Part shown: positions 1-64,000 of the stretch, one piece after another
How the letters are laid out: every line of letters begins with the position of its first letter
How positions within the stretch are numbered: position 1 is the stretch's first letter
Assembly: GCA_964017235.1 (NCBI GenBank)
Contig: OZ024934.1
Span: 82,178,706-82,242,705, forward strand
From: Sabellastarte sp. h YS-2021
Lineage: Eukaryota > Annelida > Polychaeta > Sabellida > Sabellidae
Direction: 5' to 3'
DNA length: 64,000 nt
The notes under the pieces: model-generated
Database searches by the model: none
What the model saw: the letters and a program-made list of their open reading frames with translations, nothing else
Told to the model about the DNA's origin: nothing
Made by a program: the position numbers and the translations under genes

Positions 1-84
1 CAATTTAGGGGAATAATGTACCCAGAGGTTTTGAATAATGCAAAGTTTGTGATGAGAAACAACTCTAAATCAATTACACAGATT

Positions 85-245
85 GACTGAAGTCTTTTCA
101 GTCAATTTCTGTAAAAATGAACCATAGATTTCAGTCATTACGTGAAATGACTGAAAATTTTAATCATTACGCATAATGACTGGTCATGTGTCATTACATG
201 AAATGACTGAAAGTTTCAGTCATTACGTGTAATGAATGGTTTCAC
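85..245. repeat. Cluster of short palindromic repeats
   Basis: Several imperfect copies of a short palindrome follow one another here. The clearest is around 131-155, where ttcagtcatt and aatgactgaa form inverted arms around a loop containing acgt. Diverged copies follow at about 157-183, 187-213 and 213-236. The block lies in the intron upstream of the first coding exon in the window. No function is evident. Confidence 0.6.
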
Positions 246-254
246 AGATTGACT

Positions 255-392
255 GTGGTTAGCAAGTTTGGCATCTAATCATAGGCTGTCACCTCTGTGG
301 GTTCGAGTCCCACAAGTGGCAATTCTGAGGACCTGTCCCAATATGACCCTGGCTGTTGAACGGGACGTAAAACCCCAACTTTGACTTTGTAA
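255..392 (+). mobile_element. tRNA-derived SINE, 5'-truncated (family B)
   Basis: The segment carries a pol III B-box-like motif (ggttcgagtcc) and a tail reading ctgttgaacgggacgt. The same sequence is present as an intact minus-strand copy at 36798-36950, which shows that about 17 bases including part of the A box are missing here. It lies in the intron before the exon at 463. Confidence 0.7.
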
Positions 393-462
393 CATGTATA
401 ACCTTGTCTATTGGAACAGATCTGAAAGCCCAACTTTGACCTGTATTTTGCCCGTTTTCCAG

Positions 463-3400
463 CCCAGCTCTCCTAGCCAGTTAGTGGATGATGTGAATGA
501 AATCATTGAGGAGGAGACAGGTGTAGTTCCATTTGGTTCTTACTCCAAGAAAAGGCGGAGAGACCGGGACAGCGGCTATGGCAGCCTGAGTAAACCAGAG
601 GGAGATGATAAAGAGGTAAGAAGTCAGAAACGGGTAATTGTTTTGAGAAGTTTAAGTCTTAGATTGTCACTTTTATAGTAAAGACAAATGCCATATGGCA
701 TAGTAACAGATTGTATTTTGTGTATTTATCCAAGTTTGTTGAGTGTAACACTTTGGGGATAGATCAAGTAAAGGGAGAATCCAAGTGGTGGATGTTACGG
801 CTAAAGCAGCATGTATTGTATTGAAAAAAAAATATTCAGTACATACCAAGGGGCCACGGTGGCAGAGTGGTAACACTCTCGCTTCCCACCTCTGAGATCG
901 GAGTTCGGTTCCCGGCCCAACCTCAAGTGGGAAAGTTGGTAGTTGCTTGCCTCTGGTCAGCAGTCTACAGAACCTTGACCAACTGTATGTACTGGTTTCC
1001 TTTGCCCATAAAACTACCTGTCGTGATATGACCTATACAGTGTTGAAAGTGACGTTAAGCCCCAAATAAATAAATATATACCAGTCGCAAAGTGTCGAAA
1101 CATCTGGGATGTTATATCCAGGCAAAACTTGAAGATATATTCTGCTTTATTATTCACATAATTTTGCATTTTTCATCGAGTATGAAGTATTAACAAGAAA
1201 CTGTCGCAGATCATGTACTAAATTTGTAATGTAGATTTGTTTTGGAGTACACTAGTGACTGGACACCATGTATTTTGTTTTTTACAGAACGAGTCTCCTG
1301 TCAAGAAGAAGGCCAGGAAGTCACTGGACAAGAAGTGGTCTACACCGGGTGATGTCCAGTTGGGTGACTCTCTTATCTTACCGGAGACTCCGGTTAGTGT
1401 GTTAGATTTTTTTACAATAAGCATCTTTGGCACTTAGTAACCATTGATTGCACCTTTTTACTGTTTTAAGTGTTGAGTGGCAGATTTAGTTAGACTAAAT
1501 GTCCTACTTTTTGCAGGAGCTACCATTTTCGGCAGCACTTGTGACGTAAACATAATTTTTATTGGCAAATATGCATCTGTCCTGAGGTACTTTTGTATTA
1601 ATCCCTTTAGCGTGGTGAATTATACATAGATGAAGTATCCAGGTCGTTGCACAAGCACATTATAGATCAAAAGCTTACGTTCAATACTTTGTAAATAAAT
1701 TCTCCACATTTCCTTTGTGTTACAAGTTTATTATTAAATCTTTTGGAATGTAAATTTTTTATTTCAGAGTAAGTCATTGATTGGTGATCAGTCCATTGTA
1801 TTTTCTCCGCCATCCATCATCAAAGAGACACTGTTGATTCCAGAAAAACCCTTTTCACTGAATGAGGCTTTCTCCTTCCCCAAGTCGCCCCTGAAAATAG
1901 CTAAATCCAAGGTAAAGTGTTTTAGGTTTGATAGTACAAACTAGTAACTGTTTAAAACTTTGAAAATAATGTTTTCATCATTCATAGATTTGTAATTTGT
2001 TGAAAATCCATCGTAAAAAGTTGCAGTAATTATGTTACGTTAATTTTTACAGTAGACAACCTGTGCATTCATTGTGTTCTGTTCAATATTACTAGATGCA
2101 TAACTGAGAGCATTCCTAGCATACAGAATAATTATATGCAGGATCATTGTTAGGTGGGTTGTGTGTAACCAACCCGCCTATTAGATTGATGTGTCCGACG
2201 TCCGTCTGTCTGTCCACATTTCTGTTTCCGGACTCTAACTCGAAAACGGTTTGTCCAATCAAATTCAAACTTGACAGGGAGATAGATCACCATCATAGCT
2301 AGGCTCTTTTTGAAATTGGTGTAATTCCGTCCATTTGTCTGTCCATCCACCTGTCCGTCCACATTTTCGTTTCCGGACTATAACTCGAAAACGGTTTGTC
2401 CAATCGAATTCAAACTTGACAGGGAGATAGATCACCATCATAGCTAGGTTCCTTTCGAAATTGGTGTAATTCCGTTTGTCCAATTTTTGTCCATTTGTCT
2501 GTCCATCCATCTGTCCGTCCACATTTTCGTTTCCAGACTCTAACTCGAAAACGCTTTGTCCAATTGAATTCAAACTTGACAGGGAGATAGATCACCATCA
2601 GAGCTAGGTTCCTTTAAAAATTGGTGTAATTCCGTCTGTTCGTTTGTCCATTTTTTGTCCGTTTGTCTGCTCGTCAGCATTTCTGTTTACGGACTCTAAC
2701 TCGAAAACACTGTGTCCAATCAAATTCAAACTTGACAGGGAGATAGATCACCATCATAGCTAGGTTCCTTTCAAAATTGGTATAATTCCGCCCGTTCGTC
2801 AACATTTCCGTTTCGGGACTATAACTAGAAAACACTTTGTTCAATTGAATTCAAACTTGACAGGGAGATACATCACCATCACCAAATTGGTGTAATTCTG
2901 TCCTTTCGTTTGTCTGTTTATAGCATAGATACAATTATGTAATCTAGATTACAAGTTTTACATTTCTTAGCACGTCTAACACATTCACCTTATCTGGGTG
3001 ACCTAACATTTCTTTCCTTGTTTCTAAATGTAATTACAGCGGTCGCTAACCTTATTGCTGCCTGCACAACCTGCTTTTTGGGGCATCTTTGACCCTCTTG
3101 TTTTTTAAATGTTCCAATATTGCTCTGTGGTTATATGACAAATCTAAATGTTTATTTATATGTGCAGGTTCCCAGCAGAAAGGCAAAGCAACATATCAGG
3201 TTTGGTGAGACACCAAGCAAATCACACAAGGTATGTATAGGTATTACACTAGTTGGGTTAATTAAAGTGAAAATCAAATTGAAAAATATTGCTTCATAGA
3301 CTGAGCTTAATAAGAGAGTGTATATTTGGACTGATAATAATTACCATACCATGCTGTTATGTATTTTAGGTCCAGTGTTTGTGAATATCTGTAAGTGTTT

Positions 3401-4003
3401 ACACTGCAGGTTTCTATTGCAGCGATGTAAACTTTGTTTTGCACTAAACTTACAGTCTAGCAAGCCTATCTTGTTTATTTTCAGGTATCATAGTTACAGA
3501 TAAGCTTAGTTCCTACAATGTCAATCCGAAAGACTTTAAAAGTGAATATCTAAGTGTCGTTAGGGGCGGTAGTGTTCACAAAAAAGATCAACACATGCAA
3601 ACTAGCTCAGATTAAGTAAAAGCATAAAATGATGTACTATCTGCGATGTTAACAGTGATTATTAGATCTTTGTTCAGAATGTAGAAGTCCCAGCCAAGTG
3701 GGTCCCATCTTGAACACTAAGTTTTAAAGTTGATCCTTGCCAACCATTGTCCAATAGTTGTCAGTTCAAAATGTTGAGGCACTGATAGGCACTGGTTGCT
3801 TGTCCTACTAAAACTGCCTGTACAAAGTATATAACCTAGAAGAACCCACATATAAATAACCATGTTGTTCTGTTGTGTGCCTTCAGTTTGGAGTTGGGTG
3901 GGAGGTGGTGGCATGTGGTCAGACTAAAGACCAATTAGAACTCACAGAGCTGGCCCGACATTGGTTTCCAAAGAGTGCTGTGCCCCGGTCACTCAAGTTA
4001 TGA
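463..4003 (+). CDS. 3' part of an unrecognised gene: five phase-0 coding exons with CDK-type sites
   Basis: Five exons are joined by GT-AG introns: 463-615, 1288-1392, 1768-1911, 3168-3230 and 3887-4003, ending in TGA. Every exon length is a multiple of three and every junction is phase 0, so they concatenate into 193 residues of open frame. The start lies upstream of the window. The protein is polar and lysine-rich. It contains a basic run KKRRRDRDSGYGS in the first exon, and full CDK consensus sites SPVKK, SPLK and TPSK plus minimal ETP and STP sites. The last exon ends in a less charged segment, ELARHWFPKSAVPRSLKL, which looks like a folded or binding C-terminus. These features suggest a nuclear, cell-cycle-regulated protein (inference). 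A replication regulator of the Treslin type is one candidate to test, but I cannot identify the family. Introns hold SINE and tandem-repeat insertions. Confidence 0.7.
850..1080 (+). mobile_element. tRNA-derived SINE (family A)
   Basis: The head is tRNA-like, with an A box (tggcagagtgg) and a B box (gttcggttccc). The body contains ttgaccaactgtatgtactg and the end is a ccccaaataaataaa tail. A second copy lies on the minus strand at about 16270-16496, and the body segment also recurs inside every tRNA-array unit after 55880. The copy sits in an intron of the first gene. Confidence 0.75.
2150..2935. repeat. Imperfect tandem repeat, about 125-160 bp unit, five copies
   Basis: The motif agggagatagatcaccatca recurs at about 2276, 2421, 2581, 2737 and 2862. 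Each unit also holds ctaactcgaaaac and caaattcaaacttgaca. The left edge is a short inverted repeat, ggtgggttgtgtgtaaccaacccgcc, that could be an element terminus (broken here: ggtgggttg and caacccgcc arms near 2153-2180). Open frames across it are by-products of repetition. It occupies the intron between the exons ending at 1911 and starting at 3168. Confidence 0.7.
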
Positions 4004-7000
4004 CGGCAGACAGACGGTGCTAAAGTATTGAGGTCATCCAGTCAACAGACTTAAGATGAATACATAGACTATGGAATCATAAAGCTGCCGTTGAGAAGAA
4101 CTGTAATCTGCCACTTTTGTTCCTTCTGAGCAGTGTTTCAGTGAAAGGAGAAAGCTAAACAGACTTCTCAGGACATGTGTGATAAGTATGGTATAACATT
4201 AAATTCAGTTTGAAAAAAAAACAAAAAAGCCCCACAAAACTATCACATCCACTGTACCATCTAATACTGATGTAGTCAGATCTATAAATGAATATCCTCC
4301 TTTTACACTTTTACTTTGTGCTGGGTTAAAATTAGGGATGGGTCTGTTGGCCCGGTATCGAGAGCATTTTCATGAAATACCGTGATGGTATTTTACAACC
4401 GCCACTTCGCTTGTCAGCACATATAATGGAAGGAAGAGTTAAAATATTAGAAACATACCCGAAAGCTGAAGAAATTATAAGCTTTATCCCCAATTTTCAT
4501 TCATTTGCAGACTTTATACAGTAATAGCGATTACATTGAGCAGAACTGCCATGTGTTGGTTACGACTATTTATAACCTCAATCTCACTTGCCAGCTCTTA
4601 CAACTGAAGGAAAACTTAAATTATTGGGAACAAACAAAAAAATCTGAAGAAATGATAAGCTTTTATCTCATATTTCGTGCATTTGGCCACTTATATTGCA
4701 CTGTCGTGAAGAGGAAACATCCATGTTTGGGATGTACTAAAACGGTTTTGTATTGGCGACCTCCTGGTGTATATATTTTTCTTACCGACCCATCCCTAGT
4801 TAAAATGATGTAGTATCTGGTGAAAGCCATCTCCAGTTGTAAATTATGGCTAATGTACCCTTGTGGTTATTTTTCATCATATCGTGACAAGTGTATAAAA
4901 TACCGAATTTTGTTATTTTAAAAGCCCAGTAACCGCTTTTGATTTTTTTCATAACTGATCCCACTACTATAATCACAACATGATATCATAGTTATCTTTG
5001 TATAGTATCCTTAAGTAGCTTTACTTTATGGAAGTATTCAGTCAAATGCCACATTTAGTAGTAATAAATAGTATTTCTTAAGATGGCATTTTCCATGAAA
5101 AAATACCTTGACTTAATGTCTTGTAGCAGCATTTTCCCAGCTACTTAAGAACAGACTACAGAGGTTTTGTCTGTGATATCCATATATTTGAAATAGTACT
5201 TGAAAAAAATGCGATTTTATAAGCTGTCATTTCTTTGATGCACTTTGCTTCCTGAAAGCGGCCCGAGTGGTTGGCGTGTTAGGCATTTAATCACTTGTCT
5301 ATCGTGACACGCATCTAATTCCAGCTAATGGCAACATGCAGGAGTTACTGGCATCATAAATCTAGATATTATAAAGGAAGTGAAACCCCAGTGATTTTTT
5401 TTTTTATCATCTTCTTTACTTGTCATTGAGTGCAGATATCTGGCACGTAAACTGGTGAAATTTATATTCCATATGTGTGGCATTAATGAGAACATTTAGT
5501 CATGTATATAATGTACTGGTTTGGTAGGTTTTATTTAACCTAAAGTATCTAAATGGTGTATGTAATGTGTATTATGTACAGGTCATGACATGTGAGAAAA
5601 AAATAGTATTTATTGTATATAGTGTCAGTATTGCTTACTTCATATTGGTTGTTGTGGATATGTATGCATGTTAACAAATAATTTTCAGTTATATAACATG
5701 AATTAATTTAAGACACTGTATTAATGTTCATATGACTAGTAAAGGGCTTGATCTGTATATTGGTATGTGTGTATAATTTGTTAAAAGACGAGGGAAAAGG
5801 TGGTGAAGGTTTCAGCACTCTGTTTGGGAAGGGTACATGCTGACGGGTTGTAACTTCATATAAATGGTCTTGGTCACCAAACACATCTAATCATTCATCA
5901 AGTCAACTAAAAGGACAGTGTATTCCATATATTTGTAGCTGTTTTCATCTGAAGGTATGTGCGAGAAAGTTTTGAAGATACACCAGTCTTAAAATGACTT
6001 AAGAAAAAATGTAAATTTACCCTTTGACAGTGATATGAAAACAATACAAATATAAATTGTTTATACAATAAATGTTACTGGTCTAGTAAATTGATATGGT
6101 AAGACAAATATATATTTTCTAAGGTGGTCAGTTTGGATTTCAGCTAGCTAGTTGTGAGCCAGTGATTTGCAAAGGGGACATGTCAGTCTTCTCAGTATTT
6201 GCATTACCTTAAGATTAGAGTTGCAAAAATCTGTTTATTCTTGTATATTGGAGGAGTAAATCAGTACAGACAAAATATTCTGTGTTTTCTTTTGACAGGG
6301 ATACTTAACTGCTATTTTATCATTGCACGATAAGGAATACACTGCTTTATGTAGATGTCTTGTATTGCTTGTGTCTCAATAGTCAAAATATGAGAAAACA
6401 AAAATGGTTAAAATATTAAGTTAAAAAAGTTTATTAAAACATTTAGTATTTTTTATTATTATCTCACCTGGTGAATTCTGTAAATCATGCGATGAAGGTA
6501 GTGTGAACTTGATCTGCAGTTTTAGATATTTCCTCCTTGTCTACATATATCCTCGATGACATGCATTTATTTCACAAACCTATCTAAGTGACTGGGTGTT
6601 CTAGTTGTTATTGCTGTGGGTAGGTTTAGTTCAGTCTTAGTCTTTCACTGTTACTATTTATTGTGCATTTTGTGTAGCATTGATTTTGTTTGTTGTGTTG
6701 CATGTTTGTGGTGAGACACTAAAACAGGTTCCTGTGGTGTATTTTCTCTCTCATATTATTACAAAGCACTTGAAGGGTGTTGAGGAAATATTTGTTATTT
6801 TTGTAATCTATCACAGTAAATCCCTTTGTAACTGGAATCAGTGTGTTCATTGGTTGTAGTTATTCAGAATCTACTGCAATGTGTAAAGTGGTTTCCCATA
6901 TATTCGTTCAATAGCCAATCTTCGTACCTTCATCAGATTACCTGAGAGTAGGGGAAGCAAAACCTCATGTAATCAGGTGGTGGGAGAGGCCATTAAGTGT

Positions 7001-8256
7001 ACATAGAGTAATGGATGCATTCATATGCATGTAATGAAACATTACCATTAAATTGTTTAACTGAGCCTTTCATTCAGTAAGCAAGTTTTGTTTTCAGGGT
7101 CAAAATATGTTTATGTCACTGTGCACCACAGACAGACTGGCAATAACGTATTACTAAAGTGGACAACCAATATATGAACAATATTCACTGATTGTGTATA
7201 AATATGTCTGTGTTTAAGTTTGCATCACCATCTGAAAGGTCTTTTTGTAAATTTTTGTAATTATCCATAGAATATATGGAGAAGATGATTTAATTTTAAG
7301 TAATACATGTTTAGCCACCTGTGATGTTTGATTTGGCAATAAATCAGAGGATAATTCTATATGTGATATTTCAACCAGTTAAGAATATGTTTAGAGTAAG
7401 ACATTAGATTATATATCTTAATTTGGCTTGTGTACCACAATGTGGCACATATTACACATGTAGTGAAGCATTACTTTCAAGTATAAGCATTTTTCAAGGT
7501 TATTGTCTTGAATGTATACCAGAACAACCATATATTATAACTTTTGAACATTTTTTAAAATGTATAGCATTTTTTGGAATTGAATGAGCGCTTAAGTTTT
7601 CAAGCTATATTTTTATTGTCCATGTGCGATAATTAAATTCTTTGGTAAGATTATCAAATGATTTTGTCAAAATAAAAGTACTGAACTCATTGGTATTATT
7701 TTCTTTATCAGTGACATTTTACCCATTCAACAAATTAACACATTTACATTCAAAAAATTCCATACAGATAAATGAAATAGTTGCTGCTTTTTGGGGGATT
7801 AAAACAAAAGTTACTTGCATACTTTCAAGTATAAAGCTAAGAATGGTCGAGTGAAAAGGATGTGCTTTCTGATATATGAGAATGAAAATGCAAGAAGTTA
7901 GACTGCATGGGTATAGTAGATTGTCCTAGGTTTGTTGAAAAAAGGAAATGTTAATAAAAATTGGAAGATGAGCCTTCTTGGTTTTGTGTCTTAGTTCTTT
8001 TCACCCCCTTTGATAAATTATGTCCACAAGTGTCAATGTTTAGGGGCCTGCCCCAGTATGACCATGGCTGTTGAACAAGACAGAAAATGCTAGCCTTGAC
8101 TTGGGTGATAATATTTGCTCACATCAATATAAAGCAGTATAGTTTGGGCGAGATTTCCTATTTTCTCCACATAATCTTTTGATGTGTCAATGTGTGGTCA
8201 CACTCATTAAAGCCCATTAGTTTCAGAGTTTATTGATCAATTTAAAGGACTAATTT
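4004..8256. other. Gene-free stretch downstream of the first gene
   Basis: Apart from the hAT-like element at 4333-4798 I see no coding sequence. The first part is presumably 3' untranslated sequence of the upstream gene. Several AATAAA hexamers occur (for example near 5066 and 6069), but the true polyadenylation site cannot be chosen. A degraded SINE with an A-box-like ggcccgagtggttggcgtg lies near 5260-5400, and a SINE family B tail near 8040-8110. The rest is AT-rich unique-looking DNA. Confidence 0.5.
4333..4798. mobile_element. Non-autonomous hAT-like element with 8-bp TSD
   Basis: The ends are tagggatgggtc and its complement gacccatcccta. Both are flanked by the identical 8-mer gttaaaat, at 4325-4332 and 4799-4806. 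An 8-bp target duplication is typical of hAT transposons. At 466 bp it has no transposase motif, and the 102-residue open frame at 4505-4813 runs out of the element and is not a credible gene. Confidence 0.75.
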
Positions 8257-9060
8257 TTACCCCACAGCCCTTAAGGGCTGTTGGGGTATTGTTTTCACCC
8301 ATGGTGTCCGGATGGGCGGGCGGGCGGCGGGAAAAGAGTTTGTCCGGGCTGTATCTCAGAAACCGTAAGGTGTAGGAAGTTGATACTTGATAGGGACATT
8401 GGTTAGGGGGTGTAGGTGTGCAACGTCATGGTCTGACCTTGATTTGACCTTGCCGTAGTGACCTTGAGTTTGAAAATCTTGTCCGGGCTATATCTCGGAA
8501 ACCATAAGGTGTAGGAAGTTGATACTTGGTAGGGATATTGGTTAGGGGGTGTAGGTGTGCAACGTCATGGTGTGACCTTGATTTGACCTTGCCGTAGTGA
8601 CCTTGACCTATAAAATCTTGTCCGGGCTATATCTCGGAAACCGTAAGGTGTAGAAAGTTGATACTTGGTAGGAATATTGGTTAGGGGGTGTAGGTGTGCA
8701 GCGTCATGGTCTGACCTTGATTTGACCTTTGACCTTGCCGTAGTGACCTTGACCTATAAAATCTTGTCCGGGCTATATCTCAGAAACCGTAAGGTGTAGG
8801 AAGTTGATACTTGGTAGGGATATTGGTTAGGGGGTGTAGGTGTGCAATGTCATGGTCTGACAAGGATTTGACCTTTGACCTTGCCGTAGTGACCTTGAGT
8901 TCGAAAATCTTGTCCGGGCTACATCTCGGAAACCGCAAGGTGTAGGAAGTTGATACTTGGTAGGGACATTGGTTAGGGGGTGTAGTTGTGCAACGTCATG
9001 ATCTGACCTTGATTTGACCTTTGACCTTGCTGTAGTGACCTTGACCTATAAAATCTTGTT
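8257..9060 (+). mobile_element. Tandem-repeat element with terminal hairpin (about 140-bp units)
   Basis: The left end is a hairpin around cagcccttaagggctg. After a G-rich segment, the motif gtccgggct-atatctc recurs at about 8342, 8481, 8620, 8766 and 8911, a spacing of 139-146 bp. Each unit also carries gtgtaggaagttgatacttg and ttggttagggggtgtagg. A reverse-oriented relative with the same hairpin-bearing end lies at 18165-18805. The architecture resembles the repeat-cored non-autonomous elements described from bivalves, but the superfamily is not established. Confidence 0.7.
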
Positions 9061-9314
9061 GCACCTTTGAGTCTGTTTTTTTGATGCAGATTTAGCACTG
9101 TTAAAGTCATATTAGAATTTATTAAGAATTTTACTTTCATAACTTCCCATTGTAAGAGATAGAATTTCATCAAGTGAGCCACAGATTTTGCTCCAACACC
9201 ACACATAAGCATTCATTAAATGTATTACCACTTCTGTATGCATGATAATATTCAAACCATCTAAACCATAATTGGGCCATGCAGGTGTAGATAAAGAGTG
9301 TTGAATTTTAGTTT

Positions 9315-9550
9315 GCTGATTAATGCTGTTATCTTGTTATTGAATTATCTTGTTTTAGTACTTCATCTTTATATGCATTATCTTTCTTTTAAACATTATT
9401 TCTCCATTTAAACATTGTTTGGACCTTTATATAACTGACAGTGCTCTGAAAGTATCCTGAAGTTTGTACTGGTACAGTACTTCTGTATCTCATGGTGTTG
9501 AAAATATTTCCCTAGGCTGTGGGGTACGGGCATCTCTGATGCTATTTTAT
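9315..9550 (+). repeat. Dispersed repeat, copy 1 (about 235 bp)
   Basis: The segment from ttaatgctgtt to gggcatctctgatgctattt recurs at about 10977-11180 in the same orientation and at about 17645-17885 inverted. No termini or coding motif identify its class. Copies 1 and 2 flank the pair of DIRS remnants. Confidence 0.65.
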
Positions 9551-9589
9551 GGGACTGAACTCATCCCTCTCTTCCCCTACCTCAGAGCA

Positions 9590-10150
9590 GGTATGATAGA
9601 AAAAAGGGAAGGGGGGGGGACAAGGTCGACTCTGACGGTTCCACTCCGGTTAACCGGATGATGATATTCGACCATAGCCTTAAGGGTTTTGACTTCAATA
9701 TCTACCCAGGCTTTAAGAAGGAATCTTCATTATCCCTAGTAACTTACCCGCCGACCAAGCGGTAGTTATTCAGCTATTGTCCATTGGATAGGATGTATTA
9801 ACGCAATAAAATTGCAAATTTAATAAGTAAATTTAATTTTTATAAGTTAATACCCTATCCAATGGACACACAAGACCCTCCCACCGACCCTGCTCTCAAT
9901 TTACTAGGGGCCTAATAGGTTTAGACAACAAAAAAGATGGTATGACGTCACTCTGTCTAGACAGGAAGGAAGTACGACACGCCATCTGGCGAGTGCACTG
10001 GTACTCCGGACCGACCTGCTGGTGGAGACACAGGACGTCTTTTTCTGACGTTTGGCGGGCCGGTCTGCGCCGACCGGATAAGCTATTGTCCATTGGATAG
10101 GGTATTAACTTATAAAAATTTAATTTACTTATTAAATTTGCAATTTTGTT
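9590..10150 (+). mobile_element. DIRS remnant 1: internal complementary region plus one terminal repeat
   Basis: At 9767-9887 an interrupted palindrome is bounded by gtccattggatagg and its complement. It contains ggatgtattaacgcaataaa on one side and aagttaataccctatcc on the other. A second half-copy, gtccattggatagggtatt, begins near 10085 and marks the outer end of the terminal repeat. This matches the arrangement of the full DIRS-like element at 49183-54900, where the same text layout follows a conserved gtagttatt. Only the region after the coding part survives, and no reverse transcriptase is left. Confidence 0.65.
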
Positions 10151-10209
10151 TTTTAGTTATCAAGTAATTTCTATTAAGGACTTATTTAGTTGTCATTAAT
10201 CTCGTATTC

Positions 10210-10890
10210 AGGTTGCAAAAATTTATGAGATGTCCAACCATGGGTTGGTCAGTCACTAGTGAAGGGCCCTCAGGGACCCTTAGACCTCGAAGTGAGCACT
10301 GCTGCACTTCCGTCCTACAATCAAACATCTAGACAGTTTCAGCACTGTCTCATTTTATTTAGGTTTTTGGCTCGTTACAGGCCCGGTCTTCGGGATCGGG
10401 GCACTGTAAATGGGACTCAGACTGGTATTTCTGGAACTATTCTATACATATTAATTCAAAATCTTAGAAAAAATGACATACCTTCCAGTCTCAGCTGTAA
10501 TCCCGCCACCGGGCGGTTGAATTCAGCATTAAGTCCCACATGGTAAGCTATTGTAGCGTAATAAAATTGAAAATTTTAATTACTTAAATGTAGCTTTTAT
10601 AAGCTACAAGCTTACCATGTGGGACTTAGAAGAGTCCCACCCTGCCTCCCCGCTGTTTACAGCTGAGGGGTAGGTTTTAGAAAATTTCAACGAGAAAGTA
10701 GGGCGATTGGTGAGAAGTTATCACGTGACGACAACTAGCAGTGTATCCGGTGGCTAACAAGAACTGTCTTTTTTTCTAAGACGTTGGCCCCGGGTGTGGC
10801 AACCCGAGAACAGCATTAAGTCCCACATGGTAAGCTTGTAGCTTATAAAAGCTACATTTAAGTAATTAAAATTTTCAAGTTTATTTCATT
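10210..10890 (+). mobile_element. DIRS remnant 2, a different subfamily: internal complementary region plus one terminal repeat
   Basis: The bounding sequence is agtcccacatggtaag instead of the one in remnant 1. The internal palindrome runs from about 10531 to 10630, from cccacatggtaagc to gcttaccatgtggg. The outer end repeats agtcccacatggtaagcttg from about 10819. The preceding gcggttgaattcagc corresponds to the conserved pre-palindrome segment of the other copies. The open frame at 10259-10546 has no recognisable domain. Confidence 0.6.
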
Positions 10891-10976
10891 GGCGATAATC
10901 AATCGATTAACCGAGTCCGAGTCGATTCTTCTAAAACGAGGAATCGAGGCACATTTTCGGGCTCGCTTGCAGGCCT

Positions 10977-11180
10977 AGTTTTAATAGTTCTTCTTTACAT
11001 GCATTATCTTTCTCTTAGACATTATTTTCTCCATTTAAACATTGTTTGGACCTTTATATAACTGACATTGCTCTGAAAGTATCCTGAAATTTGTACTGAT
11101 ACACTAACTCTATATCTCATGGTGTCAAAAATATTTCCCAAGGCTGTGGGGTATGGTCATCTCTGATGCTATTTTTCTAC
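10977..11180 (+). repeat. Dispersed repeat, copy 2
   Basis: It matches the repeat at 9315-9550 with scattered substitutions (for example gtacgggcatct against gtatggtcatct). It sits immediately beyond DIRS remnant 2. Confidence 0.6.
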
Positions 11181-11189
11181 TTTTCATAT

Positions 11190-12281
11190 GATGCAGGACA
11201 CAAACATTTTAGCAGAGAATATTGCAGTTTAAGTAAGAGAGGAAATAACCTTTTGAAAATTCTGTGATAGAGAACTTTGTGCCAGTCAAAACTCTGGTTG
11301 GTTCTGATTATTTTTATGAAGCGGACTTAGCAATTACTTAGAATGAGTCCTAGCTTTTAAATCACTGCTGTATTATACCAAAAATGTTGGATAATTGGAT
11401 AGCAGTGACCTTGACTGAACTGTCTCAAGTCCATACCATATTAATTTGGGGAAAATCTTTAGTTGAAACTTGAAAATATATGGCCATTAAATAATTCTGT
11501 TTTAATAACCATTAAACATTTGCCAAACAGTTTAAATTGCCAAAAGATGAAACTTGAAGCTGTTTGTATTTGACTTAATTATTTTGGTTTTGTTAGGGGC
11601 TATTAACAAGGAAGCAGTGATTTCTGGTCCCTAGTCTGCAAGAGTGTACCAGCAGCCATACGCAAGCAACCACTAACTTTCAATAAAGGTCAAGGCACCG
11701 ACATACATGTATGGATGCATGTATTTCCTCTCACTCCCTCCTGTTTTGAATATATTACTTTGGACTATATTTGCTTTAATGCCATTTGTGATGTTGAATA
11801 AACTGATAAATTACGAGTTGGCAGTCTTTGTGCCAGGGGTTTCAACTTATTAACTAAATACAGATGCTAAGTTTAATGCAACATCAAAACAAGTATGTGG
11901 CATTCATATATATCTGTCAAAACACCTGAAACCTTTAGCCATGCTGCATATGTTTTTCTGATTTTTATTTCTGATTTCTATAGACTGGACATGTAGCGTA
12001 TATTTGACTTATACTAACTTTATAGTGCAGGTTCCAACTTAATCAAACTTTCAAAAACTGCAAAAAGATTGGACAGGATATTGAGTTAATTCAAACTGAT
12101 GTTGAACCCTGTGACCATAGTCTAAACATTGCTAATATTTTTTTAAATTTTGGGCAATTAGTTTGAACACCATAGTTTTATCACGTCAATGTCTCAATAT
12201 TTTATGAGAATAAAAATTAATTCTGTTTGAATATCAAATATTGTACACCTAGCATAGTAATATCAATGAAGAAATAAGTTG
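11190..12281. other. No recognised feature
   Basis: This is AT-rich sequence without a credible open frame. A weak SINE-like stretch may lie near 11590-11760, but neither promoter box is convincing. Confidence 0.4.
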
Positions 12282-12289
12282 TCTAACAA

Positions 12290-13493
12290 CAGGGTTGGGT
12301 CAAATCCTTTGAAGATTTGGATTTGAAGGATTTAAATCCATTTTTCAAAGGATTTGAAATCCTTTTGCAAACGAAGGATTTTGGAATTGATTTAAATCCT
12401 TTAGATTTGGGGCAAAATCCTTCTGCTTTTTAAAATCCTTTAAATTTTAATAGACTAAGTGTAATGTGTGTCTGTTTTTAATATACAATGTGTTACTGTT
12501 TATTTGCCCTCTTCATAAAATACATTAACAAATTCTAGTAATCTTGTGCACCGTGTAAGTATCCAGACAAAATACAATTGCTGCTTTAGATGTAATTTAA
12601 TCTTTGTAATTTACAGTGAGTAGGAAAGGGAGTACAGATGAAAGAAGCCTCAGTACTTTGATGAAATAGCACTTAGCTTTCATAAACTTAATAAACATAA
12701 ATAAACTTCATAAACATGATAGAAATAAACAGTGAGCAGCAATGGGGGCACAGTTGAAAGAGGCCTTAGTACTTGTGAAATGTAATTAACTTATCTGTAT
12801 ATATATAAGATGCCTCATTTGTTTGCACTTCATTCACTTGTTTCAACACATTATTCAAGCTTAAGCAATGACTAAAGTCTAATGTTATGGATTGAAAACT
12901 ACCCAAGGTGTTCAAAGAATTTGACATCCCCCATAGTGTTAATGGGGATTTCAAAGCCAAATGCAAACATTGCACAGCTATTATTTCTGCTTCAACAAAA
13001 GCCTCTTTAAACCTGCTAAGATATCTATTGGTTTAATTGTTTAGTCAGCTTTTGTCTAAAGAAAGTAAAACATTACAGAGTTATATATGCGACCCTAGTT
13101 CTGTTTGTTTTCTGTAATAAGCCTGTTGTTATACATGCTGGTGGTCAATTATATGCCTTTAGATATATATGTTAGTTTGAATTTTAAACAAATATAAACA
13201 CGAAGGTAGTAACAAATTTTTTTTAATAAGATTAACATTTTACTTAATTGCGAATTATTTACAGTATTTGTAACTTATATATGTTATAGTACAGTACGTA
13301 GAGTCGATATTATAGTGCACATCCATCATAGCTTATTCAAGCACATTTTTATAAAGGATTTTAATTCCTTTTTCAAAAAGGATTTGGATTTAAATCCTTT
13401 TGAAAAAGAAAAGATTTGGATTTAATTTGGATTTGAAATATTTCAAAGGATTTGGATTTAAATCATTTTTCAAGGATTTGACCCCCAACCCTG
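12290..13493 (+). mobile_element. hAT-like element with BED-finger remnant and 8-bp TSD
   Basis: The termini cagggttggg and cccaaccctg are flanked by the identical 8-mer tctaacaa, at 12282-12289 and 13494-13501. The subterminal zones are dense in the motif aaggatttgaaatcc and variants on both sides. In the middle, on +, about 12936-13017 reads as FKAKCKHCTAIIS followed by a serine- and lysine-containing stretch and NLL. This is the pattern of the BED zinc finger at the N-terminus of hAT transposases (C-x2-C spacing visible). The catalytic domain is absent, so the element is an internally deleted, non-autonomous derivative. Confidence 0.8.
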
Positions 13494-13843
13494 TCTAACA
13501 AAATGTCATATTTTATAAACAGAAATGCTCCTTGAAGATCGAGTATTGTATGTAGGCAGGTCCATTTATTTAAAGATCAAATACTTCATATTGTTGTACA
13601 ACTCATTAATGTTCATATGTACTATGTGCAAATGAGGCCACAGAATTCCGTGCCATCTCTCAAAAATATTTTATATTTTAAACAGAAATGTGTTTAGAAT
13701 GGTATTTTATGTGGAACGTAAATGATATCTTGGGTATGAGTTGTGAGTAGGTATATCGGGAATCTCAGTGTTTCGCCGATTTTTTAACCGTGTCTTTAGA
13801 CGACTTTTAGTTTACACCAACTTTATGTTTACATTTTTTCAAC

Positions 13844-15139
13844 ATGGCGGAAAATGTCAGTTTGGGAAGTCTTCCAGATGAGATACTTTTCCATATATTG
13901 TCATTCCTTGATCATTGTGACGTCATTAAAATAAGTTCTACATGTAAGAGAATGAGAGAACTGGGCCGTTGTGACTTGATATGGAAACCAATCTGTCAGA
14001 AATACTGGTGTATTTCCAACTGCCCCAGTCACTTGTCTTGGTGGGATATCTTCAGCGAGTGGTCTCGAGATTATGGACGGTATATTAATGTGTATAGATT
14101 CATTCGACGAGCCTGGGATGAAATTGAGGATAAAATGGATGACAATTTCCCCAATATCTTTGAAAGTCTTCAGGATGGCTTGTCAGAAGAAGAACTCGAT
14201 TTAATTGAAAGTCAACTCAATAGGCCTTTGCCAAATGATTTCAGGTGTGTTTACAGAATACACAATGGCCAACGAGAAAATATGGCAGACATGGGGTTAT
14301 TTGGTGCACTACAAGTGTACAATGTTTACTCAGATATGCACATGCTTGATCTGAGATCGCTGGCAAAGGTTTATCCTTCTACCGTTCAAAAGAGTTGTGC
14401 AGGTTGGCAGTTTACTGGCTGTTTGCCTTTTTCAAAGTGTGAGCATTCTGGGACTATGCAGTACTTGGCTTTGACTGATGAAAAAGGACATGTACCTGGA
14501 CAAGTATTTCTCCCAACTCAAAATGTAGAGATTCTTCATAGCCTGAATGATGAGGGAAATGATCAGAGAAAGAACTTTTCATTTGACGATTTCATTTTAG
14601 CCAATAGTTTTATGGAGTACTTTTTGAATTTTGCAAACAATTTAGACAATTACCCAAATGTAAATGGACAAATGTTCAGATTTATATCCAACCCCAAAAC
14701 AAAACTAAAGACTGGATTTGTTAAAGTAGATGTGGCAACCTGCTTTTGTGCAGAACAGAGCGTAATCAATCCTCCTGAATTTGTTTATGCTTACAGAATC
14801 ACATTGAGTATGGATGCAGATGCACCCGCTGATGAAACTTGTCAGCTTGATAGTCGCCATTGGATTATCACTGATGAAAATGGAAAAGAGCAAAGAGTGG
14901 ATGGCCCAGGTGTTGTTGGCGAGTTTCCAATTATGAGGCCAGATACAAAGTTTTCTTGGATTAGTTGTACATCATTTAAGACAACTTATGGAACAATGGG
15001 AGGGCATTTTACTATGCGAAATTTGATCACTGGTAATACGTTTGACCTTCACTGTCCTACTTTCCATTTAAAGTGTCTCCCTTATCAAACAGCAAAAGAC
15101 AGAGACATGGTCATGCAGAGAGTGAAGAAAGATCAATAG
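13844..15139 (+). CDS. FBXO3: F-box only protein 3 (FBXO3), intronless, complete
   Basis: The 431-residue protein is open from ATG (context caacATGgcg) to TAG. Residues about 8-52 form an F-box (LPDEILFHILSFLD) for binding SKP1 in an SCF ubiquitin ligase. Residues about 95-235 resemble the SMI1/KNR4-like domain of FBXO3, including PNDFRCVYRIHNGQ. Residues about 275-405 form an ApaG domain with CQLDSRHW, DGPGVVGEFP and SCTSFKTTYGTMGGHF. This order is that of FBXO3, a cytosolic and nuclear substrate receptor. The long acidic C-terminal tail of vertebrate FBXO3 is missing, and the protein ends in a short basic stretch. The vertebrate gene has many introns while this copy has none, which suggests an old retrocopy or intron loss. 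No poly(A) remnant follows. An AATAAA lies at 15209-15214. It converges on the potassium channel gene at 16030. Confidence 0.93.
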   Translation: MAENVSLGSLPDEILFHILSFLDHCDVIKISSTCKRMRELGRCDLIWKPICQKYWCISNCPSHLSWWDIFSEWSRDYGRYINVYRFIRRAWDEIEDKMDDNFPNIFESLQDGLSEEELDLIESQLNRPLPNDFRCVYRIHNGQRENMADMGLFGALQVYNVYSDMHMLDLRSLAKVYPSTVQKSCAGWQFTGCLPFSKCEHSGTMQYLALTDEKGHVPGQVFLPTQNVEILHSLNDEGNDQRKNFSFDDFILANSFMEYFLNFANNLDNYPNVNGQMFRFISNPKTKLKTGFVKVDVATCFCAEQSVINPPEFVYAYRITLSMDADAPADETCQLDSRHWIITDENGKEQRVDGPGVVGEFPIMRPDTKFSWISCTSFKTTYGTMGGHFTMRNLITGNTFDLHCPTFHLKCLPYQTAKDRDMVMQRVKKDQ

Positions 15140-15208
15140 CATATATGATCAATAGTTAATGTTATTAGTATAGACATCATAATACTTGTATTCCCTTCTA
15201 TATTATGC

Positions 15209-15214
15209 AATAAA
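15209..15214 (+). promoter_or_regulatory. Polyadenylation signal for FBXO3
   Basis: AATAAA occurs 70 bases after the FBXO3 stop codon and is followed by a T- and G-containing stretch, as expected for a cleavage site. A second aataaa lies about 55 bases further on. The choice between them is inference. Confidence 0.5.
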
Positions 15215-15219
15215 CAATT

Positions 15220-16029
15220 TTTGTAAACAAAAAGTAATAGATTTAAAGTTTCCCCATAATATGAACAAATAAATATAGTTGTTTAAATATCTGAATTTGG
15301 AATTTTTTTTTACAAATTTTTGAACATCTCCTTGTTTTACTGTATGATATTCAGTTAATGGTTGACTAAAATTCTCCCTTGATAAAAAGCTTCACATACT
15401 GTGGAAATATCTAACTGTAGGAGTTTCTTGGCTTGCATCTTTTCATGTTAAAAGTGTGTATTTTGAAGTTAAAGGTAAAGTTTTGTATTCACTGCTGGAC
15501 AGTGATCAAACAATAAAAGATATTTCAAATCTGATCACATATGGTTTGTAATTAAAACATGGGGTGATTGGCCACCTTATGTCAGTGCATCTAACATTAC
15601 ATTTGTTAAGATTTACTGAAGTAAAAATGTGGATATAAAGCGTAAATGTTAACATGTTTAAATAAATATAATATGACACAATAAAATGTAACAAGTCTTA
15701 GAACCTTTATTGTATTGGTGGGCAACTGTGAGAAAATAACAAACAAGCTATTAATAAGTTACCGATAATGTAAGTACATAAAATCATTAAGAATCACTGT
15801 ATATTCAAGTATTTAATTTCAATTTAAAGATTACACTTCTCTTGTTTCCATATTTACAGCATTTTAATTTCTGGACAATCTGATATTTCACCAGTGTAAT
15901 ACCCTAACAATGTTTTTTGTCCATCTGCTTCTTCCATCCTTGTAGAAGGGAAAAAAATATGATTTTCATCTCAAATAAATGTCAGTAATCTAACCTTAGT
16001 TTTATTAAAATTTAGTTGTTATAGCAATG
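15220..16029. other. Convergent intergenic interval and 3' UTR of the first K2P gene
   Basis: No coding sequence is visible. On the minus strand an AATAAA (plus-strand tttatt near 15703-15708) could end the transcript of the K2P gene about 320 bases after its stop. The rest is AT-rich. Confidence 0.45.
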
Positions 16030-19000
16030 TCAGGCAGTTGAACCACCAGGTTTACTGATAATGGAAGTTGTATCATCTGGTGTTTCTCCTTTTGTACAAT
16101 CATTGTCAAATGACACATCATTCAATTTTCTGAAAAGGCTACCTGGAATAAACAAGAAAAGCTGTCAGCTTGTTGCACTTTAGCACCCTGTCCCATTGTT
16201 GAAACATAATGAAAAGGTTAAATGAAACCTATTAATACACATACCCAGCCATAATATTTGATTACTATTTCTTAGATTTATTTATTTCATTTCATGCCTA
16301 GTACATTATTGGTTATATTGTGACTGGTAGTTAGAAGGGCAGAGGAAACCAGTATATGCAGTTGGTCAAGGTTCTGTCTTGCAAACTAACCACCGACAAG
16401 CAGCTATCAGCTTTTTCAGTTGAGGTCAGGCCGGAACTCAAACTGATCACAGATGTAGGAGGAAAGTCTCTTACCACTGTGCCACTGTGGCCCCCTAGTA
16501 TTTGTTAGAACTGCAAAAAGAGTTCAGATTACCAGTTTGGTGAATTGATGAATTCAGTAGTTAAAACAGAAATGTGATTATATGAAAAGTTTTATTAAAT
16601 ACAGTTAATAACTGCAGAACCTTGGCTAAAATATAATCCCATGTATTTATATAACAATTCACTAAGGAGAACATGGGATCACAATGCAGGACAGAAAATA
16701 TTCTTTCAGAAAAACTGAATTAATGACAAAGAATTTTTGTAAGAATATAGTTTCTGCCCCAGGGTTCACGGTTGTCTTACCTATGTGATCTTGTGCCAAA
16801 GCAATAAAAGAAGACATCCATGACAAACCAAGAATGATCCACGCTGCTATCATAAGTCTGTAGGCTGGATGTTTCCAGTAACTGTCCTCAAAACCTGTTA
16901 GTGAATGAAAATGTGAGAAATATCTACAGCATGCTGTATTCTATATGGCCGAAGTTGTTTGTGATCTGGATGTTGAAGATGCCCATAAAGTCACATTTAA
17001 ACATCAACACTGGTGGAAGAAATTACAACTTGTGCAACATTACATTCCTTGTTTTCACCATGGCTCTGCCCCAGTCTGATTATTTTTAAATCGACTATAT
17101 TGCTGATAAAAGATCATTGAAGGTAAAAAACACCAAAGGATATATTAATGAGACTGCGAAAATGAAATATTACAAGATGAAATTGGTATCTCTACTACTT
17201 CTGATAGTTTTGTTCATAAAAGAATGATACAAGGGAGATAATGATATACCACAAGCAACATATGATGTTAGGTAACCCGTATAACCTCAGCCACTGTTAA
17301 AGTTATTATAGTTTTCACAAACTATATCAAGTTAAAAGTCCCATTTGCTATTAAATGTACCTGCCACATAATCCCCGAAGCCAATTGTAGTCAATGTAAC
17401 AACAGCATAGTATACCCCGTCTGTATAATTCCAGTTTTCTAACCACTGAAACACTGCTGCTGGTATCAAGATAATGAAACTTATGAAAATTGAGTTCACC
17501 AGTGATATTCTGAAAAAAAAATGCAAAAAAAAAAAAAATAAAAATATCCTGTAAATAACTAGTGTCAGGGGCTAATGGTCGAAACGAGGCATTTTAAATA
17601 TGTTTCAAATAGCTTAGAAATGCACATTACTGTTTATATCTTCCATAGGAAAATAGCATCAGAGATGCCCGTACCCCACAGCCTGGGGAAATAGTTTACA
17701 ACACCATGAGATATAGAAGTAGTGAAACCGTACAAAGATCTGGATACTTTCACAGCAGTGTCAGTGATATAAAGCCCCAAATAATGTTTAAGTAGAGAAA
17801 ATAACATCTAAGAGAAAGAAAATGTATGTAAAGATAAAACATTAAAACAAGATAATTCAATAACAAGATGACAGCATTAATCAGTGACTAAAAATTATGA
17901 AGCTGTAAAATCTATGAATTGGAGAATAGCTGTCAATGGAAATAGCACAATTATGTAGAAAATACATTTTATAAACAATTGCAGCAATAATACATATCCC
18001 AGTGAACATTTCATATGTTTATAAATATAAAATCTATTAATTGGAGAATAGCTGTCAATGGAAATAGCACAATTAATGACAAAGCACATTTTATAATCAG
18101 TTGCAGCAATAATCCATATATATCTGTCGTAAGAGAAAAAAATATCATATATGGCAAGTTAAAGGTTACAACATGATGCACACCTACACTGCCTAACCAT
18201 GTACCTACCAAGTGTCAACTGTCTACACCTTCTGGAATCCAAGAATTAGCCCAGGCAAGATTTTAAAACTCATGGTCACTATGAAAGGGTCAAAGGTTAA
18301 ATCAATGTCCCATCCTGATGTTGCATACCTACAATGCCTAACCAATGTCCCTACTAAGTATCAACTTCCTATACGTTAAGATTTCAGAGATATAGCCCAG
18401 AGAAGATTTTATAGGTCAAGGCAACTACAGCAAGGTCAAAGGTCAACTCAAGGTCACACCTTGATGTTGCACACCTACAACCTTCAACCAATGTCCCTAC
18501 CAAGTATCAACTTCCTACACCCTATGGTTTCTGAGATACTGCCTGGACAAGATTTTATAGGTCAAGGTCACTACGGCAAGGTCAAACGTCAAATCAAGGT
18601 GACACTATGACATTGCATACCTACACCCCCTTACCAATGTCCCTACCAAATATACCAAGTACCTACACCTTTGCACTTTCTGAGATACAGCGTGGACAAA
18701 CTTTTTTTCTGCCATCTACCAACCCGGCCAAATGCCTACTTGCCTATCGGGACATCATGGGTGAAAACCATACCCTGACAGCCCTTAAGAGCTGAGGGGT
18801 AAAAACTGAACATTGGTGCAGAAGTATTTGAATGCTAATCTCTAACCTTGTGAAAATGTGTTTACAGATAATTAGTTTGTTATTCTGGCACAGATAAATG
18901 TTACTCTCCATATGATTCTACTAAATATACAGCTCACATATAATTAATTTACACAATAAGTCATAACCACATGGCAACACATGGCAAGACATTTAGACCA

Positions 19001-20646
19001 CATAAATGTTTGTGTAGATACACTTGTTTCAGGTTTTATTTAATTTGCTCTGATTTCTTTCCCACCTGATGAATCTTGTTGTACGTGGGTATTTCTTACA
19101 ACATCCCCATCTAGAGCAAACTGTATGCAGTTTGCTGATGACATAAGCCATTCTGAGACCAATGGCTGTGAACATGACTAGTGCTAATGGAATGCCAAAC
19201 AGTGCAAAGAACACGCAGAACCACTGGCCTGCAGTTGTAGCAGGTGTGATGTTTCCATAGCCTGAAAATAAGTCATAATGCAATAAACTGCTGGTGTAAT
19301 TCCTAATTTCAGTACAAAGATAACTGACAATAACAGGTTTACTTTGTCAAGAGGCGTTTCTCTCCACCAGTACTTACAGTTTCTGACAATAAATACTCAA
19401 TATTCAATAGGTTAAACACCAGTCAACACTATTTTAAATTTGAGTTACACCAAACCAAGTCAGTTCTAGTGACAAATGTAAGAAGTCAAATTTGAGTTCC
19501 CCCCACCCCCACCCCCACCCCCCCAAAAAAAGGTAAAGTGTGACGAATTTGTTTCTAGGGTCAAATTTCATCAATTTCCTGGCACTAAGGTTATGTGACA
19601 GCTATGCTGGACCTTTGTTAATTACACAGTTTGCATTCTACAATTATATTGAGAACTATTTAATACTCTGTATCCTTTTTGATCTTCTAATTTGAAATTA
19701 AAAAGACCTATATGGACACTTTTAACCATGACTGGCCATTTTCCTGCCCTGATTGTGCTATTTTAAAGTGAAGGTGATTTTGGATTATCTAAAATTTTCC
19801 AGAGGTGCTTAAAACCCGCTAGACAACTATGTGTGATCTTTGTGTTCCTTATGCAATGTTTGTATTAAAATGTTGAGGTTTACAAAATCAGGCAATGAAA
19901 TACCTATAGTGGTGACCGCAGTTATGGCAAAGTAAACTGAAGTGTACATGTTCCACAGTGGTAAAGTGTGATTGTCGATACCACCCCTGATTCCTTTCCC
20001 AAACGTATTTGACACCTTAGCAATCAGCTGATTCATTTCTTCATGGGTGACACAAGTATTGTTCTCTGAAAGAGAAATGTAAGAGAGCAGTTTTATAACT
20101 GATTTGCAAGCCTCACTCTTTTTTTCACTTATTTTTTTTAATAAAACACCAGTGATAATTTTTAGCCTGTCCATGGATTCATACTCTTTTGAATTCGAAC
20201 AAACTGAGTCATACAGTGTCTTGAGATGGGTTTGTCAGCACGAATGTCTGATGGTTCACATAGTCTTCAGAACTGGGAGAAAGCCTAGTTTTGTGTAGGC
20301 TTTGTGGGTTGGGTCAGGGTGGAAAGTTATAATCTCTACACAGAGGCTATTATCTTTTACTTTAAGATTTTATATAGTGAGCAGCACAATGCATGATAAA
20401 CACATACTAAAAATAAGTGTGTATTACTTAAAGGTATAGCAATATATGTTATTATATCTATACATTTCATTCAAGGTAAATAAATTATAATTAATTCTGA
20501 CCTAACCACTGCAACTGAAACATGGCCGTTTCCAGTAAGACCTTTTCCTCATGATTTCTCTCCAGTAACATGAATACCAGGCCTCCCAGGGTGATGTACA
20601 CAAAGTATATCACAATCACCATCAGAAAGATCCACCACCGCATCAT
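16030..20646 (-). CDS. Two-pore-domain potassium channel A (K2P, TALK/TASK-2-like), six coding exons
   Basis: Exons on the minus strand are 20502-20646, 19904-20065, 19066-19261, 17361-17509, 16781-16894 and 16030-16142. They total 879 nt and encode 292 residues. Intron phases are 1,1,2,1,1. The product has the K2P plan. It starts with a first membrane helix from residue 4 and an extracellular cap with ENNTC (candidate cap cysteine and N-glycosylation site). Next come pore 1 TTIGYGN, helix 2, then helix 3, pore 2 [11 protein letters not shown] and helix 4 (YRLMIAAWIILGLSW). A 36-residue cytoplasmic tail follows. Pore 2 and helix 4 look closest to the KCNK5/16/17 group, but subtype is inference. 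The intron after the first base of the GYG glycine codon is a position shared by many K2P genes. Such channels carry background K+ current at the plasma membrane as dimers. The start is the first of two adjacent ATGs. A paralogue lies at 33170-44943. Confidence 0.92.
16270..16496 (-). mobile_element. tRNA-derived SINE (family A)
   Basis: On the minus strand the head reads ggggccacagtggcacagtg, with A box tggcacagtgg and B-box-like gtttgagttcc. The body contains ttgaccaactgcatatactg and the end is an aataaataaa tail. It is the partner of the copy at 850-1080 and lies in the last intron of K2P gene A. Confidence 0.75.
17645..17885 (-). repeat. Dispersed repeat, copy 3 (inverted)
   Basis: The reverse complement matches the repeats at 9315-9550 and 10977-11180, including the ctgtggggtacgggcatctc end. 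It lies in the third intron of K2P gene A. Confidence 0.6.
17903..18120. repeat. Two-copy tandem duplication, about 118 bp
   Basis: The text ttggagaatagctgtcaatg is found at about 17919 and again about 118 bases later. It is followed in both by gaaatagcacaatta and a diverged cagcaataat-catat end. Neither copy encodes anything. Confidence 0.65.
18165..18805 (-). mobile_element. Tandem-repeat element with terminal hairpin, reverse copy
   Basis: This is the reverse-complement relative of the element at 8257-9060. About four diverged units hold caatgtccctaccaagtatc and aggtcaaggtcactac. The hairpin-bearing end (acagcccttaagagctg) lies near 18779-18795. It sits in the third intron of K2P gene A. 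Confidence 0.7.
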
Positions 20647-20699
20647 CCTTACACTGTCCTGGAATTATACGGGCTGTGTGAATGATAGATTGAATAGAT

Positions 20700-20738
20700 G
20701 GATCAATCTATCAATCAATCAATCAATTAATCAAAATG
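20700..20738. repeat. (ATCA)n microsatellite
   Basis: A short run of atca/atct tetranucleotides (atcaatctatcaatcaatca and onward) lies in the probable leader intron of K2P gene A. Confidence 0.7.
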
Positions 20739-21529
20739 CAAATTTAACAATAGTTATTTACACTATGACCCCACCTTACATATTTTTTTATAGAGAATTG
20801 ACACTATTCATATTTATTGCACCTGATTGTACAATTAAAGTTGTTTTGCAAATAAGAAAAGTATTTCACTATCCAAATTGGATTAATACTCTGATAAATA
20901 TGAAATGTTATTTACAGAAATGTCGAGGAAGATGAGCTTATGCTAAAACAGTTATTTGTGTACACTTCATTACATTAGTCTGTAGTTGTAACATAAATAT
21001 TAATAAAATATTGTGAATGAAATTTTTCTAATAATACATTTATGTTGATCATCAGTTGAAGTACTAATGCTACGTTTTCTAAATAGTTTCATTCAGTGTG
21101 TCATTTTTATCTTTCGAAGTCTAAAAATTTCCAGCGTATAAAAATTTCTATGCTTGTGGTTATTCTTAAGATTTTTCTTAGCAAATGTTGTTCACAAATT
21201 CTAAGAAAAATTCCAAGAATAAAAATGTTAGTGAATATGGGCTCTGAAGTACTCACCTATTTTGTGCCATTCATCAGGAAAAAAAACATTTCTCAAAACA
21301 AGATAAATATGAATGAAAACAAACTCTTAATCGGTGTTTAAATGTGAAACTGATGTTATTAACCTTCAAATAGTGGACTTGAGTTTTCAACAATGGCATT
21401 TCCAATTTCCCTGGATTGGAGTCTTAACAGTGACACAAATTAGTAATTCATTGTATTGTAATTTACAGTAATATAAATTACTAGTATACTGAAGGTTCCT
21501 TTTTAAAGTGGTTTTTATGGAAGAAATTA

Positions 21530-21900
21530 TTTTGCAACTTAGGAACTCTATGAAAACGGTACCTTATGTTCAAGTTAATGGCATGATAACTGGCTGGCTT
21601 GCAACAATGAAGGGGTAAGACAAGGTGATAATGTATCTTCCATTCTCTCAAGCTTTTTATCAATCATCTTGCAAGTGCAGTAGAATTAAAAACTATGCAT
21701 CTTGTAGTTACAACAGGAGACTTGTATATGTTTGGATTTTGTTGTACGCAGATGATATCGTTTTTGTTAGTGAAAGTGAACAAAATTTACTACAAATGCT
21801 TATTCTTGTTAACAAGTGGTAATGGAAAGTTACTATTAAAAAGAAATATGCATTGTCTAAATAAAAGAAAAAAACAGAAACACAAAGTAGAATAAAAGTT
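21530..21900 (+). pseudogene. LINE reverse transcriptase fragment, frameshifted
   Basis: In one frame 21760-21822 reads LLYADDIVFVSESEQNLLQM and then NKW, the catalytic YADD block of a non-LTR reverse transcriptase. Upstream, in another frame, GVRQGD appears near 21614, the preceding conserved block. Frameshifts and stops separate them and nothing else of the element is seen. It sits in the probable leader intron of K2P gene A. Confidence 0.65.
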
Positions 21901-22299
21901 ATATGAGGGTTTTTATAATATATAAATTTTATTGTAAATTGAGATTTTTATGTTTAATTTTCGTTTGTTTATTTTGATTTGTAATTTAATAAATTAATTT
22001 CTTTAAAAAAGCTATACAAGATTATTCTCTCTATTAAGTGCTAGCAACTCTTAAAATATCATTGTACTTAAAGTGACTTATAAGCTAGCCCAGTAGAGGG
22101 CTGCATGTTTTATCGCCCAGGTTAATTGTAAATACGAACTGTATAACACATGTCACTATGATAACATAATATACTAATATATCTGCCATACACAAACTTA
22201 ACAAAACATACATAGATGGTCTGCTATGAAATCATACTTACCTTTATAAAAGAGTGATCCAAAGATGATCATTTCCACCACTGTATGACACAAAAATTA

Positions 22300-23460
22300 G
22301 ATTTAATGCTACATCCACAATCCCTTTCTTACTTTGCCATATTTATTCTTAAGGAGAATTGTTATTTTTCTTTCTGTATACGTTGCCTTGCGTTAGAACT
22401 GCATGATTAATACTAAGACTTACTAATCTGTTTATTAAAAACAAATCCACGTTATCCTCCATACAAACAAAAACAGTAATAAGAAACAGAAAATAAGTTA
22501 AAGCAGCTACCGCAAACATAGCCTGGCAAACGTTTGATTTCCATGCAGGCCAGTCGATTTTTATTTCTGGGCACCAATAATATAAATTCATTTTATATGA
22601 ATGTACATAGTGAAAAGAACTAAAAAAGTAACATTACTCCAAACTTCTGCATACAATACAATTCAACTTCTGGGGGGTTTTAAGGTGTCAGAAATAGTAG
22701 TTTTGATTTGCAGTACTGTACATGGAGATTAAATCAATATTAAAACAAGTATTACTAAATTAGGTTATCTGTTATAAGAGGAAATGGAGGAAACCCTGAG
22801 CATAAATCTGTATATACATAATATTTCCCGGTAGTGCCTCAAATGCCTAAAACGCGAAAGTTGTTTTTTTTTTGTTGAAATTGCAGTTATTAACTATCTA
22901 CAGTTTAAATAAACTATATGCGAAAGAAGATTTTGTAAGGGAATATTCATTACAGTCGGCGTTTAAGAGATTATAAAGAGTCACATTTCAGGGCTACTGA
23001 ATTGATAACATGTATTTCTCTGGTCTGTTCATTTTGAAGTTATTATTAAAGTAGGAGCAATAAAGAAAATGAACAAATAAATAACGATATACAAATACAT
23101 AATAAGAACTTACTATGGAGGAAATTTATCGCCGCAAAAGGTTACAACTGAACTGGTTCAATGTGCAAAAAGCACGTGTTTCAAGCCTTGTTTTTATTTT
23201 CACTTATTATATTGGATCAGACATTTGCCCACCACTGTTATAACGTAGAAGAATCTTAGTGCTTCTCACCATCATGTAAGCATATATAGATTAAAGTTGT
23301 GTTACACACTCACTGAAACGGTAACATTACGTAAATTATATAATGGTTTATAAGGATGGGGCATTAACATAACACCAGAAACAGGACACCGTTGAAGGGC
23401 TTAAATTAATGGATTGATTTAAATAACACCAAAGAATTGAAGTCACCAAGACACAACACA
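22300..23460. other. No recognised feature
   Basis: The interval is AT-rich. The 80-residue minus-strand frame at 22349-22591 has a hydrophobic stretch but no family signature and no good splice context. Confidence 0.4.
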
Positions 23461-23483
23461 ATGGACTATCATGACAAGGGACA

Positions 23484-23550
23484 TTGCTGAAGGTCTGTCC
23501 GAATACGACCGTGCCTGTTAAACGGGACAAACAACACCAGCTTTAACTAG
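23484..23550 (+). mobile_element. SINE family B tail fragment
   Basis: The text ggtctgtccgaatacgaccg followed by tgcctgttaaacgggac matches the body and tail of the SINE at 36798-36950. The tRNA-like head is absent. Confidence 0.5.
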
Positions 23551-23831
23551 GATGCTGTATATGAAAGAGCATTGGAAGTATATTGCAGTTGCATAACCTC
23601 CCCAGTGGTTTTGTGTGTTACATCTTAATCATTGTAATTAAACAAATCGTCACATCTGTGTGTACAATGCATTACATAAAAATAAACTGTGGGGATTGTG
23701 TCATGGCTGGTTACTGTCTTCTGCGAACACTTCAGCATCCTTTGGGTTTAACATACAGATGTACTTATATTGATATATGGAAAAAACCCCAAACAAATTG
23801 AAACATAATTTTATAAACCTTGCATGCATTT

Positions 23832-23912
23832 TTTTGGGGGGTGGGTGGGGGGTGGGGTGGGGGGGTGGGGTGGAGGTGCGTGAGTGGTTTGGTGGGTGTG
23901 TGGCCGGGGGAG
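23832..23912 (+). repeat. G-rich low-complexity run
   Basis: The plus strand holds at least six runs of three or more Gs with one- or two-base spacers (gggtgggtggggggtggggt and onward). It could form a G-quadruplex. The 128-residue frame across it is compositional. Confidence 0.65.
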
Positions 23913-24380
23913 TTATGTGCCAAAACTGGTGTTTTTATGGTGTTTTTAGTAGATCATGCAAACAAACATTAATGGTGGTTTACCTCCTTCAGTATCCCTT
24001 AGCTCCATTTCATTGGTTAATTGTAAAACAAACTGGAATTCCCCGTTTTCGAAGGGTAAAAGAACGACCATTGGAGAACACTGTGTGGTTAGTTCAATAT
24101 CTCCCAGTTTTATCAGTACAGCATAATCTGAATTTAATCATATCAATGCCATCCAGTTGGTGAATACCCATGTTCCATTGGCGGAATGTAGTGGCAGACT
24201 GGCAGTTTCAGTTGTATTTTTGCTTTCTTATTACATTATATTCAAGATGCCTTGTAAGCCTCAATATAGGGATGGGTATTTGCTATATCTTACTTATGTT
24301 TGTGTAGCCGGACCCTCTATAATGGCTCGGGTTGAGCTGTCCGGACTCTCAGGGGATGAGGTGTCAACACAGGCAAACTT

Positions 24381-26814
24381 TTTTTTTTTTTTTTTTTCTT
24401 ATTTTATTTTTGTTAACATATAACACATACAAGACAACAATTGTTACAAATAAAAAAACACAAGAACACAGGACAATGTACACTTAGAAAAAAAAAAAAA
24501 TTATTACACTATTTATAGAAACAAAATGATTGTCAAATACAAGAACAGTATCCATATATTATACAAAACTTTATAAAGCTAAGCAGTAAAAATTTGTGAA
24601 AAGTGTCCCCATATTTTAGTAAAGTTTATGGTCTTCAATTCTAATTTGGCAACATATTCCTGTTCAAAATATATTTTTTTAAAGACGTTACAAAAATTTG
24701 AATAATTTGGAATTTGATTTAACTTTGACTTTCGAAAAATATATAATTTAGCTGCAAGGTAGACAGTATTTAAAGGAATGGCATCAACCTTTGTTAAGAG
24801 GTTTCCTAGTATTATAGTTGATGGGTCTATTGCAAGGTCAATTCCAAGTATGAGCTGCATGTTGGTTTTTAATTCAGACCAAAAATTTTGTACATTTTTA
24901 CACTGTACAAAAAGATGCAATATAGTTTCATTGTATTCTTTGCAAAAACTGCATTTACCATCATCATGTCTATTAATTTTAAACAATAAATCATTTGTAC
25001 CTAGTATTCTGTACAACACTTTGTACTGCATCCAAATTAAGTCATTGTCTTTTATTGTCTTAAAACATACTTGAAATATCCGTTTCCACATGTCTGTACA
25101 AATCGTAATACCCAAAGCTTGTTCCCAGAATGAATAGTAAGTGGTATCATGTACCATGTTTTGGTTAGCCAATATTTTGTAAAAATCTTGACTTCCTTTC
25201 TGTGATTTGCTAATGATTTTTATTTGAATTGGGAGAGTAGGTTTTTTATGTATTTTAGAAGCATCCTTTTGCTTACTTAAGTAATTTTTAACACAGGTAA
25301 TGACTCTGTGATGCTCCAAAAAATTGGTTCTTATGTGATACACCGTTTTTAAATCATTCTGGGATATGAACTTTCCATTTCCAAAAACAATGTCTGCAAT
25401 CGATATAATACCGTTATTATACCAATCGGGTAGAAAAAGATTTACCTTGGATACCACTGGATTATTCCAAAGAGGCCTAGAAAGAGCATCGCTTACATTA
25501 TTAATTGGAATACTATCAATAAGTTTACTCCAACAGTATAGAGTTTCAGACCAGAATTTATTTGTTGTTTTTCTAGCCATGTTTAGACTATAATATGACC
25601 CAAATAAAACAGTCTTTTGGATTGATCCTAGATACATTTTTGCCAATTTAGCCCATGGTGTTTCAGAGTTATTATATAGTCTTCGTATCCAAGTCACCTT
25701 AATAGCAGATATAAAAGTACTAAGATCTATCATATTTAGTCAACCATCAAAATAATGTTTTGATAAAGTTTTTCTTTTTACCTTGTCAGGTTTTCCGCTC
25801 CAGATAAAATTATAAAACATTGTTTCTAACTGTTTCAATATATTCTTTCCCGGTGAAGGCAATGATGTGAACAAATGATTAAGCTTGGACAAGGCCAAAC
25901 TTTTTATCACTGTTATTTTACCAATTGGAGTTAGGTATCTATGACTCCAAAGGTTGAAAAGTTTCTCAAGACTTTTAATAGTGGAAAGATAGTTTAACTC
26001 AATCATATTTGTTAAATCCACAGAAAAGTTAATGCCCAGAAGAGTAAAATTGCTAGCACCCCACACTAATTCTTTTCCCACATCAAATTTATCTTTTGAA
26101 TTTCTTTTTTTGCCTATCCAGACTAGTTTAGTTTTATCCATATTTACCCTTAAACCCGACATATTACCATACACCTCTAACACATTAAGAGCAGCTAACA
26201 AGGTATTTTTGCTTCCATCCAAAATTAAAGTTGTATCGTTGGCAAACTGTGTGATCTTAAACTCATTGCCATTCACTGAAATTCCTTTTAAACATTTGTC
26301 ATTTATGATTAAAAGATACATTATTTGGGCGCACAGGATAAACAGGTAAGCCGATATGGGATCTCCCTGTCTGCATCCCCGTTCTATACTAAAAAATTCA
26401 GATAGTGTGCCACACTGTAGAATTGCAGCAGACACATTATTATTGAGCACTTTTATCCATTTGCAAAAACTGTCTTTGAAACCAAAAGTGGATAGAATAG
26501 AGTAAAGAAATTTCCATGAAACAGAATCGAATGCTTTTTGGAAGTCAATTAGCATGAGCAACCCTGGTATTTTATTACAGTTTGCATAATGAATAATGTC
26601 ATAGATTAAATGCGTATTTTCACCAATGAAGCGGTTGCTCATAAAACCTGATTGTGTCTTTGAGATGATATTAGGCAAAACAGTTCGCAACCTTGCAGCC
26701 AGAGAAGATGAAGCAATCTTGTATACTACAGACAAGAGCGAAATAGGTCTCCAATTTTTTAGAAGTTGTCCCCTTTAGGGAGACAAGAAATAATACATTG
26801 TCTAAGAGAGATTG
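24381..26814 (-). mobile_element. 5'-truncated LINE (L1/Tx1-like) with 12-bp TSD
   Basis: The element is flanked by acaggcaaactt at 24369-24380 and 26815-26826. Its 3' end is a poly(A) tract, seen as plus-strand T from 24381 to 24397 just after the TSD. It carries the C-terminal half of ORF2. No endonuclease domain is present, so it is 5'-truncated at insertion. The TSD shows that it landed in sequence continuous with the LTR-like region at 26827-27817. Confidence 0.8.
24579..26795 (-). pseudogene. LINE ORF2 C-terminal part (reverse transcriptase and zf-RVT region)
   Basis: The frame from 26735 to 25740 holds reverse transcriptase blocks LIDFQKAFDSVSW and GCRQGDPISAYLFILCAQ. The catalytic block reads QFANDTT, where FADD is expected, so one catalytic aspartate is replaced by asparagine. 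A single in-frame TGA at 25740-25742 separates this from 384 further residues in the same frame. Those contain CSFCKEYNETILHLFVQC, the zinc-binding zf-RVT pattern found near the end of many LINE proteins. Upstream of 26735 the frame is shifted near 26762. With one stop, one frameshift and a mutated active site, the copy is dead. Confidence 0.8.
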
Positions 26815-26826
26815 ACAGGCAAACTT

Positions 26827-27817
26827 GACTAACTTGACTAAAATCTTTATTCAGATCCTACCAGCAATACTGACATCAGACGCTCACATCAGCACCCAAC
26901 CAAATGACACATCACTGCATCAGACAAGCTGTATTCAATACATCACTGTTCACCGAAGAAAGTCTGTGCTCAACACGTCACTGATTCACCAAGTAAAAAC
27001 ACCTGCAAATTCAATTACTTTAAATTACCAGGTGAGCTTAACACCATAGGAAATGATAACTACGGATCAGATAATACATGCTATTCTAGTTACTGCCTGA
27101 AAGATACATCACTTTCAAACTGATAGTACCAATTAGTACAATTAATTTGTTACAAATAATTTACAGAAATAATATAAATTATAACTACAACTAAACGACA
27201 ACTACACACGACAACTACAAACGTGAAATGACTGGTTAAATCATAAATACTGATTACTTCCTATAGTATCAATCCACATAACTGTATCATTGTTACTGTA
27301 CAAATTTAACTGACTAGAAATAAAAAAGCAAATTACTTCAGTATCACAATATAAGCACAGATATTCAATAATATGCAACTTTGATTCTATTTAGATCATA
27401 TGCAACTAACTCATAGAAACTAAAAAGCAACAATGATTAAAAGTCAATCACTCAATCACAATCAATCAAATCAACCACCAACCTGCAAGTGTCCCATCAA
27501 ACAATCACACCAAGCTCATCATGAAACTATGAAAATCATAACGAAATCATTCATCAACATGACTGCTTCAGTTTATCATACTAAAATCCCAACCCAACAG
27601 TCACGGACTCAACTCCCAAACATGGCCGCTTCAGTTAAAATTCAAACTCTTTGTCCACGAAGATCTCGTGCCACGGCTATTTATATTCTACAAACTGGCC
27701 GTCAATAAGCTAGCCGCAAATATGAAATATTACGGTCGACAATAAATTATCGATCTCCCGAAGACGTCCGCACTCGCTGTCACATACTTCCCTGCTTAGG
27801 GAAATGTCATCCTGACA
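26827..27817 (-). mobile_element. LTR-like region of a Ty3/gypsy-type element
   Basis: On the minus strand a polypurine tract (gggaaaggggataaa, 27818-27832) is followed at once by tgtcaggatgacatttccc, a plausible LTR start. About 130 bases in, gaatataaatagc (27674-27688) looks like a TATA box. The far LTR end is not resolved because the LINE at 24381-26814 interrupts it; remaining LTR sequence may lie below 24380. No second LTR is in the window. Confidence 0.5.
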
Positions 27818-28100
27818 TTTATCCCCTTTCCCTACTCAGGAAAATGTACCATTTTGGCAACAACACTTACCAAAACTTCACTTAACGGGAAGAAATAATC
27901 TTTCCTCACCAAAACCAAAAATCTTTTTACAGTTGTCAGTGTGAGCAGTAAACAACAACAAAAACAACTTACCATACAACCCTCTTTGACATCAATATCA
28001 CTGGTACAAAACGCTAAAATCCACAAACTAAAACATAGATAAAAATACAGGTCACTCATTGAAAAACTACAATAAGTGTTATGCAACAAGCATTCCCACA

Positions 28101-28810
28101 CTAAAATAAATTCAATACCTTCTTGAGAAAGTCAACCTTTGCAACCATGTTCCCATCAAGACTACTTGATGGCTGAGCAAAATTGTAAACAAAATTTGGG
28201 TCAAAATGTTTCTGAGTCCTAACTCTAGTTGACCTCCTTGGAGCTGGTGTTGGAGTGAAATTACCACTACTTTCCCCCACTGCTGAATCTGTGCCCAGAT
28301 TCCCAATGACATCTGCGGAAACCTCTACAGGCTCCTCGCTAAATTTTATCCCCAAATTACTATTCTCAACCACATCTGCAGAAACCTCAGCAGACCTCTC
28401 ACTAAATTCTATGTCAGATGTACTATTCACCGAACTATATTCGGATATGTGCTCTGACACTGATTCGATATCAACATTCCCCACTTCCGTGTCACTAATG
28501 GACCCTTCAGATCCAACTGAAGTACCACCATTATCCAATGATAGTACACTATCGCTGCTGTCACTAATGTCTAATGGAACGGCATTAGACAGTCTAGGAG
28601 TGACAACTGGAACATTCCTCCGAATGCACCTTGGAGCAGGGACGGGCACCCGTAGATCACGTGTATCGGACGCATCAGAGATGGATGAATCCGTGCCCAA
28701 CCCCACAGACTCTGTATCCGAAGCATCAATCGGAACCGGATGAACATCTTGATCCTCCTTGCTAATCTTGACAGAATCCGACGCTTCCTGACAGTAGAAC
28801 CTATGTTATC
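28101..28810 (-). pseudogene. C-terminal tail of a gypsy-type Pol polyprotein
   Basis: The open frame runs from about 28810 down to a stop at 28101. It is rich in Ser, Asp, Glu and Val and ends with PAPRRSTRVRTQKHFDP, the basic motif common at the very end of Ty3/gypsy Pol. The position just upstream of a polypurine tract and LTR-like sequence supports this. No protease, reverse transcriptase or integrase core remains, and upstream sequence after 28810 is unrelated. The overlapping plus-strand frame is a shadow. Confidence 0.5.
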
Positions 28811-28814
28811 TGAG

Positions 28815-31440
28815 CTTCTATTGCTTGAATATTCATTTTTAAGGAATTATTTCCAAATTTGGAGTCCTCTATTTTGACTTCTGCTAAGGATGTTATGTTT
28901 TTGGCTGCAATTAAGCATTTGTCTGTTTGCTTCGGCGAATTTCGATGAAATTTTAAGGAAATATGAACAATGGCTCAAGAAACGGATGACTTGAGATTTT
29001 GGTGGAGATCAAAATTGCCATCTGGATCGAGGAATTTTCATTATTGCATTCATAAGCATCTTTTAAAGTGTTGAGCCTTGGCTGACGTATGCCCTCACTG
29101 GTTACTCTTGTTTTATACTAAATTGACTGTTTTATTTTTGTGAACCTTCTTTTATCTGAACAGAATCTCACTCTCTCAATCTCTTCGGATGATAGATCTT
29201 CTTATGTACTAGCCAGAAACATAACCTCCTGGTGGAGGTAATTTAAACCTTATCCTGACACTATGGCCTAGGGAAAGTTACTTCCTTGCTGCACTATGAT
29301 TAACTTAGAATATTTCCCTCAAGAAGGCATAGTTCTGTCATTGAGAGTGTAAAATCTAAACTGTTATAAAATGCACTCATTCGATGTCTTAAAAATACCC
29401 CATAAAGTAAACAATTGTAAGCAGGTTTATCATAACACCGACTCAAACCCTAAAAGAATGTTCCTAATGGTAGGGAATATGTCTCTGATCGATCTGCCAT
29501 AGCTGGGAATGACATAAGAACTGCCCCCAAAGTTAACCCCAATTAATCTTGTGATGAACAGCATTGATTCCCAACAATCAATAGCTAGTTCACCAAGTTT
29601 TAGAATCTTATGTGATAAGCCCTATTTTAAATTGTCACCTGTATTTGACTGAAAGCTAATGATTTTTTTTCAGTTAAGGCATATTTTAAAGTCAGACATT
29701 TATAATTTGTATTTTTTTTACATATTTTTGTGATGTAATATACAGACTGGCCGCTATTTAAAAAGAAAAAAAAAGTTCTGTGTGTAATGGTGTGTTTTAT
29801 CTGGTTGTCATTTGTCTGCTGTACAGGGATGCTCCTGGTACTTATATTACTCAGTGTGTGTAAAATTTCAGTCCTTTATTATACTTATCAGCAGTAATCC
29901 GTACGGGGTCTTTAACAGCTCAATGAGATCACAGATATAAAAAAAGTTCAAAGGTTTATTAGCTGTATCCACAGTCACTTGGATCATCTCCTGATGGGCA
30001 ATAATAATATAAATCATCATTCAATAGTTTTGACTGGATGTCACTTTTAACATCATAGTATGATGAGTTGTTCGTAGTGGTGGTGTTGGGAGGACGTTTT
30101 ATTCCCCGAAAATCTCCAACATTTAACAAACAAGCGTTACCTTTTCACCTTAAGGTCAAGCTGAGAAGTTAGATCCTCAGGTTGGAGGCAAGTGTGTTTC
30201 TGATTTAGTTCTTACCCATGTTCCACTGTCTTTACTAATACTTATGCTTACTAATGCGATTAAAACCCGAGCCTTGTTTTGCCTTATGCTGTATCCAAAA
30301 GGCAGGGAACCTGACAGTTCATGTTAGTTGTCTCTGGTGTCATACAAGCAAAAAGACCAGCCATCCCGCATACACCCTAGTGCAACCATCCATAAGGAGT
30401 ACTTGTAACACATAGCTCTGATCACTCTTGTCCACTTATTGGCAGACTTGTATGACCAATATTTTCTTGAGATAAGATCTTTTGGCTCCATTTTCGTAGA
30501 TATTGGCCAAGACTAAATGTCAAACCCCGGAGATCTGTAGTAATTCCCTAAATATCTGTTAGAACACCCTGGAGATCGGCTGTAAGGCAATTACAACAGA
30601 AAAAAGATTGGTTGGGAGTAATCAGGACAGACATGCTCACTTGCTAGGATTTATTTTTATAAAAGTGTTGAATATTTTTCAACGAGTATCTATGATCATT
30701 GCAATTATGCTCTCAACCTCTATAACTTAAGAGAAAATGGCATGACCAATATATTAAATTTGGGACTACATACATGTATTTACCAGGTGGTCAGGAGACA
30801 AAATCACGACAGTGGAACAGTGGTGTAAGAAAAATACATTTAGTATTTCTGTGCAGTAGGTTAACCATGCCTGGCCATGTGTGGGGTTACACGAAGCTTT
30901 GCAAAGTATTAAAATCAAGTTTCATTGACTACTTTAATATTTCTAATTACAACAAATCTAAAACTTCCACAGGTTATAAAAAAGCATCATCCACAAATTT
31001 AACAAGATAAATGTTTACAAACACTGAATACTTGTAGTAAAAAGAGGGTAAATAAAATATTGTAGATGAATTAGAATTTCCAAAGGGTACATTTATATAA
31101 TATGATCTACTGCTTTGTAATAATTTTCCAACAATATAGAGAACGAAAAGAAAACTACTGAGTGGTAAAACTTGATTTGAAGAGGGGATAGTTCTTGTTT
31201 GGAAATGAAGAAAGTTGCAGAAGGTTGGTGCATAATGGCTGAAGGAGTTTAAAAAATGTTTGTATGAGTTGTCTATGAACTTTACAGTCATGAGGGGACC
31301 TGAAGGCATTTCAATTTTGACCAGTTATGTCTTGTATTTCTTTGTGAATTGCATGGATTTTTCAAAGAGCAAGCTCTAGTGAGGCTCGCATTTCTAGAAA
31401 TTGCTTTTTTTCTTCTACCCCCCTTTTTGTCTCTGGACTT
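28815..31440. other. No recognised feature
   Basis: I see no credible exon, RNA gene or repeat boundary here on either strand. Short frames such as 30774-31010 (+) and 30974-31309 (-) lack recognisable motifs. Confidence 0.4.
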
Positions 31441-31446
31441 TCATGA

Positions 31447-31612
31447 GTTGTGGCGTAGTGTGATCAGTATCTGTCTCTACACTGAAGTTAAGCAGCAATG
31501 GGCTATGTTAGTACTTGGATGGGTGACCGCATCCAGTGCACTACTCGTGTCTCTGATGGCTTTGCGGCTCACGCTGATAGACTGAAACCCCTTTCGGCCT
31601 TGTTCACTGAGG
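31447..31612 (+). mobile_element. 5S-rRNA-derived SINE
   Basis: The stretch gaagttaagcag to ttagtacttggatgggtgac (about 31483-31528) is the internal control region of a 5S rRNA gene, including A and C boxes. The 5' third is diverged from a real 5S gene. Instead of ending at about 120 nt the sequence continues into a non-5S body (tttgcggctcacgctgatag, aaacccctttcggcc). A functional 5S gene is therefore unlikely; a SINE3-type retroposon is the best reading. Confidence 0.65.
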
Positions 31613-31619
31613 TATTCTC

Positions 31620-33169
31620 ATGGACCATATTTTAGAATTTTCTATTTGGTATAAGTATCTATGAAACTAAACATTCTGTGTAACTGTATGTATGGAATAC
31701 CGGCACAAGTGTATCTTCTAGTTTGGGAATGCAAACATTTCTCGCTATTTGAATGTTTCAGCCTATTTGTAATCTAATTCGTACTACTACACAATTCTAC
31801 ATTTATCAATATTAAACAAAAAATACACCATTTCCTGTGTCATGAATCATATACTGATAAAAACTGACATCCTGTATTAATTTATTGTTTTCTGATGCTG
31901 GTTTTGTTTGTCCATGAAATTAAATACTTCATTATGGTTTTGGTGGAAATGTTCAATTTCAGATACATTGTGACATTACTTTTAATTTAGTGAAACCTTT
32001 TCTGACCAATTCATTTTCAACAGAAGAACATATCAAGTGTTGTGAACATTCTCACAATTGTAGTTGAAATTAATTACAACAAATCTGTTTGGGTATTTAA
32101 AATCCATAATAATACTATAAAGCTAGCCTTTATCAAATAACATCAAATCTAATATATACTTTTTTTTGAAAAAAAAAAATGAATGAAAGTATTGAAATAG
32201 CTTCCTATAAGGCATTTATACCCATGTCACAATTTGACCTGCTTTTAACCATCATGTATTTATGCCAGAATTATACTGTGCTGTTACTGTCTTTCACCAT
32301 CAATCATGTTTGCCATACCTCAAGCACCAATATAGGTACCAATATAAATTATTTATACATTGATAGACAGTATATCTACTATACCATTTACACAATGATG
32401 TAACGCTCAGGGTGTATTCACAAAGAATGGTCAAGAGAAGTCAAAGAATCAGATAACAGTTCGCAGAAAATGATTCAGCTAATCGGCATAAGTTACTATT
32501 CAAGTCGTTAAGCTGAATTTTGGGGTCAGGTGAAGAAGATTCAGACCATGGTTGATTAAGAAATTTAATCCACCATGGTGAGTAGATCAAAGTTTACCCC
32601 GAATATTGAGTAAAAAAATCAACTCAACCTCTTTGTAAATATAAACTCAATCCTGCTCCGTTTTTAGCTCTGAACTGACTATCTTGTCCAGCTTGAGCTT
32701 GATCCCTTTTGTCAATACAGGAGCTGTTATCGCCAGTCAAATGCCTTGTGCATTGTCCATCATTTGTTCTGTTATCAGGAGTAGTACCCAGGTACTGTGA
32801 GGTACTAGATTTAGAATATTCGGATATTTTATTTATTTTAGTGACATGCAAATATTGACAAGTATAAAAAGATAATATAAAAAATATAAAAAACAGAAAA
32901 ACATTTTTCCCACCACTTTTGGACTTATAAATTCCATGTCACTTTTGTAAAACACCAGTTAAATAACAGTGATTTCAGCAAAATATAAATGGGCAGTACT
33001 TTAGAATGATTGTCATACCACAAGAACAAAGTGTAAATCACAAAATATATAACAGTCTAAAGGCGTCTAACAATACACCAAATGTTAAAAAATAAAAAAG
33101 CACACCATATTTTAAGCTTGTGTGAATTTATATAAGAATGTATAGAATAAAATACTAGGAGTATTCAAG
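31620..33169. other. Gene-free interval, 3' flank of K2P gene B
   Basis: No coding sequence is recognised. A minus-strand AATAAA (plus-strand tttatt near 32829) could be the polyadenylation signal of the K2P gene ending at 33170, about 340 bases beyond its stop; this is inference. Confidence 0.4.
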
Positions 33170-36100
33170 TCAAACAGTATCTGTCTTGTGTTTTTCACCA
33201 TTTAGTTCAGTGGCTACCACTTCATCTTTATCATCACTAACTCTACCTGGCCCAACCTTTTGTAGATTTTCTGATTTCTTCTTCTTGGTTAAAATTTTAA
33301 ATACATCTCCTGTAATATAGAACAAAGAGATGATTGTTAACGGAATATATGTATTTGTAATTTATATTTGCGTTGTTTTTGCATGGGTTTGTAAGTAGAA
33401 AAAACATTCCATATATTTGGAGTACAATTGTGATTCAGCAAGTGTTTGCCCTTTCTGTTTAATCTTTCTGTGAAAAGAATTCAAGTCACATAGTTGAGTT
33501 TTATTTAAGACCAGTAGCAGACGATTGGTTAATAAAATAATATCCTTTATGTGTAACGTATGGACAAAATGTCGTTTTTGTTTGTGCGAGATTTTGAATG
33601 TTGAATATTAATTTTACAGTGGATCTTGTGAATTACCACATAATAGATTGAATCTTAGATGTCATATACATTGTATATGAAGACAGCTGCACGAAGCATA
33701 ATTCGCCTGGTTTTATTCAGTACTTTTTTGTTAATATTTAAACAGCTTGTCATGATAAAATTGATACTCTTCAGTCTTTAATAAGTTAAAGATCAATGTT
33801 CATAATTGAACAGAAAAAAAAATCATTCTCTTAGATTGGGGGCCGCTGTTATTTGGCATTTTATTAACTCCAGTTGGCCCCCGTCTCTCATTAAGTCTGT
33901 GTTGAACAAAATATCTGGATATTAAATCAACATCCTGAGTCAAAACGTCTTCCTAATAATGTGTAATCTAGCTTTGCAATCTTGTTGTCTCTTTATACTC
34001 TGGGATGAACTACAATCACATCGTCTCTAGATACTGTGGTATTTTTATGGTAAGTAATGTATTATATGTTATATATCCGGTTCCACTTTATTTTTCCAGA
34101 GATGAAATCAGGCAAAATACTATTTTTTTTACAGATACACAGACCCACACATACACCACATATACATTCATAATAACTACAGGTAACTATTTTGGATATT
34201 ATTATTATTACCTCAGGAGGTTATGTTTGTGCCTGGTTTTGTTTGTTTGTTTGTGTATTTGTGAACAAGATAACTCAAAAACTTATGGACGGATTTTGAT
34301 AAAATTTTCAGGATATGTCTGAAAAGGTAAAAGGAAGAAATGATTAAATTTTAGGAGTGATCCGGATCACTATCTGGATCTTCTGGATCCATGAAATGTA
34401 ATATTTAAAGACAGATAACTCAAAAAGTTAGGGATGGATTTTGATGACATTTTCAGGAAATGTTCTAAATGGGACAAGGAACAAGTGATTAGATTTTGGG
34501 AGTGATCTGGATCACTGTCTGGATCATCTGGATCCAGGCTTTTTAAAGGAAGTTATAGTCAGATAATTTTAGGGTGGATTTTGGTGATAGTCCAGGAATT
34601 GAGCTCCCTTGGCAGAGGTCTGCGCTCTCAGAGTGCTCTTGTTTGAATATATATTACCCCTTGTATTGAAACTATAGCTTTTGTAGATAATTTAGGAAAT
34701 CTAAATAAATTTCATTGAAGTACTTTATGTTTCTTTTCTTTTGATGAACTAGGTACAAGACTTCTAACTTTGTTTTAATAAAGTGCAGATATTCTTTGAA
34801 AAAGATTGGACATTTGGCATTTTTCTTGTCATTCAAGAACCATTTTCCCAATAAAATGAGGCAGTTTATAATTTATTTTTGGATTAGTTTGTAAATGTAG
34901 GCCAAGCAGAATTTAACATATATAGCATTGTAGATCGTGACACAAATAATCACTCCTTGTAACACCACATTTGTGATCCTGTGTTACTTTACATTAAGTC
35001 CTGTCCACAGAGTCCCGTGTGGTCGCAACAAATTGCAATTACATTTTGCTTCAAGACCTTATGCTTATGATTCTGAAAGATATCTTATATCTTGGTAGTG
35101 TATGTTTAAAAACGAGCTGCTCCTTTATCGATCCCACCACTCTGTCACCCATACAGCTCGTACATTTTAGTTTAGCGTGTGAGAGCTCATGGCACGTGTT
35201 TGAAACATTTAAAAAATCTACTATGTGCTGGAAACAGTGTACGTGTAGTGGCAAACACGCCCTACATAAATACGAATGAATCATAGTCAATTCGGCCCTT
35301 TACCAAATCGACCCCCGTCAAATCGGCCACCCAGAAAAAAGTATCATAGTCAAATCGGCCCCTTTGTAAAAAATACCCTGGTCAATTCGGCCCCTGGAAA
35401 TATTAAGCTGGTCAACTCGGCCCCTTTATGTTAAATAACTATAAATTTAGTCTATATAAATCATTATTTTTGTTTACATTATTACAAGCGAAGTGTTCAA
35501 AACTAACCAAAGAGTGAATAAATATTCATAATTCTTTTAAGGTGTAATTCATGAATGAAATTCGTCATCAAATAACATAAATAATATTTAGCTTAGTCCC
35601 AAAACGTATACATATATTACACAGATGTTAATAAAAAAACTTATATCAATGTTACACAAATATTAGTGAATTAAAGCCAATTGATCTCAAATGATCAAAA
35701 GAGTTACAAACAATTTTATATCTAAGCAGAGGGATTATTAACCAAGGTAGTAATCAACCAGTAGCATAATATTGAAAGTCACTTGTTCTTAAAAAGATCA
35801 CAAAAGTTATGATCCCATCTTCAGAGGCTATGTATTTTGTATAATTGCACTTATAGGGGGTCGATTTGCCGAGGGACGATTTGGCAAAGGGCCGATTCCT
35901 CCTGCTCCCATACAAATCCTCCCTTATTTATACTTCATAGATACTACCAAAATCTGAAACGTATCGAGTCAGGTACGAGATCCCAAGGAGTTAAATATTT
36001 TGTGCTCATATGTAATACAAGAGGCCAGCACGGATCTCTATATGAACTAGGTATTACTATCATAAATGATGTTTTGCAAATGTCTAATAACACAAAATGA

Positions 36101-39100
36101 TTAAAGTGTTACAAATGAATTATGATGAATTATGTATGCCACTCCTAAATGTGTTATTTAGATAATTCTAGTGGTGTGAGAGGTATCTGGTTGGTGTCCC
36201 AGCAGGCAATAGGATATCAAAAAGAAATCAAAAAGACACTGGGCAAGACATCAGAAACTGATGCTTATTTGAAATTCGAAATGACATCATATGTTAAATG
36301 TCAAACAGATCTTTAGTAGCCTAGTCTATTTGACATCTCCAAAAGCCATAAAAATGACATCTAGTAGCCGATATAAATTTGATATCAGCATAAGACATCA
36401 GTATGATCGCCCAATTTGGACTGACTTCATGTCTATATGACATCAGAAACTGACATCAATTTGATGTACTGATATAAAAATCTGATTGACATCATTTCAC
36501 AAGTGCTGAAACTAATTTTCAGTAATAAAAATATTGGTTAATAACATTATATTTTCACAGTTAATATCACATTACATTAACTACCATTTGTGTACACTTA
36601 CCTGACACAGCCTCAAGTGATTTCCATGTACTATAAGGATTATTCCATGGGAGAAAATAATTAATGTTCAATGGTAACCAGTTCAAAAATTTATACCATT
36701 TGTAAAGATACAAATTATGGGTACAAAAGTTTGAATATTAGAAGCCCTTTTTCTGAACTTTTATCTTTATTTATTCAATCTTTGGCTTGGTTGCAAAGTC
36801 AAAGTCAAAGTTGGGGTTTAACGTCCCGTTCAACAGCCAGGGTCATATTGGGACAGGTCCTCAGCATTGCCACTTGTGGGACTCGAACCCACAGAGGTGA
36901 CAGCCTATGATTAGATGCCAAACTTGCTAACCACTAGGCCACCGAGGACCTTGGCTTGGTTGCAAACACTAAAGTATACATTTGTTTACAAAACAACATA
37001 TTTCTTGTAAATTTTTGCTGTCACACAGCATTTTAGTTACAGTTTTAAACATAATTGTTTTGTCTGTACCAAAACTTAATTATTTTTGTCAAAGCAACAT
37101 CACAGAGACTAGAGGCCAAGTTAGTAGGTTCAGCATCTAATCAAAGGTTGTCACCTCTGCCTAGGTTTGACCCTACTCATGTGAAAAAGCTGAGGGCCTG
37201 TCCTAATATGACCCTGGCTGGTGTACAGGATGATATTACATTTGTAATATTCCTAAAAATGATATAATTTTATAGAATACTGATGTTAATCCGATCTCAA
37301 ATGATATGATGACACTCCACTTGAAATGTTTTAACAAAGTGACATCATATTAATATCATTAAGATGTCAGAAACAATGCCCGAGTAGAATATCAGGTCAC
37401 ATCATATTATTCGAACATCATATTTTCATCATTTGACATGACTACAAAAAGTCATGTTGGGATGGTGTCAATTTTATGTCATTGAATAGGATAATACAAT
37501 CACATTAGGTCTGGTTATCATTTTGTCATCTAGTTGATATTGTAGGTATGTTATTGACATAAAGTCATGTCATGTCACATAAACTGGATGTCAGATTTGT
37601 GTCAGATGACGTGACCACCTTAAATCATGTCCGAGTGATAGTTACTTGATGTCATATACTAACATGACCAAAACATGATGTCAAGAATTGGACCTGTGCC
37701 TGCTGGGGTAGCACCATGACTGTTAAGTTAGTTGAGCAGCTTGTCACTTTGGCATTTTGTTAAAGTACTGTGTGACGTTGGATTGTTTAAAAATAATATT
37801 AAAAAATGAAACATATTCTAGCCAGCTTAATTATTCAACAAGCAACTATTGAACTTTTATCATTTCTTTCATTTGCTAATCAGAAATTCAATTTTTTATT
37901 ATCCACAAAATAATTTCCACATATTTTCATATATTTCTCTGTTCTTTTTGTACGTTTCCTTTTTATAACTGATCATGTTTTGTTTCAGTTCTACTACTTT
38001 CACTTAATTTCTGTGATAATTTTATATGAGTTTCAGTTCTACTACATTCACTTAATTTCTGTGATAATTTTATTTGAGTTTCAGTTCTACTACTTTCACT
38101 TAATTTCTGTGATAATTTTATATGAGTTTCAGTTCTACTACATTCATTTAATTTCTGTGATAATAAAATTTTATATGAGTTTCAGTTCTACTACTTTCAC
38201 TTAATTTCTGTGATAATTTTATATGAGTTTCAGTTCTACTACATTCACTTAATTTCTGTGATAATTTTATATGAGTTTCAGTTCTACTACTTTCACTTAA
38301 TTTCTGTGATAATTTTATATGGGTTTCAGTTCTACTATGTTCACTTAATTTTTGTGATAATTTTATATGAATTTCAGTTCTACTACTTTCACTTAATTTC
38401 TGTGATAATTTTATATGACTTTTAGTTCTGCTACGTTCACTTAATTTCTGTTATAATTTTATATGAATTTTGTGTCATCAAAAAGATGACCAATCTTTTA
38501 TTATTGAGATTACATAATTACTAGTAAGTGTATATGTAGAATAATATGTAGAAATCACATCAGATCAAGTTATATGACATGTCCTCACCCATGTGATCCT
38601 GAGTAAGGGCAATGACAGAAGACATCCAGGCCAGACCTATGACAATCCAGGCGGACACCATCAATCTGTACACAGGTTTCCCCCAGGAATTCTGATCAAA
38701 TCCTACCATGAAACAATAAATAAACTGGAAAGTCTTCGTAGAGTCCAGACCTCCACCAAGAATTACTTGCACTTCGCTGACAAAGCAACTTGCTTTCAGC
38801 ATCTTGCTGACACATTTCGTTGACAATCTACTTGTTAATACCTGCTCATTTTTTGCAGATGTTTTAAGAAGTATTTAAGACATACATATGTGTTATATAT
38901 TTCATTGGAAAGGTATTTGAGTTTCTGCTAATTTTTATTGCATTAAAATCCATCCACTAATAAGGTTGAAAATATTATTCAAAATCCAACTTTGCTGTAC
39001 AAGTTACAATATTTTATGATTTTATCCAACACAAAATACACAAAAAGGGTTAGAAACTGTTAAGAAATGCCCTCAAAATAGAATCATTAACAATTTGTAA

Positions 39101-42100
39101 CATAATGTTAACTAATCTATGACTATCTAATACAAAAATACCACTTCTAATCACCTAAGATCAACATTTTGCTTCAAACACAGCTGATTATTTGTTAATT
39201 ATTGTCGACAAACAGTGTCAATGAGATGCTGTATGTGAATTCTAATGTTGGTGAAGTGCCCGAATAGCTCTGCCGAGAAGGCAAATCAGCCCCACACATT
39301 GTAATTTCTCCCAAATATTTCTCCCAAAATTTAATATCATCTACCTTCGGTGAGGCCCACTCACATAATATATTTCTTAAAAATGTGTTTAACAGTTTTT
39401 AAGTAATTGCAAACACAGACAGACAGACGGACAAATGAATGCCAGCACTAACATAACCCCCCTTGGTAGAGATAATCTGTATGTTATTGTCACAAGTAGA
39501 ATGTTGGACAACATGAAGTGGCTTTAAAATGTACATATGTTACACTACAGTTTCAAAGAAACATTGAAAAATGAGTTTCAAATAATCTTACAAGATTATA
39601 ATAAGAGTAGTGTGTGATATGTTGGTAGGTTTGAATTTGGATCGCTGTTTTGATAGGATGAACCACAACAAAACAAATAATAAAATTCATGTGTTATTCT
39701 ATCCTCATGTGGGGATGTCTTTCCACAAAAACCAATCCTCACCGAAACCATAAGGATTTCCGAAAAAAATACCAAGACCTACAATTCACAATTATTTTAG
39801 CTGCACACACTATAGTTTATGAGACAGTTTTTGATTGAAGGAAGATCAAGTGATATAATGATATTATTCTGCAATATATACTTTTATTGACACTAAAAAC
39901 AATATTTAAACACCTTACTACTTATAATTACCAATGTTTTGAAAATAACTTCGAATGCTAAATGTTAACTCAAAAATATTTTCCACAGCTTACAAATTTT
40001 TGTTTTAGTAAGATATATTTCATTTTGGCATGAATAACTAAAAATAGAACGTCAGTACATTGTGAAAATGCCACATTAATTACTTTTGACTTTTGGAAAA
40101 TAAATGAAGTGCACAGAAAGTTAATCATTGAAAACATTGTAAATGCTAACACCTATAAAACACTTTGGAAGCTACCCTTAAACAGGAAATGACATCAAAC
40201 TGTTTTACCAGGTCTGTTTACAAATAGTAATTAACTTTTAAGCTGGTTATTACGCTTGGAAAAAAGTACATGGATCATGGCTGAATCTACATTTAATTAG
40301 CATCATTTGTAATGTTTTGAATTATTATATTTTTACTCGTAACAGTTTAAGCGATAGTCATGTTTTGTATCATTCATCAGTGTTCTGGTGCTTAAATGGA
40401 TGCCATGCTGAAACTGTTTTTAACGACATAGTGATGTGTTTTATTGTGCTAAAATACACTGATGTCCTTATTCATCTTTTCATCCTAAATTAAAACAAGA
40501 ATAACCTACACGAAGCCTGACTGGTACACAAAGCCTGATTGGTACAAATCCTGATTGATACACCAAGCCTGATTGGTACGCCTCGTTCAACCAGAGCTAT
40601 TCATCTAGAGAATTGTAAAACCCCATAAACCACAAGTCACTTGATGTTCTAAACAAAGAAATTGAGTCATACCTGCTACATAGTCTCCGAATCCTATGGT
40701 TGTCAAAGTAATGAAGGAGTAGTAAATGCCATTGCCTATGGACCAGTCCTTTTCCACCACATTAAAAATAAGCGCAGGGATGATCATGAGTAGAACTGTA
40801 AAGACTGCATGGATGACCATAAACCTAAAGTCAGAACAGAACAGTGACTGCAAAGAGCTGCCAAAAACTGCTAAAACATACTAACATGACAGGTTATTTA
40901 TCCAAAAAGGTACTGAGAAATTTTAGGTCAAAGTGACACAACTGATTCCGAAGAAGGGGACAAAGGTTAAAGTCAGAAATTGGAAAAGATTCCCAGGAAT
41001 CAGTGTTTAGGTCAAGGTGACACAATTGCAACCTTGTCAAATTTAATAGCACGGCACAGATGAGTTGTAAGCAACCTACGACCAAAAATAACAGTTGTTA
41101 CTACTTTGGACTGAAATGCTCACTTGTAAAAATAACAAGGCCACTGGAGCCGCAGTTATCTCCCGCATTAGGATTAGTAATTTTTGAGAAATAAGGCCTT
41201 TGTAGTAAGATGACCCCACTTAACACTGATTACGAAGAAGGGGTCAAAGGTCAAAGTCAGAAATTGGAAAAGATTCCCTGGAATCAGTGTTTAGGTCAAG
41301 TTGACACAATTGCAACCTTGTCAATGTATCTTAAACCTAACCTGGATTGTAAATACAACTAGTGTAGTGTTAATTTAATAAGAACAAAATATATTATGAT
41401 ACTTTCTCTCTGACCCTGAAGCTTCTCCAACCTGACCTTTGACTTGTTTTTAAATCTGAACTGGTACTCGAGGAAATAAGAAATTGTAAGATTCCCCCTA
41501 CCCCCTCAGTGTTTCACTGAGTTGCATTTGGTCTTATTATGCTACATAAGGACACCGCTATATATATGATATTAAAACAAATTTGGGGGTAAAAATAAGT
41601 AATGCAAAGGCTCAAATTAATTCGTGAAGCACAGGTAACAATAAATTGACATAGTGCAACAGACCTGAAAAACTTTGATATCTTCGGGTACTTTGCACAT
41701 CCTTGACAACACTGCTTCAAACACCAGGAATCGATAGTGGTAAAGAGCTGAGCAAGTTTCTTCCCAATCTCAGCAAACATGATCAAAGCAAATGGTATGC
41801 CAATCAAAGCAAAGAACACACAGAAGACACGCCCACCTGTGGTCACTGGAGAAATGTTTCCATAACCTGAGGATAGAGACATTCTCTTCAAAGTGCTCCT
41901 AACTTTTTCATAGATAAGTTCTATATGCGTCAATGTAACTTAAAAACATTACTACAATTAAATAATTTTATATATTTTTATTCACTGCATTTTTAAATTA
42001 TAAATTTTAACATAATAAAAGTCTCACCTCAATACTGGACAATAATTTCTTTTAGATTTAATACCATTTAACAGTTTTGTGTTGTAGAACCATTTAGACA

Positions 42101-44943
42101 CATCATAGCACGACACAGATAAGTTATAAGCAACCTACGACCAAAAAGATTGGTTGTTACTACTTTGGACAGAAATGCTCACTTGTAAAAATAACAAGAC
42201 CACTGCCGCAGCAGTTATCTTCCGCCTTAGGATTAGTAATATATGAGAAATAAGGGAGATATAAGGCCTTTGTAGTAAGATGACCCCACTTGACACTGAT
42301 TCCAAAGAAGGGGTCAAAGGTCAAAGTCAGAAATTGGAAAAGATTCCCAGGCCATGACTTCCTATAAGTTGTTTTCAGATTCCAAACCCCTGGTAGCAAT
42401 GATGAAGGAGATAAAAGGCCTTTTTAATGGGATAACCCCATTTGACATTAAATGTGATATGGCGGCCATTTTGTTTTTGAAACTAGGCCAAAATTACGAC
42501 CAGGCTAACTTTCATAGCCATATATCTTTCGTGCAAATTTGATAAACCTAGCTGCAATATTTCAAGTTTTACAGCATCTTAATGATTTTCAAATAATTGG
42601 CTATTGCAGCCATTTTGTTTTTCAAAATGAGGCCAAAATTGTTCACAGGCAAGACATTTGCAGACCAGGACTTCTCATGGGCTGTTTTTACATTCTGATG
42701 CCCTAGCACCAACAATAAGGGAGATATAAGGACGTTTTAGTATGATGTTACCATTTAACCTTGAAGCAAGGTCAAATTCAACACCTGGGAAATATTGCCA
42801 GGCCTTGACTTACTAAAAATTGTTTTCACATCCCAAACCCCTAGGAGCAATGGTAAGGGAGATAAGGCCTTTTAATAGGATAACCCAATTTGACATTAAA
42901 CATGTCATATGGCGGCCATTTTGTTTTCGAAACTAGGCCAAAATTACTATCAGACTAGCTTTCCTAGCAATATATCTTTTGTGCAAATTTGATGAAGCTA
43001 GCTGCAATATTTTAAGATATAGAGCATCTTTATGATCTTCAAACAATTGGCTATGACGGCCATTTTGTTTTTCAAAATGAGGCCAAAATTTTGCACAGAC
43101 ATGTTTTTATAGCCATAAACATACCCTGCAAATTTGGTGAAGATATCCTTATAAAATATAAATGAATGAGATATTAAGGTTTATGTAAAAACATGACGAA
43201 TGGACGGACAGACGGGCGGACACACACACATACGGAAGGCGTGTTATAATCTCCCGACCACGGCCTTTGGCCACTTGGAGAGATAATAAACAAGTTTAAG
43301 AAATGGGGCTATGGTGTATCATCACAGCAACAATGGCCCTGTGGTTTATGACTGAAAAGATAAACCTATACTATCAAGGTAATTGTGGCATATTATATAG
43401 GAATGTCAGGAAAGTCAAAATGCAGATATATAACACCATTTTGAAATACCTATAGTAGTAACCACAGTGATGGCGAAGTAAATGGAAGTGTAAGCATTCC
43501 ATGTGCTCTCTTCATTGCCTGTGATATTTGAAGGAAGTAATCCATTCCGTCTGGCCATCATCAACTGATCTAGAAGCTTCTGTAGATCTTTATAGGATAC
43601 ACAGGTGTTGTTACCTAGAATAGACATCTCATACCAAGGTCACTGACATACATACAGTCTTAATTGGTATTATAATGGTTGTAGAAAACATACATTGTGC
43701 ATTCTGCAGGCCAAAGAACTTTGGGACATTTGGAACAAAAAGTAAAATTTGGGGTTATACATTGCTTTTAAAAGCGAATACTAGATAAGGAGTGAAATTC
43801 AGAGAAGATTATCCAGTGCGTTTAAATTGCGCCAATGATATCAGTAAAATCAATCAATCTCACCTAATGTTCCTTTTATTAGCATCCTTCCGATTACGAG
43901 ATTCACACAAAGTGTCAAATAGAATTTGTTTTTAGATTTCTAATTAACTAAAGACTGTAGAATTCTACAATAAATGCATTTTTACACAGTGAATGTAAAA
44001 AAGAGAATTTAACCTGTTCATAGACCTGTTCTGAAAGGCAACACATCTGATATATGAAACCAGGTCTGTAGATACAGTTGGTGAAACAGTTTTGGGACAA
44101 TGGTTGTTATTGTGACTTTTTATCTTATTCCTACAGTATTGATTCAAGGCTTTAAATCATTTTTCAATGAAATATGCATATTGTCTGTAATATTACAGCT
44201 TTGTATCAAACAGCTGGAAGCGAGACACAGTAATGTATCAGATTTACTCTTTGGAAATAGATTGGAAAACTACCACTGATTTCCACTGCATCTCTGCAAA
44301 ATATGGTTGCTTTCATAATGTCACTTGGAGGGTGTTAGTATATTTACAATGGGTATTAATCATCCAGTTAATATTAAAATTAAATCCTTTGAATATTTTC
44401 ATGTCACTTTCTCTCTCTCTCTGAACGTCGCCCATTCCTCGTGTGCCAAAAATAAATACATACAATTATTGCTCTTGCTTTATGGTAAAAACTCTTTACA
44501 AGAGTATGTAAAGTTTTAAATGTTTTAAAATATCTAAGGCTACTATGTCCTTGTAAGTTCTGTTTATAAGTTTGAGTCCAGTGTACTGAAACAAATATTC
44601 CAGTTTTTGCAGCCTGAATTGTTGAAAATTTAAAATATAAATTTTAGACCTGTTCTGATACTAGGGTATCTACTGAAGGGACAAAATTCTCTGATTAATT
44701 ATGTAACCCTGAGAGTCATTTAAACCTTTAAAATTGGGGTTTATCTCATATTAAATTTTAAAACGAACACTTTTGGTCTTATTAATTCCATTCCCACTCA
44801 CCAAGCCAATCTGCTAAGAATTTGTTGGAGGTTAAGTCTGTCTGTTCCCCTTTTTCCTGCTCTAATGCCATGAAAACGACTCCACCCACTACAACGTACA
44901 CCACGTATAACAATATGACCAAAAGAAGCTGCCAAAGTTTCAT
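33170..44943 (-). CDS. Two-pore-domain potassium channel B (K2P paralogue), six coding exons
   Basis: Exons on the minus strand are 44802-44943, 43450-43614, 41665-41866, 40673-40824, 38589-38702 and 33170-33309. They total 915 nt and encode 304 residues, with the same phases (1,1,2,1,1) as gene A. The product has a first helix from residue 4 and a cap with GNNTC. Pore 1 is TTIGYGN, then helix 2 ([17 protein letters not shown]) and a loop rich in cysteine and lysine before helix 3. Pore 2 is [11 protein letters not shown] and helix 4 contains [18 protein letters not shown]. The 46-residue tail has KKKK and ends in KTDTV, which resembles a class I PDZ-binding end (T-D-T-V). Expected role: plasma-membrane background K+ current. 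Exon 5 has exactly the same length (114 nt) in both paralogues. Introns are far longer here because of repeat insertions. Confidence 0.92.
33320..34190. other. No recognised feature within the last intron of K2P gene B
   Basis: AT-rich intron sequence without credible ORFs; the 105-residue frame at 34005-34322 runs into the adjacent repeat. Confidence 0.4.
34196..34645 (+). mobile_element. Dispersed element of a repeat type widespread in animals
   Basis: The left end contains cctcaggaggttatgtttgt. The body repeats aactcaaaaa-ttatggacggattttgat and gtgatccggatcac motifs two to three times, and the right end contains ggcagaggtctgcgctctca. I recognise this layout as a repeat found in many aquatic animals but cannot name its class. 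A more diverged relative lies inverted at 39245-39475. Confidence 0.6.
35283..35908. mobile_element. TIR element with cggccc-rich ends
   Basis: The left end reads aattcggccctttaccaaat and the right end is its inverted counterpart (atttggcaaagggccgattc). Near the left end the motif gtcaa-tcggcccc recurs four times in short order. The internal 400 bases are AT-rich and non-coding. At about 620 bp it fits a non-autonomous DNA transposon; no clear target duplication was found. Confidence 0.6.
36798..36950 (-). mobile_element. Intact tRNA-derived SINE (family B) with 16-bp TSD
   Basis: Perfect 16-base target duplications (ttggcttggttgcaaa) flank it at 36782-36797 and 36951-36966. On the minus strand it starts ggtcctcggtggcctagtgg (A box) and has B box ggttcgagtcc. 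It ends aaccccaactttgactttgac without a long poly(A). This is the reference copy for family B in the window. Confidence 0.85.
37106..37245 (+). mobile_element. Diverged SINE (family B)
   Basis: It has gaggccaagttagtaggttc for the head, a weak B box (ggtttgaccctactc), and gggcctgtcctaatatgacc followed by ctggctg in the body. It is clearly older than the copy at 36798-36950 and also nested in the cccagcaggca element. Confidence 0.6.
37984..38466 (+). repeat. 48-bp minisatellite, ten copies with dimeric order
   Basis: The unit gttctacta-tttcacttaa and on to gataattttatatgagtttca repeats every 48 bases about ten times. Copies alternate between ctactttcac and ctacattcac at one site, giving a 96-bp higher-order dimer over most of the block. 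One copy has a short insertion near 38163 and the last copies are diverged. Because 48 is divisible by three, long frames appear here that are not genes. It lies in the last intron of K2P gene B. Confidence 0.9.
38830..40480. other. Intron 4 of K2P gene B, with an inverted repeat-element fragment
   Basis: Mostly AT-rich sequence. At 39245-39475 the minus strand reads ttggtagagataat-type ends, cagacagacggac and ggcagagctattcgggcac. This is a diverged relative of the element at 34196-34645. Confidence 0.5.
40505..40590 (+). repeat. Short tandem repeat, about 20-bp unit, four copies
   Basis: The motif aagcctgattggtaca and variants occur four times in succession within intron 4 of K2P gene B, just beyond the exon at 40673-40824. 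Confidence 0.7.
40905..43290. repeat. Mosaic of duplicated repeat blocks around exon 3 of K2P gene B
   Basis: A block with gaagaaggggtcaaaggtca and gaaattggaaaagattccc occurs near 40953, 41229 and 42306. A second block with tatggcggccattttgtttt and caaaatgaggccaaaatt occurs near 42460-42650 and again near 42910-43095, offset about 450 bases. The right edge (gacggacagacgggcgg, then tctcccgaccacggcctttg) looks like an element end. The coding exon at 41665-41866 sits between copies and is intact. Confidence 0.65.
43620..44795. other. Intron 1 of K2P gene B, nothing recognised
   Basis: The interval holds a short (TC)n run near 44410 and AT-rich sequence without coding or repeat signatures I can name. 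Confidence 0.45.
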
Positions 44944-44949
44944 GGTTTG

Positions 44950-46530
44950 TTTTTATATCACAAGAGTTTATAAAAATAGAAAACAGTACAATGCAACATG
45001 TAACTCTCAGACTTCAGCCTGTCGGCTACACCCAGAATCCTATGATGAAAATCAGTCACACAAACATTTATGCAAAACAAAATTGTCCACATTTAATTTA
45101 AACATTTCTATATTATATACACAATATATTCCAGTAATCTGAGGGTAGATAATAAATAATCCTAATTGCACGAATTAATACACACATAATTCCACAACTG
45201 GACTATTCAACTTTTGTGTTTGCAATTACAACTTCACTTCTCGACATGGTCACAGGAACAAGTATTACACATCAGAGCCAAAATCATGTATTTTCATGTA
45301 TTGTGCTTACTTACACACATATTTCTTCACGATTGTGTATTTAGTATGAAAGCCCACAAACACTTGAAGTGCATTCAAACGTATAGAGTTATTTGAGGTG
45401 AGATTTCAAATTTAAGTACATTGAAATGTTTTTTTTTCCTGAAGTACTGCTAGTTGTATTGATCACTCTGTATTCACTGGCTACCTTACATCACAGAGAA
45501 GGTTTCACACGAGTAATAGTGGCAATTTAAATAATTAAAATTTTATCATGTATAAGCCCATATAATTGTTCTCTTCAATTTACAGCACGTAAACCATGGG
45601 GTGACACACATATTCAGCACAGACATTGAGAATCAATCATAAATAAATAATTTAATTTTGAGCTTGCCCTATCTTGTAGTAGAGTAGATATAATGACATA
45701 CATATTTATCATATAGACACTAAGAGTTCCCAAATTAATGTTTCTAAATTAGAATGTATACCTTAGTCAGTGTGGGCAGTTGCATTATACCAATTGATAG
45801 TAAAATGTTGCATTATACCATTGTTGATAGTAAAATGTGTAAAAAATTAAGAATTTAATAAATATTTTTATCCAAATTTCCTTCTTTTTCTTGTTCACCT
45901 GCCCTGTGGGGGATGTACTTGCTGTCATTTGGGTGCCATTGGGCTCATTCCTCCAGGAAATAACCTAATTTTACACCCTGTTTTAGTGCAGTCATATTAA
46001 TTGTTATCCTTCTTATGAGTGGTCAATCTGTTGTTGAACCACGCGTGTGTCCAACATTTTTCCATTTCATTGCTGGACGTTGGACAGGGAACATAACCCC
46101 CCCCCCCCTTCCTGTCCCTCCCGGTTACATTGAAATTGGCTTTACTGTTTATTACTCGTAATATTGCTTATGTTATAATATGTTAATTGCTTCCAACATA
46201 CAAATTATGTAAAATATGTAGATTGCCGTATAGTATACAAGATTCACAATATATACATGTTCATTATATTAATTTTATATTTATATGCATGTTCTAATAT
46301 AGTATTAATATAGCCTATGTTATAGGCTGGATCATATTGTTGGGATGGTGCTATGGCTGGTGTGTCTTTTGGAATATGTTATCATATGGAGGCTTCATAT
46401 CTGCACTGTCATCTTTGCTTGTCTCGAGTGTGCTCTGCTAATCTGTGGAGGATTCCCCTGCTGGCTGGCTCTGCCCTGTGATGCTGTCTGCCCTTTATTA
46501 ATAATTATATCTACTTATATATTTCCTATA
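44950..46530. other. 5' flank of K2P gene B, nothing recognised
   Basis: The region should hold the promoter of the minus-strand channel gene, but no core element stands out. A C-run lies at about 46099. A sequence near 45845-45910 (ttcttgttcacctgccct) reappears in diverged form near 47575-47640. Confidence 0.4.
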
Positions 46531-46539
46531 TCTTGGCCA

Positions 46540-47123
46540 GGCCCGTATTCAGGAAAGGTCTTAGACTTAGCCAGGTCTTAGGCTTAAATCCAGTCTTAAA
46601 GTTAGGACTTTTGTCTCAGCTAAGTTTTGTCTTAAAATCGTATTCACAAAGGGTGACTTAGCCTTAGTCCAAGATTATCAAATAACCACAGTGGTTTTCT
46701 GTGTCATGTGACCTTTCTGTTCTATTCAAACTATACTATAGGTGACATATATGCTTCATTTAATGCATTTTATCTAAGGAAAAGTGCTGTTTTGAAATGG
46801 AAAACCTTGTTACCACATATAAACTTCCAAAGACTGCTTTAGTGAGGTGTTCTGTATAATTATACTTTATTTACAGCCATTTCAAATTTTGAAGTGGAGA
46901 AAAGTTTATGGCAGCCATGTTTAAGTCCTATTTACAAAATTTAAGCCCACTACCAACCAGTCTTAAAGTTGAGCCCTTGGCTAAGTCTAAGACCGGTCTT
47001 AAATTCTTTGTGAATACCACTAAGCCTAAGACAAAAGTCTTAGCAGTTTTTGGGCAGAAACTTGAGACAAAAGTCTCAACTTTAAGCCTAAGCCCTGACT
47101 AAGACCTTTCGTGAATACGGGCC
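46540..47123. mobile_element. Palindromic TIR element
   Basis: The left end reads ggcccgtattcaggaaaggt and the right end is the inverted ctttcgtgaatacgggcc. Subterminal zones on both sides repeat cttagactta and aagtctta motifs in inverted order, giving long fold-back arms. The centre is AT-rich and non-coding. It resembles a foldback-type or miniature inverted-repeat element. Confidence 0.7.
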
Positions 47124-47460
47124 CTGGGGCCGGTTTCACAAAGGATCTCAGACTTAGGCTAAGTCAGGGGCTTAAATCTGAGTCTTTTGTCTTTGCCAAG
47201 TCCTGGACAAAGGGTGACTTAGCGAAGTCCAAGCTTGTCATATAACCACAGTGGTTTTCTATGTCATGTGACCCTTTATTTCTACTCAAAATATTTTAGT
47301 GGTAATATATATCCCTTGTTTAGTTCATTTTATCTTTGTAAAAATGCTGTATTTTTAAATGGGAAACCTTATAATCATACAGACATGTCCAAAGAATAAT
47401 TTAGGGAGGTGTTCTATATATTTATTTTTTATTTTCAAGCATTTCAAATTTTGAGGGGCT
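47124..47460. mobile_element. Partial second copy of the palindromic element
   Basis: Directly abutting the first, it repeats the left arm (gggccggtttcacaaaggat, cttaggctaagtcagg) and the central part (aaccacagtggttttctatg). It stops at atttcaaattttgagg, before the right arm. Confidence 0.65.
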
Positions 47461-47649
47461 TTCTTGGGTTATATATCACTTCTGCTATGTCTATCTAAAA
47501 TATTTCTTCCAAATAACAAAGTGTACTCATGTATATCATGTCCTGATACATCAATATTTAGTTGAGTATAAAATGTTAAAAATGTAATAAATAAATTTGA
47601 CCCAAATTTTCTTCTTTCTTGTTCTCACCTGTCCTAGAGGGAATGGTAA

Positions 47650-48364
47650 AGCAATCGCCCAATTTTAAAAGATTCATGAATCCGGCGTGGGAGCTGCTAG
47701 AGAAAAGATATGCAATTGCTATCAGCTTCTTTCCTAAAACTTTATCAGGTGAAAACCAGGGTTGAAGTTCTAAACGATAGGTTATCATTGAAATTAGTTG
47801 AGTGTGAATCTCTACAGGATCGATATAAGACTAATACCATTGATTTACGAATGTCCTTAATGCCAGTATCATTGTACAAAATGAAGTTTGGGTTCCTAAT
47901 TAAAATTATTGAAAGATTTCTTTAAGATAAATATCTGATTGCCACCTGCTCGTTTTCCCGAATTGTTTATGGTCCTTGCTGGATCGTATGTAAGTTATTC
48001 AAATGTCAAATTCATTGACCATTTGGACCATTTGACAATGACTCAGAAGAAGGGAAGATCGAGGGCATTCACATGCCCTGATGGCAGAGTTACAGGCAGG
48101 TTCACCCTCCTACACCAACTTCACGAGACTGCTTCCAGAACTTTTTTCTTAGCTGGAGCAGAGGCTGATACCAACGCTGTAGCAATACAGGACTTGGTTC
48201 AGAGATCCTCTCAGGCCATGACATGTTGGTTCATTTTAAATCTTATTTATTTCACCTTTTGGCAGCTGGGGTGGGGCTGTCTTTCCTTGTTTTTGGTCAT
48301 CTACTTGTGCTCATCAGTTGTGCCAGTGGAATATCTGGTCCTTGTCTGTGTTGGCCGGGGTTAA
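47650..48364 (+). pseudogene. Possible decayed coding remnant, unrecognised
   Basis: Two plus-strand pieces look more protein-like than the surroundings. One, at about 47642-47760, reads FMNPAWELLEKRYAIAISFF. The other, in a different frame at 48035-48230, reads HETASRTFFLAGAEADTNAV followed by AIQDLVQRSSQAM. Stops lie between them. I do not recognise a family, and retroelement origin is possible given the context. Confidence 0.3.
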
Positions 48365-48571
48365 GGTGTTATGGTGAGCTGAGGTTTGCTTAGTTCTGAT
48401 TTGCTGCATGAGCCGATCACAGAGGCTATTGAAGGTGAATCTACTGGCATCAGAGGCATGGGACTTTAGAATGTGCTTGGTGCTACGTGTAATATGCACT
48501 AGTTAATGTCGGTAGACATCTGATAGGAGTACATTATGTGCGATATGCCACTTAATATAAATTTTCGCCAG

Positions 48572-48656
48572 TTAACAGACTACAACTTCTGACCCAGGGA
48601 TACCTGCTTCTGAAGCAAGCTACAGTTCTCTGGTTTACCAACTGAGCTATCATAGG
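48572..48656 (-). pseudogene. tRNA-Tyr-like relic
   Basis: On the minus strand it starts cctatgatagctcagttggt and has actgtagcttgcttcagaag, matching the 5' half, GTA anticodon and intron of the array tRNA-Tyr genes. The T arm (agttgtagt) has lost the TTC motif, and the 3' acceptor strand does not pair. It lies on the far side of the DIRS element from the array and shares a few flanking bases (ggatt-gt-t-tggtg) with array units. Confidence 0.65.
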
Positions 48657-48894
48657 ATTAGTATTGTGGTGACGAATTGTAAATTAAACGAGACTTACCT
48701 GTAACTTGAAGTTTGATTGAAGTTCAACGAGTCCTAAACAGGAATTAGCCTAATTTACATCGTTCTTGCTCTCGAAACAGCTTAGCCATTAGCAAATCTA
48801 ATCATTGCATCATAGTACAAGATTACCACAATTCTCAGGCCTGAGACATGTTACTTGTTTTGCAATAATTTTGGTTTGGTTTAATGATATTCAA

Positions 48895-49182
48895 AATGGA
48901 CAGTGAATCTGTATGCAGTTTGGATTTAACTCAATTGCAAAAAGTTCTGAGTCAGACTTTGTAGTCACAATAAAGTATTGCTATGGTAAACAGAACAATA
49001 CTCTGTAAACGATTTCTGTCCCTATGCAATATTGCATCACAAAGGTTGTACCTGCATTACACTTAGAATAAACACAGCAATACTCAACAAGTTTGATTTA
49101 CAAACAATTTAAAATGACAATATAAATGTGATATCTACAATTCATGAAGGATAAACAGAGCAATAATCTGCAAACTGGATTA
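48895..49182. repeat. Degenerate minisatellite, left flank of the DIRS element
   Basis: Diverged units of roughly 80 bases share aaacag-gcaata-tctg-aaac and caatataaatgt. The same style of repeat resumes at 54901-55260 on the other side of the DIRS element. Confidence 0.5.
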
Positions 49183-49440
49183 TTTAATAATAAATTAAAT
49201 TTTTATAAGTTAATACCTTACCTAGTGGACAGATGCATTTGTCCGGCGCCTTGTCGGTCTCGCCAAAGCGGCTCTGGCCGGGACTGGTAGTGTCCTGTTC
49301 ATTCGCCAGGTGGCTGTGTAGCCTTCCTGCCGGTGTACTGTGCATGCGTTGCGCATGCGCTCTTCTTCTTTTTGTTGCCTACCCTGAAAGGTCCCCTTTT
49401 TGGCTTAAAATAGCGGGGAAGGTAGGGTGGGAATCCCCCT
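49183..49440 (+). repeat. 3' inverted terminal repeat of the DIRS element
   Basis: The segment gtggacagatgcatttgtc to gcatgcgttgcgcatgcgc is repeated in inverted orientation at 54712-54900. Shared blocks include ggtagtgtcctgttcatt on the recombinant strand. The outer part (aaatttttataagttaatac) is complemented in the internal complementary region. Confidence 0.85.
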
Positions 49441-49534
49441 GTCCACTAGGTAAGGTATTAACTTATAAAAATTTAATTTACTATTAAATTTTCCATTTTA
49501 TTGCGTTAATACATCTTACCTAGTGGACAGATGC
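49441..49534. repeat. Internal complementary region of the DIRS element
   Basis: Its left half (gtccactaggtaaggtatta and on) is the reverse complement of the outer left end of the element. Its right half (gttaatacatcttacctagt and on) is the reverse complement of the outer right end, where gatgtattaacacaataaaa is found. In the DIRS model this segment templates joining of the two ends during circle formation. Confidence 0.88.
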
Positions 49535-49777
49535 AGAATAACTACCCAATAGATGGAGGGTAGCCAAATAAGGGAGATTCTTAAGAACTCTAGATACTAA
49601 GAGGGTGGATCCGGTATTGGTTAAGCAAACCGACTATAGGGACACCACCCTAGCCCCCCTTGTTTTTCCATCTATAAATAGGTCTTAGTATGGGATCAAA
49701 TGAGAGTACCGAAAGACCTAGAGGGGGATGAGAGTTCCGAAACCAATGAGGAAGAAGAACAGGAAATATTGAACTAT

Positions 49778-50184
49778 CTAAGAAGCACCCCTGGGTCCAT
49801 TTTGGATCATGGCAACCCAGAAGTAACCAAGATAGCGAAAGTTAGTCCTATCCATATAGTAACGTAAAGCTCTTACTGGACACAGTGACTTATCCTCCTT
49901 AAGAGAATTATCCAAAGATAGAGCCAAGGCCGGGATAACTACCAGAGCCACAGAGGCTGCGCCCTCCCTAGCCAGTTGATTCTTGGATAGGAAACTGGGT
50001 CAGGGACACAGCGAGACCTGACTCCAGTTCTCCTGGCTCTGGTTGAGTGTCTCTGAGGAGCCTCAATTCTTGCTGCCACTATGTCAGAGAACCCTTGTTC
50101 CTGAATGACAGGCTCTAGGAGCCAGGCATGTAGATTCAGATTGTTGAGATTTTTGTGAACAAGACCGCTGAAGGGCTGAGTCAC
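49778..50184 (-). pseudogene. Tyrosine recombinase remnant of the DIRS element
   Basis: One frame (50184 to 49939) holds LNLHAWLLEPVIQEQGFS and ARIEAPQRHSTR, the region that leads into the DIRS recombinase. After a frameshift, 49960-49778 reads VIPALALSLDNSLKEDKS then LCPVRALRYYMDRT, a conserved mid-domain segment. The N-terminal core and everything after this segment, including the H-x-x-R box and the nucleophilic tyrosine, are missing. The recombinase cannot be active. Confidence 0.75.
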
Positions 50185-50190
50185 CAGATC

Positions 50191-52362
50191 TCATTGAAGG
50201 GGAAGCCTGAATGGAATCTGAACTGAGAGGTTGACCAGATCCCAGAACCAAGACATGTTGGGCCACCCTAGGGCAATTAGGATCATTCTGCGACAACCTT
50301 GATCCACCACATTTGAAATCACCTGGTTGATTAGGGAGGCTGGAGGAAAAGCATAAACATCCAGATTCTCCCATGACAGACTCATGGTGTCTACTGCCCA
50401 GGCTACCGGATCCGGTACTGGTGATACAAACTTGGGAAGTTTATGGTTGAACCGGGTGTCAAATAGGTCTAAATGAGGCTGGGTCCATCTTGAGCACAAA
50501 AGATTGAACACCCGCTGAGAGAGGGACCACTCTGTCTGGATCAGCTGATTGTGTCTGGACAGTTTGTCTGCTATCGCATTCAACTGACCCAGTATGTGTC
50601 GAGCCCTTAGACTTATTCCCTGTGGGTGACACCAAGACAGAAGTCTCCAAAGGAGGGCACACAGAGAACCTGATCTCATACCTCCCTGTTTGTTGATGTA
50701 AGAGACTACAGTTGTGTTGTTCGTCACTGCAAGAACAATCTAGTCCCTGCAAAGATGCTTGAAACTCTTGAGGGCCAGAAGGACTGCTTTTAACGCCAAG
50801 AAATTTATGTGGAGGCGACTTTCTGGAGTGACCAAACACCTTTTGCAGTGGAGTACCCTAAGTGTGCACCCCAGCCTTCGTTTGAGGCGTCTGTAAACAG
50901 CTGAAGAGCGTGTTGAAGGGGGTGCAAAGGTTGGCCCCATAGCACATTGCTTTCGTCCAACCACCAATCTTGGTGGGGGTGAAGTGACTGAGGAACAGGA
51001 ATGATCTTTCCCAAAACCTCGGGGACACGCCAGTGTCGCTTCAAGTGCCATTGGATAGGCCTCATGTGAAGTCGACCTGACCACACCTGTTTTTCCGTTG
51101 CTGAGAGCAGTCCTATCAATGACATGAATTGTCTGACTGTACAAGTCTCCCGGTGTTTGATGAACTTCAACTTCTCCTGGAGGGCTGTCCCCCGGTCCTG
51201 AGTGGGTAGGACCCGACCGGTCATCAGGTCAAACCGGTAACCTATGAAATTGAAGACCTGTTGGGGGATTAGTTCTGACGTTTTCATGTTTACAACCCAC
51301 CCTAACTGTTGGTAAAGGACCAAGAGGGTCTGGGTATGTTGTAGGCAGATTTCCGGGCACGGGGCTCTCAATAACCAGTCGTCTAGGTACTGGTGGATTC
51401 GGATACCCTTTGCTTGTGCCATAAGTTTCACTTCCTTGACCACCTTTGTAAACTCGAAGGGAGCTGTGGCCAGATCAAAGGGGAGAGCTGTGAATTGGAA
51501 TGTCTGATTGGACAGGAAAAACCTTTGATTTATTGGAATGTGGAAATATGCGTCGCTGAAGTCCAGCGAAGCTACCCATTCCGCTGTTTGTAAGGATAAT
51601 GGATTGTTTCCGGGGTTTCCATCTTGAATGTATTGGTGCTGAGGTATATGTTCAATTGACTTAGATCTAAGATTGGTCTCCATTTGCTGTTTGGTTTGGG
51701 GACAAGGAAAAGCCGGTTGTAAAATGCCAGAGACAGCTTGACAACCACTTTCTCCACTACCAACTTGCTCATGAGATAGAGTAAGGCTTCTTTTAAGAAA
51801 CATGCTCATGAGATAGAGTAAGGCTTCTTTTAAGAAACGGTTCTTTACTGGATTGGTGTAACCACTTTGAACCAGTGGGAACCTTGTCAATAGGGGTTTC
51901 TGTTTGAAGAAAAGGGTGTAACCGTCTCTCAGAACAGAGACCACCAAAGGATTTGCACCCATTGCTTGCCATATATGCCAAAACCTTTGTAACCTTCCCC
52001 CTACACTCTGTTCGATGACAGCATTGGGGACACTGGGAACAAGAGGGGCAGAAAGACATGGATTTACACAACATACACCTTTGACATGCTTTATTCTGTT
52101 CAGTGACTGATCGGGACTTAATCCTTTCTTTTGTGGAAGCCCGTGTAAAGGTACAATAGGAGCATGAGAAACAGCATGACAAGACACATCCAACTTTAAA
52201 GTCTGTGCAACTACTGGATTTATTGTCTTTGAAACAACTGGGTTTGAAACTGTCTTTGAAATTGAATTGTTTACACTGTGAGCCCGTGAAAACACTCTGT
52301 TCTGAACACTTGGCAAGTCCAACTGAATTTGAGTTACTTGAACAGGGGTTGGACCGACACAA
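50191..52362 (-). pseudogene. DIRS reverse transcriptase and RNase H, frameshifted
   Basis: Reading 5' to 3' on the minus strand, a cysteine-rich segment (CPSCSQCPQCC, about 52030) precedes the polymerase. Next comes FYNRLFLVPKPNSKWRPILD (about 51690), in another frame from the following SLDFSDAYFHIP (51570), so there is a frameshift near 51610-51640. The catalytic block YLDDW is intact near 51385. A 37-bp direct duplication (51766-51802 and 51803-51838) also shifts frame. RNase H begins at LFTDAS (about 50895). The expected glutamate in HINxLE reads HINFLA, and the expected DNTTVV aspartate reads NNTTVV, so two catalytic residues are lost. ADKLSRH near 50560 closes the domain. Confidence 0.85.
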
Positions 52363-52674
52363 TAATTGTCATTTATAGGGCTTATACTGGTGAGACTTGG
52401 AGAAACGAGGGTTGGCACCCCGTCCATGCCCACGCCCCCTAGAACAATTCCTGCTAAACTGTCTTCAGGGCTGTTGCTGTTGAGAGGTTTGATCAGAGGA
52501 GGTAGAGGCTTTCTTATCCCTACACTCATAAGGGCGGTACCTGTGGGAGCCTCTCCAGCTAGTGTGCTGAGGAGCACCCGGTCCGGGTCCCTGAGCGACA
52601 CTGCTGGTTTCATGTTTTTGTATGTCCTGTTCTGCTGTAACAATAGCAGCATCTGGGAATAATCCGTATCCAAA

Positions 52675-54585
52675 CTATGGAGCATTACGCAAAAGATTCA
52701 TAGTGTCCTGTTTGACTCCATTTTTCACAAAATCCAAATATGATTCTCGCCTGAGAAGGATTAGATTTGACAGATGAACAAAAAGGCTGTCTGCAAGATG
52801 CTGAAGAGATGTGCCCATGCCTACAGACACTCGTTGGTGAAAAGCCATGAAGTGACGCAGGTCATTCAAAGCTCTTGTGACCTCCTTTGGTGCCTTGCCT
52901 TTGTTGATACGGGAACAAAGGAAAGCAATATTTTGAGACATCTTGTCTTGCAATTCAGTTGAGCATCTGTTGAAACCAGCTGCATGGTTAATGATGTAAC
53001 TGTCCTCCCTTGCTGCTCTTTCCCACTGATGTAGCGACTCCTGAGACATAGGCCTAGAAGGTGGTCCAGTCGAAAGATAAGCAGAGGCCCTTGTGATTCT
53101 GAGAAATTGTGAATTTACCTTAGCCTCAGTGTTGTGCCAACTAAAAACAGAACGTCCAGGTCTGTGAGGTCCCTCTGGTTTAATCAAGTGCATATTTACC
53201 ACCTTGACTGAGATTTAGGGACTTTTATGAACTGATCATGCTTAAGACCAGCAGAGTCTTGAGCCCGTGACGGGTATCCTTCTGCTACAGTGAGGTTCAA
53301 ACGTTCTAGCTTTTGGCATAGCCAATTGTCTGGGGGCATGGCAACAGATATTCTAGCCGGTTTCCTAGGTTGTTTGCCCTTCCAGGGATTATTCCATTTA
53401 TCTGGCTCTGAGTAGTCTGATTCAAAGCTTGGAATATGATGCCAGCTCATAAAGGATCTGACTGAATGGACTGTTTCCCTGTAAGTCATGTCTTCTGTTT
53501 GCTCCGGTGTTTCAGTGGAGTCTGACAATTGACCATCTTCTAAACCAGAAAACGATTCTGACCGGTCAACATCTTCATCAGAAATTTGCTCAAAAAGGGT
53601 ATCTTCCGCATCCGGTGGATATGCACAGGCACCGGTACAGAAATGTCCATAACGCGGCTGGTGTGAAACAGAGGAAGTATGACCGGTGGGACCGGTAGAG
53701 TCTTTCTCAGAACCGGAAGAGGGTTGATGAATGTCCACTTTTTCTGTACTCAGCTGTTTAGCAGACTCCGGACCGGAGCTGGTGACAGCTAGTGGGGACG
53801 TAGAACGTCCTTGTTTAGATGAAGAAGAATGCTTTGGGGCCAGTGAGGTAGACCGATTACGTTTCTTGTGAGACTTTGATTTCTTATCAGCCTTGATCTC
53901 AGTTTTAGTGTCTTTATCAACAGAATCGTCTGTTTTCCTTGATTTGTGAGTTTTATTTGTCTTTGTGTTCAACAGATTTGGGCTTTACTGAGGCACCTGC
54001 AGCTACCGGAACCTTCACCGGACCAGTGGGATGGGTGCCTGGGGCCATAAACGGTGTCTCAGAGATTAAGTGCTGAGAATCTACTGGTTTGACTGTTGAT
54101 ACAGCGGTGGAAAAGATATTACCACATGACAGGAGTGCCTCCATGCGGGCAAATTGTTCGGCCCACTTATCAGACATGGCCATAAACTGCTCTGATGTAA
54201 CAAAGTTGGTATTTGGAGCAGAATAAGATAAAGCCATGGTAGGTTGGATAGGAGTTGAAAGCTGCGCAGAAGACTGCGCAGACGGGCCACTTGGTGATTG
54301 AAATGTAGATTCATTGTCTGCAGAACTGATAATGGTAACGTCTTTGGGAGACACCAACAAACCCGCTTTCTTCTCTTTCCTAATCTTGTAGGCCGGTGTG
54401 GCTAGTAATTCTTTTTGTGAACCAGAGAATCTGTCACAAATGGGACAAGGTTTATCCAACACACAATTGTCTTCACCAATATGCTTGTCCCGACATCTTG
54501 CGCACTTGTTGTGCGAATCAAAACTTGCCATTATATGGCCACACGACCCTTTACGTTGTCCTTTTTTATCACCTGGGGAGGCCAT
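52675..54585 (-). pseudogene. DIRS gag-like frame, broken
   Basis: The start ATG at 54585 opens MASPGDKKGQRKG, followed by a cysteine- and histidine-rich block CARCRDKHIGEDNC and CPICDRF (possible zinc binding). The frame then continues in three pieces: 54585-53953, 53972-53196 and 53202-52675. Short overlaps suggest one-base frameshifts near 53960 and 53200. The middle piece is Lys/Ser-rich. The last, containing FNRCSTELQDKMSQNIAFLC and LNDLRHFMAFHQR, is the most gag-like. In active relatives I would expect a single frame. Confidence 0.7.
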
Positions 54586-54711
54586 GGTACTTAATATTCA
54601 ACACTACTACAAATATTTTCACCAAACTGAAGTTTGAACAAGTATAAAATATAATAAAAGTTTCTCTTAAACTCCAAGCATTTTACTTCCACGTACCAAA
54701 CAAAAATAGGG

Positions 54712-54900
54712 AGAGCGCATGCGCAACGCATGCGCAGTACAGGAGCAGGCAGGCTACAGAGTCACCTCGCAAATGAACAGGACACTACCGGTCCCGGCTA
54801 GAACCCAGCTCAGGACATTTTTTCTAACGTTTGTCTAGACCGGCAAGGCGCCTGACAAATGCATCTGTCCACTAGGTAAGATGTATTAACACAATAAAAA
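54712..54900 (-). repeat. 5' inverted terminal repeat of the DIRS element
   Basis: It is the inverted partner of 49183-49440; gcgcatgcgcaacgcatgcg lies at the inner side and gtccactaggtaagatgtat at the outer side. The two copies differ by small insertions, so the element is not recent. Confidence 0.85.
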
Positions 54901-55260
54901 TGTGCTGTACAAACTGTTGAATATGGCAATATAAATGTTACAACTGCATTATAGTTAAAAGGAGCAATAATCTGCATAAGTTTGCTCTAAACCTATTTAT
55001 ACAACGATACAAATGTCACAGCTGCATCATAGCTAATGATAAAACAGCTATACTCTACAAAACATTGTTGTACAAAGTTTTCAGTATGATAATTTAAATG
55101 ACACAACCACATTATGGTAAAGGATACTCAAGGATACCCATTACGATTAAAGATACTCATGGATGCATTTCCCCCTCAGCACAACTGCATTACAATTAAA
55201 GATACTCATGGGTGCATACCCGCTCAGCATTAAGCTCTGAGTCAGGTACTGTGCTATGGA
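54901..55260. repeat. Degenerate minisatellite, right flank of the DIRS element
   Basis: Units of roughly 80 bases share acaa-t-tcaatat-gcaatataaatg, actgcatta-a-ttaaa and gcaatact/aatctgca motifs. Short ggatactca repeats end the block before the tRNA array. Confidence 0.5.
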
Positions 55261-55340
55261 GACAAATTATAAAATTTTGAATTAGCTAATTTAATATATT
55301 CAGTTGTGTAGTATATATTTACAGACAAAAACTTTAAGTT

Positions 55341-55445
55341 GGTTTAAGGCGCCAGACTCAAGAGCTTTACCTTGCCTCAGAAATTTGATCTAATGAGGTT
55401 TCTGCTCCATGAATGTGGGAGGGGGTTCAAATCCCACACCTGACA
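55341..55445 (+). pseudogene. tRNA-Leu(CAA), 5' end replaced
   Basis: Homology begins at taaggcgccagactcaag; the acceptor strand and D-arm 5' side are missing. The sequence before it (acagacaaaaactttaagtt) is the flank normally found upstream of the Tyr gene, so this is a recombination junction at the array edge. It keeps the intron and the 3' half, with changes in the variable arm. Confidence 0.8.
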
Positions 55446-55553
55446 AATAATTTTTGATTACCTAATTCAACAAATTCAGTTCTTTAACGTGTATTTACAG
55501 ACAAAAACGTTAGGTTGGTTTTTGTGAGGGAGAAAATGACAAAGGAAAAAGAG

Positions 55554-55644
55554 TCCTGTGAGACAGAGTTGAACTGCCGACCTAAGGATATCTACTTCTG
55601 AAACAAGCTACAGTCCTCCGCTCTACCAACTGAGCTATCACAGG
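55554..55644 (-). tRNA. tRNA-Tyr(GTA), intron-containing
   Basis: Exon 1 (37 nt) starts cctgtgatagctcagttggt and ends actgtag with the GTA anticodon. An 18-nt intron follows directly after position 37. Exon 2 (36 nt) starts atccttaggtc and ends tcacagg plus discriminator A. The acceptor (cctgtga with tcacagg), anticodon stem and T stem all pair, and the T loop is ttcaact. A T5 run (ctcttttt) just downstream can stop RNA polymerase III. The mature tRNA would be 73 nt before CCA. The intron has two changes from the other copies but the exons are consensus. Confidence 0.9.
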
Positions 55645-55883
55645 ATTGTTATGGTGGCTATAGAAATATTTCTAAGTATGGAAAGATATATTCACTCGGG
55701 TTAAACTTACAAGTCTTAATGATTCAGTAAATCAGTCTTCATGACTGAGATGATGTTCATTCAACAGCAGTCATCCAAGTAGCCCTGTTATCATTGAATT
55801 TCTAGTTTACATGGCATTGACTTTAATTGTTAATGAAATATGTGTTAACATTTACACAATTGGCTGTATTGTATCAGAGCTGC

Positions 55884-56020
55884 TAGTTGTTTGCCTTAAG
55901 TCAGCAGTTTACAGTGCACAAATTTTACCAACAGTATGTACAGGCATGTCCTCCAACTACCCATCACAATATAGCCAATAAGTTACAGAACCTGATGAAA
56001 AATAGTTTAATAAATAAAAT
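55884..56020. repeat. SINE family A tail embedded in the array unit
   Basis: The stretch gctagttgtttgccttaagt, cagcagtttacag, accaacagtatgtacaggc and actacccatcacaatatagc corresponds to the body of the SINEs at 850-1080 and 16270-16496. The tRNA-like head is absent. The same segment recurs in later units (for example 58343-58480, 62730-62860), missing only from shortened ones. Confidence 0.65.
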
Positions 56021-56093
56021 AATTATGTCAGATATAATTCATGCTTTTTAACTCAACTAATTTTACATGGTGGTTTAAAATGTTGTACAGTAA

Positions 56094-56214
56094 GTCAGGT
56101 TGACCGAGTGGTCTAAGGCGCCAGACTCAAGAGCATTACCTTGCGTCAGTATTTTGATCTAATGAGGTTTCTGGTCCACGAATGTGGGCGTGGGTTCAAA
56201 TCCCACACCTGACA
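56094..56214 (+). tRNA. tRNA-Leu(CAA), intron-containing
   Basis: Exon 1 (38 nt) runs from gtcaggt to gactcaag with the CAA anticodon. A 37-nt intron follows, and exon 2 (46 nt) starts ttctggtccac and ends acctgaca. The acceptor gtcaggt pairs fully with acctgac, the discriminator is A, a long class II variable arm is present (ccac-gaat-gtgg), and the T arm is gtgggttcaaatcccac. TTTT follows within 12 bases. In this copy position 10 is A instead of G, breaking one D-stem pair, and the intron has three changes. Confidence 0.85.
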
Positions 56215-56322
56215 AATAATTTTGGATTACCTAATTCAATATGTTCAGTTCTTTAACATGTATTTCCAGAAAAAAAGGTTAGGTTGGTTTTTGTGAGGGA
56301 GAAAATGACAAAGGAAAAAGAG

Positions 56323-56413
56323 TCCTGTGAGACAGAATTGAACTGCCGACCTAAGGATATCTGCTTCTCAAACAACCTACAGTCCTCCGCTCTATCAACT
56401 GAGCTGTCACAGG
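56323..56413 (-). tRNA. tRNA-Tyr(GTA), intron-containing, variant
   Basis: Compared with the consensus, U8 is C, one D-loop G is A, the T loop reads ttcaatt, and the first intron base is changed. U8 is nearly invariant in tRNAs, so this copy may not fold or function fully. Confidence 0.7.
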
Positions 56414-56582
56414 ATTGTTATGGTGGCTATAGATATATTTCTAAGTGTGGAAAGATATATTCACTCGGGCTAAACTTACAACACAAGTCTCAATGATTCA
56501 GTGAATCAGTATTCATGACTGAGATGATGTTCTTTCAACAGCAGTCATCCCAGTAACCCTGAAAATGACAAAGGAAAAAGAG

Positions 56583-56673
56583 TCCTGCGAGACAGAGTTG
56601 AACTGCCGACCTAAGGATATCTGCTTCTCAAACAAGCTACAGTCCTCCGCTCTACCAACTGAGCCATCACAGG
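56583..56673 (-). tRNA. tRNA-Tyr(GTA), intron-containing, in a Leu-less partial unit
   Basis: The preceding sequence jumps from gtaaccctg straight to aaaatgacaaagg, skipping the spacer and the Leu gene. Position 9 is G instead of A, and one acceptor pair becomes G-U (tcgcagg). The exons are otherwise consensus. Confidence 0.8.
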
Positions 56674-57132
56674 ATTGTTATGGTGGCTATAGATATATTT
56701 CTAAGTGTGGAAAGATATATTCACTCGGGCTAAACTTACAACAAGTCTCAATGATTCAGTGAATCAGTATTCATGACTGAGATGATGTTCTTTCAACAGC
56801 AGTCATCCAAGTAACCCTGTTATCATTGTCATTGAATTTCTAGTTTACATGGCATTGACTTTAATTGTTAATGAAATATGTGTTAACATTTAGACAATTG
56901 GCTGTAATGTATCAGAGCTGCTAGTTGCTTGCCTTAAGTCAGCAGTTTACAGTGCAAAAATTTTACCAACTGTATGTACAGGCATGCCCTCCAACTACCC
57001 ATCACTATGTAGGCAATAAGTTACAGAACCTGATGAAAAATAACTTAATAAATATAATAATTATATCAGAGATAATTCATGCTTTTTAACTCAACTAATA
57101 TTTACATGGTGGTTTAAAATATTGTACAGTAA

Positions 57133-57253
57133 GTCAGGTTGGCCGAGTGGTCTAAGGTGCCAGACTCAAGAGCTTTACCTTGCCTCAGTAATTTGATCTA
57201 ATGAGGTTTCTGGTCCACGAATGTGGGCATGGGTTCAAATCCCACACCTGACA
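57133..57253 (+). tRNA. tRNA-Leu(CAA), intron-containing
   Basis: One D-stem pair becomes G-U (ctaaggtgcc) and one variable-arm base differs (gtgggcatggg). All other exon positions match the consensus. Confidence 0.88.
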
Positions 57254-57361
57254 AAAAATTTTGGATTAGGTAATTCAATATGTTCAGTTCTTTAACATGT
57301 ATTTCCAGACAAAAATGTTAGGTTGGTTTTTGTGAGGGAGAAAAAGACAAAGGAAAAAGAG

Positions 57362-57452
57362 ACCTGTGAGACAGAGTTGAACTGCCAACCTAAGGATATC
57401 TGCTTCTCAAACAAGCTACAGTCCTCCACTCTACCAACTGAGCTATCACAGG
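57362..57452 (-). pseudogene. tRNA-Tyr(GTA), probably damaged
   Basis: The discriminator is U instead of A, and changes at the D-arm end (gagtgg) and in the segment before the T stem (aggttgg) are present. The anticodon and intron are intact. It may be a pseudogene. Confidence 0.65.
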
Positions 57453-57790
57453 ATTGTTAAGGTGGCTATAGATATATTTCTAAGTGTGGGAAGATATATT
57501 CACACGGGCTAAACTTACAACACAAGTCTCAATGATTCAGTAAATCAGTATTCATGACTGAGATGATGTTCTTTCAACAGCAGTCATCCAAGTAACCCTG
57601 TTATCATTGTCATTGAATTTCTAGTTTACATGGCATTGACTTTAATTGTTAATGAAATATGTGTTAACATTTAGACAATTGGCTGTAATGTATCAGAGCT
57701 GCTAGTTGCTTGCCTTAATTATATCAGAGACAATTCATGCTTTTTAACTCAACTAATATTTACATGGTGGTTCAAAATATTGTACAGTAA

Positions 57791-57911
57791 GTCAGGTTGG
57801 CCGAGTGGACTAAGGCCCCAGACTCAAGAGCTTTACCTTGCCTCAGTATTTTGATCTAATGAGGTTTCTGGTCCACAAATGTGGGTGTGGGTTCAAATGC
57901 CACACCTGACA
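57791..57911 (+). pseudogene. tRNA-Leu(CAA), probably damaged
   Basis: The invariant C61 is G (ttcaaatgccac), which breaks the 53-61 pair and weakens the B box. A D-loop base and position 26 also differ (ggactaaggcccc). The unit before it is shortened to 658 bases. Confidence 0.7.
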
Positions 57912-58012
57912 AATAAATTTGGATTACTTAATTCAATATATTAATTTCTTTAACATGTATTTACACACAAAAACGTTAGGTTGGTTTTTGTGAGGGAGAA
58001 AATGACGAAGAG

Positions 58013-58103
58013 TCCTGTGAGACAGTGTTGAACTGCCGACCTAAGGATATCTGCTTCTCAAACAAGCTACAGTCCTCCGCTCTACCAACTGAGCTATCAC
58101 AGG
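58013..58103 (-). tRNA. tRNA-Tyr(GTA), intron-containing
   Basis: The last T-loop base differs (ttcaaca). All stems pair and the intron is consensus. A few flanking bases are deleted before the terminator (aatgacgaagagtcc), leaving the pol III T-run shorter than elsewhere. Confidence 0.8.
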
Positions 58104-58564
58104 ATTATTACAGTGGCTATAGATATATTTTTAAGTGTGGAAAGATATATGCACTCGGGCTAAACTTACAATACAACTCTCAATGATTCAGTAAATCAGT
58201 ATTCATGACTGAGATGATGTTCTTTCAACAGCAGTAATCCAAGTACCCCTGTTATCATTGTCATTGAATTTCTAGTTTATGTGGCATTGACTTTAATTGT
58301 TAATGAAATATGTGTTAACATTTACACAATTGGCTGTATTGTATCAGAGCTGACAGATGCTTGCCTTAAGTCAGCAGTTTACAGTGCACAAATTTTACCA
58401 ACTGTATGTACAGGCATGTCCTCCAACTACCCATCACAATATAGCCAATAAGTTACAGAACCTGATGAAAAATAACTTAATAACTATAATAATTATATCA
58501 GAGATAATTAATGCTTTTTAACTCAACTAATATTTACATGGTGGTTTAAAATATTGTACAGTAA

Positions 58565-58685
58565 GTCAGGTTGGCCAAGTGGTCTAAGGCGCCAGACTCA
58601 AGAGCTTTACCTTGCCTCAGAAATTTCATCTAATGAGGTTTCTGGTCCATGAATGTGGGTGGGGATTCAAATCCCACACCTGACA
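58565..58685 (+). tRNA. tRNA-Leu(CAA), variant
   Basis: The D arm reads ggccaagtgg, and the T stem reads ggggattcaaatccc, so the 53-61 pair becomes A-C. Function is doubtful although the anticodon and intron are normal. Confidence 0.65.
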
Positions 58686-58793
58686 AATAATTTTGGATTA
58701 CCTAATTCAACAAATTCAGTTCTTTAACGTGTATTTACAGACAGAAACGCTAGATTGGTTTTTGTGAGAGAGAAAATGACAAAGGAAAAAGAG

Positions 58794-58884
58794 TCCTGTG
58801 AGACAGAGTTGAACTGCCGACCTAAGGATATCTGCTTCTCAAACAAGCTACAGTCCTCCGCTCTACCAACTGAGATATCACAGG
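58794..58884 (-). tRNA. tRNA-Tyr(GTA), variant
   Basis: G10 is T (gatatctcag), breaking a D-stem pair inside the A box. Everything else matches the consensus. Confidence 0.7.
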
Positions 58885-59345
58885 ATTGTTATGGTGGCTA
58901 TAGATATATTTCTAAATGTGGAAAGATATATTCACTTGGGCTCAACTTACAACACAAGTCTCAATGATTCAGTAAATCAGTATTCATGATTGAGATGATG
59001 TTCTTTCAACAGCAGTCATCCAAGTACCCCTGGTATCATTGTCATTGTATTATTAATTTACATGGCATTGAGTTTAATTGTTAATGAAATATGTGTTAAC
59101 ATTTACACAATTGGCTGTATTGCATCAGAGCTGCTAGTTGCTTGCCTTAATTCAGCAGTTTACAGTGCACAAATGTTACCAACTGTATGAACAGGCATGT
59201 CCTCCAACTACCCATCACAAAATAGCCAATAAGTTACAGAACCTGATGAAAAATAACTTAATAAATATAATAATTATATCACAGATAATTCATGCTTTTT
59301 AACTCAACTACTATTTACATGGTGGTTTAAAATATTGTACAATAA

Positions 59346-59466
59346 GTCAGGTTGGCCAAGTGGTCTAAGCCGCCAGAATCAAGAACTTTACCTTGCCTCA
59401 GAAATTTGATCTAATGCGGTTTCTGGTCCACGAATGTGGGTGTGGGTTCAAATCCCACACCTGACA
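59346..59466 (+). pseudogene. tRNA-Leu(CAA), probably damaged
   Basis: The D-stem 3' strand is changed (taagccgcc), position 32 is A (gaatcaag), and the D arm has the ggccaag variant. Several intron bases differ too. Confidence 0.7.
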
Positions 59467-59574
59467 AATAATTTTGGATTACCTAATTCAATATATTCAG
59501 TTCTTTAATGTGTATTTACAGACAAAAACGTTAGGTTGGTTTTTGTGAGGGAGAAAATGACAAAGGAAAAAGAA

Positions 59575-59665
59575 TCCTGTGAGACAGAGTTGAACTGCCG
59601 ATCCAAGGATATCTGCTTCTCAAACAAGCTACAGTCTTCCGCTTTACCAACTGAGCTATCACAGG
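59575..59665 (-). pseudogene. tRNA-Tyr(GTA), probably damaged
   Basis: Changes occur in the D stem (taaagc), the anticodon stem (gaaga, leaving a mismatch) and the variable region (ttggatc). The acceptor stem is intact. Confidence 0.65.
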
Positions 59666-59832
59666 AATGTTATGGAGGCTATAGATATATTTCTAAGTAT
59701 GGAAAGATAGATTCACTCGTGCTAAACTTACAAGTCTCAATGATTCAGTAAATCAGTATTCATGACTGAGATGATGTTCTTTCAACAGCAGTCATCCAAG
59801 TAACCCTGGTGGTTTAAAATGTTGTACAGTAA

Positions 59833-59953
59833 GTCAGGTTGGTCGAGTGGTCTAAGGTGCCAGACTCAAGAGCTTTACCTTGCCTCAGTAATTTGATCTA
59901 ATAAGGTTTCTGGTCCACGAATGTGGGCGTGGGTTCAAATCCCACACCTGACA
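59833..59953 (+). tRNA. tRNA-Leu(CAA), intron-containing, in the shortest unit
   Basis: Two D-stem pairs become G-U (ggtcgag, aaggtgcc). The unit before it is only 487 bases because the spacer jumps from gtaaccctg to gtggtttaaaat, removing the SINE-tail part. Confidence 0.83.
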
Positions 59954-60064
59954 AATAATTTTGGATTACCTAATTCAATATATTCAGTTCTTTAACATGT
60001 ATTTACAGACAAAAAACGTTAGGTTGGTTTTTTTGAGGGAGAAAATGACAAAGGAAAAAAAGAG

Positions 60065-60155
60065 TCCTGCGAGACAGAGTTGAACTGCCGACCTAAGGAT
60101 ATCTGCTTCTCAAACAAGCTACAGTCCTCTGCTCTACCAACTGAGCTATAACAGG
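60065..60155 (-). pseudogene. tRNA-Tyr(GTA), acceptor stem damaged
   Basis: The 5' acceptor reads cctgtta while the 3' strand reads tcgcagg, leaving a T-C mismatch and a wobble. Position 26 is A. It is probably not functional. Confidence 0.65.
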
Positions 60156-60616
60156 TTTGTTATGGTGGCTATAGATATATTTCTAAGTATGGAAAGATAT
60201 ATTCACTTGGGTTAAATTTATAACACAAGTCTCAATGATTCAGTAAATCAGTATTCATGATTAAGATGATGTTCTTTCAACAGCAGTCATCCAAGTACCC
60301 CTGGTATCATTGTCATTGAATTTCTAGTTTACATGGCATTGACTTTAATTGTTAGTGAAATATGTGTTAACATTTACACAATTGGCTGTATTGTATCAGA
60401 GCTGCCAGTTGCTTGCCTTAAGTCAGCAGTTTACAGTGCACAAATTTTACCAACTGTATGTACAGGCATGCCCTCCAACAGCCCATCACTATATAGGCAA
60501 TAAGTTACAGAACCTGATGAAAAATAACTTAATAATTATAATAATTATATCAGAGATAATTCACGCTTTTTAACTCAACTAATATTTACATGGTGGTTTA
60601 AAATATTGTACAGTAA

Positions 60617-60737
60617 GTCAGGTTGGCCGAGTGGTCTAAGGCGCCAGACTCAAGAGCTTTACCTTGCCTCAGTAATTTGATCTAATAAGGTTTCTGGTCC
60701 ACGAATGTGGGCGTGGGTTCAAATCCCACACCTGACA
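60617..60737 (+). tRNA. tRNA-Leu(CAA), intron-containing, consensus exons
   Basis: All exon positions match the majority sequence. The intron has ctaataagg where most copies have ctaatgagg. Confidence 0.93.
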
Positions 60738-60845
60738 AATAATTTTGGATTACCTAATTCAATATGTTCAGTTCTTTAACATGTATTTCCAGACAAAAAC
60801 CCTAGGTTGGTTTTTGTGAGGGAGAAAATGACAAAGGAAAAAGAG

Positions 60846-60936
60846 TCCTGTGAGACAGAGTTGAACTGCCGACCTAAGGATATCTGCTTCTCAAACAAGC
60901 TACAGTCCTCCGCTCTACCAACTGAGCTATCACAGG
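60846..60936 (-). tRNA. tRNA-Tyr(GTA), intron-containing, consensus
   Basis: Exons and the 18-nt intron match the majority sequence throughout. Confidence 0.93.
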
Positions 60937-61391
60937 ATTGTTATGGTGGCTATAGATATATTTCTAAGTGTGGAAAGATATATTCACTCGGGCTAAACTT
61001 ACAACACAAGTCTCAATGATTCAGTGAATCAGTATTCATGACTGAGATGATGTTCATTCAAGAGCAGTCATCCAAGTAACCCTGTTATCATTGAATTTCT
61101 AGTTTACATGGCATTGACTTTAATTGTTAATGAAATATGTGTTAACATTTACACAATTGGCTGTATTGTATCAGAGCTGCTACTTGCTTGCCTTAAGTCA
61201 GCAGTTTTCAGTGCACAAATTTTACCAACTGTATGTACAGGCATGTCCTCCAACTACCCATCACAATATAGCCAATAAGTTACAGAACCTGATGAAAAAT
61301 AACTTAATAAATATAATAATTATATCAGAGATAATTCATGCTTTTTAACTCAACTAATATTTACATGGTGGTTTAAAATATTGTACAGTAA

Positions 61392-61512
61392 GTCAGGTTG
61401 GCCGAGTGGTCTAAGGTGCCAGACTCAAGAGCTTTACCTTGCCTCAGTAATTTGATCTAATGAGGCTTCTGGTCCACGAATGTGGGTGTGGGTTCAAATC
61501 CCACACCTGACA
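61392..61512 (+). tRNA. tRNA-Leu(CAA), intron-containing
   Basis: One D-stem G-U pair (aaggtgcc) and a variable-arm change (gtgggtgtggg) are present. The last intron base is C. Confidence 0.9.
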
Positions 61513-61620
61513 AATAATTTTGGATTAGGTAATTCAATATGTTCAGTTCTTTAACATGTATTTCCAGACAAAAACGTTAGGTTGGTTTTTGTGAGGGAGA
61601 AAATGACAAAGGAAAAAGAG

Positions 61621-61711
61621 TCCTGTGAGACAGAGTTGAACTGCCGACCTAAGGATATCTGCTTCTCAAACAAGCTACAGTCCTCCGCTCTACCAACTGA
61701 GCTATCACAGG
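61621..61711 (-). tRNA. tRNA-Tyr(GTA), intron-containing, consensus
   Basis: It is identical in exons and intron to the copy at 60846-60936. Confidence 0.93.
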
Positions 61712-62172
61712 ATTGTTATGGTGGCTATAGATATATTTCTAAGTGTGGAAAGATATATTCACTCGGGCTAAACTTACAACACAAGTCTCAATGATTCAGT
61801 GAATCAGTATTCATGACTGAGATAATGTTCATTCAACAGCAGTCATCCAAGTAACCCTGTTATCATTGTCATTGAATTTCTAGTTTACATGGCATTGACT
61901 TTAATTGTTAATGAAATATGTGTTAACATTTACACAATTGGCTGTATTGTATCAGAGCTGCTAGTTGCTTGCCTTAAGTCAGCAGTTTTCAGTGCACAAA
62001 TTTTACCAACTGTATGTACAGGCATGTCCTCCAACTACCCATCACAATATAGCCAATAAGTTACAGAACCTTATGAAAAATAACTTAATAAATATAATAA
62101 TTATATCAGAGATAATTCATGCTTTTTAACTCAACTAATATTTACATGGTGGTTTAAAATATTGTACAGTAA

Positions 62173-62293
62173 GTCAGGTTGGCCGAGTGGTCTAAGGCGC
62201 CAGACTCAAGAGCTTTACCTTGCCTCAGTAATTTGATCTAATGAGGTTTCTGGTCCATGAATGTGGGCGTGGGTTCAAATCCCACACCTGACA
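62173..62293 (+). tRNA. tRNA-Leu(CAA), intron-containing
   Basis: Consensus except for one variable-arm loop-side base (ccatgaatgtggg), which leaves a mismatch in that arm only. Confidence 0.92.
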
Positions 62294-62401
62294 AATAATT
62301 TTGGATTACCTAATTCAATATGTTCAGTTCTTTAACATGTATTTCCAGACAAAAACTTTAGGTTGGTTTTTGTGAGGGAGAAAATGACAAAGGAAAAAGA
62401 G

Positions 62402-62492
62402 TCCTGTGAGACAGAGTTGAACTGCCGACCTAAGGATATCTGCTTCTCAAACAAGCTACAGTCCTCCGCTCTACCAACTGAGCTATCACAGG
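62402..62492 (-). tRNA. tRNA-Tyr(GTA), intron-containing, consensus
   Basis: It is identical in exons and intron to the two preceding Tyr copies. Confidence 0.93.
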
Positions 62493-62953
62493 ATTGTTAT
62501 GGTGGCTATAGATATATTTCTAAGTGTGGAAAGATATAATCACTCGGGCTAAACTTACAACACAAGTCTCAATGATTCAGTGAATCAGTATTCATGACTG
62601 AGATAATGTTCATTCAACAGCAGTCATCCAAGTAACCCTGTTATCATTGTCATTGAATTTCTAGTTTACATGGCATTGACTTTAATTGTTAATGAAATAT
62701 GTGTTAACATTTACACAATTGGCTGTATTGTATCAGAGCTGCTAGTTGCTTGCCTTAAGTCAGCAGTTTTCAGTGCACAAATTTTACCAACTGTATGTAC
62801 AGGCATGTCCTCCAACTACCCATCACAATATAGCCAATAAGTTACAGAACCTTATGAAAAATAACTTAATAAATATAATAATTATATCAGAGATAATTCA
62901 TGCTTTTTAACTCAACTAATATTTACATGGTGGTTTAAAATATTGTACAGTAA

Positions 62954-63074
62954 GTCAGGTTGGCCGAGTGGTCTAAGGCGCCAGACTCAAGAGCTTTACC
63001 TTGCCTCAGTAATTTGATCTAATGAGGTTTCTGGTCCAGGAATGTGGGTGTGGGTTCAAATCCCACACCTGACA
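62954..63074 (+). tRNA. tRNA-Leu(CAA), intron-containing
   Basis: Variable-arm differences only (ccaggaatgtgggtgtggg). The downstream T-run is extended by a local change (ctaattttttatg). Confidence 0.92.
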
Positions 63075-63182
63075 AATAATTTTGGATTACCTAATTTTTT
63101 ATGTTCAGTTCTTTAACATGTATTTCCAGACAAAAACCTTAGGTTGGTTTTTGTGAGGGAGAAAATGACAAAGGAAAAAGAG

Positions 63183-63273
63183 TCCTGTGAGACAGAGTTG
63201 AACTGCCGACCTAAGGATATCTGCTTCTCAAACAAGCTACAGTCCTCCGCTCTACCAACTGAGCTATCACATG
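63183..63273 (-). tRNA. tRNA-Tyr(GTA), one acceptor mismatch
   Basis: The second base of the acceptor is A (catgtga), giving an A-G mismatch with the 3' strand. The rest is consensus. Confidence 0.8.
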
Positions 63274-63734
63274 ATTGTTATGGTGGCTATAGATATATTT
63301 CTAAGTGTGGAAAGATATATTCACTCGGGCTAAACTTACAACACAAGTCTCAATGATTCAGTGAATCAGTATTCATGACTGAGATGATGTTCATTCAACA
63401 GCAGTCATCCAAGTAACCCTGTTATCATTGTCATTGAATTTCTAGTTTACATGGCATTGACTTTAATTGTTAATGAAATATGTGTTAACATTTACACAAT
63501 TGGCTGTATTGTATCAGAGCTGCTAGTTGCTTGCCTTAAGTCAGCACTTTTCAGTGCACAAATTTTACCAACTGTATGTACAGGCATGTCCTCCAACTAC
63601 CCATCACAATATAGCCAATAAGTTACAGAACCTGATGAAAAATAACTTAATAAATATAATAATTATATCAGAGATAATTCATGCTTTTTAACTCAACTAA
63701 TATTTACATGGTGGTTTAAAATATTGTACAGTAA

Positions 63735-63855
63735 GTCAGGTTGGCCGAGTGGTCTAAGGCGCCAGACTCAATAGCTTTACCTTGCCTCAGTAATTTGATC
63801 TAATGAGGTTTCTGGTCCACGAATGTGGGTATGGGTTCAAATCCCACACCTGACA
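63735..63855 (+). tRNA. tRNA-Leu(CAA), variant at position 37
   Basis: The base after the anticodon is T instead of G (actcaatagc). Position 37 is almost always a purine, so decoding or splicing could be affected. Other exon positions are consensus apart from the variable arm. Confidence 0.82.
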
Positions 63856-63963
63856 AATAATTTTGGATTAGGTAATTCAATATGTTCAGTTCTTTAACAT
63901 GTATTTCCAGACAAAAACGTTAGGTTGGTTTTTGTGAGGGAGAAAAAGACAAAGGAAAAAGAG

Positions 63964-64000
63964 TCCTGTGAAACAGAGTTGAACTGCCGACCTAAGGATA
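63964..64000 (-). tRNA. tRNA-Tyr(GTA), 3' part, cut by the window end
   Basis: Only exon 2 is visible (from the discriminator to tatcc). One T-stem pair is G-U (ctgtttcacagg). It shows that the array continues beyond the window. Confidence 0.8.

Follow-up and report, generated by a model that had tools for sequence, protein, structure and literature searches.

A tandem array of paired tRNA-Leu(CAA) and tRNA-Tyr(GTA) genes encodes isodecoders distinct from those of dispersed genes

In Xenopus laevis, work published in 1989 by Stutz and colleagues reportedly described a tandem oocyte tRNA-Tyr gene set and a separate somatic set with contrasting expression, the tandem unit being said to span ~3.2 kb and to contain eight tRNA genes. 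The expression of the two Xenopus sets has been demonstrated; at the locus described here, a tandem array of paired tRNA-Leu(CAA) and tRNA-Tyr(GTA) genes, the two sets are known from gene sequences. Xenopus is also cited elsewhere as having dual tRNA gene systems (PMC3565088, citing Stutz 1989). Five further systems invite comparison. In zebrafish (PMC11417395), as here, clustered (early) and dispersed (late) isodecoders differ, including those for Leu-CAA and Thr; in zebrafish, however, expression was measured and many clusters lie on chromosome 4, whereas here the arrays seen lie on C1, C3, and C8 and are known from sequence. The Arabidopsis SYY cluster (PMC12308677), although from a plant and built of a Ser-Tyr-Tyr rather than a Leu/Tyr unit, likewise combines an intron-bearing tRNA-Tyr with a second family, coexists with separate dispersed Tyr genes, and has a core of consensus copies with variable flanks that contain more defective copies. 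The human 1q23.3 repeat (PMC4041453) is, as here, a tandem tRNA gene repeat, with units 98% identical and variable in copy number, but its GC-rich 7.3-kb unit with five tRNA genes (9–43 units per allele) is unlike the 781-bp unit here. In Entamoeba (PMC2652664), tandem tRNA units (one to five genes) undergo concerted evolution, as here, but Entamoeba is a protist, nearly all of its tRNA genes are arrayed, and some species have short intergenic repeats. In Hydractinia (PMC11067881), the tandem arrays include other ncRNAs and tRNAs for every one of the 20 amino acids, as compared with four arrays seen here; two further differences are that the genome described here also has dispersed genes whose mature sequences differ and that a convergent Leu/Tyr unit is not mentioned in the accessible part of that report. 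The initial annotation knew of no described array of this form; long animal tRNA arrays have been published (Hydractinia, human 1q23.3), and, as far as these partial sources go, only an array of precisely this Leu/Tyr pairing may be undescribed so far.

The window (the whole stretch of DNA analysed; 64,000 nucleotides, C8:82178706-82242705, within a 1.79-Gb genome) shows only one edge, the left, of the Leu/Tyr array. The mitochondrial code of this genome fits the invertebrate one: COX1, on C647, stays open under code 5, as it does under codes 4 and 9, but is interrupted under code 2. A blastn search with one unit (60600-61400 of the window) indicates that the full array, in this one assembly, extends over 86 kb (C8:82234045-82320061) and comprises 110 Leu and 111 Tyr copies, with detached pieces reaching about C8:82329200. 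The unit is 781 bp long and repeats head to tail, with a forward Leu(CAA) gene and a convergent Tyr(GTA) gene. Leu-to-Leu spacing is exactly 781 bp, the commonest value, in 69 of the 111 intervals of the extended region. The tandem pairing of two intron-bearing families reported initially is real, and the reported ~780-bp unit in about a dozen copies matches the unit length and the 12 Leu genes in the window while falling far short of the full array. We conclude that the locus has the many head-to-tail units and regular gene spacing of a large tandem tRNA array; with more than 100 units at a mean pairwise divergence of 2.38%, chance is no serious alternative.

In a representative unit, tRNA-Leu(CAA) occupies 60617-60737 on the + strand (121 bp, 37-nt intron; cmscan with RF00005, 50.7 bits; also found by ARAGORN with introns allowed and by blastn) and tRNA-Tyr(GTA) occupies 60845-60936 on the − strand (92 bp as called by ARAGORN, 18-nt intron; cmscan with RF00005, 57.4 bits; also found by blastn). 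In the unit consensus a single base separates each intron from the 3' side of the anticodon, which agrees with the intron lengths and the placement after position 37 given at the outset. The convergent 3' ends flank a 107-bp spacer (60738-60844) whose T runs, TTTT in the case of Leu and TTTTT in that of Tyr, are consistent with RNA polymerase III termination signals. The long divergent spacer, from the Tyr 5' end to the next Leu 5' end (60937-61391), had no notable similarity to one unit from each of the three other arrays.

The left end of the array fills 55340-64000 of the window, as defined by blastn with the same unit, and runs on beyond the window to C8:82320061. This portion contains 12 Leu genes on the + strand (further starts, from ARAGORN and blastn, at 55340 (degenerate), 56094, 57133, 57791, 58565, 59346, 59833, 61392, 62173, 62954, and 63735) and 12 complete Tyr genes on the − strand (further starts, from blastn, at 55553, 56322, 56582, 57361, 58012, 58793, 59574, 60064, 61620, 62401, and 63182), plus a Tyr copy at 63963 that is cut by the window end. 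Orientation is constant for each gene, and alternation is broken once inside the array, at 56322/56582, where the irregular left edge carries an extra Tyr gene; Leu spacings at this edge include 1039, 658, and 487 bp. To the left lie a degenerate lone tRNA-Tyr relic (48575-48656, − strand; 81.7% identical, with an 18-nt intron similar to the array intron) and, adjoining the array, retroelement-type ORFs (50191-54597, − strand; Pfam reverse transcriptase in one ORF), which we take to be DIRS/Ngaro-like. By eye, lookalikes of these ORFs are present ~14–17 kb beyond the right end of the array.

The initial annotation would have been overturned had most copies scored as pseudogenes. Instead, 22 of the 24 window copies score above the Rfam tRNA gathering threshold in cmscan (12 Tyr at 45.3–57.4 bits, 10 Leu at 36.4–50.7 bits); the two copies missed are the degenerate Leu at 55340 and the Leu at 57791, the latter recovered by ARAGORN with introns allowed. 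Comparisons among copies used 105 of the 111 Leu-to-Leu intervals, omitting the two leftmost intervals, both intervals with a 455-bp insertion, the final copy of the array, and a single detached copy. In this alignment no stem pair is broken in 67/105 Leu and 69/105 Tyr copies, and a TTTT is present within 30 nt in 97/105 Leu and 105/105 Tyr copies. The retention of score and structure argues against a cluster of tRNA pseudogenes. A tRNA-derived SINE or other dispersed element was likewise rejected: the spacer matched only C8, and matches outside it were tRNA genes plus at most a few adjacent bases (among the best 38 of 361 candidates).

The array shows the pattern of concerted evolution, with a homogenised core, diverged edges (the right edge only mildly so), and multi-unit duplications. 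Divergence from the consensus, in bins of seven units, is 3.2% in the leftmost bin, 2.0% in the rightmost, and 0.6–1.7% in those between, and neighbouring units are more alike than under shuffled order (0 of 1000 shuffles). Runs of 8, 5, 4, 4, and 3 units are repeated 19, 6, 4, 4, and 3 units further along, respectively, with mean divergence of 0.03–0.13%. The 455-bp insertion occurs at the identical unit position in only two copies, 12,958 bp apart, within 1300 bp of surrounding sequence that is 99.46% identical. We conclude that the array evolves by multi-unit duplication and that its left edge is diverged; only in the sense of such duplications within the array is it the copy-number hotspot first suggested. 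From the divergence pattern we infer that unequal exchange and conversion maintain the array.

Four arrays were seen in the genome: Leu/Tyr, Tyr-only, Thr/Thr, and Asp(GTC)/Gly(GCC). The Thr array, on C3, was exposed by a genome-wide RF00005 search (best 63 of 214,286 candidates scored, and thus unsuited to counting). Separate single Leu and Tyr genes occur elsewhere, and their mature sequences are not those of the array. The 73-nt mature Tyr sequence is the same in five dispersed genes located on five chromosomes, each with a different intron, and the 36-nt 3' half of this dispersed type has exactly five exact matches in the genome, on the five chromosomes. The mature C8 Tyr consensus is instead identical to 7 of 10 copies from a 1262-bp block of the C1 array, where introns and spacers differ; among the seven genes that ARAGORN called in the C1 block with 3.2-kb units, none scored as identical to the C8 type. 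Between the two Tyr types, 8 of 73 positions differ, yet the 21 stem pairs are all preserved in each, and two pairs (3-70 and 52-62) have changed on both sides (P = 0.0074 for stem-pair retention across the eight differences; P = 0.12 if only transitions are allowed). For Leu, the four dispersed genes compared differ from the array consensus at 2–5 of 84 positions. For Thr(TGT), four of the five genes fetched from outside the C3 array differ from the array sequence and one, on C4, is identical, so that the split between array and dispersed genes is not strict for Thr; the array sequence and one dispersed Thr gene differ at positions 6, 49, 65, and 67, which in standard numbering form two compensatory pairs. 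As a general marker of array genes, A57 in the T loop was dropped, since dispersed Thr genes carry it too. In cmscan the array isodecoders do no worse than the dispersed ones: their common scores are 57.4 for Tyr and 50.7 for Leu, compared with 55.8–56.0 for three dispersed Tyr genes and 48.6–49.7 for four dispersed Leu genes. We conclude that the array has Leu(CAA) and Tyr(GTA) isodecoders of its own, which share their anticodons with the few dispersed genes and differ from these in mature sequence.

The presence of distinct array isodecoders alongside few single genes hints at a separate tRNA gene set for eggs or other special cells, in a manner reminiscent of the division between oocyte and somatic tRNA genes in Xenopus and zebrafish. 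We propose, with a probability of about 0.5, that array and dispersed genes form a dual isodecoder system in which dispersed genes would serve ordinary cells and the array would serve special conditions. The region belongs to a known kind, large tandem tRNA arrays; the evidence that it represents a dual isodecoder system in an invertebrate is circumstantial. According to this proposal, a convergent Leu/Tyr pair would have been amplified as one unit, its intron content probably being incidental; the dispersed genes would supply ordinary cells; and the array would supply bulk tRNA when special conditions call for it, oocytes and early embryos being the likeliest setting, and would otherwise be methylated and mostly silent. 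As is general for such genes, RNA polymerase III would transcribe the two genes of each unit separately, directed by their internal A and B boxes and stopping at the intervening T runs, and the usual tRNA splicing machinery would remove the introns. More tentatively, the system may be genome-wide and two-tier, with arrays (Leu/Tyr, Tyr, Thr, Asp/Gly), their isodecoders AT-shifted in Tyr and Thr, serving eggs and early embryos, and strictly conserved dispersed genes serving the body.

The alternative that survives best is plain gene dosage: that is, that the array constitutively provides the regular pool of Leu(CAA) and Tyr tRNA, and that the isodecoder differences reflect drift. Among the 100 matches listed to a Leu(CAA) split pattern (105 matches in the genome), 96 fall in the Leu/Tyr array; only 5 of 138 genome matches to a Tyr pattern carry the dispersed-type 3' half; and the A box motif is retained in 101/105 Leu copies, the B box motif in 95/105, and both in all 105 Tyr copies. 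This alternative does not readily explain, however, why the five dispersed Tyr genes show no differences from one another when the array copies are as variable as their spacers (exon vs. spacer diversity across copies, p = 0.41), a pattern suggesting that the dispersed genes bear the essential load. We regard gene dosage as unlikely, with a real claim to consideration.

We also consider it unlikely, if anything slightly more so, that the array is a largely silent repeat: a macrosatellite with incidental tRNA genes, homogenised by recombination and without a role in translation. Per-copy purifying selection was sought in the 105 aligned units, as reduced exon diversity relative to spacers and as depletion of pair-breaking variants, and none was detectable (pair-breaking variants in Leu, 13 observed vs. 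16.9 expected, p = 0.06; in Tyr, 14 observed vs. 11.3 expected, p = 0.95; no significant depletion in either). This result, together with the finding that both genes are fully paired in only 44/105 units, also fits a decaying repeat. CpG decay points the same way: transitions among copies occur at 15/16 CpG positions vs. 84/271 other C/G positions (Fisher p = 6e-7), and CpG observed/expected is 0.25 in the array, compared with 0.41 and 0.47 in the flanks. In the dual isodecoder reading, these transitions would fit methylation of the array, against which count the flanks, where 32/110 windows have values of 0.30 or less, and the Asp/Gly array, which is not CpG-poor (0.54 over 4 kb) and which led us to drop CpG decay as a trait of all arrays. 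The Arabidopsis report cuts both ways, the Ser/Tyr/Tyr cluster being silenced in most tissues and reactivated in root cap cells (PMC12308677). Against a silent repeat stand the anticodons, kept in 105/105 Leu and 105/105 Tyr aligned copies, the mature Tyr sequence common to the C8 consensus and 7 of 10 copies of the one C1 block, and the retention of every stem pair across the differences from the dispersed Tyr type.

That both genes of the unit have introns could mean that Leu and Tyr are regulated together through a common need for the splicing endonuclease, and the initial annotation saw special meaning in this pairing. The other loci do not bear this out: the Asp/Gly array has the same convergent two-gene design with intronless genes, another array holds only Tyr genes, the Thr/Thr array consists of two intronless Thr genes, and Leu and Tyr also occur as separate single genes. 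In addition, intron variation among copies falls within the exon/spacer range. We consider intron-coupled regulation very improbable.

An assembly artefact, although long near-identical repeats are often misassembled, is equally hard to credit, given zero N in a 183-kb stretch, graded divergence with a diverged left edge, an insertion common to two copies only, several arrays in the same genome, and unit-specific variants, which speak against a collapsed repeat (copy number being as assembled, in one assembly).

Since array and dispersed mature sequences differ, ordinary tRNA sequencing can assign the set used in each tissue, and would show whether a split between egg and body tRNA genes reaches beyond vertebrates. 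The locus also lends itself naturally to testing why genomes retain redundant tRNA genes by the hundred. If the two-tier reading is true, the oocyte/somatic split of frogs and fish would either hold more widely across animals or have been invented repeatedly.

The window covers C8:82178706-82242705; within it the Leu(CAA)/Tyr(GTA) array begins at position 55340 and runs rightward past the window end. In a survey of a genome of 1,785,957,881 bases in 647 contigs, with the next 120 kb beyond the window added to the analysis, the coordinates and the unit of about 780 bp reported in the initial annotation were correct; its count of about a dozen units matches the 12 Leu(CAA) copies (strand +) in the window, which also holds 12 complete Tyr(GTA) copies (strand -) and one Tyr cut by the window end, but not the continuous array, which reaches C8:82320061 and, over 86 kb, holds 110 copies of Leu and 111 of Tyr. 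Detached pieces occur up to about C8:82329200, and a solitary Tyr relic is found at position 48575 of the window. Each gene keeps a single orientation along the array, the alternation of Leu and Tyr inside it is broken only at an extra Tyr (56322/56582), and Leu-to-Leu spacing is exactly 781 bp in 69 of 111 intervals of the extended region. The Rfam tRNA gathering score is passed by 22 of the 24 complete window copies; introns of 37 nt (Leu) and 18 nt (Tyr) lie one base 3' of the anticodon. Elsewhere in the window, an uninterrupted ORF of 442 codons (13811-15139) has F-box, SMI1/KNR4 and ApaG domains, and is presumably FBXO3-like.

The dispersed Tyr genes, and the dispersed Leu genes compared, encode mature tRNAs that differ from those of the array consensus. 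The Leu(CAA) split pattern has 105 genome matches (among 100 listed, 96 in the C8 array, three on C4 and one on C5), and the Tyr split pattern has 138 (among 100 listed, 39 on C1, 58 in the C8 array and three dispersed). The 36-nt 3' half of the dispersed Tyr type has exactly five matches, on C3, C6, C8 (29.56 Mb), C11 and C19; their mature tRNAs share a single 73-nt sequence, while each of the five genes has its own intron (15-18 nt). Array and dispersed Tyr types differ at 8 of 73 positions, and both keep 21 of 21 stem pairs, with pairs 3-70 and 52-62 changed on both sides. Taken alone, pair retention is moderate evidence, since eight random substitutions keep all pairs with a probability of 0.0074, or 0.12 with transitions only. 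In the four dispersed Leu genes compared, 2 to 5 of 84 positions depart from the array consensus; the strict dispersed Leu 3' end has four genome matches, and looser matches are present on C4. Comparison of five Thr(TGT) genes from outside the Thr array on C3 with the array gene shows that one C4 gene differs at positions 6, 49, 65 and 67, which standard numbering places in two compensatory pairs, and that three (two on C1, 15 kb apart, and one on C6) have six differences; another C4 gene has the array sequence, so the Thr split is not strict. A rival explanation for the Leu/Tyr array is plain gene dosage.

Other tRNA arrays are present in the same genome. Tyr-only arrays at C1:36834705-36927679 (fetched pieces L021 and L022; within 36.83-36.93 Mb) fall into two blocks, one of 1262-bp units that each hold two Tyr genes and one of units of about 3.2 kb; the introns are 13 nt long. 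ARAGORN called 17 Tyr genes in these C1 arrays. Of the 10 in the 1262-bp block, 7 have exons equal to the C8 consensus and three differ; the 3.2-kb block yielded no gene scored as identical among its 7, for 5 of them because the split used for scoring did not fit. A Thr(TGT)/Thr(CGT) tandem array at C3:180010867-180147841 (matches from 180.01 to 180.15 Mb) has a 1512-bp unit in the 5 kb analysed (L027). Asp was searched because a zebrafish paper names Asp-GTC together with Leu-CAA and Thr (PMC11417395), and a convergent Asp(GTC)/Gly(GCC) array was then found at C3:170855530-171104084, with a 705-bp unit in the 4 kb analysed (L043). The Asp/Gly pattern has 43 matches at C3 170.86 to 171.10 Mb, plus one on C8. 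The T loop is TTTGATT in all four complete Asp genes called in L043, altering a C of the B box that is usually invariant. One unit of each other array, compared with the Leu/Tyr unit, had no notable spacer similarity. Convergent two-gene arrays without introns thus arise in this genome, and the suggestion that the pairing of two intron-containing genes has special meaning is not borne out: nothing about the Leu/Tyr pairing calls for an explanation of its own. A first-look search gave 214,286 tRNA candidates genome-wide; two fetched pieces, L035 and L036, are tRNA-like with anticodon Ile(TAT) and resemble SINE heads.

A second rival explanation is that the array is a dead repeat. We aligned 105 of 111 Leu-to-Leu intervals, leaving out the first two at the left edge, two with a 455-bp insertion, the last array copy and one detached copy. 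The anticodon is kept in 105/105 Leu (CAA) and 105/105 Tyr (GTA) copies; no stem pair is broken in 67/105 and 69/105, respectively, both genes are fully paired in 44/105 units, and in 42/105 units each of the two genes combines paired stems with A and B box motifs and a T run. Copies identical to consensus number 30/105 for Leu and 51/105 for Tyr. Diversity in the exons (Leu 0.035, Tyr 0.017) is no lower than in the spacer (0.022; permutation p=0.41, both exons together), and variants that break a pair show no significant depletion (Leu p=0.06, Tyr p=0.95); decay of any one copy thus seems almost unconstrained.

Pairwise divergence among the aligned units averages 2.38%, and divergence from consensus, in seven-unit bins, falls from 3.2% at the left to 0.6-1.7% in the middle and reaches 2.0% at the right. 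Stretches of 8, 5, 4, 4 and 3 units are repeated 19, 6, 4, 4 and 3 units further along (mean divergence 0.03-0.13%), and two units 12,958 bp apart share the 455-bp insertion (C8, extended coordinates 80857-81311 and 93815-94269; 99.8% identical). At either end the insertion has a roughly 12-base repeat, which fits a target-site duplication. The divergence pattern, repeated stretches and common insertion fit concerted evolution through unequal exchanges that each involve several units. Transitions among copies occur at 15/16 CpG positions vs. 84/271 other C/G positions of the unit (p=6e-7); the array has a CpG o/e of 0.25 and the flanks have 0.41 and 0.47, with values <=0.30 in 32 of 110 unit-sized flank stretches. 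CpG sites of the dispersed Tyr type coincide with 5 of the 8 differences between the Tyr types. Indirectly, these figures suggest germline methylation of the Leu/Tyr array. Sampled CpG o/e in the other arrays is 0.23-0.26 (Tyr), 0.34 (Thr) and 0.54 (Asp/Gly), and the methylation reading does not extend to all arrays.

Large tRNA arrays are already known in animals and plants (PMC11067881, PMC4041453, PMC12652284, PMC2888827). Within the papers and passages covered by a full-text literature search, neither a Leu/Tyr array nor a molluscan system of arrayed and dispersed tRNA genes turned up. In zebrafish the genes for early isodecoders sit in repetitive clusters and those for late isodecoders are dispersed (PMC11417395), an analogy for conditional use of the array here. 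A Xenopus precedent is that of Stutz et al. (1989), as cited in PMC3565088. An Arabidopsis Ser/Tyr cluster, silenced across most tissues and with activity in the root cap (PMC12308677), would be another version of conditional use. Sabellastarte, whose mitochondrial code is of an invertebrate type, has a homogenised array whose single copies vary and whose isodecoders are distinct, along with dispersed Tyr genes that are identical to one another. By analogy with zebrafish and Xenopus, the array would be used conditionally, most likely in oocytes and early embryos.
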